From assembly GCA_017524385.1 (NCBI GenBank), contig JAFWSS010000095.1:1-48892 (forward strand): DNA of 48,892 nt. The letters are read 5' to 3'. Position numbers and translations under genes: made by a program. The first letter of the stretch is position 1, and each line of letters starts with the position of its first letter. The DNA is from Prevotella sp. (lineage in GTDB: Bacteria; Bacteroidota; Bacteroidia; Bacteroidales; Bacteroidaceae). Shown here piece after piece: positions 1-48,892 of this stretch. The notes beneath the pieces were generated by a model. It searched no databases. It was not told the DNA's origin and saw nothing but the letters and a program-made list of their open reading frames with translations.

Positions 1-414
1 CTGATATTTCTTGTCCTTACGCAGCGAGACGAGGTCGTTGTCGTTCACCATATTATTGTAATCTTTGTAGCCCAGAAGCACGGACTGCTCCAATGCCACA
101 AGTGCCTGTTTCTTCTGTCCCAGTAGCGCATGGCAACATGCCTGGTCGTAGTATAGCAGCCCTTTCTGCTCCATGATGGCTCTCTCGGGGATGGGCGCCA
201 CCTTGAAAATCGTGGTGGTGTCGAGTATCGCGATGCAGCTCGCCAGCGGAGCCATCGCCTCCTTGTGCTTGCCACTATAAAGCAGATCCCGATATTGGGT
301 CTGATACTTGGAGAACTCATTTTGGAACTCCAGCATTCGCTGACTCTGAGCCTTTGTGCTCAAAACGCTCATCAACCCGATGGTCAGTACCATCAAAAAT
401 CTCATAGATTTCAT
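1..414 (-). CDS. secreted TPR-type protein, 3' part outside window
   Basis: Reading leftwards from ATG at 414 the frame stays open to base 1 (138 codons), so the C-terminus lies outside the window. The first ~22 residues form a signal peptide (MKSMRFLMVLTIGLMSVLST, then KAQ as a likely cleavage site). Residues ~88-138 contain a segment of the type QACCHALLGQKKQAL...GYKDYNNM.NDNDL..LR.D, which is the pattern of the TPR end-of-group motif: two helices followed by a short tail with a conserved D-L-R-D. Such proteins are exported and often have further enzymatic or repeat domains downstream, which cannot be seen here. A second in-frame ATG lies three codons in; the first is preferred because it completes a normal n-region. 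Function beyond protein-protein contact is unknown. Confidence 0.75.
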   Translation of the reverse strand, partial: MKSMRFLMVLTIGLMSVLSTKAQSQRMLEFQNEFSKYQTQYRDLLYSGKHKEAMAPLASCIAILDTTTIFKVAPIPERAIMEQKGLLYYDQACCHALLGQKKQALVALEQSVLLGYKDYNNMVNDNDLVSLRKDKKYQ

Positions 415-448
415 GTCTTTTCGTTTTACGCTTTATTATTTGACGTTG

Positions 449-482
449 GGAAAATATGAATTGTTGCATAAACTACCAAAAA
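449..482 (-). promoter_or_regulatory. possible promoter of the TPR-type gene
   Basis: On the minus strand TTTTTG (482-477) is followed after 20 bp by TATTTTCC (456-449), an approximate match to the Bacteroidota promoter (TTTG, 19-21 bp, TAnnTTTG). It ends 35 bp upstream of the start at 414. The last base of the -7 box deviates, so this is a tentative call. Confidence 0.35.
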
Positions 483-518
483 TCTGGGGTATTCTGCATG
501 ATTCAGTGACGAATGGCA

Positions 519-828
519 CTACATCCTCGCCTTCTGCTTCCCGCCGGCACTAGAGCCACGATATTTCGAACGGGCCTTGTTGAACTTCCAGGTAAGGTTG
601 AGCACAATGGTGCGACGAGCAGGATTGTGCGTTGTCATCTCTCGATATCCGTAGACGATAGCATCCGTCTTGTTAGTATGGAGGGAATCGCTGCAACGGA
701 GGTCGAAGGTCGGCGTGCCATGTGCTTCAGGTTGAAGTCGCTCTCCAGTCCTGTGGCTCGGCGAACGCAATTATTGTCATGAACCTTGCTGCCATCAGTG
801 CTGCGAATCTTAAATTCATTCTTTTCAT
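519..828 (-). pseudogene. remnant of outer-membrane beta-barrel (TonB receptor-like) gene, head and tail only
   Basis: The minus strand opens with ATG at 828 and a signal-peptide-like head (MKRMNLRFAALMAA...), which runs into a stop after about 33 codons. In another frame, from ~700 down to the stop at 519, the sequence reads like the C-terminus of the outer membrane beta-barrel family (OMP_b-brl_3 type): ...RRTIVLNLTWKFNKARSKYRG followed by SSAGGKQKARM. The last strand, the KARSKYRG motif and the KARM end are typical of that family, whose members are about 750-950 residues long. Nearly all of the plug and barrel is therefore missing, and head and tail are out of frame. It cannot make a functional receptor. 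A promoter-like element still lies upstream. Confidence 0.7.
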
Positions 829-874
829 ATCATTATGTTATACAACTCTTTGTCTTTTGTCGTATCTGACGCTG

Positions 875-882
875 CAAAATTA
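875..882 (-). promoter_or_regulatory. -7 box of the degenerate barrel gene
   Basis: TAATTTTG on the minus strand (882-875) fits TAnnTTTG exactly and lies 47 bp upstream of the ATG at 828. No good TTTG box is seen at the expected -33 distance; the inverted repeat at 896-931 covers that position instead, which would suit an activator- or repressor-controlled promoter. Confidence 0.5.
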
Positions 883-895
883 CAGATTCTTGCAG

Positions 896-931
896 AAACC
901 CCTGCATAAATGGGATATAATGCAGGGGTTT
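896..931. promoter_or_regulatory. 12-bp perfect inverted repeat, possible operator
   Basis: AAACCCCTGCAT (896-907) and ATGCAGGGGTTT (920-931) are perfect inverted copies separated by 12 bp. They overlap the -33 region of the promoter at 875-882. No T-tract follows on either side, so a protein-binding site is more likely than a terminator. Confidence 0.5.
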
Positions 932-1253
932 GTGACGAATGACATGATTAAGCGAGAGTAAAACCGGATTTATTCGAGTTTTGCCGAGCGCATATGTCAT
1001 CGAGCGAAACTCAATGGTGCTTACCGCACTAATGCCCGCTTCTCCTTAGGGATGAACATCTTGTCGGTGGGCTTGATGCCGAAAGCCTATCTCGTTGGAA
1101 CTTCCAATGCAATTATCGAAAATATGATAATCATATTTATGATAAAAATGATATCTGTCACTGCTGAGCAGATGGACGAGCATTACAGCAGGCTGCACTC
1201 CCACACGATACCATCAATATTGCTATTGCTGTGCCGTATGGAATACTGTGATT
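932..1253. other. intergenic, degenerate sequence without supported gene
   Basis: No frame with a convincing start, codon usage or family resemblance is present on either strand. On the minus strand a 20-residue stretch ending at 1021 (GIKPTDKMFIPKEKRALVR, then TAA) looks like the tail of a real protein, but it is preceded by a stop, and the neighbouring frame breaks off at the same place. This may be a decayed gene end. The first part also has GC-rich pieces similar to 40930-40965 (GCCGAGC...GCATATG). Confidence 0.4.
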
Positions 1254-4200
1254 TCATTCCACATCGACGGTGATGGAGGCTGCCCGGGCGGAGAAAGCGG
1301 GCGAGTAGGCGCATTGTGCCGTGCATGTGCCGGTTTCATATTGGCCGGCACGGTCGATGTAATACTCTGTCTCAATGGTGGTAGTTCCCTTCCTCAGACG
1401 TGTGAAGTAATACTGGGTGACATTGTCTTTCTTCACCTGGTAGCACCCGTTCCGATAGCCACTGATGATATCCACTGGTTCCATGCATGCCGCTCGCTTG
1501 TCGACAATCTGTACGAAGTCATAGTCTTGGTCGGCTTCGATGGTGATGCGCACTTTGACCTTGTCGCCAACTTTCAGCATCGTGTTGTCATAGAGGATTT
1601 CCCTTTTCACTGTCATTCCCATCGATGCATCTCCAATGTTGGCGACACGCCGCATCGACTGGGTGGAAACCGTTGCCCAAGACGTCTGTTCCGACTTCTT
1701 GTCGAAGCATAACTTACCACCCACGGAGTCTGTCACCACCATTCTGACATACCCAAGACCTTCGATGGCCGTCCCTGTGTCGATGGCTTTCCCTCCAAGG
1801 CTGATGGTTGCTGGTGTCCTGTTCTCTAGTCGCTCTTCCATCTCCATCTTGTCATCACCGAAGAAAGCTTGGATGGCATTGACGGCATTCAACTCGCAAT
1901 CCCATTGCTGCACCCTCTTCTGACTCAACAGCCATTTCCTCATCTGTTCCACGGTCTCCTTGTCCCCGGGTTCCACCATTTGCAAGGCCTCGATGGCCAT
2001 GGTCACCGTAGGGATACGGTAGTCGCACCAGGAATAATAGGCTTTCGGCGTCTCAAAATACATCCCTTTGTCAGGAGATGTGACGGCATATTCCTTGAGG
2101 CTTTTCAGATAGTCGTGTGCCTTCTCTTCTTGTCCGTTCTTTGCCATGATCACAGCAAACACCGCCTTGCCGTATATGGTGAGGTCCAGGTTCTTGTTTC
2201 TCACATAGTCCAACAGGTATTCCCTGGCGTCAAGCACATCGCTGTCCGGATGGTTGTCGAGCAAGGACGAGATGTAGAGATAGTGCAACAACTCCTCTTT
2301 GGGCAGCAGGATGGTGGCACTCCTCGTGCTTCGTGGCTTCTTGTTTGCCTCCACGAGCGTTTTTTCATCCTCTTTCATCTCAAACACCTGTTCGACGGCA
2401 ACCTTGTCCAAATATTGCATGCCTTTCTCCAGCATCCTTTCCAAGTCATACTTGACTCCGCTCTTGTTCAATGATGTGGTGAGATTGGCATGCAGGCGGG
2501 CTAATGTCTCCATCACAGCCAAGGTGGCATATTCCGAACTCGGCATCCCTTTCCACCAAGCCCATCCTCCATCGGAACATTGGAGGTCCTTCAGCCGTGA
2601 TGTGGCCTTGTCGATACGTTTCTTCATGGTTTGTTGGTCGAAGAATTCGACCAGGCTTCTTCGCATCGATGTCTCAGACTGAGCACTGATTGTCCACGGC
2701 GTCTCACGGAGCAGCATCTCCTTGATTTCTTCGTTCTTTTCCAATTCGCTGAGGAAGGGATTGCGTGAAGTGTCCTTGTCATCCCATTGGCGTAATCTTT
2801 GCATGGTCGATGGTGAGGCATTCATGATGCTGCCTCCCACGATGTTGGCATACAAAGCCACCGCCTGCGATATGGCATCATCATTTGGCCTTGCGGTATA
2901 GGTGGGCATCGCCAGCACCATCATCCAAGACGGGGTTTCGGTGTATTCTATCATCATTTTCCTGCTGCTTGGCAGGCTTCCTGTCATCATGCTGTCCACA
3001 TCCACCACCGTCTGGCCGGGAGCATGCAGTGTGAACACATGCGAGTCGATGGTCATCTCACGGTCGGGAAGCACGGGGAGCCACCGTTGTTCGCCATCCG
3101 AGAAGTTCGTTCCGCTGACCATGGTGCGGCATGTCAGCATCTCACTGTTTTCACCGGGTATGAAGGAGAAAGGAATCGATGTCGTGGTATTGCCGTCGAT
3201 ATGGAAATCCTTCTTTTCCGTATATACCACTTCTCCCGTCTCCGCGTCAGAGAGCACCATCTCGGCAGTCCCATCTCTTGGCGTCGCTGAGATGTTGGCT
3301 ATCCTTGCCACGATGGTGGCGTGATCGCCCTTGCGTACGAAACGCGGCATGTTGGGTTGCACCATCACATCCTTTTGCGCTATCGCCGTGCAGTCCATCC
3401 TTCCTATGTTCATGTCCTGGTCGTGAGCCATTCCGAGGAACCTCCATGTGGTGACCGACTCGGGCAGTGTGAATCGGATTTTCATCATCCCGTCGTCGGA
3501 AGACACCAAAGAAGGCTGGAAGAATGCTGTTTCCTCCATGTTCTCACGCAATGTCATCAGAATGTCGGCATTGGCTTCCTTCTGCTCGTCATCGTCAGCG
3601 GGTAATGCCTTCACCTCCTGGTCATACTTGATCACCGGCGCTGAAAATTTTTCCGATGAGGCACCTCTGACACGTATGCTCCCTGTCAACGTTTTCTTTT
3701 TTTGCGTGCCATACCCCACGACGACAACCTCTTCCAGCGCATTGTTGTCTTCTGTGAGTTCAATCACAACATATGTCCCATTATGGATCATGACAGTCTG
3801 TGAAAGATAGCCGATGTATGACACCTTGACATAGGCATCCTCGGTAGTCTTTATTTCAAATTCACCATCGATGTTGGTGACTGTGCCTTTCCCTGAGCGA
3901 CTGGGTATGATGGTGGCTCCGATGACGGGTTCGCCAGTTTCATCAACCACTATTCCCATGAGGTATCCTCTTTTCCCATAACGTCGTTTCCCCTTGTTCA
4001 TCACTTTTGATACTTTTGCTATCTCGGCCAAGGTCGTCTCATTGGCCTGCATAGACAACAAGTCGTAATTGAAATGGCTGAAATCCAATGGCTTGACAGG
4101 CTTGCGAAGTCTTACCTTGGGCTGCATCTTTCCCGATGACAATCCAATTCGGTCGTAATGCCATTCCGTATTGGATGTGTGGAATCCCAGCATCTGGCTA

Positions 4201-7200
4201 TTGGCCCACCAGTCGTGCTCCTTGAGCTTGTCGAGTGCTGCATCATAGAGCACGGAGAGCAACTGGGCCTTGGCTGGAGTGCCGTCGGGGTGGGTGATTC
4301 TCAATGTCCACTCCTCCTTTTGCCCTGGTGTGAGCCGGTCTCTGAACGTCTCCCATTTCATCTGCAAGCTATGGTCTGTCAGGGGGGCTTCGATGAGGGC
4401 TTTCTCTGTATAGACCACCCCGTCTTTCACAAAGGCGAAAGTCAGGCAGAGGCCGCTTCCATATTCGGGTTGATAGACGAACTTCCTGTTGTACATCTGG
4501 TTGCTGAGGGTGAACGAGCCTCTTTCCAGGTGCTTGTTGTCGGCAAAGATGTCGTAGACGACATACACGTCTTCCATCGAAGTGCCCAATTGGACGCGCA
4601 CCTCACCTCCGTCGTCGGGAAACCTTGTCGCACTCTGGGCGAAACACTCCTTGGTGAAGGTTCCCGGCCTGACGTCGTCATAGTTGACGACAAAGAACTG
4701 TGTCTTTGTGGTGTCATTCCCGCATACGGCATAGAGCGTATGCACTCCCGATAGTCTCAAGGCTTCACATTCAACCAATTGTATCGACTCATTGGTTTTT
4801 GCGGTGTGCTTTTCATCTGGCGTGTCTACATAATACTCCACAATGGTGTCAACAGGCTCCATCCATCGGTCTTTCATATCGAGGGTGACGGCCATGGGCT
4901 TTCCCATTTCCATTTTCTTTTCCTGTAACAAGATGTTGAAAAGCCTCTCTTTGTCTTTCATCGAGATGGTCTGTTCTGCTTCATGCGACTCTCCCCCCAA
5001 GTCGGTGACCACGGCCTTGACGCGGAATGACCATTGGTCTTCCGTGTCTTCCACCTTTTGCACCACGACGGGAACCTTGACCTTGAAACCACCATCGGCA
5101 TCCGTCTGTATCGTGTCTTTGAAGGCAACATTCCAGTTCATGCTGCGGGTCATCTGTCCTCTCTTTTGTTCGACAGTATAGCACACCTGGGCATGGGTCA
5201 CTTGTGCCCCGGAGAAGGCCTTGGCATGGCCTGGCAGCAAGATGGTGTCACCTGCGATTTCCGCCTCTGCCATGGTGGCCAGTTCCACGCTGAAGGTGGG
5301 AATCTTGTATTCCTCGACCTTGAAAAGTTGGAAACCATGGCAATGCCTCCCTGCAGAAACAGAAATGCGGTAGTCGCCATTCATCCTGTCGGTTGGGATG
5401 TCAAAAGCAAACGAGGCCGTGCCATACTCATCGGTGACCAATGTGGTGTCTGCCACCTTGGTATAATTGGGGTCTGTGACATGGATGGTGAGCCGTTTCT
5501 TCTTCAATGAAATGATTTCCTTGTTGGCTTTGTTCTGAAAGGCCACCATGGCGACGTTCACTTTCTGCCCCGGACGGTAGATGGCTCGGTCGGTATAGAT
5601 ATTGATTCTCTTTTGCTTTCCTCGCCACGATGCCCCTGAAAAGCTACTGTATAACGTGGCGGAAGGGGCATGTTCGTCTCCTTCCACAGCTGCATGGAAT
5701 CTCCCGCCATTCTTGTTGCGGAGAATCAGTTCCCCCTTGCCGTTTGCAGTACGCACTTTCTTCTTCTTCCAATTGTAGTAAGTCACTTTCGCACCCGGCA
5801 GCGGTTGCCCTGTGGAACCTCTCACCACAACCACCTTGGTCTTTCTTTTTGGTAAAGGCTCAAGGAGCATGAAAACGTCGCTCACCATCAATTGATATCG
5901 CAGGGTGTCGAATGTGCATCCTTCCGCATAGCATTCCGCCAGATATCGTCCAACGGGCAAGCCTGGCATCCTCATGCTGTCTTCCACACACTCGAAATCA
6001 TTGGAAATATGGATTTCCTTCTTATAAGTAGCCACCTCCACAGGCTTGGTCTTTTCCAACAATTGCCGGTATTCATACTTGGTGAGTTCACGGCCTGCAA
6101 CGGACTGTATTTTTGTTGGTGAGATGTCAAGTCTTGATATCCTTAGCGTTACTTCTCTCACATTTCTCACTTGATGGAAACGGATGACCCGTGAAGAGTC
6201 GGGCAACAGTCTTGCCTCACCAATTTCCACGCTCATCATCGGTTCGGAGAGTTCGGCTCTCTCGTTTCTCAATTCATTTGCATTTCTCCACTCTCCCCAT
6301 CGTTGCAGAGCAGTGTCGATATATTGCATTTTCTCCTCCACGGTGACGTCTTTTTTCTCACACATGGCCTTGTATCTCAATATCGCTATCTCGCAACATT
6401 CAGGCAGGTCGGCATATTGAGTGCATAGGGAGTCAAGTTGGGTCAGATAATGGTTGTGCTTGTCGGAAATGATGCAGCCCCGGCTGTCATGGTAGTTTTT
6501 GTCGAGCATCCACAAAGCCGTCAGCATCTCTGCCCTGCGGTTGCCCAATTTGCCATAATGATCATGCAGTAGTTGGTAGTTGTGCGTCTGCATCCCCACC
6601 ACCGAGAGCAGGTCGTTGCCAAAGATGCCGCCATCGCCACCTATGGAGACGAGGGGGCAGAACATCTCCGCTTGACTGGCGGCAAGCAAGGGTGTATTGG
6701 TCATGATTTTTTCACGAAACGGCTCGAATTGAGTGGCGTCAATGCCCTTCACTGGCGGCATGTTGAGCAGGATGACTTGATAAGCCGTAGCAAGAAGAGG
6801 ATTGTTGGACTCTGCCAAACGCTCTTCTTCTATGAATTCATGGACGATGCCGGGCAGAGAGTCGGGCTCCAACTCCTTGATGATGGAGGCTCTCATCAAT
6901 TCCGCCGCCGTCATCATCCCATGGTTGTCCTCTTTCCTGGCCTTGGTCCTGATGGTGTTCAGCACATCCAATTGGCTTCGTGGCAAGTCGGCCACGGAAT
7001 GCTTGTAGGCTTGTCGCCAGAGGGAGTGATAACTACGGTGGATGGCCGGATCTTTGGTTTGCTCTACTGTATCATCCACGGCAGGATGTTCCACGCTTGC
7101 CGCTGTGAGTGTGATGACATCCAATTCGTCGTGATGGCAGAATTTCTCAAAGGTGTCGCACAAAGGGTGTGAGACTCTGACAAAAGCTTGTCGTTCCAGA

Positions 7201-7631
7201 CAGGGTATGACAAAATAGCCGTCGGCATTGGTGGTTGCTTGGTTCAGAGTGTCGCGATTGGCAGACAAGAGCACTACGGTGGCGTGGGGTAGGGGACGGC
7301 GACGGGAGTCAAGCACCTGGCCAATGAACCTGATGGTGTCTTTCTGTGTGCATTCCACGAAGATATCGGTGTTCAGTTGGGTGACACGTACGGGGAGGTT
7401 GCCACAAACTTGTTTCACGGCTTGCAGGACGGTGGCGTCCTGTATGTTTGCCGTCACTATGAAATCCTCCAGCTCTTGATAGATGAAATTGACAGTGATG
7501 GTGTCGCAATCGTTTTCGAGGGTGAGCAACGCATCTGAGAGTGAGATATCATTGAATTCATGGCTGACCGTTTGTGCATGGGATAGGGCCAGGCAGAAGA
7601 GTGATAGTAACAAAAAGAAGTTCCTTTTCAT
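1254..7631 (-). CDS. large alpha-2-macroglobulin-family protein with STN and SusC-type N-terminal module
   Basis: This 2125-residue exported protein belongs to the bacterial alpha-2-macroglobulin/MG2 superfamily, thought to act at the cell envelope as a protease trap or surface scaffold. Domains in order: signal peptide (1-20, ending SHAQ), STN domain (~25-93), carboxypeptidase-regulatory-like domain (~101-165), helical region, MG2 domain (~672-790, INIYTDRAIYRPGQ), further MG domains, an embedded second regulatory-like domain (~1221-1295, GYLMGIVVDETGEPVIGAT) with the SusC-like box EEVVVVGYGTQKKK (~1301), the A2M domain (~1376-1470) and a TED-like helical domain with GGWAWWKGM (~1687). The thioester motif CxEQ expected in the TED was not found, so covalent trapping is unlikely. 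It stands alone with its own promoter. The start at 7631 is supported by the signal peptide. Confidence 0.88.
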   Translation of the reverse strand: MKRNFFLLLSLFCLALSHAQTVSHEFNDISLSDALLTLENDCDTITVNFIYQELEDFIVTANIQDATVLQAVKQVCGNLPVRVTQLNTDIFVECTQKDTIRFIGQVLDSRRRPLPHATVVLLSANRDTLNQATTNADGYFVIPCLERQAFVRVSHPLCDTFEKFCHHDELDVITLTAASVEHPAVDDTVEQTKDPAIHRSYHSLWRQAYKHSVADLPRSQLDVLNTIRTKARKEDNHGMMTAAELMRASIIKELEPDSLPGIVHEFIEEERLAESNNPLLATAYQVILLNMPPVKGIDATQFEPFREKIMTNTPLLAASQAEMFCPLVSIGGDGGIFGNDLLSVVGMQTHNYQLLHDHYGKLGNRRAEMLTALWMLDKNYHDSRGCIISDKHNHYLTQLDSLCTQYADLPECCEIAILRYKAMCEKKDVTVEEKMQYIDTALQRWGEWRNANELRNERAELSEPMMSVEIGEARLLPDSSRVIRFHQVRNVREVTLRISRLDISPTKIQSVAGRELTKYEYRQLLEKTKPVEVATYKKEIHISNDFECVEDSMRMPGLPVGRYLAECYAEGCTFDTLRYQLMVSDVFMLLEPLPKRKTKVVVVRGSTGQPLPGAKVTYYNWKKKKVRTANGKGELILRNKNGGRFHAAVEGDEHAPSATLYSSFSGASWRGKQKRINIYTDRAIYRPGQKVNVAMVAFQNKANKEIISLKKKRLTIHVTDPNYTKVADTTLVTDEYGTASFAFDIPTDRMNGDYRISVSAGRHCHGFQLFKVEEYKIPTFSVELATMAEAEIAGDTILLPGHAKAFSGAQVTHAQVCYTVEQKRGQMTRSMNWNVAFKDTIQTDADGGFKVKVPVVVQKVEDTEDQWSFRVKAVVTDLGGESHEAEQTISMKDKERLFNILLQEKKMEMGKPMAVTLDMKDRWMEPVDTIVEYYVDTPDEKHTAKTNESIQLVECEALRLSGVHTLYAVCGNDTTKTQFFVVNYDDVRPGTFTKECFAQSATRFPDDGGEVRVQLGTSMEDVYVVYDIFADNKHLERGSFTLSNQMYNRKFVYQPEYGSGLCLTFAFVKDGVVYTEKALIEAPLTDHSLQMKWETFRDRLTPGQKEEWTLRITHPDGTPAKAQLLSVLYDAALDKLKEHDWWANSQMLGFHTSNTEWHYDRIGLSSGKMQPKVRLRKPVKPLDFSHFNYDLLSMQANETTLAEIAKVSKVMNKGKRRYGKRGYLMGIVVDETGEPVIGATIIPSRSGKGTVTNIDGEFEIKTTEDAYVKVSYIGYLSQTVMIHNGTYVVIELTEDNNALEEVVVVGYGTQKKKTLTGSIRVRGASSEKFSAPVIKYDQEVKALPADDDEQKEANADILMTLRENMEETAFFQPSLVSSDDGMMKIRFTLPESVTTWRFLGMAHDQDMNIGRMDCTAIAQKDVMVQPNMPRFVRKGDHATIVARIANISATPRDGTAEMVLSDAETGEVVYTEKKDFHIDGNTTTSIPFSFIPGENSEMLTCRTMVSGTNFSDGEQRWLPVLPDREMTIDSHVFTLHAPGQTVVDVDSMMTGSLPSSRKMMIEYTETPSWMMVLAMPTYTARPNDDAISQAVALYANIVGGSIMNASPSTMQRLRQWDDKDTSRNPFLSELEKNEEIKEMLLRETPWTISAQSETSMRRSLVEFFDQQTMKKRIDKATSRLKDLQCSDGGWAWWKGMPSSEYATLAVMETLARLHANLTTSLNKSGVKYDLERMLEKGMQYLDKVAVEQVFEMKEDEKTLVEANKKPRSTRSATILLPKEELLHYLYISSLLDNHPDSDVLDAREYLLDYVRNKNLDLTIYGKAVFAVIMAKNGQEEKAHDYLKSLKEYAVTSPDKGMYFETPKAYYSWCDYRIPTVTMAIEALQMVEPGDKETVEQMRKWLLSQKRVQQWDCELNAVNAIQAFFGDDKMEMEERLENRTPATISLGGKAIDTGTAIEGLGYVRMVVTDSVGGKLCFDKKSEQTSWATVSTQSMRRVANIGDASMGMTVKREILYDNTMLKVGDKVKVRITIEADQDYDFVQIVDKRAACMEPVDIISGYRNGCYQVKKDNVTQYYFTRLRKGTTTIETEYYIDRAGQYETGTCTAQCAYSPAFSARAASITVDVE

Positions 7632-7679
7632 ATTTAGTCAGGAAAATGAGTTGGAATGAAAGGTATTGCCTTAATTATG

Positions 7680-7708
7680 CAAAATTAATAAAAACATCGT
7701 AATAACAA
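7680..7708 (-). promoter_or_regulatory. promoter of the macroglobulin-like gene
   Basis: TTG (7708-7706), 18 bp, TAATTTTG (7687-7680) on the minus strand. The -7 box matches TAnnTTTG and lies about 50 bp upstream of the start at 7631. Confidence 0.55.
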
Positions 7709-7807
7709 TAATGTAAGGAGAAAAAAATACATATCATCCTATTTTCATAGGTTGTGACTTGTTTGGTAATTCTTGCGTTTGCGATTCAGCTAATATTTTT
7801 CATGCTG

Positions 7808-7840
7808 TTGTAAGGATAATGATTAATTTTTGTATCTTTG
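7808..7840 (+). promoter_or_regulatory. promoter of the small secreted protein gene
   Basis: TTG (7808-7810) and TATCTTTG (7833-7840) with 22 bp between them. The -7 box is a perfect Bacteroidota match; the spacing is slightly long. The gene begins 33 bp downstream of the box. It is divergent from the macroglobulin promoter. Confidence 0.6.
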
Positions 7841-7873
7841 CAGCGTATTTATATCAACCTAAAATATGAAATC

Positions 7874-8473
7874 ATGAAAAGAATATCATTTGCAATCTTC
7901 TTTGCCTGCTGCACATTGGCACTGGCGGCGCAAGACGCCATCAGGGTAAACTATCAGGGAGCGAGACCTACCATCACCGACTTCGCATGGGCTTACCTCT
8001 TCTCTGACGAAGACGACGAAGATGAATGTGATCAAGAAGCGACCGCGGGAATAGAGCTAGCCTTGTCCAACTATCGTCAAGGTCTTCCACAAGAGGAAGG
8101 GACTACACTCACCGTTGACGAGAAAAACGGCTACATACTTTATGAGTGGAAATATGAAAACACCTTGGTGAGGATTGAGATGTGCTATTGGAATGAGTCT
8201 GACCAAAAGCACAAGTTGTTTGCCTACAGTTCCTGGTTTTATGAAAATGGCAAACCGGGGTTAGGACAATACGATGGACTTACATTCTACCGGTATACCA
8301 ACGCTACGAAGAAGATGAGCATGTGTGAGGCACCGGGCTTCGATGTGGAATATTATAATACCACCTACACTCTGCCACGTGTAGGGAAGAACATCATCGT
8401 CAACAAGTGGGATGACAAAGGAAAGAAGACACAGAAGACATTGAAATGGAACGGACGAAAATTCACCAAGTGA
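7874..8473 (+). CDS. secreted protein of unknown function, 199 aa
   Basis: I do not recognise a family. The protein has a clear signal peptide (MKRISFAIFFACCTLALAAQ, cleavage after AAQ or ALA), an acidic patch near residue 45 (DEDDEDECD) and a mature part rich in Tyr and Trp (e.g. YILYEWKYEN, FAYSSWFYENG), which suggests a compact beta-rich fold. It is probably periplasmic or outer-membrane associated, since there is no lipobox. The ATG at 7874 is chosen over the in-frame TTG at 7838 because the latter lies inside the -7 box and the signal peptide begins at 7874. The gene is monocistronic: it has its own promoter upstream and a strong terminator 43 bp after the stop. Confidence 0.8.
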   Translation: MKRISFAIFFACCTLALAAQDAIRVNYQGARPTITDFAWAYLFSDEDDEDECDQEATAGIELALSNYRQGLPQEEGTTLTVDEKNGYILYEWKYENTLVRIEMCYWNESDQKHKLFAYSSWFYENGKPGLGQYDGLTFYRYTNATKKMSMCEAPGFDVEYYNTTYTLPRVGKNIIVNKWDDKGKKTQKTLKWNGRKFTK

Positions 8474-8516
8474 ATCTTTCCATAATTCCATAATGCAATT
8501 TCAACCTACAATCATC

Positions 8517-8540
8517 AGCTCACCTTCGGGTGGGCTTTTT
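8517..8540 (+). terminator. intrinsic terminator after the small secreted protein
   Basis: AGCTCACC, loop TTCG, GGTGGGCT (one G-T pair), then TTTTT. An 8-bp stem closed by a UUCG tetraloop with a T-tract is a textbook intrinsic terminator. Confidence 0.85.
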
Positions 8541-8674
8541 GATTGTGGTTATGTAGTAAATCATTTTTCGCTAAGAAGGACAATCAGAGGCCAAGGTGGG
8601 TGGTTTTGAAGAAGTTGATGTTGCGTGATTCTCTCTAATTATGGAAGTAGGGTGTCCATTTTGTAATCTGTTTT

Positions 8675-8740
8675 TTCATAAAGATTACGTTTCGCCTTCA
8701 TAAAGAATACGTTTCGCTTTCATAAAGAATACGTTTCGCT
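8675..8740. repeat. three tandem copies of a 22-bp repeat
   Basis: Units at 8675-8696, 8697-8718 and 8719-8740, each of the form TTCATAAAG.(A/T)TACGTTTCGC plus two bases. Copies 2 and 3 are identical; copy 1 differs at two positions. It lies in a gene-free stretch (8541-9092) that otherwise holds only other repeats. Confidence 0.9.
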
Positions 8741-8781
8741 TTCTTTGCCAAGAGGTCTCGTCCAACAATCGGTGCGCATAT

Positions 8782-8803
8782 CCCCTCCCCTCGAGGGGAG
8801 GGG
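8782..8803. repeat. perfect 22-bp GC-rich palindrome
   Basis: CCCCTCCCCTC (8782-8792) is followed without spacer by its exact inverse complement (8793-8803), then a G/T-rich run to 8817. The centre is TCGA. No T-tract follows, and it belongs to a repeat-only spacer, so it is more likely a dispersed repeat than a terminator. Confidence 0.8.
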
Positions 8804-8855
8804 TTGGGGTGGGGTCTTTGAATAAAAGTCGATACAACGAATTGGACATCCTATT

Positions 8856-9023
8856 CAGGAAGTCAAAGTAAGTACGTCAAAATCAGGAAGTCAAAGTAAA
8901 TACTTCAAAATCAGGAAGTCAAAGTAAGTACATCAAAATCTGGAAGTCAAGAAAATATGTCCATATATGGAAGTCAAAGTGAACATACGTCCAAATACTG
9001 AAGTCAAAGTGAACATACGTCCC
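8856..9023. repeat. about six tandem copies of a 28-30-bp repeat
   Basis: Copies start at 8856, 8884, 8912, 8940, 8967 and 8997. The shared core is (G)GAAGTCAAAGT followed by a variable AT-rich part with TAC(G)TC. The first three are exactly 28 bp; the later ones drift to 28-30 bp and change AGTAAGTACGTC to GTGAACATACGTCC. The repeats abut each other, so there are no CRISPR-type spacers. Confidence 0.88.
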
Positions 9024-9092
9024 TTTAACTCCCCTTTAACTCCTTTTTAACTCCTCTTTAACTCCTGATAAAACTCCTGATAAAACTCCTCT
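9018..9092. repeat. CTTTAACTCC repeat array, copy 1
   Basis: A run of ~10-14-bp units (CCCTTTAACTC, CTTTTTAACTC, CTGATAAAACTC) directly abuts the stop codon of the minus-strand gene at 9093. The same unit makes up the arrays at 40970-41180 and, in altered form, 11451-11489. Confidence 0.88.
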
Positions 9093-9461
9093 TTAGTTTA
9101 ATATGTCTATCATCCCGGTCAGATGCCCGTTTTCATCTTCCTGCACTTTGATGGATGCGTAGAGTTGATTGAGGATTTTGATGATGTGTAGCGCATCGGC
9201 AATGGTTGATAAGGTTAGACGTACCATGAAGGGTCTGCCTTTGTCGCTAAGCAAAGTATATGTCGTCTCGGGATTGGAATGGCGGATGCCATTCCTTTCC
9301 TCCATCACAAACCCGATAAGTCTTTTTATGGCATCAGGGTCGGCTTGGCATTTCTCAGCCACGGCGCAGGCGATGAGAAATTTCGGGGTGGTGACTTTCA
9401 ACTCTTTCTCCCCCTCCAGGATGGCTTGCTCCAGAGGTTTAAAGCTATGTATTTCTGTCAT
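9093..9461 (-). CDS. hypothetical protein, 122 aa
   Basis: I do not recognise a family. The frame has an ordinary composition for a soluble, mostly helical cytoplasmic protein with no signal peptide or membrane segment. Features visible: an N-terminal helix region (FKPLEQAILEGEKELKVTTP), a segment FLIACAVAEKCQADPDAIKRLIGF (split here at ~residues 29-52), and a C-terminal helix-rich stretch (STIADALHIIKILNQLY). The start ATG at 9461 follows an AT-rich leader with no clear Shine-Dalgarno, which is usual for Bacteroidota. Its 3' end touches the CTTTAACTCC repeat array. It has no obvious operon partner: the next gene upstream on the same strand ends 205 bp away. Confidence 0.65.
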   Translation of the reverse strand: MTEIHSFKPLEQAILEGEKELKVTTPKFLIACAVAEKCQADPDAIKRLIGFVMEERNGIRHSNPETTYTLLSDKGRPFMVRLTLSTIADALHIIKILNQLYASIKVQEDENGHLTGMIDILN

Positions 9462-9666
9462 TTATTTGTTTTTAGTGTTAGGCGAATTAGATGTTTTTAC
9501 ATATTCTTTTTACAATGCAGCGGATAGGGGTAAATGACACAATGCCATTTGAAACATTAACGGCACAATCCTCTTTTTATTATGTTTGATGGTGTGCATT
9601 TTCAAGTGGTTTCATAAAAAAAGGAAAGGCAATGGCAAAGGGTGTTTTTCGCCCATCGTCTATGAT

Positions 9667-11448
9667 TTATCGTTTGGCTGCATGTCTTGCCGCTGCCTGT
9701 CCCGCCAGACGACCGTTGACAACGATGTCTGCAACGCCGTTGCCTCCAAGACGGTTGGCGCCATGCAGTCCACCTGTCACCTCGCCAGCAGCAAACAATC
9801 CTGGAATGGGGGCACCGTCGGTCTTGAGCACCTGGGTTTCGGTATTGACGCTGAGGCCTCCCATCGTATGGTGGATGGCAGGCTTCACCCTTACTGCATA
9901 AAATGGGGCGTTTTCCAATGTAGCGGTCATTTCTGTGGCACTGCGACCAAAGTCGTTGTCTATGCCTGCTTTCTGCTGGGCATTGTAGCGTGCCAGGCTT
10001 TTCGTGAGACTTTCTGTTGGAATGCCAGTGAGAGAGGCTAGTTCCGCGATGTTCTGACCCTGTATGAGCAGATGCTGGTTGGAATATGTCTCGATGGATG
10101 CCAGCGATTGGCGTACGCCTTGGTCGAAGATGAGGTAGGCTTCTCCCGACTGCTGTCTGAGTATGGCTGCTGACACTACGTCGCGGGTGTCCATTTCATT
10201 GCAGAAGCGTTTGCCGGCATGGTTTACGAGGATGGCTCCGTTGCCACGCACAGCTTCAGTGATTAGGATGTGATTGACGGCTTCTGCCGTGGGGTGGATT
10301 TGTATGTTTGCCATCTGGATGGTAGCACCGCTGAGAGATTTAACCCAGTCGAAGGCGTCACCCGTGGCGCCGGGATGATTGAGCGTTGCAAACCCGGAGA
10401 GTGAGGGTTGCAGGCGCGTCACCATTTCCAAGTTGGCTCCAAAGCCTCCTGTGGCGATGATGACGGCTTTTGCTTTCAGCGTGTAGGTGCTGCCGTCAGC
10501 ATTCTGAACCTTGACTCCCGTCACCGTGCCATTGGATGATAACAACCCTACCACTTTGTTTGATGTGCGTATTTCAATGTTCTGATGTGCTGCAGCTTCT
10601 TTGAGCACCTTCATCAGATGCGGCCCGATGGCAGTGCCTCCTTTGGGACGGTGCGTCCTCTTCACACTGCTGCCTCCCATAAGTCCCACGTCGCTCAAGT
10701 CGGCTCCCATTCCTGTCAGCCATGAGATGGTGGCTGGCGCATGGTCGACGAAGTTCCACACCAATGAGGATATGTTCTCGTTTTTGCCGCCTCGCATGGT
10801 GTCATCATAAAATAGCTGTTTGCTGTCCTCGATGCCGTGCGATTTTTGCACGTCGGTCTCCGCGGCATTGATGCCTCCTGTGGAGTAGTTGGTGTTTCCG
10901 CCGATGATGCCTTGTTTCTCCAGCACGATGATATTCATGTCGGCGGTTTCTGCGGCAGCCACTGCCGCAGAAAGTCCTGCTCCTCCGGCTCCCACCACAA
11001 CAATGTCGCAGGTGCCGTCCTTGTAGGTCTTTGCACTGTTCGTCTGCTTGCCCATGGATGCCATGATTGCCATATTGATGGCATCGACAACACCTGTGGA
11101 AGTCAGTGTGGCTCCCGTCACGCCATCCACCTCCACACTCATCGTATCCTGTTTTCCTACTGCATGGTTCAGAATGGTGTTGATGGCATCTTGGGCGAAT
11201 ACTGATTCAGACTGGCTGACGACAATGGCTTGGACGATTTTCCCATCCTCCACCACGATTTTAGCGATGATGTTTCCACTGCGTCCCTCGCCGCTGCCGG
11301 TCCACTCTCCGTCACGCAATCCTTCTATTACAGGCTCGGTGGCATCGTCGTCGTCGGAACATGATGTAAAAGCCATGATACTGCATAATATCAAGATGGT
11401 GGCAAGCACCCAATGACCAAACTGTCTAATATGATTCATGTTTTGCAT
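9667..11448 (-). CDS. flavocytochrome-c-type FAD reductase lipoprotein with FMN-binding domain
   Basis: This 593-residue protein resembles extracellular fumarate/urocanate-reductase-like flavoproteins that pass electrons to an organic acceptor. Order: lipoprotein signal (IMAFTSC, Cys at ~30) followed by SDDDD, an acidic stretch of the kind that directs Bacteroidota lipoproteins to the surface; FMN-binding domain (~45-125) with TGATLTS, whose Thr116 (counted from 11448) is the expected site of covalent FMN attachment by ApbE; FAD_binding_2 domain (~150-590) with dinucleotide motif VVVGAGGAGLSAA and later GGNTNYSTGG and HHTMGGL. The substrate cannot be told from sequence. No haem motif is present, so electrons must come from a separate donor; no apbE gene is in the window. 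An alternative ATG lies at 11439. A short repeat array occupies the leader. Confidence 0.88.
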   Translation of the reverse strand: MQNMNHIRQFGHWVLATILILCSIMAFTSCSDDDDATEPVIEGLRDGEWTGSGEGRSGNIIAKIVVEDGKIVQAIVVSQSESVFAQDAINTILNHAVGKQDTMSVEVDGVTGATLTSTGVVDAINMAIMASMGKQTNSAKTYKDGTCDIVVVGAGGAGLSAAVAAAETADMNIIVLEKQGIIGGNTNYSTGGINAAETDVQKSHGIEDSKQLFYDDTMRGGKNENISSLVWNFVDHAPATISWLTGMGADLSDVGLMGGSSVKRTHRPKGGTAIGPHLMKVLKEAAAHQNIEIRTSNKVVGLLSSNGTVTGVKVQNADGSTYTLKAKAVIIATGGFGANLEMVTRLQPSLSGFATLNHPGATGDAFDWVKSLSGATIQMANIQIHPTAEAVNHILITEAVRGNGAILVNHAGKRFCNEMDTRDVVSAAILRQQSGEAYLIFDQGVRQSLASIETYSNQHLLIQGQNIAELASLTGIPTESLTKSLARYNAQQKAGIDNDFGRSATEMTATLENAPFYAVRVKPAIHHTMGGLSVNTETQVLKTDGAPIPGLFAAGEVTGGLHGANRLGGNGVADIVVNGRLAGQAAARHAAKR

Positions 11449-11450
11449 TT

Positions 11451-11489
11451 GTAGTTAAAGGGTAGTTAAAGGGTAGTTAAAGGGTAGTA
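11451..11489. repeat. 11-bp tandem repeat GTAGTTAAAGG in a leader region
   Basis: Three full copies (11451-11461, 11462-11472, 11473-11483) and a partial fourth. The reverse complement, CCTTTAACTAC, is close to the unit of the arrays at 9018-9092 and 40970-41180. It begins 3 bp upstream of the start codon of the flavoprotein gene, so it would be in its 5' untranslated region. Confidence 0.88.
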
Positions 11490-11582
11490 TGTCCGCATCA
11501 TCATCTTTTTTGATGTATTTCTTGACGACTTGCCAAGGTGCTGCAAAAGCAAGATATGCAAAAGCGCATGTGGCTCGCTTTA

Positions 11583-12290
11583 TTATTCTTCATCACTCTT
11601 CTTGAATACGGAGAAGATGTTGTAGCTGACGTTTTTGTCGTACACATCCTCGCCCTCGCTGACCTTGACCCAGTTGACCACACGGATGGTGACAGGCAAG
11701 ACGATGATTTCATATACCGTCTTCAGCACCAGTTGCGAAAGCATCATCAGTGGCAATTCCTCGTTGGGCAGTACCCCGTAGAATGCCAATGGGAAGAAGA
11801 TGAGCGAATCGGCACCCTCGCCCCAGACGGTGCTCATGATGGCGCGTAAGGGGAATCGCTTGCCTTGGTCGGAAATCTTCATCCGGCTCATGACGTATGC
11901 ATTGACAAAACTGCCGATGATGAACGACACGAAGGAAGCCAATGCGATGCGTGGCGTGAGGCCGAAGATGGCATGGAATCCTTCTTCGTTCTCCCAATAG
12001 GGCGCCCCGGGGATGGCATCGGCTATCCATGCCACCATCATGAAGGAGAAGTTGCTCAGGAATCCCGTCCATATCAGGATGCCCGCACGTCGATAGCCCC
12101 ACACCTCGCACACCACATCGTTGATGATGTAGGATATGGGAAAAATCAACAGTCCACCTGTGAGATGAAGCGGTCCGAACACCATCTGTTTCGTTTCGAG
12201 GATGTTGGATGCTATCAGGCATACAGTGAAGACGATGCAGAAATGCATGAACAGCATCGACACCATCGTCTTTTTCCTTGGATTACTCAT
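11583..12290 (-). CDS. yhhQ: queuosine precursor transporter (YhhQ/VUT family)
   Basis: A 235-residue inner-membrane protein of the DUF165/YhhQ family, which imports preQ0/preQ1 for queuosine synthesis in tRNA. Six hydrophobic segments are visible, with the family hallmarks: SNILETKQM near the first helix, GGLLIFPISYIINDVVCEVWGY (two parts: GGLLIFPISYI and INDVVCEVWGY), and SFIIGSFVNAYVMSRMK followed by R.I.STVWGEGADS. ATG 12290 is preferred: an upstream extension to 12380 would run through the predicted promoter at 12336-12367. The gene has its own promoter with a ~40-nt leader, too short for a full preQ1 riboswitch. The flavoprotein gene lies 134 bp downstream on the same strand. Confidence 0.9.
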   Translation of the reverse strand: MSNPRKKTMVSMLFMHFCIVFTVCLIASNILETKQMVFGPLHLTGGLLIFPISYIINDVVCEVWGYRRAGILIWTGFLSNFSFMMVAWIADAIPGAPYWENEEGFHAIFGLTPRIALASFVSFIIGSFVNAYVMSRMKISDQGKRFPLRAIMSTVWGEGADSLIFFPLAFYGVLPNEELPLMMLSQLVLKTVYEIIVLPVTIRVVNWVKVSEGEDVYDKNVSYNIFSVFKKSDEE

Positions 12291-12335
12291 ATGGTGATTT
12301 ATCGTTGTTCTTGTCTCGAGTCTTAATCGTGGGTA

Positions 12336-12367
12336 CAAAGATAAGACAAATTGCATGCAAGGCAAAA
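12336..12367 (-). promoter_or_regulatory. promoter of the queuosine transporter gene
   Basis: TTTTG (12367-12363), 19 bp, TATCTTTG (12343-12336) on the minus strand: a perfect Bacteroidota promoter. It puts transcription start near 12330 and leaves a ~40-nt leader before ATG 12290. Confidence 0.8.
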
Positions 12368-12442
12368 CGAAGACGTACATTTTTTGTTTTTTTCAATCTG
12401 AATATAGTCTGTGGAAATAAGAAAAGATGAATGAAATAGTGT

Positions 12443-12450
12443 TACCTTTG
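12443..12450 (+). promoter_or_regulatory. -7 box upstream of the sigma-factor operon
   Basis: TACCTTTG fits TAnnTTTG; no clear TTG box is seen upstream. The leader to the ATG at 12597 would be ~140 nt. A second, ECF-type promoter closer to the gene cannot be excluded. Confidence 0.45.
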
Positions 12451-12596
12451 CATGCTATTCATCAATCTTATGTATTGTGAGACTGATTCCTCGAATACGG
12501 GGATGTGATGTTTTTTAGAAAAAAAGAAAGGAAAGTGCGAGATATTTTCCTGAAGTTGTCGTATAACAAGTGGAAGTGAGACAAATCACAGGCATA

Positions 12597-13016
12597 ATGA
12601 CGGAAGCGGAAATCGTGGAGGCCTTGCGTGAAGGGCGTCACGAGGGGCAGATGGCGGCAGTCAGTCGCTATGCCGACCGCATATTCGCCATGGTTGTCAG
12701 GCTGGTGCCTGACGTGATGGATGCTCAGGAATTGACTCAGGACACCTTTCTCAGGGCATTCAACCGCATCGGCAGCTATGATGCCCAAAAGGCATCCCTC
12801 GCTACTTGGCTCTGTCGCATCGCCTATAGGTTGACACTCGATTTCCTAAAACGCCGACGACCGCTGATGGTTTCCATTGAAGACAGCCAGGGCTGGCAGA
12901 AGGATGTCACAGACGAGGATTTGGAGGCGGAACTCTCTACAGGGCGTGAGGAGCGCATTGCCAAACTGGAAGAACTGTTGGATGAATTGCCTGACGTTTG
13001 CTCCATGAGCATATGA
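12597..13016 (+). CDS. ECF-type sigma factor truncated before region 4
   Basis: The 139-residue product has a complete sigma-70 region 2 (~20-88: RYADRIFAMVVRLV, DAQELTQDTFLRAFNRI, LATWLCRIAYRLTLDFLKRR), the part that binds core polymerase and melts the -10 region. It then has the usual linker and the start of region 4 (LEELLDELP), where it ends with VCSMSI and a stop. Region 4, which reads the -35 element, is absent, and no frame downstream encodes it. ECF sigmas are usually 160-190 residues. The stop codon overlaps the next start as ATGA (13013-13016), so translation may be coupled. A deletion that fused this gene to its neighbour is the likely cause. ATG 12597 is preferred to a GTG at 12570. 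Confidence 0.72.
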   Translation: MTEAEIVEALREGRHEGQMAAVSRYADRIFAMVVRLVPDVMDAQELTQDTFLRAFNRIGSYDAQKASLATWLCRIAYRLTLDFLKRRRPLMVSIEDSQGWQKDVTDEDLEAELSTGREERIAKLEELLDELPDVCSMSI

Positions 13017-13489
13017 GCGAGAACAAACCATACGACCGGCAAAACTGGAACACATGGAAGGTGCTGACCGACGCCCATCTGGTCAAGCCGTTACAGGATG
13101 GCGCGTTGGCTTTGTGGCGCACTCCCGAGGCTACCTATGTGGCAGTGGGCTATGAACAGAATTGGACTACTGAATATTTTGACTTCAGGCAAGGCACCAA
13201 GTTGGTGGATGAAACGGGAAACCAGTACAAACTACGTGAGGTGCAAGGTGTTCCAAAGGACGAACTGTTCTTCGTGAAAGGAAATTCGGGCGACTATGTG
13301 GCCTTCTTCCTGGTCTTCGACCCGCTGCCCCTCAGTGTTTCCACCATCACCTTCATCGAGCCGGATGGTGAACCCTTCGGTGCATGGGGGGCCAATTGGT
13401 CGGGTAATGTGATTTCCAACCTCAGCATCCAGCAACTCCGAGAAAACCAACGACTCTTCGAATATCATCCGCGAGTGGTCGTTAACTGA
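13013..13489 (+). CDS. hypothetical protein, 158 aa, second gene of sigma operon
   Basis: No family is recognised. The protein lacks a signal peptide and membrane segment and is rich in beta-type sequence (TYVAVGYEQNW, YFDFRQGTKLVDE, AFFLVFDPLP, TITFIEPDGEPFG), like an immunoglobulin-type or jelly-roll fold. Its start ATG overlaps the stop of the truncated sigma factor. Because the sigma factor seems to have lost its 3' part, this gene may likewise have lost its 5' part, including a signal peptide or an anti-sigma domain. The following TraB/GumN gene starts 24 bp after its stop, which suggests a three-gene operon. Confidence 0.65.
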   Translation: MSENKPYDRQNWNTWKVLTDAHLVKPLQDGALALWRTPEATYVAVGYEQNWTTEYFDFRQGTKLVDETGNQYKLREVQGVPKDELFFVKGNSGDYVAFFLVFDPLPLSVSTITFIEPDGEPFGAWGANWSGNVISNLSIQQLRENQRLFEYHPRVVVN

Positions 13490-13513
13490 TTGACAATGAA
13501 TAAAATAATCAAT

Positions 13514-14455
13514 ATGAAGAAAATCTTTATCACCATTATCCTCGCCATTGGAGCAGTAAGTGCCAATGCGCAGTTCCTCTTTCGCATCTCTGGCAATCAA
13601 CTGAAGGAACCATCATACATCCTTGGCACCATACATACGCTACCTGGTTCGCTGCTCGACAGCATCCCCGAATACCTCGAAGCTGAAACAAAGTGTTGTC
13701 AACTTTATGCTGAATATGATGTCAGCAATCAACAGGCAATGAATCAAGCCTTAACTGCAGGACGGCAGGCTGCAACTTTGCCTGATGGCAAAACCATCTT
13801 TGATGTGATGAGCCAGGAGCAGATAGACTTGCTTGATGCAAGGTTCAAAGAGACATTCCAAGTGAACTTCACCGATTCAATGATGAAAAACATATGGAAC
13901 TATCAACCCTTTGTGTTGAACACCACCTTCAGCCTGGCTATAACCATGCAGGAAATGCAGAAACACCCTGAATTAGCCATGAGCAGCTTGCCTGTCGATT
14001 TGGTTTGCATCAACAGAGCCAAGGAACGCGGTATGACGATTGGTCATCTCGATGAAATTCAGTCTGAGGACAGTTTGAAAAAGATGCGTGATACGATGAA
14101 TGGGAAAATCGATGTGCAGATAGATTCGCTGATGAACTTCCTCCATGAATTCGAGCAGCGCAAGCAGATGCTGGTGAATGAGATAGAGTTGGTTGCCATA
14201 TCGGTAAAGTGTTGGAGAGAAGCTGATTTTGATGGTTTTGCTGCTTCATCGATTGTGATTGCTGATGTGGAAAAACAGCCTGACATCTTCAAGAAACGTA
14301 ATGAGAAGTGGGTGCCCTTGATGCAGGCTGCCATGGGCAACGGCTCCACGATGTTCGTCTTTGGTGCCGGTCATCTTATAGGCAACCAAGGTGTCTTACA
14401 GCTTCTACGCAATGCAGGTTATGATGTTGAACAAATAAAGAATGAAGCCAGTTGA
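13514..14455 (+). CDS. TraB/GumN family protein, exported
   Basis: A 313-residue protein of the TraB/GumN (Tiki-like) family, a group related to metal-dependent membrane-associated proteases. Signal peptide MKKIFITIILAIGAVSANAQ supports the start at 13514 rather than upstream TTG or ATG codons at 13490 and 13496. The N-terminal family motif is visible as SYILGTIHTLP (GTIH, metal-ligand His), the conserved acidic and His residues continue through LPVDLVCINRAKERG and IGHLDEIQSE, and the C-terminal motif is FVFGAGHLIGNQGVLQLLRNAGY. It follows the 158-aa protein by 24 bp and is the last gene of the operon, as a strong terminator lies 21 bp after its stop. Substrate unknown. Confidence 0.88.
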   Translation: MKKIFITIILAIGAVSANAQFLFRISGNQLKEPSYILGTIHTLPGSLLDSIPEYLEAETKCCQLYAEYDVSNQQAMNQALTAGRQAATLPDGKTIFDVMSQEQIDLLDARFKETFQVNFTDSMMKNIWNYQPFVLNTTFSLAITMQEMQKHPELAMSSLPVDLVCINRAKERGMTIGHLDEIQSEDSLKKMRDTMNGKIDVQIDSLMNFLHEFEQRKQMLVNEIELVAISVKCWREADFDGFAASSIVIADVEKQPDIFKKRNEKWVPLMQAAMGNGSTMFVFGAGHLIGNQGVLQLLRNAGYDVEQIKNEAS

Positions 14456-14476
14456 AAAACTCTATGTGCCAAAAGG

Positions 14477-14518
14477 CGCAGCCTCCATGCATGTCACATG
14501 AAGGCTGCGTTTTTTTTT
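14477..14518 (+). terminator. intrinsic terminator after TraB/GumN gene
   Basis: CGCAGCCT (14477-14484) pairs with AGGCTGCG (14502-14509); inner CATG/CATG bases extend the stem. Nine T residues follow (14510-14518). The last T touches the stop codon of the convergent lipoprotein gene; on that strand the T-run is only four bases, so termination there would be weak. Confidence 0.85.
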
Positions 14519-16026
14519 CATTCCTCATTCAATCTTCTGACGTATTTCACATCCACGCCATTTCCTTTCAGCACGTCGGCGAAGTCTTGTGGACGGATGG
14601 TGACAGGGCCACGCATGAATTCCGGGATGTTGTAGCTGCGCATGAACAGCCTGTGATAGTCGGCGTCGGCGGAAGGCAGTTCAAATGGTTTGCTGCCATG
14701 ACCGTTGGCGTCGATATGGGCGATGAAGGGACGGGTGAAAGTACCATCGTCGCGTCGGCTGCTGAAAATCACCCATCGGCCATTGCTCGACCAGGAATGA
14801 TAACTTTCCGTGTCAGGGGAATTCAACTCGTTCATTTTACGCACGTCCCCACTCGCCAGGTCCATCATCCACAAGTCGGCATCATGGTGCCAGATATGGA
14901 AATAGCCGTGGTCGGCGCTTGAGAAGAGCATGAACCGTCCGTCGGGCGAGATACGCGGCAAGACGGCACTTTGACCTTCTGCAATGGCGTCGAAAACCAA
15001 CTCTCGAGGGCCGAAAGCCTTGGTCTCGGGATTGAAGCTTTTCTTATAGATGTTGTATTTGAGATTTTTGTAATTGGTGACCACACTCGGCTTCTTGGTG
15101 GTGATGGTATCAAGGCCTACGAAATGACCACTGCAATAGTAGAGGGTCTTGCCATCGGGAGACCAACAAGGGAACACCTCGAACTCTGTGGTGTCGTTCT
15201 CAAGATTGGTCACCAGGTCGTTCTCCACGTCATAGGCGATGATGTCGCTCGCCAAATCATAGACTTCCACTTTGTCGGAATCCACGCTATGGAAACTCTG
15301 GTTGGTCTTGTCGGTGGCGTAGACAATGAGGTTCAGCGTAGGGTGCCAGGCAGGATAGACACCTGCGGAAAGGATGGAGTCGTTCTTCATATTCACTTTT
15401 TTCTTCATCCCGTCGTAGGTTATCAAGGTGCCGCCATGCTTCATGCGGGCATGAAACTGCATCCTGTTCGGATCATAATTCTGATAGTGGTGGCAGTTGA
15501 TGCACTGTCCTTCCCTCTCGTATCCGCAGAGGAAATTGTCGTAGATGACGCTTTCGTCGTAATTCTCCAGGCAACGCTGGTTGATGGTCAGTGTCTCGAA
15601 GGTGACAAATGAGGGTGAAATCAGACGATAACTGATATATGGGTCGATGGAATCGGGCGACACATACAGGTTGAAAGGCTTGTAACGGGTCCATTTCCCA
15701 TCTTTGCTCATATACACGTCCACCTTGATGGCGCCGCCCTTCGCCTTGGCTGTCAGTTCACGCCATTCATCCATCTCGGGCTGCATCTGTCCACTGCATA
15801 CGACCACCTGGTCGCCCGCGGTATAGCTGGCCACCATCTCGTCGACTGGTTCATCGGCCTCGAAAGTCAGTGGCGCGATGTTCACGGGGATGGTCACATC
15901 GACATAGTCGGGATATATGGCAGGAAGCGCTGATGACTGCGTGTATTCAGTGGGAACGGACACTTTTCCACACGATATCAGCAAGAAGATGCCTATGGCG
16001 GCAATACAAAATCTCTTTCTTTTCAT
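14518..16026 (-). CDS. lipoprotein with CxxCH haem motif and TolB-like propeller
   Basis: The 502-residue product starts with a lipoprotein signal (IGIFLLISCGK, Cys19). Residues ~175-180 read CINCHH, a cytochrome-c-type CxxCH haem attachment motif; the rest of a cytochrome c fold is not evident, so haem binding is an inference. The second half has several PD40/TolB-like propeller repeats: GVYPAWHPTLN, VFPCWSPDGKTLYY, VLPRISPDGRFMLFSS and SYHSWSSNGRWVIFSSRRDDG. Such propellers bind proteins or ligands in the periplasm. It begins 4 bp after the stop of the DUF6057-type membrane protein, so the two are co-transcribed and probably work together at the envelope. The biochemical role is unknown. 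Confidence 0.8.
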   Translation of the reverse strand: MKRKRFCIAAIGIFLLISCGKVSVPTEYTQSSALPAIYPDYVDVTIPVNIAPLTFEADEPVDEMVASYTAGDQVVVCSGQMQPEMDEWRELTAKAKGGAIKVDVYMSKDGKWTRYKPFNLYVSPDSIDPYISYRLISPSFVTFETLTINQRCLENYDESVIYDNFLCGYEREGQCINCHHYQNYDPNRMQFHARMKHGGTLITYDGMKKKVNMKNDSILSAGVYPAWHPTLNLIVYATDKTNQSFHSVDSDKVEVYDLASDIIAYDVENDLVTNLENDTTEFEVFPCWSPDGKTLYYCSGHFVGLDTITTKKPSVVTNYKNLKYNIYKKSFNPETKAFGPRELVFDAIAEGQSAVLPRISPDGRFMLFSSADHGYFHIWHHDADLWMMDLASGDVRKMNELNSPDTESYHSWSSNGRWVIFSSRRDDGTFTRPFIAHIDANGHGSKPFELPSADADYHRLFMRSYNIPEFMRGPVTIRPQDFADVLKGNGVDVKYVRRLNEE

Positions 16027-16030
16027 AACT

Positions 16031-18007
16031 CTAATATTGCGGTAGGTCTTTCATCAGAAAATAGTCATAGTAATAGCAGTCATGGAGATGATACAACATC
16101 TCCCTCGCCTCTCTAACGTCCTTGCCATCGTATTGGGATGCTCCTTCCGCGAACCGGTTGAAACTCTCTTTCACTTTAGGGTCAAAAGGCATGCTGTCCA
16201 AGTCGGGACGGTTTCCCTCTATGCCAAAAGTATATGCGGCCTGCTGATAATACAGCGGTATCTTGGCATTTGGATGCAATTTGACGTAATTGTTGAAATG
16301 ATACCAGAAAAGTCGGGGGGATTTCAGCCACATGGCTGCCAGTAGACATTGCTCCTGGAAGACGGGGTCGCCGGTATAGCCGCTGTAGGCAAGGTGCTTC
16401 ATCAGGTATTCTTCCACGAAACCATGGTCGGAACTCAGTTCGTTGGGATAGTGAAGCATGTGGGTGATGGGCTCCATTTCCTTGTCTTTGGCTATCTGGT
16501 CGGGATGGTCCAACAGGTTCTCTGCCCATGCAGCCCAGTCGTCGAAGAAGGTGGTCTGCTTCAGGATATGGATGTATTTCCTTGCCAATGGCTTGTCGCC
16601 ATCGAGGATGGCGCAACGGGACAGGTATTTGTAATACTCCGCACGCCAGTCGTATTCCACTCCCATCTCCATGGCCAACCGTGCACAGTCGTTCAACTTG
16701 CCATATTGGTAATATATCAGCATGCCGATGACTTGCATCATACGGACATCGAAATGGGGGACGGTTTCGTCTTCTTTATGAAAAATAGGGTCGGGGAAGG
16801 TGCTCTTCTTGGAACCGTTCCTGTATTTGTATATCTCCGTGCTTTGTCGTCCCAGTCGGAACAATGCCAGGTTTTGCATCATCACGATGGCACGGGTGGG
16901 CTCTTCCTCCTGTGCTTCGGCTTCTTTCAGCACACCATCCCAGTCGAGTTGGGCAATGCAATGCTGCATGCGCAGTTCACGGTGGTAATTGGAATCCTTG
17001 AACCAGAAATGTGACACTCCGATGGCAAGCAACGCCACAATGGCGACAGTCCAGCCATAATCCGACAAACAATGGTACAATTTGCTGTCGGTGAAGGATT
17101 TTTTTGCAACCTTGCCCGACTTGGACTTTTTCTGCTGCCTCCTTCTTTCTTGCCTTGAAGGTTGGGAACCACTGTTTTCAATTTCCTTTTGTACTGTGGC
17201 TTTGACGGTCTTCATCCGCGACCATGGAACACATGCCATGACCATAAAGAACAGCAAAAGCAGGTAGTAAGGTATATAATACTGGTGGTATTCTTCCGTG
17301 AGGTAATAAAGAGGGAGTTCTGTGTAATAGATGTTGTCGATGTTGGTCTCATAATAGAAATAACGGTAATACAGCAAAGGGACTGCCACCACACAGAGTA
17401 CAGCCACGACACCATTGACGATGGCCTTGATACGTGTGTCTAAACGCCAAGACCATACAGCCATCAAGAACACTGCCGCCAACCCATAGATGCCCATCAG
17501 AGGATAGCCAACCAAGGCGACGACAACCAGGAACATCGTGCGCAGATAATATTTGCCGGGCAGGCTGCGGAAACACCACAACAACGCCGTCACCGCAGTG
17601 CAGCCGATGGTTGCAACAAAGAAATGACCCCGCAATTTCAGAAAATACACCCAGTAGCCCATATCGACTATGGTCAACAACAAGAGGGCCACGGGAACGA
17701 GCATCAATGCTGCCCACTTGTCTGGAATTTGGAAGGTGCGCTTCACCAATGCCATCAATAGCAGCCACCAGGCACAAAGCAGCAGCACACCCAATGTGGG
17801 ATGATGGAGAAACTGCGTGAAAAACGTGCTTACGTAGGTGAGCAATCCTCCTGATGCCACCATCTGCTGCTTGAAGTAAAGCGAGGTGTTGAGGAAAAGA
17901 TTCATCTCCTGCACTTTCCATAGAAAGTCTTTCTCATATACCAGCAAAGCACAGGCAATGGCGACAAGAGCCAGAAGCCACACTGCAATGAATGATAGTT
18001 TTTTCAT
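16031..18007 (-). CDS. polytopic membrane protein with C-terminal helical-repeat part (DUF6057 type)
   Basis: A 658-residue protein. The first ~270 residues hold about eight membrane segments (e.g. FIAVWLLALVAIACALLVY, LGVLLLCAWWLLLMALV, FLVVVALVGYPLMGIYGLAA, YYLLLLFFMVMACVPW). A basic cytoplasmic loop follows (~295-315, RQERRRQQKKSKSGKVAKKS), then one more membrane helix (~330-350) and a C-terminal ~300 residues resembling TPR-like helical repeats, probably exported. The Tyr-rich loop between helices (YYRYFYYETNIDNIYYTELPLYY) is unusual. It forms a two-gene operon with the CxxCH/TolB lipoprotein. The architecture matches proteins annotated as DUF6057; the link is from memory and function is unknown. 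Confidence 0.78.
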   Translation of the reverse strand: MKKLSFIAVWLLALVAIACALLVYEKDFLWKVQEMNLFLNTSLYFKQQMVASGGLLTYVSTFFTQFLHHPTLGVLLLCAWWLLLMALVKRTFQIPDKWAALMLVPVALLLLTIVDMGYWVYFLKLRGHFFVATIGCTAVTALLWCFRSLPGKYYLRTMFLVVVALVGYPLMGIYGLAAVFLMAVWSWRLDTRIKAIVNGVVAVLCVVAVPLLYYRYFYYETNIDNIYYTELPLYYLTEEYHQYYIPYYLLLLFFMVMACVPWSRMKTVKATVQKEIENSGSQPSRQERRRQQKKSKSGKVAKKSFTDSKLYHCLSDYGWTVAIVALLAIGVSHFWFKDSNYHRELRMQHCIAQLDWDGVLKEAEAQEEEPTRAIVMMQNLALFRLGRQSTEIYKYRNGSKKSTFPDPIFHKEDETVPHFDVRMMQVIGMLIYYQYGKLNDCARLAMEMGVEYDWRAEYYKYLSRCAILDGDKPLARKYIHILKQTTFFDDWAAWAENLLDHPDQIAKDKEMEPITHMLHYPNELSSDHGFVEEYLMKHLAYSGYTGDPVFQEQCLLAAMWLKSPRLFWYHFNNYVKLHPNAKIPLYYQQAAYTFGIEGNRPDLDSMPFDPKVKESFNRFAEGASQYDGKDVREAREMLYHLHDCYYYDYFLMKDLPQY

Positions 18008-18047
18008 ACTGTTGAAGCAAATTGTTTGGATTCACTTAAAGAATGTG

Positions 18048-18055
18048 CAAAAATA
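18048..18055 (-). promoter_or_regulatory. -7 box of the membrane protein/lipoprotein operon
   Basis: TATTTTTG on the minus strand fits TAnnTTTG, 40 bp upstream of the start at 18007. No clear -33 box at 19-20 bp. Confidence 0.45.
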
Positions 18056-18174
18056 CAAAATTATTTGCAAAACATTTCTTTTTACAACTTCTTTTTCCAT
18101 CAATATAACTTCGATTTAGCCTCAACTTATGGTTTAAAATATGCAGATCGGAAATACATCAAAATTTGTAGGCT

Positions 18175-18327
18175 GGAAACCGCCAAGAATGTTCAGTTTT
18201 GAAAACCGCTAAGAATGTTCAGCTTGGAAAACCGCCAAGAATGTTCAGCTTGGAAAACCGCCAAGAATGTTCAGCTTGGAAAACCGCTAAGAATGTTCTG
18301 CTTTGAAACCGCCAAGAATGTTCTGCC
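18175..18327. repeat. six tandem copies of a 25-26-bp repeat
   Basis: Units at 18175, 18200, 18226, 18252, 18278 and 18304, core AAACCGC(C/T)AAGAATGTTC. Copies 3 and 4 are identical. The core GCCAAGAATGTTC recurs at 48739-48752 and 48820-48833 next to the same palindrome that follows here. Part of a 465-bp gene-free stretch (18120-18585). Confidence 0.9.
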
Positions 18328-18458
18328 GGATTTGCAATCCGGCAGCAATGAATATCAGGATTTGTAATCCGCTAAAATCTTTGTTTGCAATGGTTTATGC
18401 TGATTTAATCGGATTGCAAATCCTGATATTATACCCAGTCGGATTGCAAATCCGACTG
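18323..18458. repeat. cluster of GGATTTGCAATCC hairpins, BIME-like
   Basis: CTGCCGGATT-TGC-AATCCGGCAG (18323-18345) and CAGTCGGATT-GCA-AATCCGACTG (18436-18458) are perfect 10-bp stems with 3-nt loops, in opposite orientation. Weaker copies lie at 18357-18372 (GGATTTGTAATCC) and 18411-18423 (GGATTGCAAATCC). Paired, opposed palindromes resemble a bacterial interspersed mosaic element. Confidence 0.85.
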
Positions 18459-18489
18459 AACATTCGCAAAAGTTTATCGTATAGATCAA

Positions 18490-18550
18490 CAAAAAAACTT
18501 CGTGCGCCACATTTCCGTCAAAACGCCGGAATGTGACGCACGATGAAGTT
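18490..18550 (-). terminator. long-stem intrinsic terminator at the end of the polysaccharide locus
   Basis: On the minus strand AACTTC-AT-CGTGCGTCACATT-CCG pairs with CGG-AAATGTGGCGCACG-AAGTT, leaving a short GC-poor loop, and is followed by seven T residues (18497-18491). It lies 36 bp after the stop at 18586 and closes the operon. Confidence 0.88.
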
Positions 18551-18585
18551 AATTACTCTCTATTAAAAGAGAGATAGGGGGATTC

Positions 18586-20796
18586 TTACTTGTTCACGAC
18601 CTTCTTGCCGTTCTTGATAACGATGCCCTTGTAGTCCTTGGACACACGCTGGCCGGCGAGGTTGTAGGTGACAGTAGGAACAGTGGTGTTGGTAACCACG
18701 GTGCTGATGCCAGTGCCGTCATCGAACATTTCAGGATTGCCACCAAGAGTCTTCACATAGAAGTTCTTTGAACCTTCCTGGTCGATGAGTGACTGCTGGC
18801 CGTCGTCGGTCTTCCATACGAAGTCCTTCAGCTCATAAGTGTTGGCATCCTTGATTTCAGAGAGGTTGAAGGCGATGGACTCCATTTGGTCGGCCTCACC
18901 TGCTACAGTGAATGAAGCCTCGAATTCTTGCCATTCTGTGTCGAAGTTGACATCACCGATGGCTGCCCAGTGGAGGTAGTTGCCTGGTGCGGCGTGGCTC
19001 TGAGTGGAAACCTTGGCGGGGATGGCGCTCTTGTACTTGAACTGGACGATGGTTGTCTCACCTGCGCTAAGCGGACGGTTGGAGACAATCCAGAACTGGT
19101 TGTCCCAAGGCTGGCCGGTACCACCTGGTTCTTCATTCACTGTGCCATCTTGACCGTCAGCTAGGTCGTCTCTCTCCAGAGCGTTGATGGTGACAAGTGT
19201 TGGGTTGGGCTTGATCTCGACTGGTGTGAGGTCACGGCCTTCGGTCATCTCGAATGCCATAGCTTTGTATTCGTCGTCAAGGTAGATTTTCCAGATGCCT
19301 TCACCCGGGAGGGACAGTTTGGCAAGGCTGGCAGGTGCATAGGGAAGCCATTAGTTAGGATCGTTGTTGATGGTTCCTGAAGGCTTCAGGGTGTTGCTCT
19401 TGAATGCAGCATCGTTGCCGCGAACAGTGGAGATCATGATTTGCGACACATATGCGCCCTTCGAGCCTATGGTAGCGGTATATAATCCTTCAGCTTCGTC
19501 GTAATCGAATGGAACAGCGTTGTCAAAGTCATACTCAAGGCCAGCTCCAGGGTTAGAGCCAGCAACGAAGTAACCCTCGTCAAGTTTCATGCTTTGCCAT
19601 GAGAGGTCGTCGAAATAGAATGTAACGGCATCCTTCACCTGTGAGTTCAGGTTGAATGCGATGGACCAGCCACCTGCCATGTCGTCGGCGATGGTCATGA
19701 TACCGTCAAAGTCTTGCCACTCTTCTGTGAACGCGATGTTGCCAATGGCGTGCCAGATGAGGTAGTTGGACGGGTTCTGGTAGTGAATCTGGGTGTCGGT
19801 GGAGCTGACAGGAGCAGAAGCCTTGTAGCGGAAGTGAATCTTCACCTGGTCGCCAGACTTCCAAGCCTTGGGAGACTGGATCCAGAACTGGTTGTCCCAT
19901 GCAGAAGCATCTCCTTCGGTGATGGCGGCTTGGCCATGGCATACGAAGACGTGGCTGCCATCAACTTCTTCGATGTCAGCGGGGAATGGATCCCAGCCAT
20001 CACCGGCTTCATTCATATTTCTCATTCTTTCCTTAGACCATGCACAAATCAGATAGTTCTTTTCTTGGTCGTCGAATTTTACGTTGGGATCTGGCCATGG
20101 TGTCTCGGCATCACCCATGTAAGTGGGAATGGGGTTGCCGTCTACCAAGACAGGCTGGCCGTCGCTTGTGAGCCACTCCATCCATTGAACTGGTCTCTGC
20201 TCCCTCTGGAAATGCTCCACGATGACATACTTCCATTCGATGGTGGCTGTGACAGTTCCTGGTTGTGCGACGAGGTTGCAGGAAGCACCACCGATGCCGG
20301 AGTACTCCCATTCTACCTCAGCCCAATCTGTGCCGATATTCACGGAAGTGCTGGCCTGCTGGCCTTCACTCCAGCCCCAACCCATGTTGACGTTGATGGA
20401 GCAAGCTTCAGAAGCCCTGACCATGGCTTTGACCTTGTATTGGCCGTCAATCTCTGTTTGGATGCCGTCAGCAATGAAATACTGGTGCCAATATGGGCCA
20501 GCACCTGTTACCTTCTGATACTCTGTTCCACCTTGAGTCTTAACAGTACCTTCAGAAGTTTCTCCGTCTTTCCATTTGGCATCACCAGTACCATCAAGTT
20601 CTTCCTGTGTTGCATACCTGTAATTTGCACCATAGTCGGTCATCACACCGTCAACCCACTCTGGTACGTAACCCATTACATAGAATGGGAAGCCTGTGTT
20701 CTGTGAGTAGTCAATCTTGTAGACTTCTACCCAATCTGCTGCCCTTACTCCCATGAAGCAAGTCAACAGAGCGATAAGTGTAAAGATTTTTTTCAT
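18586..20796 (-). pseudogene. secreted carbohydrate-binding-like protein split by an in-frame stop
   Basis: A single frame runs from ATG 20796 to the stop at 18586 (736 codons) but contains TAA at 19351-19353 (codon 482). Both sides belong together: the reading frame is unchanged, the 30 codons after the stop read as normal protein (WLPYAPASLAKLSLPGEGIW), and two homologous modules lie on either side (~305-420 and ~510-625), each with DNQFWI.S, K..Y.A.IPA/APV, NYL.WHAIG.., TEEWQ.F and IAFNL. These look like beta-sandwich carbohydrate-binding modules. The N-terminus is a signal peptide (MKKIFTLIALLTCFMGVRAA); the C-terminus has YNLAGQRVSKDYKGIVIKNG then KKVVNK, a tail common on Prevotella exported proteins. 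Last gene of the polysaccharide locus. Recent nonsense mutation or base-call error are both possible. Confidence 0.82.
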
Positions 20797-20863
20797 AATA
20801 GAAAAATTTAGATGAATAATAAATAAAAAGATAACATGATGTTATGTGAATGATTCTTTTGAA

Positions 20864-20916
20864 AGATAATTGCCTGGAAAATCAGAATGCTTCCTTTTGT
20901 TCACAGGCAATTATCT
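20864..20916 (-). promoter_or_regulatory. 13-bp stem hairpin between two genes of the locus
   Basis: AGATAATTGCCTG (20864-20876) and CAGGCAATTATCT (20904-20916) are perfect inverted copies around a 27-nt loop. In the transcript the hairpin comes 14 nt after the stop of the GH10-like gene and is followed by only three T residues, so it is better placed as an mRNA-stability element or weak attenuator than as a full terminator. A second palindrome, TAACAT-G-ATGTTA, lies at 20832-20844. Confidence 0.65.
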
Positions 20917-20930
20917 GCCAGTTTGGTAGC

Positions 20931-22592
20931 TTACTTTCCGCTGAGCGCATCGCACCATGCCTTGTAGGTGGCGGTGCGCACCCAGTCCTTGCTGTCTTTG
21001 TCGATGGACCAGAGCCCTACAGGGTCGCTCGTGTCAGCCATATTGCTCTTGCACAGACCAGCTTGTTTGTCACTTGGAATGATGCTCATATAGCTCTTGA
21101 TGACAAACCCGTAGTAGTCGGCAAGCCTCTGGCGCTGGTCGGCTGTGATTTGTTCTGCTGTCACGAAAGCGCCAGTGGCATCCTGGTACTTGATGTCGAA
21201 GTTGGACAGGCGGATGAGTTTGCCTGTGGAAGCAAGATTGGCAAGGAGAGCCTCCAGGGATGCCACATTGGCGGCCTGAGTAGCTTCATCCTCGCTATAG
21301 AAGATGTTTAATTTGGCATTGATGCCATCAATCTTTGCACCATTGGCATCCCAGATGTTGATCCAGTACTTGAGACTCTCTATCTTCTTGGAGTCGTCAA
21401 GGCCAGACTCACCGATGAAGAACTTCAACTCTGCCGGGTTGCCTTCATACCTTGCAAAAGCTTCGCTGGCAACCCTTGATACTGCGGGAGCATAATATTC
21501 ACTGCCAAGGATGTCTTGCCATAAAATCTTTTCTGTAGAGTGCTTCAGGTCGTACATGCCGTTCTCAAGTGTGGCTTTGCTGTCGAGGGGTTCGTCGATG
21601 AGGTCGAAGGTCTTGATACGTCCCTTGTTGATTTTCATCAGACCATCACACCATGTGTTGAGGGCGTAGATGATGGTGTCATTTTTCTCTTTATCCGTCT
21701 GTGGACGGTGGTTGTCTGGAGTGTGAGATACCAGTACATTCTTGATATAGACATCGGAGTTCAAATTGCCTTCAATCATCAGGTAGCCTTCAGTAGCACC
21801 TTCGGCAGGCGTTGCTTCAATAACCATCTTCTGCCATTTGCCAGTCTTGATGGGGAACTTCTTGTCTGCTCCATTCTCCTGAATCTTGTTGTCGGCGAAA
21901 GTGCAGATGATGGATTCGTCCTTGTCAACCTTGGCATAGAAGGTTATGGTGTATTCACCAAGTGGGTCAATGTCGAAGCCTTCTACGATGCGAACCCTGT
22001 TTCTCCTTCCCTTCGGACACTTCAGGGCATTGTCCTCACCGTCATAGTTGATGACGATGACCGGCTTGCTGTTTTCCGCTGTGCCAGTGAATTCCTCCAT
22101 GGTGGTGTAGTCCACGAAGATGTCTTCAATGGGGTCTACCGAGATTTCTATGGGAGCGGTGAGCGTGCCCAACCATTCGTCTGCCTGGTTGGCATTGGCC
22201 ACGATGGGGCTGCCGTACACGTTGGCACCGATTTCATCCACATGGTCGAGAAGGTCGTTCATGTCGAGGAAGTTCATCACACCTTTGGCGTTGACGATGG
22301 TGCCCGACATGAGGGAGGTGCCGAAAGTGACATTGTCGAAGTTGGTGATGGCTGCCGCATGGGCCAGTTCCTGCCTGTTGAAATCTGTTGCCCTGAGCGT
22401 GGCACCAATGGACATGTTGGGATGAGCGTTCCTATCGATATACGACTTGACAGGCGCCAGGTCCTTATACGGCTCTACAAAACTAGGGTCGGGTTGGGCT
22501 TTGAAATTGTCTGTCTCGTTATAGTCGGCACAGGACACTGCCAGAACTCCGGCTGCCAATATCAAGAGACCGTTTCTAAAAATATTGTTCAT
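20931..22592 (-). CDS. GH10-like lipoprotein with inserted carbohydrate-binding domain, catalytic residue apparently lost
   Basis: A 553-residue lipoprotein (LAVSC, Cys21). Residues ~50-140 and ~305-550 follow the glycoside hydrolase family 10 (xylanase) fold: MSIGATLRATDF, VMNFLDMNDLLDHVDEIGANVYGSPIV, FDLIDEPLD, GKLIRLSNFDIKY and PVGLWS; a beta-rich module (~150-300) is inserted, as in Bacteroidota xylanases. The acid/base Glu is kept (IDE, Glu334), but the nucleophile motif TELDI reads SNFDI with Asn464, and the WHxQ substrate motif reads ANANQ. It is therefore probably not an active xylanase and may serve as a surface glycan-binding protein. It sits between the DUF1735-type lipoprotein (15 bp upstream) and the carbohydrate-binding-like gene, in the position of the GH10 gene in Xus loci. 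Confidence 0.78.
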   Translation of the reverse strand: MNNIFRNGLLILAAGVLAVSCADYNETDNFKAQPDPSFVEPYKDLAPVKSYIDRNAHPNMSIGATLRATDFNRQELAHAAAITNFDNVTFGTSLMSGTIVNAKGVMNFLDMNDLLDHVDEIGANVYGSPIVANANQADEWLGTLTAPIEISVDPIEDIFVDYTTMEEFTGTAENSKPVIVINYDGEDNALKCPKGRRNRVRIVEGFDIDPLGEYTITFYAKVDKDESIICTFADNKIQENGADKKFPIKTGKWQKMVIEATPAEGATEGYLMIEGNLNSDVYIKNVLVSHTPDNHRPQTDKEKNDTIIYALNTWCDGLMKINKGRIKTFDLIDEPLDSKATLENGMYDLKHSTEKILWQDILGSEYYAPAVSRVASEAFARYEGNPAELKFFIGESGLDDSKKIESLKYWINIWDANGAKIDGINAKLNIFYSEDEATQAANVASLEALLANLASTGKLIRLSNFDIKYQDATGAFVTAEQITADQRQRLADYYGFVIKSYMSIIPSDKQAGLCKSNMADTSDPVGLWSIDKDSKDWVRTATYKAWCDALSGK

Positions 22593-22607
22593 ATGCTAAG
22601 CCTCCTA

Positions 22608-23810
22608 TTATGGTTTAACGTATTTGGGTGAGAAGAATACCTTCTTGTTGGACTCGCGGGTCTGGACGACGAGGGTGTCGTTGGTGGATATGTGAACGTC
22701 ATTTTCAAGAATCCAATCTACTTCCTTGCCATTTACCAATTTTTTGCCAATGATTCTACCTTTCGGGAAGGTTACATTATATGACAAACGGAGAATGTCG
22801 CGCTGGACAGGCACGCCATTCATGGTTCCCCATTGGTAGTCCTTGTACTCCGGCTTCTCTGTCCCCTTGACAATGAATTCCCCCGAGCCACTGGATGTCA
22901 CTTCATCATCCTCTGTGCTGATGATGCAATTGTTACCATCAAAAGAAAGCAAGAGGTTGCAGAGTTGCGAGGGTCTGGCATCTCCATTTGCTTCTTTTCC
23001 AATATTTATATAAACAGGGAAGATGGCTTGCGACATGTTTTTGGTGGTGATGCCACAAATTTCATCGTTTTGGTTCACAGGGTTCTCCTTGTAATGCTCA
23101 AGGTCGGAGTTGTAAAGTGACATGTCTTTCCTGACATATTTTGTTGTAACATCATTTTCTGTCACATTGTCAACTCCGCGGCGGATGTATTTTCCCTGCC
23201 AGGGGTTCATGTACCTCACACAGTAGAGCACATAGTCCTTTGCAAGGATTTCCCAATCCTCGGTATTGGTGCGGGAGGGGGAGAGTCCTTCACGTGGCGT
23301 GCCGGTAAGGATATGGTCTATGCCTTTGACACCCCTCATCACCAAAGGAATGACGTAGGTTTCCTCCACTGATTTCGGGTCGTTGAAGAATGCATCTGTA
23401 AACTGCACTTCCACATAGCCGCGAGGATCACCCTTGTAAGGAATGACATTGGATGCGAGAGTATAGTAGTTGGATGGCATGGGAAGCACCCTGTAGTCGG
23501 GGTTTCCGCCAGCATCAACAAACCAAAGGTTATCGCAGAGTGACTCGTCGACGGCGATGTCCACATAGGCGTCACGACCGCCATAAGCTCCACCCATGGT
23601 CGACCAGATTTGGCACTTGTGTGCGTTGTCGAGCGAGTTGTCATAGATGTCGTTGCCGAGCACGAGGGTGCGTACAGGGAACTGATAGGCAAAGTAGGCC
23701 GTAGTACCATCTTCGAAGTCAGGGAAATCATGATCTGCATTATAGCAAGATGCACAAGTGAGAGAGAGGACTCCCAGGGCTGCTCCGTATATATATGTCT
23801 TAAGTTTCAT
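22608..23810 (-). CDS. surface glycan-binding-type lipoprotein (DUF1735/XusE-like)
   Basis: A 400-residue lipoprotein (LTCASC, Cys22, then YNADHDFPDFED, acidic as expected for surface export). The N-terminal ~30-150 residues resemble the DUF1735 beta-sandwich found in SusE/SusF-like binding proteins (TAYFAYQFPVRTLVLGNDIYD, DIAVDESL, YYTLASNVIPYKGDPRGYVEV). The rest is beta-rich with a well-conserved C-terminus (NDTLVVQTRESNKKVFFSPKY). Directly after susD2 and before the GH10-like gene, it occupies the place of xusE in xylan utilization loci, so a role in holding xylan-type chains at the surface is the best inference. Start ATG 23810 is set by the signal peptide. Confidence 0.8.
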   Translation of the reverse strand: MKLKTYIYGAALGVLSLTCASCYNADHDFPDFEDGTTAYFAYQFPVRTLVLGNDIYDNSLDNAHKCQIWSTMGGAYGGRDAYVDIAVDESLCDNLWFVDAGGNPDYRVLPMPSNYYTLASNVIPYKGDPRGYVEVQFTDAFFNDPKSVEETYVIPLVMRGVKGIDHILTGTPREGLSPSRTNTEDWEILAKDYVLYCVRYMNPWQGKYIRRGVDNVTENDVTTKYVRKDMSLYNSDLEHYKENPVNQNDEICGITTKNMSQAIFPVYINIGKEANGDARPSQLCNLLLSFDGNNCIISTEDDEVTSSGSGEFIVKGTEKPEYKDYQWGTMNGVPVQRDILRLSYNVTFPKGRIIGKKLVNGKEVDWILENDVHISTNDTLVVQTRESNKKVFFSPKYVKP

Positions 23811-23925
23811 AATTGTAAATTTTCAATTTTCAATTTTAGCTTCGCTGATTTTTGTCGCGACTCGGCAGAGTTCAAGCAAGCTTGATTCTGCTCTCGCTGC
23901 TCCAAAAATTCAATTTTCAATTAAA
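23811..23925. repeat. spacer built of TTTTCAAT repeats with GC-rich insert
   Basis: The gap between susD2 and the next gene starts and ends with AATTTTCAATTTTCAATTT-type runs, enclosing a GC-rich segment (23842-23905) with CAAGCTTG at its centre. Very similar TTTTCAAT/TCTTCAAT runs fill the gaps at 25771-25822 and 28751-28791. Confidence 0.75.
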
Positions 23926-25764
23926 TCAATACCACCCCCTGTTTTGCTTGAGATTGCTCCATTTGAGCACTTCGCTCTTTGGAATGGGGCCGTACCACTG
24001 ATAAGAGCTGTCGAAATCACGTTTTTCAATGCCTTGGACAATGGTATAGGTGAGTGCATTGGTTTCTTCGTCGCGGTCGATTTGGATGCCATTGATGGAT
24101 TCATTGAGTGGCAACATCCAACGACGGAGGTCCCAGAAACGCTTGTTCTCGAAGCAAAGTTCTATGCGACGCTCGTTGCGGATGAGGTTGGTCATCCTGG
24201 CTTGGTCGTTGGCGCAGTCTTCAAGATAGACATCTCCTTGCGGAAGGGGCTGGCCAATCTCGTTGGTTGCGAGGCCCGCACGTACACGGATGGCCTTGAT
24301 TACGTCATAAGCAGTGAAACCTATGCCTGTCGGGTCGCTCTTTGGACCCCATGCATCGTTGGCGGCTTCTGCGAATGCCAGGAACATTTCTGTATAACGG
24401 ATGCGGGGATAGACGTGCCACTGCTTGATTTCAGAACCACTGGTTGCCGGGCTGACGTCGTCGCGCAGAAGCTTCTTCAGGTAATAGCCGGTGCGTGTTG
24501 AGTAATTGTCCCTGTTGTTGCGGTTGTCTGTATACTCGCCCTTAGAGTTGGGATAGGTGCCGGTGATGATGTCGATTCTTCTGAATGTGGTTCCGTTATA
24601 GATGATGTAGTCTGAAAGACGTGGGTCGCGATTGACATAGGGGTCCTGTGGGTTGTAGCCGGAATTGGCATCGGTGATGGGTAGTCCGTTGCGCATGGGG
24701 AAGGCATCCACGAGATTCTGCGACGGGTTGACGCGACCGGTTCCATAAAGCGTCGGGGGGAAGTTCTCGGCTTCCTGCGTCGAATTGTTATGGTCGTCAA
24801 CACGGCTTTCGCGCCAAAGGATTTCGGGCATTTCAGAGGAACCTGGGCCAAGTTTTGAAGTGTTCTTGTACCAGATGTTTCCTGTGGGGTCGAAACCTTC
24901 CAGACCACCGATGCGCTTGAGGACATTGGCACAAAGGGTGGCGGCCTGGGCTGAAGTCACGCCGCTCTGGTCGCGGAAAGCAGGACTGGCGGCAAGCAGG
25001 GCGATTTGTGCCTTGACAGCTTCGACAATCTTGCCTGATATCAAACCGGTGGATTTGACACCGAACACAAGGTTGTAGCTGGAATAATTGGCTCCAAGCT
25101 CCCTATACTTTGCAGGTATTTCATCATTGGAGGTGATGTCTACATAATCCACGGGGAGAAGGGACAACGCCCTGTCGCAATCTTCGAAACATTGCTTGAC
25201 GCAGTCAGCAAAGGTGGCGCGGGGCTGGTTGAAATCCGAACTACCGTCTTCCGGGGCAGTAAGCAAGGGAACGCCGTAGAGAACGCCATCGTCTGCATAG
25301 CCTCCATGAGCCTGCAGCAGATGGTAATAGAGGAGCGCACGAAGCGCGTAGGCTTCACCTGACAAACGGTCGATGAACATTTGCTGCTTGGATTCTGCAC
25401 TGGGTGCCCACTTGGTCTTGTCGACAATGGTGAGGAAGAGGTTGACATACTGGATGCCACCCTTGCATCTGACCCATTGTGACATGGGGTCGTTGTCAGA
25501 TGCCCATGAGCCATAAGCAGCCATTTCCATGTAAGAGTTGCTCTTTGCATTGCTGACAGCATCGTCCGTGGCAACGTCGGTCTGGGTGGACCTCACATAA
25601 GGAAGACTGCCGTAGCCGTACATCAGCAGGCCATGTGCATAGTTAGATTCCTCGGCCATGTCATCCAATTGGCGGAAGTTCTCTTTTGCCGGCTCAAACA
25701 TGTCATCACATGAGCACAAGGCAAGGAGACCGATGAAATACAATATAATGTGTCTTGTCTTCAT
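23926..25764 (-). CDS. susD-like: SusD/RagB family glycan-binding lipoprotein 2
   Basis: A 612-residue outer-membrane lipoprotein (LLALCSCDD, Cys at ~18-20) that caps the SusC transporter and binds the incoming oligosaccharide. Family features: TPR-like N-terminal part with FIDRLSGEAYALRALLYYHLLQAHGG (split: FIDRLSGEAYALRAL, LYYHLLQAHGG), the DPRLSDYI region, RIRYTEMFLAFAEAAN and the C-terminal block IRNERRIELCFENKRFWDLRRW followed by the end QNRGWY. It is paired with susC2, whose stop lies 58 bp upstream. In Xus loci this position is xusD. Confidence 0.93.
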   Translation of the reverse strand: MKTRHIILYFIGLLALCSCDDMFEPAKENFRQLDDMAEESNYAHGLLMYGYGSLPYVRSTQTDVATDDAVSNAKSNSYMEMAAYGSWASDNDPMSQWVRCKGGIQYVNLFLTIVDKTKWAPSAESKQQMFIDRLSGEAYALRALLYYHLLQAHGGYADDGVLYGVPLLTAPEDGSSDFNQPRATFADCVKQCFEDCDRALSLLPVDYVDITSNDEIPAKYRELGANYSSYNLVFGVKSTGLISGKIVEAVKAQIALLAASPAFRDQSGVTSAQAATLCANVLKRIGGLEGFDPTGNIWYKNTSKLGPGSSEMPEILWRESRVDDHNNSTQEAENFPPTLYGTGRVNPSQNLVDAFPMRNGLPITDANSGYNPQDPYVNRDPRLSDYIIYNGTTFRRIDIITGTYPNSKGEYTDNRNNRDNYSTRTGYYLKKLLRDDVSPATSGSEIKQWHVYPRIRYTEMFLAFAEAANDAWGPKSDPTGIGFTAYDVIKAIRVRAGLATNEIGQPLPQGDVYLEDCANDQARMTNLIRNERRIELCFENKRFWDLRRWMLPLNESINGIQIDRDEETNALTYTIVQGIEKRDFDSSYQWYGPIPKSEVLKWSNLKQNRGWY

Positions 25765-25770
25765 TTTCTT

Positions 25771-25822
25771 CTATTTTCAAATTTCAATTTTCAATCTTTA
25801 ATCTTCAATTTTCAATCTTCAA
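25771..25822. repeat. TTTTCAAT/TCTTCAAT repeat spacer
   Basis: About six degenerate 8-9-bp units (TTTCAATTTTCAATCTT...) fill the 58-bp gap between susC2 and susD2. Confidence 0.7.
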
Positions 25823-28750
25823 TTAAAGAGTTACCTTGACACCGAGATTATAGAATCGAGTATAGGGTGCACCGCCAACGTTGGTCTCCATCATCTTGCG
25901 CTCCTTGGAGAAGGTGAAGAGGTCGTTGCCGTTCACATAAATTGAGAGAGCCTTCACCCACTTCCCGTCAAACATTTCTGTTGGGAAGTCGTAAGTAAGC
26001 TGCACCTTGCGGAGATCGAAGCGGTCTGTGCTGTAACGCCAGAATGTGGATGCCGCTGCGTTGTGGTTATGGGTTGAAGTCGTCAGACGAGGATGGGTGG
26101 CTATGGATGCCGTCTCAGGTGTCCAACGTCCACGGGCATTCACGGAGTACTTGGTGTCTCCGCTCATATAGTAGTAACTGCCGTTCTTCATACCGTAGGC
26201 ACCATACTGGCCATTGCCTAACACGAAGAGCGTGAAATTCTTGTACTTGAGGGTGAGGTTCAAACCAAGGGTAAGTGGTGCACCGAACGCGCCATTTTTA
26301 CCCAAATCGACCTGGTCCTTGGCGTCGATGATGCCGTCGCTATTCACATCCTCATATTTCAAATCACCAGGTTGGATGGTTCCACCAATCCTAGACTTTG
26401 GAAGATTGGCTTTCAAATTGTACTTGCCATCGGCAAAATCAAAGTCGTCGACAGTGTAGAATCCAAGACATTTGTAGCCCCAAAGTACGTCAAGTGGACG
26501 TCCCTCTCTGTTTTGATGCTTCGTCAAGTCATCAAGGAGCTCATCATACTTCTTGTTTTCCGTGGTGAGAAAGGTGCCGACAACTCCAAGGGCGGCGTGG
26601 ACTTGGCCCAACTGTTTCTGGACGGTTACGCTGAAGTCAAGACCCTGGCGGTTTTGGATGTTGCTGTTGATGGCCGGCATGAACGTACCATTGTTCAAGC
26701 CACCTTGCAAGTGTGAAGGGAATGTGGAAAGGTTTTGGACAATAAAACCATCCATGTCGGTATTGAAGAAGGTGAGGTCGGTGGTGACCAACTTGTTGAA
26801 GAACGAACCACGAAGGCTGACGGAGAATTCCTTGCGATGAATGAAGTCGAGGGCGGGGTTGCTGCCCACTTGTGAATTGGTAAGAGACACACTCGTTCCT
26901 TCACTCCATGAGAATCCACTGCCGCCGGTTGTCCACGTAGGCTCGTAGAGATAGAACATTCTGTCACCCAGATAGACATCCATATCCTCGTTCAAGTCGC
27001 TGTAGGATGCGCTGAGCATCAGGTCGTCAACGAAGCTGTCCTCCAAGAAACTCTCTCTAGCGATGTTCCAACCAAGTGTGAAAGAAGGCGAGAGGGCTTC
27101 GCGATGACCCTTGGCGAGACGAGCGGAATGGACACCTGCCAAAGATGCCTCGGCAAAATAACGACCCATGTAGTCGTAACCGGCCTGGATGCCTACGTTG
27201 GCATTGGCATAACGGTGATATTCGTCACTACTTGTCGTTGTGAACATGTTGGCCAATACCATGCCAGTCACGTGATGCTTGCCTGCAAACACATGGTCAT
27301 AATCGAAATGGCCGTTCCAACTGATGGTCTGGCGATAGGCGGTGCCGCCCATGGCCATATGGCCTGTAATGATTTCATCGCCCTGCTGTGTAAGGGCAAC
27401 TATGGCATCTTGTGAGTTGTAGTTACTCCATGTTGGAATGAACACCGCATACTTGTTGTCATAGGAAAGACTGTATCTGGCAGCATAGTCGATGGAGAAC
27501 AGGGTCTTGAAGGACAAACCTTTCAAGAATTTGTTCATATCATAGATGATGCCTGCATCGAATTGGAACTGACGACTGACATCTTGGGTCTTTCCACCGA
27601 AGTAGCAATCTGCAATGGCATTGCTCGTCGTGGTTTTTGTGCCGCCAGGGAAATATTTACCATCGAGAAGGTTGAGTGATTTGCCCAAGATGGCAAGGGC
27701 CTTGGAGGCATTGGGGTCGACCATGTCGATGGAAATCAATGGGGCGGCATTCTCAGGGAAGTTCGGGCGCATGGTGGCAGCCGCATTCCAGAAATCACCC
27801 TTGTTCTTATAGGCATTGTAGAACGTCGCGCTGGCATTGGCAAAACCCTTGATGAGCTTGTTGACAACAAGGTCAACGTTGCCACGTACGCTGAAACGGT
27901 CGGTGTAGTTCTTCTTGGCCACACCGAAGTTGAGCAGGTCTTCTGCACGGTAGTAGTTGATGTTCGTGTAGAAGTGGGCACGGGTGCCGCCACCCTGGAT
28001 TTCCAACGTGCCTTCCGAACGGTTGTATATCTTGCGGACATACTCGTCGGAATAGTAGTTCACGTTGGGATAACGGTAGGGGTTCAAACCAGAGGCATGA
28101 TTGTAGATGTCCTGCTGGGTGTACCTTGGCTTAGGGTTCCCGTCGTTCATATAGGCTTCGTTGTAAAGTGTCATATACTCGGCAGAACCCAGATACTCGG
28201 GGAACTCCTTGGCCACGTGGAAGCCTGTGTTGGCGTTGACCTTGATTTGAAGACCGTCTATCTTCCCACGCTTCGTGGTGATCAAGATGGCACCCTTGGC
28301 ACCCTTGGCACCAAACATCACTACGGCCTGCGCACCCTTGAGGAAGGTGATTTGCTCTATTTCGGAGGGAAGCACGTTGTTGGATGGACGCTTCACACCA
28401 TCGATGATGACCAACGGAAGGTTGTAGTTGTCGTTGTTGTCAAGACGGTCGTTGTCCATACCCCATAGGTTGTTGCCATTCCAGCCGCCAACAAGGGCAT
28501 ACATGTCTTCAAGGCTGCTCATGGTGTAGTCCTTCTTTTGCAGCTCTTCCATGTTGATGTATGAAACACCTCCGAGAAGATGGTCGGGATCCTTGTCGCG
28601 GAAGGCAACATGGACTTTCTCTTTCGCCACGGTGGAATCGGCGCTGTAAACGACATCGTCATCGGCCCCGTCTGTGTTCTGGGCATTGACAGCCAGCGGC
28701 GAAACACCTAATATGGCAAAGAGAAATATGTTTGTTACTATTTTTTTCAT
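25823..28750 (-). CDS. susC-like: SusC/RagA family TonB-dependent transporter 2, lacking the N-terminal regulatory-like domain
   Basis: A 975-residue TonB-dependent outer-membrane transporter for glycans. Unlike susC1 it has no carboxypeptidase-regulatory-like domain: after the signal peptide (MKKIVTNIFLFAILGVSPLA) and a ~60-residue linker the plug begins at once (NMEELQKKDYTMSSLEDMYA, PLVIIDGVKRPSNNVLPSEI, GAKGAKGAILITTKRG). The barrel ends with FYNLGVKVTL, Leu as the last residue. ATG 28750 is preferred over the in-frame TTG at 28759. A second, shortened SusC is the pattern of XusC. It is flanked by susD1 upstream and susD2 downstream. Confidence 0.93.
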   Translation of the reverse strand: MKKIVTNIFLFAILGVSPLAVNAQNTDGADDDVVYSADSTVAKEKVHVAFRDKDPDHLLGGVSYINMEELQKKDYTMSSLEDMYALVGGWNGNNLWGMDNDRLDNNDNYNLPLVIIDGVKRPSNNVLPSEIEQITFLKGAQAVVMFGAKGAKGAILITTKRGKIDGLQIKVNANTGFHVAKEFPEYLGSAEYMTLYNEAYMNDGNPKPRYTQQDIYNHASGLNPYRYPNVNYYSDEYVRKIYNRSEGTLEIQGGGTRAHFYTNINYYRAEDLLNFGVAKKNYTDRFSVRGNVDLVVNKLIKGFANASATFYNAYKNKGDFWNAAATMRPNFPENAAPLISIDMVDPNASKALAILGKSLNLLDGKYFPGGTKTTTSNAIADCYFGGKTQDVSRQFQFDAGIIYDMNKFLKGLSFKTLFSIDYAARYSLSYDNKYAVFIPTWSNYNSQDAIVALTQQGDEIITGHMAMGGTAYRQTISWNGHFDYDHVFAGKHHVTGMVLANMFTTTSSDEYHRYANANVGIQAGYDYMGRYFAEASLAGVHSARLAKGHREALSPSFTLGWNIARESFLEDSFVDDLMLSASYSDLNEDMDVYLGDRMFYLYEPTWTTGGSGFSWSEGTSVSLTNSQVGSNPALDFIHRKEFSVSLRGSFFNKLVTTDLTFFNTDMDGFIVQNLSTFPSHLQGGLNNGTFMPAINSNIQNRQGLDFSVTVQKQLGQVHAALGVVGTFLTTENKKYDELLDDLTKHQNREGRPLDVLWGYKCLGFYTVDDFDFADGKYNLKANLPKSRIGGTIQPGDLKYEDVNSDGIIDAKDQVDLGKNGAFGAPLTLGLNLTLKYKNFTLFVLGNGQYGAYGMKNGSYYYMSGDTKYSVNARGRWTPETASIATHPRLTTSTHNHNAAASTFWRYSTDRFDLRKVQLTYDFPTEMFDGKWVKALSIYVNGNDLFTFSKERKMMETNVGGAPYTRFYNLGVKVTL

Positions 28751-28791
28751 ATACTTCAATATTCAATCTTAAATATCCAATATTCAATCTC

Positions 28792-30825
28792 CTACCATCC
28801 TGGATTCTGGGGGAATCCTTCGTAAAGATAAATATCCTTGTCGGGAAGCGGGAACCAGTAGTGCTTTGACTCAAAACGGCGGGTAATCAGCTCTTCCTTG
28901 TGGAAGTTGCCTACCTTGGCGTCCTTGGGGTCGTGGCTCTTGAACCAGTCGGCCGTTTCCAAACGTTCGAACTCATGAGAGTATTTCATCGTGTAAGGGG
29001 GTTCTGTCAAGAGGAGCCAACGCTGAAGGTCGCACCAACGGAAACCTTCAAAGGAAAGTTCCACGGCACGCTCGCGGCGCACCTCGTCGATGAAGTGCTC
29101 ACGGGTGTCACGGCAGTTGGCCACCACATGCTCCATGGGATAATCGGCAGAGTTGACACGGTCGCGGAGGGCGTTGATGGCGTCAACAGCAGACAGCGGA
29201 CAATAATCCCTGTTGTCAAGACCCTTTGCATCAGTTGCTATGGCTGCCATGGCCTCTGCATACATCAGATAGATGTCGGCAAGACGCATGTAGGGAAGAT
29301 AGCTTTGGAAGGCATGGTCGTAGTCGTACCATTTGTCACCTTCATTGCACTGGTGAGGTATCAGTTTCTGAATGAAATAGCCCGTGCTGCTTCCATCGGC
29401 AATGGAACGCATGGCACCACCCGTGAAAAGTTCGCAATACTCCAGTTTCTTTTGGTCGGAGTTCAAGGCATCCGTGCTGAGCACATAGTGGAAGCCGTCG
29501 AAGATGATGTCGTGATAGAAGCGCGGGTCGCGGTCCTTGTAGGGATGCTGTGGGTCCCATCCGGAGGCTGGGTTCACCTCATAAATGCCATTTTTCACCA
29601 AATAGATGGGCTGGCCGTTGGCCATGCCGTATTGGTCGATGACGTTGGCGGTGGGGTGGTGGATGATTTTGTCATGTGCCACCAGGCCGGAAACCTTGGG
29701 GCCGAAAATCTTGGCACAGTTCCAGTTGGCTTTGTTCACACCAGGATATGCACCACGGAAGATGGCCTCGGTGGAACCGGGATACTGCCAATTCTGCCTG
29801 TGTGTATAGAAGATGTCAGAGTAGTTGGACTCTGAATTGTCATCCTTGGTGTGGTTGTAAAGGTCGGAATACTTGAACTCTGCAAGCTTGTAGGTCACTT
29901 GTCCTTTTTTCACCAAGTCAAGAGCCTTGCCGAGAGTCTCAGCAGCCTTCTTGCAGTAATTGACATCATAATCATAGGTCTTGCCGTTGCTGCTTGCCCC
30001 CAAGAGTTGGGCCACGCCACCGTTCTTGGTCTTCTCAAACTCCTTCATGAGCGGAGAGCCTGCCCAGAGGTAGCACTTGCCAAGGTAGCAGAGGGCCATG
30101 AAACCGTTGACACGCAAATCGTTATTTCCTGAGGTCTGCATGCCGGCCAACGTCTCATCCCATGCCGTCGGGTCCAAAGGAAGAAGCCTGTATGCCATCT
30201 CAAAGTCTTCTGCACAGCGGTCGGCACATTCCTGGAAAGAGAGGCGGGGAAGTTGGGGGATTTCTTTGGCATCGTAAGCTTTGTCAATATAAGGCAGGCC
30301 TCCGAAGTAGCACATCAGTTCGAAATGCCACCAGGCACGGAAGAAATACATCTGTCCGAGCAACAGGTCGCGCTCTTCATCAGTGCCGACGAGAGACTTG
30401 ATGTTCTCTATACCCATGTTGCACTTGCGGATGCAGTACCAAGAGTTGTTCCACAGGGATTGCTCCCTGCCGTTATAATTATTACCCATGAGCCAGCATT
30501 GGTTGTTGTTCAACCAGTTGCGATAGTTGCCAAGGTCGACCTGATGGTCCATGTGGGCATAGCCTTCCGGGTTGTGAACAGCATCGTCGCCAAAATTCCA
30601 TGCCGTACAATAGTTGCAACTCTCCTTATCAGGAATCAAGTTGTAGATTTCCTCGATATACCCTTGGAAATTGCGGTAGTTCTTGAATGCCTCATCTTCT
30701 GCTATGATGGACTCAGGGTCTTTGTCGAGCCAATCGGAGCAAGAAGTGAAGGAAGCAACTGCCAAAAGGAGCAGCGAACCACCAAAAAGGGTTTTGATGT
30801 GATGATAATATTTCATGATAGACAT
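28792..30825 (-). CDS. susD-like: SusD/RagB family glycan-binding lipoprotein 1
   Basis: A 677-residue outer-membrane lipoprotein (VASFTSCSDWLD, Cys ~28). Family blocks are clear: the N-terminal DWLDKDPES, RDLLLGQMYFFRAWWHFELM, PRLSFQECADRCAEDFEMAY, the DPRFYHDIIFDG region, YMRLADIYLMYAEAMA, VRRERAVELSFEGFRWCDLQRW and the classic end FPQNPGW. Long insertions around 75-110 (NWLNNNQCWLMGNNYNGREQ) make it larger than the usual 500-600. It starts 6 bp after the susC1 stop; another ATG at 30816 is equally possible. The tight spacing implies coupled translation with susC1. Confidence 0.93.
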   Translation of the reverse strand: MSIMKYYHHIKTLFGGSLLLLAVASFTSCSDWLDKDPESIIAEDEAFKNYRNFQGYIEEIYNLIPDKESCNYCTAWNFGDDAVHNPEGYAHMDHQVDLGNYRNWLNNNQCWLMGNNYNGREQSLWNNSWYCIRKCNMGIENIKSLVGTDEERDLLLGQMYFFRAWWHFELMCYFGGLPYIDKAYDAKEIPQLPRLSFQECADRCAEDFEMAYRLLPLDPTAWDETLAGMQTSGNNDLRVNGFMALCYLGKCYLWAGSPLMKEFEKTKNGGVAQLLGASSNGKTYDYDVNYCKKAAETLGKALDLVKKGQVTYKLAEFKYSDLYNHTKDDNSESNYSDIFYTHRQNWQYPGSTEAIFRGAYPGVNKANWNCAKIFGPKVSGLVAHDKIIHHPTANVIDQYGMANGQPIYLVKNGIYEVNPASGWDPQHPYKDRDPRFYHDIIFDGFHYVLSTDALNSDQKKLEYCELFTGGAMRSIADGSSTGYFIQKLIPHQCNEGDKWYDYDHAFQSYLPYMRLADIYLMYAEAMAAIATDAKGLDNRDYCPLSAVDAINALRDRVNSADYPMEHVVANCRDTREHFIDEVRRERAVELSFEGFRWCDLQRWLLLTEPPYTMKYSHEFERLETADWFKSHDPKDAKVGNFHKEELITRRFESKHYWFPLPDKDIYLYEGFPQNPGW

Positions 30826-30831
30826 ACGCAA

Positions 30832-33800
30832 TTAAATGTAAAGCTTGAAACCTATGTTATAACGTCTGACAGTGGGGTAAGCGCCACCGGCGCCACTCCA
30901 TCCGTAGTTACTTTCACGGTCGTCAGGCATCTTTGTAATCAGGAAGAGGTTGTTGCCATTCAAATAAACCTTCAGGCTTGTGAAACCAAGTTTCTTGATC
31001 CAACCCTTCGTCCATGTGTAAGCGACTTCCACGTTCTTCAGTCGGAAATAGGAACCGTCGAAGAGGAACTGGGTGCCGTTGTTGTAGGCTACCTGCGTGG
31101 TGAAACGTGGGACGACAACTTCACCATCGCCATCAACGGGATTCCACCATTTGCCTGTGTCGTATACGGTGAGCAGCTGGTCGGGGAAGGAGGTGAGGGT
31201 CACGTCACGGGTGACGCCTGTCACACCATAAAGCTGTGCAAACATGCTGAAACCCTTCCATTCCCAACCGATGGTGGCGTTGTAGGTGTGCTCCGGAGTG
31301 CCGGTGTAGCCGTATGGAGCTTGGTCGTTGGTCTCGTCAACGACACCGTCGCCATTGAAGTCAACGATGTAATGGTCGCCGATGAGCACTTGCTCGTCAC
31401 TGGTCTGACGCTCGGGCACACTATAGAGTTCGTCGTAGTTCTTGATATAGCCGTTGTCGATGAATGACCAGTATTGTCCTTGGGAGTAACCTTTCGCCTT
31501 GCGGTAACTTGGAATCAATTCGGGGTCATCCTTCAATTTGATGACGTTGTGCGCATAGGTGTAGTTGGTGTTTGCCCAGAAACGCATGCCATTTTTCAAT
31601 ACCTTGTTGAAGCGAACCTCGACCTCGAATCCTTGATTCTTGATCTTGCCCTTGTTGACGTCAGGGGTCTTTGCTGCACCATAGTATGAAGGCACGGAGC
31701 GGTCGCGACCATAAATGAAGATGTCGTAACGGTCGTCGCGGAACCAGTCGAAACTACCGGCGAACATGCCGTTGAGGATGGCGTAGTCGAAACCGATGTT
31801 CTTCTTCTGTACGGTTGCCCAACGGAGGTCGGGGCTTGCAACAGATGATTCCTTGTATCCGGTGAAAGGGCTGGTGGAGGAGGGGTCAAGCCCCATCCCA
31901 TAAGGACCAATCACATCCCAAGTGGTCAGGTATGCATAACGGTCACCGGCGCTGTCGTCACCTATCTCACCGATGGAGCCACGAATCTTGAACATCTCGA
32001 CGATTCGCTTGTCAACCAACCATTTCATGAATTTCTCATCTGTGACCATCCAACCTAAAGCGCCAGAACAGAAGAAAGCGAAGCGGTTGTCGGGAGAGAA
32101 TTTCTGTGAACCATTGTAGGCACCGTTGAACTCGGCAAAATACCTGCTCTTAAAGTCGTAGGTGGTACGGAACACCCAGTCCTCACGACGGTTCTCCAGG
32201 TCGGCATTGCCTGCGCTGGAACGACGTTTCCAGTTACCCATCAAGGTCACGTTGTGTTGGCCAAACTGACGACCCCAGTAGAGTTGGAGTGACATTTCAG
32301 TAGCACGGCTTGTATAATTGACTCTGCCTGGCTGATGTTCCCAGTCACGTTGTTCAAAGAAGTCGAAACCCGTCGATGCGAAAATCTCATTCTCGAAAAG
32401 GAGCTGACCGTCCTCCGGGAGAATGTATGCCGTATTGTTGACGTGGCCACCACCACCATTGGGGCCATTTGCGATACCACGGTTACCCTCGTCGAACTGG
32501 TTGTCCCATGAAATCGTACCGCGTGCAACAAGGCCCTTGGTGACAAAGTCAAGATTCTGCTCGAGAGAGAAGTCGGTGAATATGCGGGTGATGGTTTTTT
32601 GCTCAAAACCGGATGTTGCCACGTTCATCGGGGAGTTGGCCATGTTGGATGCTGCCAACCTGGAGTAACCCCATGCTCCATTGGAGAATTGTACGGGGAA
32701 GACGTTTGGCGGCATGCGGTATGCACCAGCCCATTGTTGCTGCTGGAAGAACTCGCCACTATTACCATAATAATAACGTGGGGTCTTCTGCTGCGCATTG
32801 GAACCTGCCAGGTTGACCTTGAACAGGGTGGACTTCGTAATCTGGAAGTCCAAGTTCGAGCGGACATTCAAACGATTATAGGAATAACCACCCTCATAAC
32901 CTTGACGGTTGTCCCAAATCCTGGTCATGTCACCCTCGTTCTGGAAGTCGAAGGACACGAAATACTTGACGGCCTTCGTACCACCGGATAGATTGAGGTT
33001 CGTATTATAAGAAAAGGTGTATTCCTTGAACATCTCGTCCTGCCAGTCAATATTGGGATAGCGCTCCGCTTGGCTGTAGTCGCCGAGGTAGTTGCCATCG
33101 GCATCATAGTTAGGCTTTACAGTATAGTCTTGGTTGCGGAAATTGTTGATGAAGGTCTGTGGACGATAGTATGCCCAAGAACCTGCACCTCCCAAGGCCA
33201 GCTCATGCTCGATGGCCTCGTTGCGGAGAATGTAGCCGTCGTAGGAGTCGTACTTGCGAGGGAGCTTTGACACTGCTTTCAGGGTTGCGTTGAATCCAAC
33301 GTCGATTCTTGCCTTGCCTTCCTGGCCGCGCTTGGTGGTGATGAGGATGACGCCGTTGGCACCTTCCACACCATAGACGGCGGTGGCGGAGGCGTCCTTC
33401 AACACTGAGATGGTCTGCACTGACGTGATGTCAACCGACTTGATCTCACGCTTCACACCATCGACGAGGATAAGGGGCTGAGCGTCCTGGTTCCACGCTG
33501 CCGCACCACGAATGTAGATTCGTGGGTCCTCTTCGCCAGGCTGTCCGGTAGAGGCAATGGTTGCGATACCGGGAAGGTTACCCGTAAGGGCTGCACCCAC
33601 GCTACCAATACCTGCAGCACGTTCAAGTACTTCACCCGTGGTTTGTGTAATGGCACCAACCACAGAAGCTTTTTTCTGTTGGCCGTAACCTACTACCACG
33701 ACTTCTTCCAGCTGGGTGTCGCTAGCAAGTGCAATATTGAAATCGCGCTGCTTGCCGACCTTGACTTCCTTTGTGGTCATACCTACATAGGAAATCACCA

Positions 33801-34056
33801 GCACTGAATTCTCCGAAGGCACCCCCAGTTGGAAGTTACCATCGATGTCAGTCACCGTTCCCAATGAGGGTTGTCCTTTCACAATCACCGTGGCACCAAT
33901 CAATGGCTCCGGGGTCTCGTCGGTGACAACACCTTTTACTGTGATACCGTTCTGGGCATGCAGCATGGTGCTGAATGCGAACAGCATCAGGAATGTGGGA
34001 ATGGTCTGTCTAATCAGTTGCTTTAGATTCTTCGATTTTGACAGATTTTTAATCAT
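30832..34056 (-). CDS. susC-like: SusC/RagA family TonB-dependent transporter 1
   Basis: A ~1074-residue TonB-dependent transporter that imports oligosaccharides across the outer membrane with its SusD partner. Order: signal peptide ending MLHAQ (~35), carboxypeptidase-regulatory-like domain (~38-118, VKGVVTDETPEPLIGATVIV), TonB box LEEVVVVGYG (~117-126), plug (~130-245, with DPRIYIRGAAAW, PLILVDGVKREIKSVD, YGVEGANGVILITTKRGQEG) and a 22-strand barrel ending YNIGFKLYI. ATG 34056 gives a normal signal peptide; a TTG-initiated extension to 34095 adds only an AT-rich segment. It is the first gene of the locus with a ~225-nt leader. Confidence 0.94.
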   Translation of the reverse strand: MIKNLSKSKNLKQLIRQTIPTFLMLFAFSTMLHAQNGITVKGVVTDETPEPLIGATVIVKGQPSLGTVTDIDGNFQLGVPSENSVLVISYVGMTTKEVKVGKQRDFNIALASDTQLEEVVVVGYGQQKKASVVGAITQTTGEVLERAAGIGSVGAALTGNLPGIATIASTGQPGEEDPRIYIRGAAAWNQDAQPLILVDGVKREIKSVDITSVQTISVLKDASATAVYGVEGANGVILITTKRGQEGKARIDVGFNATLKAVSKLPRKYDSYDGYILRNEAIEHELALGGAGSWAYYRPQTFINNFRNQDYTVKPNYDADGNYLGDYSQAERYPNIDWQDEMFKEYTFSYNTNLNLSGGTKAVKYFVSFDFQNEGDMTRIWDNRQGYEGGYSYNRLNVRSNLDFQITKSTLFKVNLAGSNAQQKTPRYYYGNSGEFFQQQQWAGAYRMPPNVFPVQFSNGAWGYSRLAASNMANSPMNVATSGFEQKTITRIFTDFSLEQNLDFVTKGLVARGTISWDNQFDEGNRGIANGPNGGGGHVNNTAYILPEDGQLLFENEIFASTGFDFFEQRDWEHQPGRVNYTSRATEMSLQLYWGRQFGQHNVTLMGNWKRRSSAGNADLENRREDWVFRTTYDFKSRYFAEFNGAYNGSQKFSPDNRFAFFCSGALGWMVTDEKFMKWLVDKRIVEMFKIRGSIGEIGDDSAGDRYAYLTTWDVIGPYGMGLDPSSTSPFTGYKESSVASPDLRWATVQKKNIGFDYAILNGMFAGSFDWFRDDRYDIFIYGRDRSVPSYYGAAKTPDVNKGKIKNQGFEVEVRFNKVLKNGMRFWANTNYTYAHNVIKLKDDPELIPSYRKAKGYSQGQYWSFIDNGYIKNYDELYSVPERQTSDEQVLIGDHYIVDFNGDGVVDETNDQAPYGYTGTPEHTYNATIGWEWKGFSMFAQLYGVTGVTRDVTLTSFPDQLLTVYDTGKWWNPVDGDGEVVVPRFTTQVAYNNGTQFLFDGSYFRLKNVEVAYTWTKGWIKKLGFTSLKVYLNGNNLFLITKMPDDRESNYGWSGAGGAYPTVRRYNIGFKLYI

Positions 34057-34412
34057 AAGTTGTGTTGTTATGTTATTAATTATTAAATATTTCAATTGTA
34101 GTTGGCTAAACCAAATAGGTATGTTACCTAATACAAAAATGAGTAATGAAGTTCAAATGTACAATGTTCTTTGATTTTGTATTTTATATGGTGTATCACA
34201 AACTTAAAGTTTTATTTCAAACAAACAATTTGTTACATAAGAGAAAGGTGTGTGTTTCAAGCTTGAATCCAACCTAACTCTATGTTGCAAAGGTATGAAA
34301 TACAATCCACAATTGCAAGCATCCGTCTAACTTTTTTATTTAAGAAAAATTTCCTAATACATTCCGTGTTGCAAATTTTGTATCGTTCCCTGTATGTGAA
34401 AATGATAGAAAT
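34057..34412 (-). promoter_or_regulatory. leader and promoter region of the polysaccharide locus
   Basis: AT-rich 356-bp gap. The promoter is at 34288-34318; between it and the susC1 start lies a ~225-nt leader with no convincing ORF. It contains short repeats such as ACAAACAATTTGTTAC and AACTTAAAGTTTTA (small inverted repeats, 34200-34235). No regulator gene of the HTCS or anti-sigma type is adjacent. Confidence 0.55.
34288..34318 (-). promoter_or_regulatory. promoter of the polysaccharide utilization operon
   Basis: TTG (34318-34316), 20 bp, TACCTTTG (34295-34288) on the minus strand. The -7 box matches TAnnTTTG. All genes from susC1 to the carbohydrate-binding-like gene follow on the same strand with gaps below ~140 bp and no strong terminator until 18490. 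Confidence 0.65.
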
Positions 34413-34654
34413 GATAAAGTCGTTCAACACACCATCCTCATCTACAGACGTGGTGACATGGTCTCATCTATCAGGTGTTGGATGGCTCCAAGGTTGGTGA
34501 TGATCAGCGTAGGTCTTCCTGTTGCAATGAACACGCGGTGTCCATTCGCCTTGGCCTGGGTCAGGGCGAAAATCGTCGATGGTGGAATTTCGTGTGTCTT
34601 GAAACTCACCAGGGTGTCATCGATGTCAAAAAAGAGAGCGTATCTTTCTTTCAT
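34413..34654 (-). pseudogene. HAD-superfamily (Cof-type) phosphatase remnant, head and tail only
   Basis: From ATG 34654 the frame gives 70 residues: MKERYALFFDIDDTLVSF (motif I, DIDDT), then THEIPPSTIFALTQAKANGHRVFIATGRP (in two parts, motif II region ATGRP) and GAIQHLID, as in Cof-type sugar or nucleotide phosphatases of ~260 residues. It then ends at 34442. In a different frame directly after the break, the DNA reads DHVTTSVDEDGVLNDF, which matches the last ~20 residues of Cof proteins (V.T..DEDG...A). The middle ~190 codons, with motifs III and IV, are gone and the two ends are out of frame. It cannot be an active phosphatase. Confidence 0.72.
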
Positions 34655-34821
34655 TCAGTTTTGTCTTATGGTGTATGTACTTCATCCCTTGCTTGCTTCC
34701 TATAGCAAATTCTATATAAGAATCACAAAATAGATGCGCATATGCAATATTGTATAATTCTTGAAAATTCCTATAGACAAGAATATCCAAGTTCTTAAGA
34801 GACAGTTGCTTGAAAGTCATT

Positions 34822-35208
34822 TCAGAGCAGCCCTGCTGCTGCATTGATGTCCTTTTGCAGTTCTTTGCCGGTGTCCTCCAACATGGCGATGACGTTGTCG
34901 CGAAGCGTGGCAAGTTTCTCCTTGACGATTTTGTTCACCACAAAGTCTTTGTTGAACAATGATTCATCCTCGATGTCGAAGTGGTTGGCCAGCAGTGCGT
35001 CATAAGACATATACTGTCCATAGAGTTGCATCATGCCAAGAAAGAAGGGAGAAAGCACATTCTCGCCCTTCTCGATGCGAAACACCATCAGTTGCGTGGT
35101 GTTCAATATTGTTCCTACTTGGGTCTGTGTCAATCCCAGTTTGTGACGGATAAGCTTGAATCGACGGCCCATCTCCTTGACGTCTAATGATTGTGTAAAT
35201 GTGTCCAT
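34822..35208 (-). CDS. XRE-type helix-turn-helix regulator, 128 aa
   Basis: Residues ~12-70 form an HTH_3/XRE DNA-binding domain: MGRRFKLIRHKLGLTQTQVG, then TILNTTQLMVFRIEKGENVL, with the recognition helix around TTQLMVFRIEKG. The C-terminal ~55 residues are helical (NKIVKEKLATLRDNVIAMLE), probably for dimerization. No toxin partner is evident. It is divergent from the CotH gene (35573) and followed by the HAD remnant 167 bp downstream. Cytoplasmic. Confidence 0.88.
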   Translation of the reverse strand: MDTFTQSLDVKEMGRRFKLIRHKLGLTQTQVGTILNTTQLMVFRIEKGENVLSPFFLGMMQLYGQYMSYDALLANHFDIEDESLFNKDFVVNKIVKEKLATLRDNVIAMLEDTGKELQKDINAAAGLL

Positions 35209-35572
35209 ATTTTGCGATATATAAGTTTTGATGCAAAAGTAGTAGTTTGCTTTGATATATGCAAGAAATTATATATTTATTTTTCGATTGCCCCAAAAAT
35301 AATGAATAAGGGTGCTCCTAAAGGTTGCATATGGAAAAAATGTGCTAACTTTGCATGCATAAAGGCGACAGAACCATCTTAGGAGCAATTTCCGTGGTGG
35401 CTTCCGATATCCCACCTTAATTATATGGACGTGGGAAATATCTGTCGAGTTGTCTGATAACACTTTGACGATGAGATGACAGGACTGTTGCTCAAGGGGT
35501 AAGGAAATAGCCTTCATGGATATAGACGTTGAAAATACTACAAATTCACCATTTGATATGATTCCCAGATTG
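35209..35572. promoter_or_regulatory. divergent promoter region of the XRE regulator and CotH genes
   Basis: Gene-free 364 bp. Minus strand: TACTTTTG (35241-35234) 26 bp before the XRE start, without a clear -33 box. Plus strand: TTG (35325-35327), 18 bp, TAACTTTG (35346-35353). The plus-strand leader to ATG 35573 is ~210 nt; an in-frame ATG at 35516 could extend the protein by 19 residues. Confidence 0.55.
35325..35353 (+). promoter_or_regulatory. promoter of the CotH-type kinase gene
   Basis: TTG (35325-35327), 18 bp, TAACTTTG (35346-35353), a good Bacteroidota promoter. Confidence 0.6.
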
Positions 35573-37327
35573 ATGAAAAGGAGCGGAATGTTGTTTTTGG
35601 CAGTGATGGCCGCCATGACGTTGATGGCTGCTGCAAAACTGCCTGTCGTGAGAATCACCACCAGTACTACTATTGATAGCCGTGCGAAAGTGCCGGCGCG
35701 GATGCAAGTCGGCGACTATGATGGTGCCATCGGCATCAAACTGAGAGGGAACAGCTCGCTTAGTTTCAACCAGAAAAAATATACCATTGAACTACGTGAC
35801 GAGAAGGGGGATGAAAGAGATTTCCCCTTGTTGGGGATGCCAGCCCACAGTCAATGGGTGCTGCTTGCTCCCTATAATGACGTGTCGATGATGAGAGACC
35901 CCTTTGCATTCCAACTCTGGAGAGACATGGGGCACTGGGGACCAAGAACGAAAATGGTGGAACTATACGTCGACGATGATTACCGCGGCATATACATCCT
36001 TTGCGAGGCCATCAAACGAGGGGAACAGCGGGTGAATGTCTCAAAACTGAAAAAGACCGATGTGGAGGGGCGCGAATTGACCGGAGGCTACATCCTTCGC
36101 ATCGACGCCTATGACCAAGACGATGCCACGTTTGTGTCGAAAGTGCCGGGAATAGGCGAAGGCATCATGACAAGCCAGATTGTATGGTCGTGCATCTATC
36201 CGAAGAAGAAAAAACTTCAAACAGAGCAATTTGCATACATAGAGTCTTTTGTCGATTCTGTAGAAATGACCATACAGTCAGACCATTTCACCGACCCGCG
36301 ATGGGGGTATGCTCGCTTTATCGACGTTCCGTCTTTTGTCGATTATTTCATCCATACCGAACTGAGTCTGAATGCCGACGGATATAAACGCAGTGCATAT
36401 TTCTACAAGGAGAAGGACAAGGAGGATGGCAGCATAGGGAAATTGTTCGCCGGGCCTGTATGGGATTACAACCTTGCTTATGGAAATTGTAATTTCTGCA
36501 ATGCCAACAACATCGAGGCTTGGTGCTTCGAGGGGGGCAACACCCAACCCACACCGGCGTTGTGGCAACGACTGTTGCAGGACCCATCGTTTCGCAAAGC
36601 CGTCAAAACGAGATACAAGTCGTTGAGAAAAAATATCTTGAGTGACAAGGCCATCAACAAATTCATCGACACACAAGCGAAAATGCTTCGCCCGTTTGTC
36701 GACCGCCATTTTGAGAAGTATCCGGAATTGTTGGTGTCTGAAGAACAGAAGAACAATCCTGCTTCCGGAGGTTTCGGCGGCTTTCCGTTTGGCGGTTTTC
36801 CACCGATGGGCGGCGACTCGATAGCCGGAGGTCTCGGCGGCTTCCCGTTTGGCGGTTTCCCACCGATGAGTGGCGACTCGATAGCCGGAGGCTTCGGCGG
36901 CTTTCCGTTTGGCGGTTTCCCACCGATGGGTGGCGACTCGATAGCCGGAGGCTTCGGTGGCTTCCCGTTTGGCGGTTTCCCACCGATGAGTGGTGATTCA
37001 ATAGCCGGAGGTCTCGGCGGCTTCCCGTTTGGCGGTTTCCCACCGATGGGCGGCGACTCGATAGCCGGAGGTTTCGGCGGCTTCCCCTCGATGGATGGTT
37101 TTTCTATGGAGGGATTCGGTGGCTTTGGCGACGCCATCGGCTGGTATGCGGCTTACAGGGTGAGTTCCTATGACGAGGAAATAGCAGTGCTAAGAGAATG
37201 GTTGACCAACCGCCTTGCCTTCCTCGACCGCAACATAGAGCGTTTCGACCAGGATTTTGAACCACATGTTCAAGAACTGAAAGAAAAGACCGTGCCACAA
37301 TTCAATGGCTTCCCTTTCTTCAGATAA
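35573..37327 (+). CDS. CotH-type secreted kinase-like protein with Gly/Phe/Pro-rich repeats
   Basis: A 584-residue CotH family protein, related to secreted protein kinases such as spore coat CotH. Signal peptide MKRSGMLFLAVMAAMTLMAA sets the start at 35573. The CotH core spans ~55-385: IKLRGNSSLSFNQKKYTIEL (K-binding loop type), WVLLAPYNDVSMMRDPFAFQ, YRGIYILCEAIKR, GGYILRIDAYD and GPVWDYNLAYGN (Asp298, metal-site type). Residues ~398-505 are five 20-residue repeats plus a partial one (GGFGGFPFGGFPPMGGDSIA), after which the C-terminal CotH helix resumes (YAAYRVSSYDEEIAVLREWL). The repeats thus sit in a loop rather than at an end. Monocistronic; convergent with the GH51 gene 48 bp downstream. 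Confidence 0.88.
   Translation: MKRSGMLFLAVMAAMTLMAAAKLPVVRITTSTTIDSRAKVPARMQVGDYDGAIGIKLRGNSSLSFNQKKYTIELRDEKGDERDFPLLGMPAHSQWVLLAPYNDVSMMRDPFAFQLWRDMGHWGPRTKMVELYVDDDYRGIYILCEAIKRGEQRVNVSKLKKTDVEGRELTGGYILRIDAYDQDDATFVSKVPGIGEGIMTSQIVWSCIYPKKKKLQTEQFAYIESFVDSVEMTIQSDHFTDPRWGYARFIDVPSFVDYFIHTELSLNADGYKRSAYFYKEKDKEDGSIGKLFAGPVWDYNLAYGNCNFCNANNIEAWCFEGGNTQPTPALWQRLLQDPSFRKAVKTRYKSLRKNILSDKAINKFIDTQAKMLRPFVDRHFEKYPELLVSEEQKNNPASGGFGGFPFGGFPPMGGDSIAGGLGGFPFGGFPPMSGDSIAGGFGGFPFGGFPPMGGDSIAGGFGGFPFGGFPPMSGDSIAGGLGGFPFGGFPPMGGDSIAGGFGGFPSMDGFSMEGFGGFGDAIGWYAAYRVSSYDEEIAVLREWLTNRLAFLDRNIERFDQDFEPHVQELKEKTVPQFNGFPFFR
36766..37087 (+). repeat. 60-bp coding minisatellite, five copies plus partial
   Basis: Five 60-bp units (36766-37065) and 22 bp of a sixth. 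Units differ mainly at the codon pair ATGGGC/ATGAGT, which alternates GG, SG, GG, SG, GG, and at GGTCTC/GGCTTC; this suggests duplication of a 120-bp pair. All copies keep the frame. Confidence 0.95.
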
Positions 37328-37374
37328 CAAGCCTTCTATCGACAAGGGCGTCTTTTCATCAGCAACGGAGCCAC

Positions 37375-39984
37375 TTATTCCAAAGTCTGCATCTTGGTGA
37401 TGGTCAACACACCGGCCGACAGGGCTGGGACAGAGAGCAACACATCGTTCCCTTCGGTCTTCGGGGTTGCTTTCTTGAGTGCAACGGCATGCTTGTCCTC
37501 CATGCTGTTGGCCACGGTGAGTGCCCCGGGGGCGTAATATTCGAATGCAGTACCCGACACACCCATCCAATCTCCTTTGATACGCAGGGTGGCAGGACTG
37601 TCGGTGGGATTCACCACCTTCACAATCACATCGGCGCCATTCTCCGACAAGGTGGTGCTCACGCTGACATCACCGGTTTCACCGCTGAAGGCAAGACGGT
37701 ACTTGGAGAAATGGTCATACCATAGTTCGGTAACCTGGCAGTTGGGAGCCTTGAACAGGTCCTTGTAGTCAAAGTTGATGAAAGCGTTGTTCCAGTCTGG
37801 GGCATCGGTGCGGCGAATGAACAAGGCCGCCGCGCCCATCGCCACGACGTCACGCGATTCACACATGTTGAGGAATCCGCCGGCAAACAACCCCGTGCGC
37901 CAGTCGATGCTGTTCAGGTTCCACTCCGAAATGAATAGTTTGATGTTCGGATTGGGGCCATCGGCTATCATCTTGGCGTAACGGTCATACTGCTGGCTGA
38001 GACGTACAGGCCCTGTGGCGTAACCGCCTTGCTGCTCATAGTGGTGCAGGCTCAGATAGTCGAAATAACTGCCGCTTCGCTTGATGAACTGCTCATCCTC
38101 GCGGAATCCACCGCAGGCGATGATCTTGATAGACGGGTCGATCTTGCGCATAGCGGTGCTGAAGTCACGAACGCACTTCTCATAGCGGTCGATGCCCATC
38201 TCCCACATCTCATTGTCTATCTCCCAATATTTCACATTATACGGTTCGGGATGCCCGTTGGCGGCACGCTTCGCGCCCCATTCGTCGGTGGCGGGGGCGT
38301 TGCAGTAGCGAAGCCAGTTCACCGCATCTTGAAGGATGCGGTCATACTCGTCGGCGGGGCGTTCAAACTTGACACTCACGACGATGATGGGTTCGGAGCC
38401 CACCTCGCGACAGAAGCGGATGAACTCATCGGTGCCGAAGCAGTTCTGGTCATAGTCCATCCACATCCAGTGTGCCCAGCGTTCGCGTTGCTCCTGCGGG
38501 CCGATGCCCCATTTCCAGTCATACTGGGCGACATATCCACCACCAGGCCATCGCATACATGTGGGATGCAATTCCTTCACAGCTTGCAGGATATCGGGGC
38601 GGAACCCACCCAGGTCAAGACCTGTCTGAGTGGTCATGGTGACCATGTCGACCTGCACCGTTCCGTTCTTGACTATGATGACAAAATCGGCATCACTGCT
38701 GATCTTGGTGATTTGCTTTGGTGTATGGGTGCTATCCATGGTGAGGCGAAGATCACCTTCAATTTTCTGCGGTTCAAGCGTGAATTCATATTTCTTCCAG
38801 TCCTTGCTCACCTTGCCCAACGACTGGCGGGCAATGATATTGCCTTTCGAACTGCGCAATCCGACGATAAGTTCGCCCTTGCCTTTCGCATAGATGGAGC
38901 CGACAAATTTCTCGCCAGTGACGTTTTGTGGACCTTGGAAGATACCTGCCTCGGTCTTTCCTGCTGTGATTTCCTGCGAATAGCGCATGTTCACGGCATC
39001 GTTTTTGACAAGGCGGTATTTGCCGCCCTCGCCGAAAGGCGTCCACTGTTGGGCTACAGCAGGGATTTTAACATCTCCAGGAGTGCCCTCGAAAAGCACC
39101 GTGCCGTCGGTTGCGGTCAACTTGATGTTGCGGTAGGTGGCCTCGGTGTAATTGACCCAGAAAGTCAGATAATTACGGTCGGCCTTCTCCAGACTGTCAT
39201 AACTGACCACCTCCTTGCCGTCCCAGAATACGGTAGCCTTGCTTCCGCGACTCACCACTCGCAGTTTGTGCCACTGCTGCTCTTCGTTCACCTGTTCCTT
39301 CGTGGCTGGAGCCGATGCCAGTGGGACCAGCATGTTCATGCGGCGGCCGGGACGTCCCCCGAAGCCGGTCGACTCACGTTCTTCCATGGTGCAGATGGAG
39401 AAGTCGGCAGTGGAACTCTGCTGCTGAAGTGCCGCGCGTGCTGCTGCCTCGTTTGCTGCGTCGATTTGCGACTGGGTCTGCGCCGGTGTGAATGTGCGGC
39501 TCTCATAATACGGGTCGTGTATGCGAACGAAATAGGGTGTCCCGTCGGCCTTGTTACGGAAGGCGAAACGGATGTCCATCAGTCCGCCGCTCCAAGCGCG
39601 GCGGGCCAACTTGTATGAGCGCCAGTTGACGTCCATGGTCAGGTCGAAGTCGCAAGTCTCCATACTGTCGATCTTGAGCGGCTGCTCGTAGCGGGTGGGG
39701 GAGTGTAGCACCATGTCGTCGTCCATGTACCATCCGTCAAAGTAGCCGTCGCGTGGATGGATGCCTGGAAACTGTTCTGGTTCGAATGAACGTTCTTGTA
39801 TGAGTTCCTGCCAGACACCGTTGTTGGCACTGAAATAGATGTGTTCGAAGAGTTGTCCGTAGAGCATCTCGTCGATGATTCCCGAGGGTTTCTTGCTCTC
39901 AACACTGATTTCATACTCGTTTTGGGCCCTGACAACAGTTCCAATCACCAGAAAAGCCAACAATAGGATTCTTTTCATTCTCAT
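37375..39984 (-). CDS. GH51 alpha-L-arabinofuranosidase, exported
   Basis: An 869-residue exported glycoside hydrolase family 51 enzyme that removes arabinofuranose from arabinan or arabinoxylan. Signal peptide to VRAQ (~21), N-terminal family block EISVESKKPSGIIDEMLYGQ and LFEHIYFSANNGVWQELI, an inserted concanavalin-like region (~145-310, with HKLRVVSRGSKATVFWDGKE), the catalytic TIM barrel (~455-790) with acid/base Glu592 in EIDNEMWEMG and nucleophile Glu687 in FISEWNLNSIDW, and a C-terminal beta-sandwich. Both catalytic residues are present, so it should be active in the periplasm or outside. A second ATG two codons in (39978) is equally possible. It is not in the susC/susD operon but is the only intact enzyme that fits the same substrate. 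Confidence 0.92.
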   Translation of the reverse strand: MRMKRILLLAFLVIGTVVRAQNEYEISVESKKPSGIIDEMLYGQLFEHIYFSANNGVWQELIQERSFEPEQFPGIHPRDGYFDGWYMDDDMVLHSPTRYEQPLKIDSMETCDFDLTMDVNWRSYKLARRAWSGGLMDIRFAFRNKADGTPYFVRIHDPYYESRTFTPAQTQSQIDAANEAAARAALQQQSSTADFSICTMEERESTGFGGRPGRRMNMLVPLASAPATKEQVNEEQQWHKLRVVSRGSKATVFWDGKEVVSYDSLEKADRNYLTFWVNYTEATYRNIKLTATDGTVLFEGTPGDVKIPAVAQQWTPFGEGGKYRLVKNDAVNMRYSQEITAGKTEAGIFQGPQNVTGEKFVGSIYAKGKGELIVGLRSSKGNIIARQSLGKVSKDWKKYEFTLEPQKIEGDLRLTMDSTHTPKQITKISSDADFVIIVKNGTVQVDMVTMTTQTGLDLGGFRPDILQAVKELHPTCMRWPGGGYVAQYDWKWGIGPQEQRERWAHWMWMDYDQNCFGTDEFIRFCREVGSEPIIVVSVKFERPADEYDRILQDAVNWLRYCNAPATDEWGAKRAANGHPEPYNVKYWEIDNEMWEMGIDRYEKCVRDFSTAMRKIDPSIKIIACGGFREDEQFIKRSGSYFDYLSLHHYEQQGGYATGPVRLSQQYDRYAKMIADGPNPNIKLFISEWNLNSIDWRTGLFAGGFLNMCESRDVVAMGAAALFIRRTDAPDWNNAFINFDYKDLFKAPNCQVTELWYDHFSKYRLAFSGETGDVSVSTTLSENGADVIVKVVNPTDSPATLRIKGDWMGVSGTAFEYYAPGALTVANSMEDKHAVALKKATPKTEGNDVLLSVPALSAGVLTITKMQTLE

Positions 39985-40169
39985 ATGTTCAAGAAATTCA
40001 TGTTTTCCCTTCTTTCCGACCTGCGGCAGGGGCGACGCGGTAGCAAAAGTCGCTCCTTGGCATCACGGCTGCTTCACTTCTTGCTTGTCCATACAACGTC
40101 AAGAAGGTTTGCGGCTGTAAAATTATATTTTTTTTTACACATTTCACTCCTGTTGTAGGAAAAAATGGC

Positions 40170-40196
40170 TTTGTCGCAAAAAAAATGTTACCTTTG
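40170..40196 (+). promoter_or_regulatory. promoter of the ICMT-like gene
   Basis: TACCTTTG (40189-40196) is an exact -7 box; TTTG at 40170-40173 is closer than usual (15 bp). The start codon is at 40240. Confidence 0.5.
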
Positions 40197-40239
40197 CATG
40201 GTAGACTTGGATTAATCGTAACGTAGGAGTTGATAGACA

Positions 40240-40911
40240 ATGGATAAAGGCTTGCTGTTTCAATCAATAACCAAATACTTGCTTGGCATCATCATCATCG
40301 GGGGGCTGTTGTTCCTTCCCGCTGGTTCATTCCATTACTGGCAGGGATGGTTGTTGATGGTGATTCTGTTCGTCCCGATGTTCATCGTAGGTCTCGTAAT
40401 GATGGCAAGGAATCCAGAACTACTGCGAAAGCGTCTGAATGCCAAAGAAAAGGAAGCCGAACAAAAGACAGTAGTGGCTTTGAGCGGATTGTTGTTCATG
40501 GCAGCCTTTGTATTTGCCGGATTGAGTTGGCGCTTTGGCTGGTGGGTGCTGCCAGGATGGGTCTCCTGGGTGGCCGCTGTCCTCTTTCTTGCTTCCTATT
40601 TGTTGTATGCGGAAGTCATTCGAGAGAATGCATACCTTTCCAGGACCATAGAGGTTCAGGAAAACCAAAAGGTCATTGACACGGGGTTGTATGGAATCGT
40701 CCGTCATCCCATGTATTCGTCCACGACAGCCTTGTTCCTTGCCATGCCGTTGGTGCTGGGGTCTCTCATTTCATTCTTGATTATGCTGGGATACATTCCG
40801 GTGATTGCCATGCGCATCAGCAATGAAGAAGCCGTGCTTGAAGAAGGGCTTGAAGGTTATGAGGCATATAGGAGGCATGTGAAATACAAGATGATTCCAT
40901 TTGTTTGGTAA
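40240..40911 (+). CDS. isoprenylcysteine carboxyl methyltransferase-like membrane protein
   Basis: A 223-residue inner-membrane protein of the ICMT/PEMT-like methyltransferase superfamily. Four to five membrane helices are visible (YLLGIIIIGGLLFLPAG, GWLLMVILFVPMFIVGLVMM, VVALSGLLFMAAFVFAGLSW, WVSWVAAVLFLASYLLYAEV, LFLAMPLVLGSLISFLIMLG). The conserved C-terminal catalytic block is present: QKVIDTGLYGIVRHPMYSS, with RHPMY as the cofactor motif, and EEGLEGYEAYRRHVKYKMIP. Such bacterial proteins probably methylate an unknown small lipid or cysteine-containing substrate. It has its own promoter and is followed by the repeat array; no partner gene is evident. Confidence 0.87.
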   Translation: MDKGLLFQSITKYLLGIIIIGGLLFLPAGSFHYWQGWLLMVILFVPMFIVGLVMMARNPELLRKRLNAKEKEAEQKTVVALSGLLFMAAFVFAGLSWRFGWWVLPGWVSWVAAVLFLASYLLYAEVIRENAYLSRTIEVQENQKVIDTGLYGIVRHPMYSSTTALFLAMPLVLGSLISFLIMLGYIPVIAMRISNEEAVLEEGLEGYEAYRRHVKYKMIPFVW

Positions 40912-40969
40912 ATTTCAATTTTTTATGCAGGCCGAGCTCGTCTTTGTCGCTTGGCTCGCGCAGAGCATA

Positions 40970-41180
40970 TGTCCCTTTAACTCCTTAAACAAGCATACAT
41001 ATGTCCCTTTAACTCCCCTTTAACTCCTTATAAAAACTCCCCTTTAACACCTTATAAAAAACTCCCCTTTAACTCCCTAAATCAGCATACATATGTCCCT
41101 TTAACTCCCCTTTAACTTCCCTTTAACTTCCCTTTAACTCCTCTTTAACTCCTTATAAAAAACTCCCCTTTAACTCCTTT
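40970..41180. repeat. CTTTAACTCC repeat array, copy 2 (largest)
   Basis: About 200 bp built of CCCTTTAACTC and CTTATAAAAACTC units, with the longer motif CATACATATGTCCCTTTAAC at 41004-41023 and 41086-41105. The string ACATATGTCC followed by CTTTAACTCC matches 9013-9032 with one change. It ends ~18 bp before the stop codon of the minus-strand gene at 41198, the same arrangement as at 9092. Confidence 0.9.
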
Positions 41181-41197
41181 AAAATAGTAAAGTTACT

Positions 41198-41416
41198 TTA
41201 CTTTTTGATGTAATCAAATAAATCGATGGTTCCTGCTTCGTTCTCTACCCCAAGAGATGGGACTTCCTCCACCATTCTTGTTGTGCCACTTGTCTTGTTG
41301 ACATAAAAATGCTTGTCTTTGTGGCATGAGCAGAAAGACAAGACCATGAATACGAAGGTAAAGGCTGTTGTCATGATGAATGACGGCTTGCAAGAATGAT
41401 AGTTTTCTCTTTTCAT
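41198..41416 (-). CDS. small lipoprotein, 72 aa, unknown function
   Basis: A short frame with a lipoprotein-type signal (FMVLSFCSCHKD, Cys at 29 or 31 as lipid site) and a ~40-residue mature part with no known motif (MVEEVPSLGVENEAGTIDLF). A perfect promoter lies 75 bp upstream, which supports expression despite the size. The 3' end abuts the CTTTAACTCC array. It is transcribed away from the LytTR operon by its own promoter, and no homologous gene lies in the window. Confidence 0.6.
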   Translation of the reverse strand: MKRENYHSCKPSFIMTTAFTFVFMVLSFCSCHKDKHFYVNKTSGTTRMVEEVPSLGVENEAGTIDLFDYIKK

Positions 41417-41490
41417 CTGTGATATGTTTAAAAAAAGGGGAGTTGAAGGGGTTGCTCACATTTCTTCTCCTCGAGATGTAAATGCGGGCG

Positions 41491-41521
41491 CAAAGTTAAG
41501 GCTTTTTTCCAAAGTGGCAAA
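41491..41521 (-). promoter_or_regulatory. promoter of the small lipoprotein gene
   Basis: TTTG (41521-41518), 19 bp, TAACTTTG (41498-41491) on the minus strand: an exact Bacteroidota promoter. It lies between the LytTR gene stop and the lipoprotein start. Confidence 0.75.
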
Positions 41522-41606
41522 CAAGCGGGTGTGCCACATCGCATTTTTTTGATGCGGGTGTGCCAACAGGGAAGTGCGCGTCGAGGGCGACTTGATGGAG
41601 AATGGG

Positions 41607-42323
41607 CTATTTTCCCAAGAATCGGGTGCTCATATAGGTTTGGAAGGCTTCCTTGTAAGACTCGCCAATGGGCAGGTAGGTGTCGGCATCCATGATGACG
41701 CGGTTCTTGTTCACCTCCTGGATCTTGTGGAGGTTGATGATGTAGGAGCGATGGATGCGCATGAAATTGTCAGGTAATCGCTCCTCCATCTTCTTCATCG
41801 AGAGCAAGGTGATGATGGGTTTGCGCTCGTTTTCAATCCATACTTTCAGATATTCGCTCATGGCCTCGACGTATCGGATGTCGGGAATGCTGACCTTGAC
41901 GATGCGGTAGTCGGTCTTGAGGAAGACAACATCGGTGCTGTTTGAAACAATGGGATTGGCGGGTGCTGTTTCGAGACGTTCTTTCAACCTGTTGGCCGCT
42001 CTTTGGAAGTCCTGCAGTCCGAAAGGCTTGAGCAGGTAATCGACGGCATTGACGCGAAAGCCTTCGACGGCATATTCCGAATATGCTGTCGTGAAGACGA
42101 TTAGTGGTGGCACCGTGAGCGATTTCACAAAGTCCATGCCGTTGAGGTCGGGCATGTTGATGTCGCAGAAGATGGCATCCACGGTGTCCTGCTCAAGGAA
42201 AGCACGAGCCTCCAACGCACTTTGGCACCCGGCTGCGAGTTCCAGGTATGGCACCTTGCTGATGTATGAAACGAGTTGTTGTAGAGCCAATGGCTCATCG
42301 TCGATGGCGAGACAGCGTATCAT
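41607..42323 (-). CDS. LytTR-type response regulator
   Basis: A 238-residue two-component regulator. The receiver domain (1-~115) has the acidic pair Asp8-Asp9, the phosphorylation site Asp54 (IFCDINMPDL), Thr at FTTAYSEYA and Lys99 (LLKPF). The LytTR DNA-binding domain (~130-235) shows VFLKTDYRIVKVSIPDIRYV, EAMSEYLKVW and FMRIHRSYIINL. It overlaps the kinase gene by 4 bp (ATGA at 42320-42323), so the pair is translationally coupled. Third gene of an operon that begins with the Cthe_2159-type lipoprotein; it probably regulates that operon, though no binding site is proved. Confidence 0.94.
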   Translation of the reverse strand: MIRCLAIDDEPLALQQLVSYISKVPYLELAAGCQSALEARAFLEQDTVDAIFCDINMPDLNGMDFVKSLTVPPLIVFTTAYSEYAVEGFRVNAVDYLLKPFGLQDFQRAANRLKERLETAPANPIVSNSTDVVFLKTDYRIVKVSIPDIRYVEAMSEYLKVWIENERKPIITLLSMKKMEERLPDNFMRIHRSYIINLHKIQEVNKNRVIMDADTYLPIGESYKEAFQTYMSTRFLGK

Positions 42324-43498
42324 GTCAATGGTATGTTTAGTTCTACGGTATATACTTTGGGTTCATCTTTGATGTTCAGGGTGTAGTGGTCTTCGAAAAG
42401 CAAGTCCAGCCTTTTTCTGACATTGGCAAGTCCCACGCCTCCCTTTTCCTCATTCGGCTTGTCGGCCTTTGAGTTGCGGCAGGCAAAGTTCAGTGATTCG
42501 CTTTCCACCACGATTTTCACTTCAATGAATGATTCGTGCTGGTAACTGACCCCATGCTTGAAGGCATTCTCGATGAAAGAGATGAGCATCAATGGTGGAA
42601 CGGTGCGGTCGGGCACCTCTGCAGGCAGGTCGAGCGTTATGCGCACCTTGTCGGTGTAGCGCAGTTTCATCAACTTGACGTAAGTGCGGATGAACTCCAT
42701 CTCCTTGGTCAGAGGCACGCCCTTCTTGTCGCCATCATAGAGTATGAAACGCATCATTTTCGACAGTTCCACAATGGTTTCCTGAGCCTTTGCCGGGTCA
42801 ACGTCTATGAGGGCGTGGATGTTGTTTAGCGTGTTCATGAAGAAATGTGGGTTGATCTGGTAGCGCAGATACTCCAACTGCTGTTCCAGGTTCTGCCGCT
42901 CCAGTTCGGCAAGCCTTCTGCGGTCGTCGCGCCCTCGGAAATACCCCTTGATGCCGAGGTTGGCCCCAAACATCAGGATGAGCACCACGATGGCCAACAG
43001 GTCGTGTTCGCCTATGACAGGTGGTGGCATGCGATGACGCATCTTCCTTGGTGGAGCATCATCAGGCATCGGGGGAGGTGTGTCTTCGGAATTCACCAGA
43101 GGTCTGCCGCCGTCAAAATCCCCCGGCGCCTTATGATGACCGTGATGCATCATATGGGGCGGCTTGTGGTCTCTATGATTCCATCTCTCCGGCCTGTTGT
43201 TGCACTGGTAAATGGTGAACACAGCCAGCAAAACGGTTACGAAGGAGAAATACAAAATGCGTTTGCGCTTATACACCAGCAGCGGCGCCAACAGGAAATT
43301 GTGAAGGAGGAACAGCAAAAGATAGACGGCGAGCCTCCTCCAGACGATGAACACCTCCGTCCAGTCGAATGTGATGCCTGGGTCGCTGATGGTGCGCACA
43401 TACAGGCTAAGCAGCGGGGCTGCAAAGAGCAGGCCCCACACCACCAGGTAAATCAGATTCTCTTGTCGCGATTGCTTCATCCAATACGTCTTCTCCAT
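42320..43498 (-). CDS. LytS-type sensor histidine kinase with His-rich loop
   Basis: A 392-residue membrane kinase of the His_kinase (LytS/YehU) family. Four membrane helices (~15-33, 50-72, 81-98, 166-184); a short coiled coil (RRLAELERQNLEQQLEYLRY), H-box with His218 (INPHFFMNTLNNIHALID), N-box (NAFKHGVSY) and G-box (KGGVGLANVRKRL). The loop between helices 3 and 4 (99-165) is predicted periplasmic and contains HRDHKPPHMMHHGHHK (108-123) followed by a Pro-rich part (PPPMPDDAPPRKMRHRMPPP). Such a His cluster can bind divalent metal; that role is inferred. It follows the beta-helix lipoprotein gene by 36 bp. Confidence 0.92.
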   Translation of the reverse strand: MEKTYWMKQSRQENLIYLVVWGLLFAAPLLSLYVRTISDPGITFDWTEVFIVWRRLAVYLLLFLLHNFLLAPLLVYKRKRILYFSFVTVLLAVFTIYQCNNRPERWNHRDHKPPHMMHHGHHKAPGDFDGGRPLVNSEDTPPPMPDDAPPRKMRHRMPPPVIGEHDLLAIVVLILMFGANLGIKGYFRGRDDRRRLAELERQNLEQQLEYLRYQINPHFFMNTLNNIHALIDVDPAKAQETIVELSKMMRFILYDGDKKGVPLTKEMEFIRTYVKLMKLRYTDKVRITLDLPAEVPDRTVPPLMLISFIENAFKHGVSYQHESFIEVKIVVESESLNFACRNSKADKPNEEKGGVGLANVRKRLDLLFEDHYTLNIKDEPKVYTVELNIPLT

Positions 43499-43534
43499 AT
43501 ATGATAACGTAAAAAGAATGATGATTATTGCATT

Positions 43535-45295
43535 TCAATGCCATCCGCCAGGACGACCCTGACCGCCTCCCATGCCATTGCTGCCTGTATAGTTGGATAG
43601 TGAGACAGTGGATCCACCGTCTACCGTGCCGTCTGTGATGGTTATTCCTCCAAAGTAGGAGGTCCCGCCACTGACACTGACTCCAGACTTGAGCGAGGGC
43701 TGTGAGGTGGAAGACACCACGATGCCTGAGCCGCCGCTTGAAGGAGTTTTGAACGAGATGTTGTCCTTGCCGCTGGTCAGCGTGTACCAGGTGTTGGCCG
43801 ACCACGACGATGCCGAATAGCACGACTGGGACAGTTGTGAACCATTCTCCAAACCGCCTATGGCGACGATGGTTCCGCCAGTGACATATAGTTTGTAGCC
43901 ACCCTCGCTGTTGGCATCGATGGCCACCTCGGGTTGCCCGGAACAGACGGCGAATACCGTGCCGCCCTTGATGTAGCAATTGCCGTTGGCATCCAGACCG
44001 TCGTTATGCTGCCCTTGGGCATAGATGAAACCACCGCTGATGGTCATCGTGCTTTTAGAGTTGATGGCGTCGTCGTAGGCATAGCTGGCCACCTCGCCAC
44101 CCGTGACGGTGAGTTCCTTCTTCGTCTCGATGCCTTCGCCGTTGTAGCCGCTGGTGCGCACCCATGTCCTGCCACCACTTACATTGATGTTCCCGTCGGC
44201 CTTGATGCCCTTGGGCGACGAGGTGTCGTTGTTGCTCTTGTATTGTCCTCCCGTAGTGACGACATACACGCAGCCGCCGTTGAAGTTGGCTTCCATGTCG
44301 ACGTTGATGCCCTTGCCGCCCGAGCCAGTGCTTTTCAGATGCAGTTCGCCGCCATTGACGGTCAGCGTAGAGTCGGCCTTTATGCAGGCAGCTCCCTTCG
44401 CTTCCTTGTCTGTCGTGTCATAAGTGCCGTCGCCAGTGGTCAACACGGTGGTGCGACCGCCGTTCACGATGATGTTGCCCTCGCAGTTGATGCCCTTGGC
44501 CGCAGGTGCCGACACCTCGACGTTCAGTATGCCGCCATTGATGAAGATTCCGTCATTGGCCTTGATGCCGTGCTTGGCCGTTGATTTCACATGGATGTTG
44601 TTGCCTTTGCCGAAGGTGATGTAGTCGGCCGAATGAATGCCATTGCTGGTGTTCCCTGTGACGCTGAGCGACCCACTGCCGTTGAAGAGCAGTTTGCCTT
44701 TGCTGTAGAGGGTGCCCTTGTGACTGCCGCTTGTGCCGTCTGTCAATGTGTTGTTGGTGTCATCTGCTAGAATGACGAAGGCCCGTTTGTCACTGAGAAG
44801 GCTCAATGCCGCTGAATCAGGGTTGGTGATGCTCACTCCATTGAGTTTGACGGCATATTTCTTTTCGCCGAGGATGGTCAGCGAACCGTTGGTTGTCGTA
44901 CCGCTAACTATGTAACACACCTTTTTCGTATCTTTATGATTGGCAGTCACATGGTCTCCGTCAACCGTCACTTCAACCCCGTTCTCCGTTTTTGCCACAG
45001 GGTTCGACATGTCGATTGACACTTCCGTTGAAAAATCGTTGTTGTCCAACACATCCTCTTCGTCGGGGAAATATGCCGCAGCCGTCTCTGTAGGTTCCTG
45101 TGTGGTCTTGTCGATGACGATGTCAAATGTGGCCAGTTCACCCGTCGTAGCCGAATTGCCGTTGCCTACAGGATTGTTGCCGCCGGTGTTCCCACCTTCA
45201 ATGTTTTCAAATTCTTCAAATGGGTCTTCCCCCGAGCAGCACATCATCACTGCTATCGACGCTGCAAGCATCATGGAAATCATTATTTTCTTCAT
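43535..45295 (-). CDS. Cthe_2159-type carbohydrate-binding beta-helix lipoprotein
   Basis: A 586-residue lipoprotein (AVMMCCSGED, Cys19 or 20, then DPFEEFE, acidic for surface export). After a linker rich in Gly/Asn (~35-50), residues ~95-530 form a right-handed beta-helix of ~20-residue turns: GKLLFNGSGSLSVTGN, GIHSADYITFGKG, GIKANDGIFINGGILNVEV, GINCEGNIIVNGGRTTVLT, GINVDMEANFNGGCVYVVT, GIETKKELTVTGGEVASYA and DGLDANGNCYIKGGTVFAV. This is the pattern of the PF14262 family, typified by a polygalacturonate/cellulose-binding protein. The C-terminus is Gly-rich (GMGGGQGRPGG). It is the first gene of an operon with a sensor kinase and LytTR regulator. Confidence 0.88.
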   Translation of the reverse strand: MKKIMISMMLAASIAVMMCCSGEDPFEEFENIEGGNTGGNNPVGNGNSATTGELATFDIVIDKTTQEPTETAAAYFPDEEDVLDNNDFSTEVSIDMSNPVAKTENGVEVTVDGDHVTANHKDTKKVCYIVSGTTTNGSLTILGEKKYAVKLNGVSITNPDSAALSLLSDKRAFVILADDTNNTLTDGTSGSHKGTLYSKGKLLFNGSGSLSVTGNTSNGIHSADYITFGKGNNIHVKSTAKHGIKANDGIFINGGILNVEVSAPAAKGINCEGNIIVNGGRTTVLTTGDGTYDTTDKEAKGAACIKADSTLTVNGGELHLKSTGSGGKGINVDMEANFNGGCVYVVTTGGQYKSNNDTSSPKGIKADGNINVSGGRTWVRTSGYNGEGIETKKELTVTGGEVASYAYDDAINSKSTMTISGGFIYAQGQHNDGLDANGNCYIKGGTVFAVCSGQPEVAIDANSEGGYKLYVTGGTIVAIGGLENGSQLSQSCYSASSWSANTWYTLTSGKDNISFKTPSSGGSGIVVSSTSQPSLKSGVSVSGGTSYFGGITITDGTVDGGSTVSLSNYTGSNGMGGGQGRPGGWH

Positions 45296-45336
45296 AAGGA
45301 ATGGTGTTTTTGAGTCCTAACTATAAAATGTTGGTG

Positions 45337-45344
45337 CAAAGTTA
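45337..45344 (-). promoter_or_regulatory. -7 box of the beta-helix/kinase/regulator operon
   Basis: TAACTTTG (45344-45337) fits the Bacteroidota -7 box, 41 bp upstream of ATG 45295. No convincing TTG box precedes it, as expected for an activator-dependent promoter. Confidence 0.6.
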
Positions 45345-45396
45345 GGCAAGGCTGGTCGGGTTGCCTAAAAAAATCAGCGAACCCATTATTCCATTC

Positions 45397-45415
45397 AACG
45401 AAAATGGCTTTCGTT
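45397..45415. promoter_or_regulatory. inverted repeat upstream of the operon promoter
   Basis: AACGAAA-ATGGC-TTTCGTT, a perfect 7-bp inverted repeat centred about 60 bp upstream of the predicted -7 box. Position and symmetry suit a dimeric regulator such as the LytTR protein of the same operon. Confidence 0.45.
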
Positions 45416-45542
45416 TTAATGATTCTCTACAATTTGCCGAATATGGCCTCAAAAGGGTATCGAGGCTGAAAAAATGTAACCTTTCCTTTAAAGAAAAGTG
45501 AAAATCTTTATCCGACCGGCATATGATTCCCCTTTTTTTATC

Positions 45543-45550
45543 TATATTTG
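45543..45550 (+). promoter_or_regulatory. -7 box upstream of the DUF169 gene
   Basis: TATATTTG on the plus strand, 111 bp before ATG 45662; no clear -33 box. A short ORF (45607-45744, MKKFLLMAIGALSNIIKAYG...) lies in the leader and overlaps the gene in another frame. Confidence 0.45.
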
Positions 45551-45661
45551 CATAGGATTGTTGGACGTTTCCTTCATAGGTGCTGCAACAAAGAAAAAAT
45601 AGACGAATGAAAAAGTTTCTGCTGATGGCGATAGGCGCCTTAAGCAACATAATAAAAGCAT

Positions 45662-46372
45662 ATGGAGATACAAGAATTCATCAGCAATTATCAAGAGGCG
45701 TTTGGGCTTCAGGCACCATTGCCTTTGCTGTTCGGATACAGTGAACATCCTGTAGCCAAGACAGAAAAAATCGGTGGTTGTTTCTTCAAGGGACTGCAGG
45801 CAGCCAGGGAGGGAACACCGCTTAGTCTCAGCGTTGATGTCATCGGTTGCGGCGGTGGCAAACTCTATACCGGTTTTTCCGACATGCCTGAGCGGGTGCC
45901 TGCCTTTGTGTCGTTGAAGGAGAAATACAAGAGGACTCCCGAGATGGTGCAGGATTACATCCAAGGTCTTGGGATGAAGAGAGCAGGGAAACCTTATCTG
46001 AACTTTGTCAGGATAGACAAGGCCACGTCTTTTGAGGGCACGGAAGGCGTGCTTTTCTTTGCCACTCCCGACATGCTGTCGGGGTTGTGTGGATGGGCTT
46101 TCTACGACAGCAACGAGCCGGATGCCGTGTTGTCGCTTTTCGGTTCGGGCTGCAGCACCGTGGTGTCAATGACTGTCGTGGAGAACGAAAGACAGGGACA
46201 CCGTTGCTTCCTGGGGCTATTCGACCCCTCGGTGCGTCCTTGGGTCGGGAAGGATGAACTGAGCTTCACCATCCCTTTCAGCCGGTTCGTTCCGATGATG
46301 AACAGTATGAGAGACTGCTTTTTGTTTGGCTCGCATGCATGGGAGAAAATCAAGAAAAGGATGGGGGAGTAA
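45662..46372 (+). CDS. DUF169 family protein, 236 aa
   Basis: A soluble cytoplasmic protein of the DUF169 (COG2043) family; its role is unknown. Family features seen: an N-terminal helix (QEFISNYQEAFGLQAPLPLL), GYSEHPV with KIGGCFFKGLQAAREG, the Cys/Gly-rich turn VIGCGGGKLYTGF, PEMVQDYIQGLGMKR and VEGVLFFATPDMLSGL-type strand (TEGVLFFATPDMLSGL). Several conserved Cys (CFF, GCGGG, LCGW, GCST) might bind a metal or cofactor. The ATG at 45662 is preferred. Convergent with the PARG-domain gene; a weak stem (46396-46411, GGTC...GACC followed by AAGTATTTTT) lies between the two stops. Confidence 0.85.
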   Translation: MEIQEFISNYQEAFGLQAPLPLLFGYSEHPVAKTEKIGGCFFKGLQAAREGTPLSLSVDVIGCGGGKLYTGFSDMPERVPAFVSLKEKYKRTPEMVQDYIQGLGMKRAGKPYLNFVRIDKATSFEGTEGVLFFATPDMLSGLCGWAFYDSNEPDAVLSLFGSGCSTVVSMTVVENERQGHRCFLGLFDPSVRPWVGKDELSFTIPFSRFVPMMNSMRDCFLFGSHAWEKIKKRMGE

Positions 46373-46433
46373 GGTCACCCTTTCATCGATGGATAGGTCG
46401 TGGTAATGACCAAGTATTTTTCCACTTCTCCCA

Positions 46434-48287
46434 TCAAGGTAAGGCTCTATTCCAGAACTCACTTGCATCGCCACCATATTCCTCTGTCAGCAAGGCAAGG
46501 AATAGGAATGTGTCTCTTGTGGAATTGTTGCTGCCATACTGTTCGGGCTCTCGATTCACTTTCAGCTGCGTTATGTGACATTTGCCTCCATGCTCCTCAT
46601 ACCTCGCCTCGAAGATGCAGATACCCGACCAGCTCCTGTAATAGCGGATGGTCGTCTCGTCGCAATACATGAACCAGTGGTCTTCCATTGCTTCGGGAAT
46701 GTGACCGTATTTCACAATCTGCATTTCAGCAGTTGAAATCGTGTAGGACATAGGGAGGACAACATGGCTGTCGGGCATTGGCAATGTTTTCCAACTGTCT
46801 TTTGTCGCCACCTTGGTCTTTTTCGGTATGGGATTTTCGCCATTGAAGCGTTTGGCGGAATTGCCAGCACCCATTTTCCACATCAGAAAAGCCTTCTTCG
46901 ACTCCTCCGTCAGTTGGGGTTCCTCCAAGGCAGAGAACTCATCTACAAAAGACTTGTAGTTTCCCTCGGGATTGTGGCTTCGGCGAGCATTGTTGTCGTC
47001 AAGGATGGCAAATACGATTATCTTGTATTTTTTCTTGAACTCAGGTTCATCCATCACCTCATGGAACAGGCGTGCCATATGGCGGGGGGGATTGCGGAAA
47101 GCACCGCAGCCCAGGGCGCCCAGCACCAACGCGTCGTGCCCATGTGCCAGTGCGATGCGGAAGATGGTGCGGATTTTGTTCTTGACACCTCCCACCAGAT
47201 GACTTGCTATCATTCCGTCGGGCGTCAGTTCTGGACGGTTCATGCCTGCCACAGTGATGAACGAGAGGGCTACTGGGGTGTCCAGTAGGGCGTAGCCGTT
47301 TTGTTCGCTCTCCCTGAAGTAGATGGCGCCAGGGGTGTATACGCCGCCGAAGTTCTTGTCAAGGGGATATTGGTGTGCTGATGGCTTGATGCCGTATTGT
47401 CGAGCGTAGGGCGCGAACTGATAGAGTGATCGAAACAGGTTGGTCCTGCGAAACAGTGTCTCTTCCTGTGCTCCGGCACCGTTGACCACACCTCCGCCCG
47501 GATTGAGCCGATTGGCCATGTTCAATATGGCAGGATTGTAGCCTTCTTCTATCAGTTGTACTCCGGCGTGCAGGCAGTCCATGTCTTTCACTTCGACTAT
47601 CGCTGGCACGCTGTATTGTGGCGTTTCGGGCAGATGAATCTCGCTCTCATAGAATGCCGTGCCGCGCATCATGGCATCATCGGAAGGCAAGATGACTTCC
47701 TTTCCTTCCTCCGTAGTGTAGCGGCCTTGGTTTACAATCTCTACAGTGTTGCGGAACTCCTTGGCGCGCAGTTCCCTCACCTGGTCGATGGCTGCTTCGT
47801 CATCTTTCTTCACCTTATTTATCAAGTTACGATATTTTTCCAAGAAATCTTTCTCGGCATCCCAGGTGATGGTTGATGCTGGTGCGCTTTCTTGGGAACT
47901 TGAAATTACCTCCACGAAATCCTTTGGCAGGATGACGTTTTCCAAGTCGATGGCCTCCTTGAACAAAGGGGCTATCTCCTCTATGCTGAATCCCGCTATC
48001 CCACAGCCAATGCGTGTCACGAGGAACTTGTATTCACGATGTATGAACGCGAACTCTATGAACTCGTCCACGTAGGGTTTGATGGTTTCCACGCCGCCCT
48101 GCATGGTGGGTATGGCATAACTCTGCCCTTGCAACCCCACGCCTTGCCCCCATGTCGCGCCGAAGCGGGAATAGGCCAGGCGGGCCGCGCCGCCACCATG
48201 TGCACCAGCGAGGTTGCTGCCAAACACGAAAATCTCATTCGGCTTCAAAGCCATTATTCTCTCCGGGGTGTATTCTCTCTTGTACAT
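46434..48287 (-). CDS. three-part protein with microbial poly(ADP-ribose) glycohydrolase domain
   Basis: A 617-residue cytoplasmic protein. Part 1 (~1-115): KPNEIFVFGSNLAGAHGGGA, GQGVGLQGQSYAIPTMQGG and FLVTRIGCGIAGFSIEEIAP, the macro-like domain often found alone as A1S_2505-type phage-associated protein. A charged helical linker follows (~125-175). Part 2 (~175-430): the DUF2263/TIGR02452 PARG domain with FRNTVEIVNQGRYTTEEGKE, the ADP-ribose loop NMANRLNPGGGVVNGAGAQE and ALGCGAFRNPP; the Gln-Glu pair of the catalytic loop is present, so hydrolysis of ADP-ribose links is expected. Part 3 (~495-617): MEDHWFMYCDETTIRYYRSW, GICIFEARY, then TFLFLALLTEEYGGDASEFW, of unknown role. ATG 48287 is preferred to a TTG at 48302. 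It lies 15 bp after a 35-codon ORF and shares its promoter. Confidence 0.87.
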   Translation of the reverse strand: MYKREYTPERIMALKPNEIFVFGSNLAGAHGGGAARLAYSRFGATWGQGVGLQGQSYAIPTMQGGVETIKPYVDEFIEFAFIHREYKFLVTRIGCGIAGFSIEEIAPLFKEAIDLENVILPKDFVEVISSSQESAPASTITWDAEKDFLEKYRNLINKVKKDDEAAIDQVRELRAKEFRNTVEIVNQGRYTTEEGKEVILPSDDAMMRGTAFYESEIHLPETPQYSVPAIVEVKDMDCLHAGVQLIEEGYNPAILNMANRLNPGGGVVNGAGAQEETLFRRTNLFRSLYQFAPYARQYGIKPSAHQYPLDKNFGGVYTPGAIYFRESEQNGYALLDTPVALSFITVAGMNRPELTPDGMIASHLVGGVKNKIRTIFRIALAHGHDALVLGALGCGAFRNPPRHMARLFHEVMDEPEFKKKYKIIVFAILDDNNARRSHNPEGNYKSFVDEFSALEEPQLTEESKKAFLMWKMGAGNSAKRFNGENPIPKKTKVATKDSWKTLPMPDSHVVLPMSYTISTAEMQIVKYGHIPEAMEDHWFMYCDETTIRYYRSWSGICIFEARYEEHGGKCHITQLKVNREPEQYGSNNSTRDTFLFLALLTEEYGGDASEFWNRALP

Positions 48288-48302
48288 GATTGTTTCTTTC
48301 AA

Positions 48303-48410
48303 TTACTCATTTGACATTTTTTCCTCTCTTTTTACCATAACCGTCCTCATGCCTCCTCCATAAGCAGGAGCGATGTCGGGAATATTGGTGTAGTATTCTT
48401 TGTCTGTCAT
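48303..48410 (-). CDS. small protein, 35 aa, leader ORF of the PARG operon
   Basis: ATG 48410 to TAA at 48303 encodes MTDKEYYTNIPDIAPAYGGG and MRTVMVKREEKMSNE. It has no signal peptide or known motif. It lies between a good promoter (48469-48499) and the PARG-domain gene, which starts 15 bp later, so it is in the same transcript. The Gly-rich PAYGGGMR turn is somewhat like a nucleotide-binding loop, but this is not enough to assign a role. It could be a real small partner or an upstream ORF that controls translation. Confidence 0.5.
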   Translation of the reverse strand: MTDKEYYTNIPDIAPAYGGGMRTVMVKREEKMSNE

Positions 48411-48468
48411 AGTCCTTTTTTGCTTATGATAAGGGGTGTTTGCAACCGTCAAGGCACGAGATGATATG

Positions 48469-48499
48469 CAAATGTACGCATATTTCCTAACACTTTCAA
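48469..48499 (-). promoter_or_regulatory. promoter of the small ORF/PARG operon
   Basis: TTG (48499-48497), 20 bp, TACATTTG (48476-48469) on the minus strand, a good Bacteroidota promoter with a ~55-nt leader to ATG 48410. Confidence 0.65.
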
Positions 48500-48612
48500 G
48501 AATTCCACCCAACTTTTTTCTATTAGACGGAAATTATCCACTGAACTTTCCCACCCTTTTTATCACGAATTTGAGAATTAAAGAATTTTCCGACCTGCGG
48601 TTGGATTATTAA

Positions 48613-48720
48613 TGCCGGACGGCCTGAAAGGCCAACGAGATATCAGCCCAGGGCAACGCCCTGGGAATCCATGTGTGATATATAACAGTCGCCCTGCAAG
48701 GGCAAAAGCCTTACCCAAAC
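48613..48720. repeat. repeat element with three consecutive hairpins
   Basis: GGCCT-GAA-AGGCC (48621-48633), CCCAGGGC-AAC-GCCCTGGG (48647-48665) and GCCCT-GCA-AGGGC (48691-48703), all with 3-nt loops. A 63-codon open frame across it is a by-product of the repeat. The stretch has no T-tracts and is not a terminator. Confidence 0.85.
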
Positions 48721-48737
48721 ACCATTTTTTTGCTTGG

Positions 48738-48892
48738 CGCCAAGAATGTTCATCGGGATTTGCAATCCCGATGGAAATAATATCAGGATTTGCAATCCGC
48801 TAGAATCGTCATTATCAGCGCCAAGAATGTTCATCGGGATTTGCAATCCCGATGGAAATAATATCAGGATTTGTAATCCGATAAAATCGTCA
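48738..48892. repeat. 81-bp tandem repeat with GGATTTGCAATCC hairpins, runs off the window
   Basis: Two copies (48738-48818 and 48819-48892, cut by the window end). Each has GCCAAGAATGTTC, then the perfect hairpin CATCGGGATT-TGC-AATCCCGATG (48751-48773 in copy 1), then a second weaker hairpin (AGGATTTG(C/T)AATCCG) and AATCGTCA. Same family as 18175-18458. Confidence 0.9.

Follow-up and report, generated by a model that had tools for sequence, protein, structure and literature searches.

A macro domain–PARG fusion protein with a recurrent third domain in a rumen-type bacterium: a candidate eraser of ADP-ribosylation

Introduction

Section 3.8 of PMC9503650 describes ARG-centric host systems that are predicted to undo viral ADP-ribosylation, and gives as their parts an eraser, an ADP-ribose-sensing NUDIX or WYL repressor, a phosphatase or nucleotidase, a chaperone and an extra Macro or NADAR domain. 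NrtR-type regulators, which sense ADP-ribose, mark such predicted host anti-ADP-ribosylation systems in the same section, and Bacteroidota is not among the lineages that it names. Among erasers, the microbial PARGs are described as strict exo-hydrolases having GGGx{6,8}QEE as the catalytic motif and G[AV][FY] as the diphosphate-loop motif (PMC7050489, section 9). As reported in PMC11833690, the bacterial PARGs SCO0909 and DRB0099 reverse in vitro the RNA ADP-ribosylation made by RhsP2, and E. coli gains protection from PARGs of this type; what bacterial PARGs do physiologically is described there as unknown. The macro domains of TARG1 and DarG, which are of the ALC1-like type, employ a catalytic lysine, for which data on K80 of DarG are given in PMC5179494.

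Here we describe a protein in which a predicted macro domain, a PARG and a third, unannotated domain are joined. Its gene is located in a window of 48,892 nucleotides, the whole stretch of DNA analysed, which is the entire contig G000:C99 of a 5.05-Mb, 272-contig genome of a rumen-type bacterium whose closest relatives are Prevotellaceae MAGs.

Gene organization and contig context

The gene was found as a single ORF of 622 codons from TTG on the minus strand (46434..48302), and this one frame carries the A1S_2505_Nterm and TIGR02452 matches together with an unmatched C-terminal part, in agreement with the three domains in one chain of the preliminary description. The probable start is the ATG at 48287, which gives a protein of 617 aa; homologues begin at the equivalent position, and the TTG at 48302 was set aside as the start because the homologue starts align with this ATG. 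The nearest full-length relative (G062:C61, locus L045) was 71% identical. The surroundings were judged by eye to be ordinary chromosomal genes. A DUF169 gene (PF02596; 45662-46372, plus strand) lies convergent with the gene under study, and in a relative (L061) a DUF169 gene is likewise located just downstream.

The 35-codon ORF ahead of the gene (48303..48410, minus strand), formerly taken for a leader gene on the same transcript, was judged to be a chance ORF outside the system: when the 605-base region upstream was shuffled 2000 times, 1071 of the shuffled sequences contained an ATG ORF of at least 35 codons on the same strand, and a tblastn search matched only the window's own DNA, with the remaining rows at E 0.38 or worse and the ORF in none of the other loci searched. 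The upstream side had also been described as cut off by repeats. The contig does terminate within a 75-base repeat present in two copies (48737..48892), although the boundary is set by the contig, of which the window is the whole, and not by the repeats as such.

The A1S_2505-type macro domain

Part 1 (47883..48287, minus strand, aa 6-140) is a clear match to the A1S_2505 family phage protein (NF049995), the A1S_2505_Nterm model covering aa 24-129 with an E value of 2.2e-45 and 153.4 bits against a curated NCBIfam cut-off of 45. It also matched phrog_2072 (PHROGs), and the domain was found in 454 of 50,697 phage records; for the A1S_2505 family, no Pfam or PDB sequence match above chance was obtained. 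The macro fold suspected earlier for part 1 was found by structure prediction and hhalign. The hhalign probability was 96.9 against 62 macro domains that we had labelled as ALC1/DarG-type by motif and 0.5 against the MacroD type, the yardstick being the 89.8 of MacroD against ALC1/DarG.

With the ALC1-like macro domains of TARG1 and DarG, part 1 shares the fold, an Asn with a glycine-rich first loop, the P-T-K/M position and the G-C-G-x-A-G loop, whereas it is shorter, has an invariant His at aa 35, was seen without a transferase partner and is missing their catalytic lysine, in whose place the hhalign alignment puts Met67 (codon 48102..48104, minus strand). Across 71 aligned A1S_2505 domains, this column held K in 37, M in 19, V in 8 and L in 7 cases, four of the 79 viral A1S loci having been dropped for stop codons inside the match range and further rows, of our choosing, having been removed as duplicates or near-duplicates. 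Judging from sequence and structural model, part 1 is apparently a binder that does not cut.

While the A1S_2505 domain of the viral collection is mostly stand-alone (57 of 79 ORFs shorter than 200 aa), part 1 is fused. In other proteins the domain was found fused to ARH, to DUF1810 and, weakly, to NUDIX; the DUF1810 fusions (L010, L015 and L022; PF08837, a domain of unknown function) suggest that DUF1810 also belongs to ADP-ribose pathways. Several further arrangements were observed. In L002 (697-1896) and L271 (3835-6470), the domain ends a protein that has an NrtR-type gene upstream and whose front we read as resembling a vWA domain by its D-x-S-G-S motif (Pfam: a weak DUF562 match only). 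In L023, L029, L030, L032 and L033 it stands at the end of ORFs of 373-407 aa with a conserved front part, which is sigma-factor-like by eye and had no Pfam match in L023, the one scanned. In L137 (3001-3438), a viral-collection contig, it lies close to the terminus of a very long ORF, behind a stretch resembling a SLOG domain by eye.

The microbial-type PARG

Part 2 (46983..47753, minus strand, aa 184-440) follows a linker defined by the gap between the two domain matches (47754..47882, minus strand, aa 141-183). It was assigned as a microbial-type PARG by its matches to TIGR02452 (aa 184-438, E 9.1e-44, 150 bits against a curated NCBIfam cut-off of 50), PF10021 (PARG_cat_microb; aa 185-331, E 5.7e-31, 108.3 bits against a curated Pfam cut-off of 23.5) and TcPARG 3sig (aligned over aa 184-437, E 4.8e-24). 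The translation contains the complete catalytic loop GGG-x7-QEE (GGGVVNGAGAQEE; 47460..47498, minus strand, aa 269-281), as the preliminary description had stated, and keeps the G-A-F diphosphate loop as GCGAFRNP. The 3sij chain has another residue in place of the second glutamate, which corresponds to E281 of the present protein. By eye, the motif was also complete in the translations of all six PARG-bearing relatives among the 28 loci described below. Part 2 has in common with the microbial PARGs (TcPARG 3sig, SCO0909 and DRB0099) the GGGx7QEE and GAF loops and the full-length domain match, and differs from them in being flanked within one chain by a macro domain on the N-terminal side and an unannotated domain on the C-terminal side. 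From its sequence, it is apparently a working eraser. The pairing of a macro fold without the catalytic lysine, predicted to be reader-like, with a complete, eraser-like PARG loop agrees with the earlier proposal of two ADP-ribose-type pockets for reading plus erasing.

The C-terminal domain

Part 3 (46437..46907, minus strand, aa 466-622, core aa 510-612; AF2 pLDDT 88.7) is an unannotated domain, here called MEDHW. The C-terminal 157 residues had no family match in Pfam, NCBIfam, PHROGs or PADLOC; searched alone, part 3 of the window returned 0 families, and other members gave single weak matches only (best E 0.055 and 0.018). It had been described as an unknown C-terminal domain, and the lack of a family match stands, but rather than a mere appendage, it proved to be the module connecting the members of the family. 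It was found in 28 loci, namely 26 MAG or genome contigs and two viral-collection loci. Two of the 28 (L059 and L060) have near-identical flanks; L086 and L087 (duplicates of L071 and L070 on the same contigs), the stand-alone L088, five plasmid records and the loci from the whole-genome part-3 search are counted outside this set. In 25 of the 28, an ADP-ribose-related domain was present in the same ORF, the fusion partners being PARG, ALC1-like macro, MacroD, ARH, NADAR and also NUDIX. The occurrence of part 3 on several unrelated ADP-ribose-removing enzymes points to a toolkit for reversing ADP-ribose damage whose parts can be mixed and matched. In the family, the domain was detected in eight of 399 genomes (the own genome included; G487 weakly, E 2.4e-4), and a tblastn search of 50,697 phage records gave no match at E 0.01.

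Two single members are recorded here. In L071 (4455-5903), a viral-collection contig, a MacroD-type macro domain, the MEDHW domain and NADAR are combined in one protein. In L080 (3980-4351), on the Herpetosiphon plasmid pHAU01, an unannotated ORF consisting of part 3 only directly follows a YD-repeat protein, the position of an immunity gene.

Neighbouring genes in the window and in relatives

As noted before, inspection by eye of the listed ORFs of at least 120 aa in the window, five of whose proteins were scanned against Pfam, revealed no ADP-ribosyltransferase; ARH and NrtR had no match in its six-frame set, from which the upstream side is missing. When the 28 part-3 loci of the relatives (281 kb) were searched locally with profiles, ARH was found in 11 and an NrtR-type NUDIX-HTH gene in seven. 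For the latter, the expectation was 0.08 loci, based on the 53 matches to NrtR_WHD counted across 60 related genomes (190.85 Mb from rounded sizes), under a Poisson model that takes the loci as independent and with different detectors behind the observed and the expected number. Pfam confirmed NUDIX plus NrtR_WHD in the two NrtR genes scanned (L045 and L048). NADAR occurred in four of the 60 related genomes (the own genome included) but in four of the 28 part-3 loci, twice as a separate gene and twice in the same chain. Further neighbours, in one to four loci each, were an NMNAT-NADAR fusion, GP30.3-NT5C, a sirtuin with HD, TIR (L048, L049 and L056) and PP2C (L044, L056 and L070; weakly L048). 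Four of the 28 loci (L045, L048, L056 and L070) also share proteins of one unannotated family, about 179 aa long and marked by G-H-G and W-C motifs.

ART-like neighbours were found in two of the 28 relatives by a search seeded with those same two genes. In L067, a DUF3990 ART-like gene with HTH-DUF3791 (E 2e-34) lies near an ARH plus part-3 gene; in L051, a weak ART-like gene (E 3.6e-4, below the Pfam cut-off) lies divergent near the same three-part architecture as that of the window. In the own genome, contig 27 carries an NMNAT-NADAR / NADAR / NrtR cassette (L270, 44000-54404; 7455-9779, minus strand) whose gene order matches that ahead of part 3 in L048, and on contig 191 a further A1S fusion is preceded by an NrtR-type gene.

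Discussion

Sequence and predicted structure show that the protein combines a macro domain and a PARG with a third domain, which is found elsewhere alongside several unrelated ADP-ribose-related domains. The parts seen in its relatives correspond component by component to the ARG-centric host systems: both have an ADP-ribosylglycohydrolase, an NrtR-type NUDIX regulator, a DSP/rhodanese-type phosphatase, an NT5C nucleotidase and HD, SseB, Macro and NADAR domains as exchangeable modules, mostly without a transferase. In contrast, the window protein has a PARG and an A1S_2505 macro domain, the words "PARG" and "A1S" being absent from the text of PMC9503650, and a constant third domain, and none of the ARG-centric core genes was found in the window. 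Though eraser-like, it was not filed as a member, because the window, which lacks the upstream side, yielded no glycohydrolase and no regulator. Part 3 was equated with none of the families of PMC9503650, among which TY-Chap1-3 and ARPP remain candidates. It resembles the TY-Chap3 chaperone family (PF22552), which occurs in ARG-centric systems, in size and in its helix-plus-beta-sheet layout; the part-3 members scanned had no Pfam TY-Chap match, in a survey where no TY-Chap3 control gave a signal (0 of 395 genomes with TY-Chap3).

We give about even chances to the reading that the protein is a modular, host-encoded ADP-ribosylation eraser with exchangeable parts, directed against invading phage enzymes or rival toxins. 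The PARG would cut the bond at C1'' of ADP-ribose, candidate substrates being RNA 2'-OH or phosphate ends and protein or poly-ADP-ribose ends, and the macro domain, devoid of the TARG1/DarG lysine, would bind, but not cleave, either the ADP-ribosylated end or the ADP-ribose released. As a constant adaptor, the third domain may recruit each enzyme to one shared class of modified macromolecule or partner. The operon of relatives would be induced through the ADP-ribose-sensing NUDIX-HTH repressor, with NUDIX, NT5C and NADAR completing the processing of the product, the presumable purpose being to undo the ADP-ribosylation set by phage enzymes or toxins. Tentatively, and with less confidence than the eraser reading itself, we propose that part 3 may be a new transferable adaptor, joined independently to unrelated ADP-ribose removers or binders and to NUDIX, and directing all of them to one kind of ADP-ribosylated target.

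Of the roles proposed earlier (defence, counter-defence or NAD metabolism), the NrtR-type NUDIX, NADAR, NMNAT-NADAR, NT5C, sirtuin and TIR genes beside relatives fit the undoing of ADP-ribosylation or the turnover of ADP-ribose. These same neighbours, with the cassette on another contig of the own genome, would also be expected of soluble ADP-ribose/NAD housekeeping, in which free ADP-ribose derivatives (e.g., O-acyl-ADP-ribose from sirtuins, ADP-ribose-1''-phosphate or TIR-enzyme products) are cleaned up and NAD recycling is fed under NrtR control. We consider this possible yet rather unlikely, since PARGs are generally known to act on O-linked chains or ends and not on free ADP-ribose (see PMC7050489, section 9), and the patchy spread of part 3 over the family genomes is odd for housekeeping. 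Phage counter-defence is spoken against by the absence of part 3 from the phage records; the part-1 domain is indeed common in phages, and two of the part-3 loci come from the viral collection, but the other 26 do not, the full architecture is so far absent from phage genomes and the surroundings in the window look chromosomal by eye, so that a phage-derived gene appears highly improbable. An antitoxin role in a dedicated pair, comparable to that of DarG towards DarT, the transferase here having been lost or lying past the contig end, would be in keeping with the ART-like genes of L067 and L051 and with the Herpetosiphon ORF behind its YD-repeat protein; with such an ART-like neighbour in just the two loci that seeded the search, and no transferase recognised in the window, which is cut on the upstream side, we hold this reading to be improbable.

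For the A1S_2505 family, a macro fold can now be assigned, with the prediction that members with K at the lysine column could catalyse and those with M, V or L probably bind only. If the adaptor reading of part 3 is true, bacteria would possess a "universal eraser kit" where nothing but the eraser varies. A PARG fused both to a macro domain and to one that unites unrelated ADP-ribose-related enzymes offers a concrete handle on the targets of bacterial PARGs.
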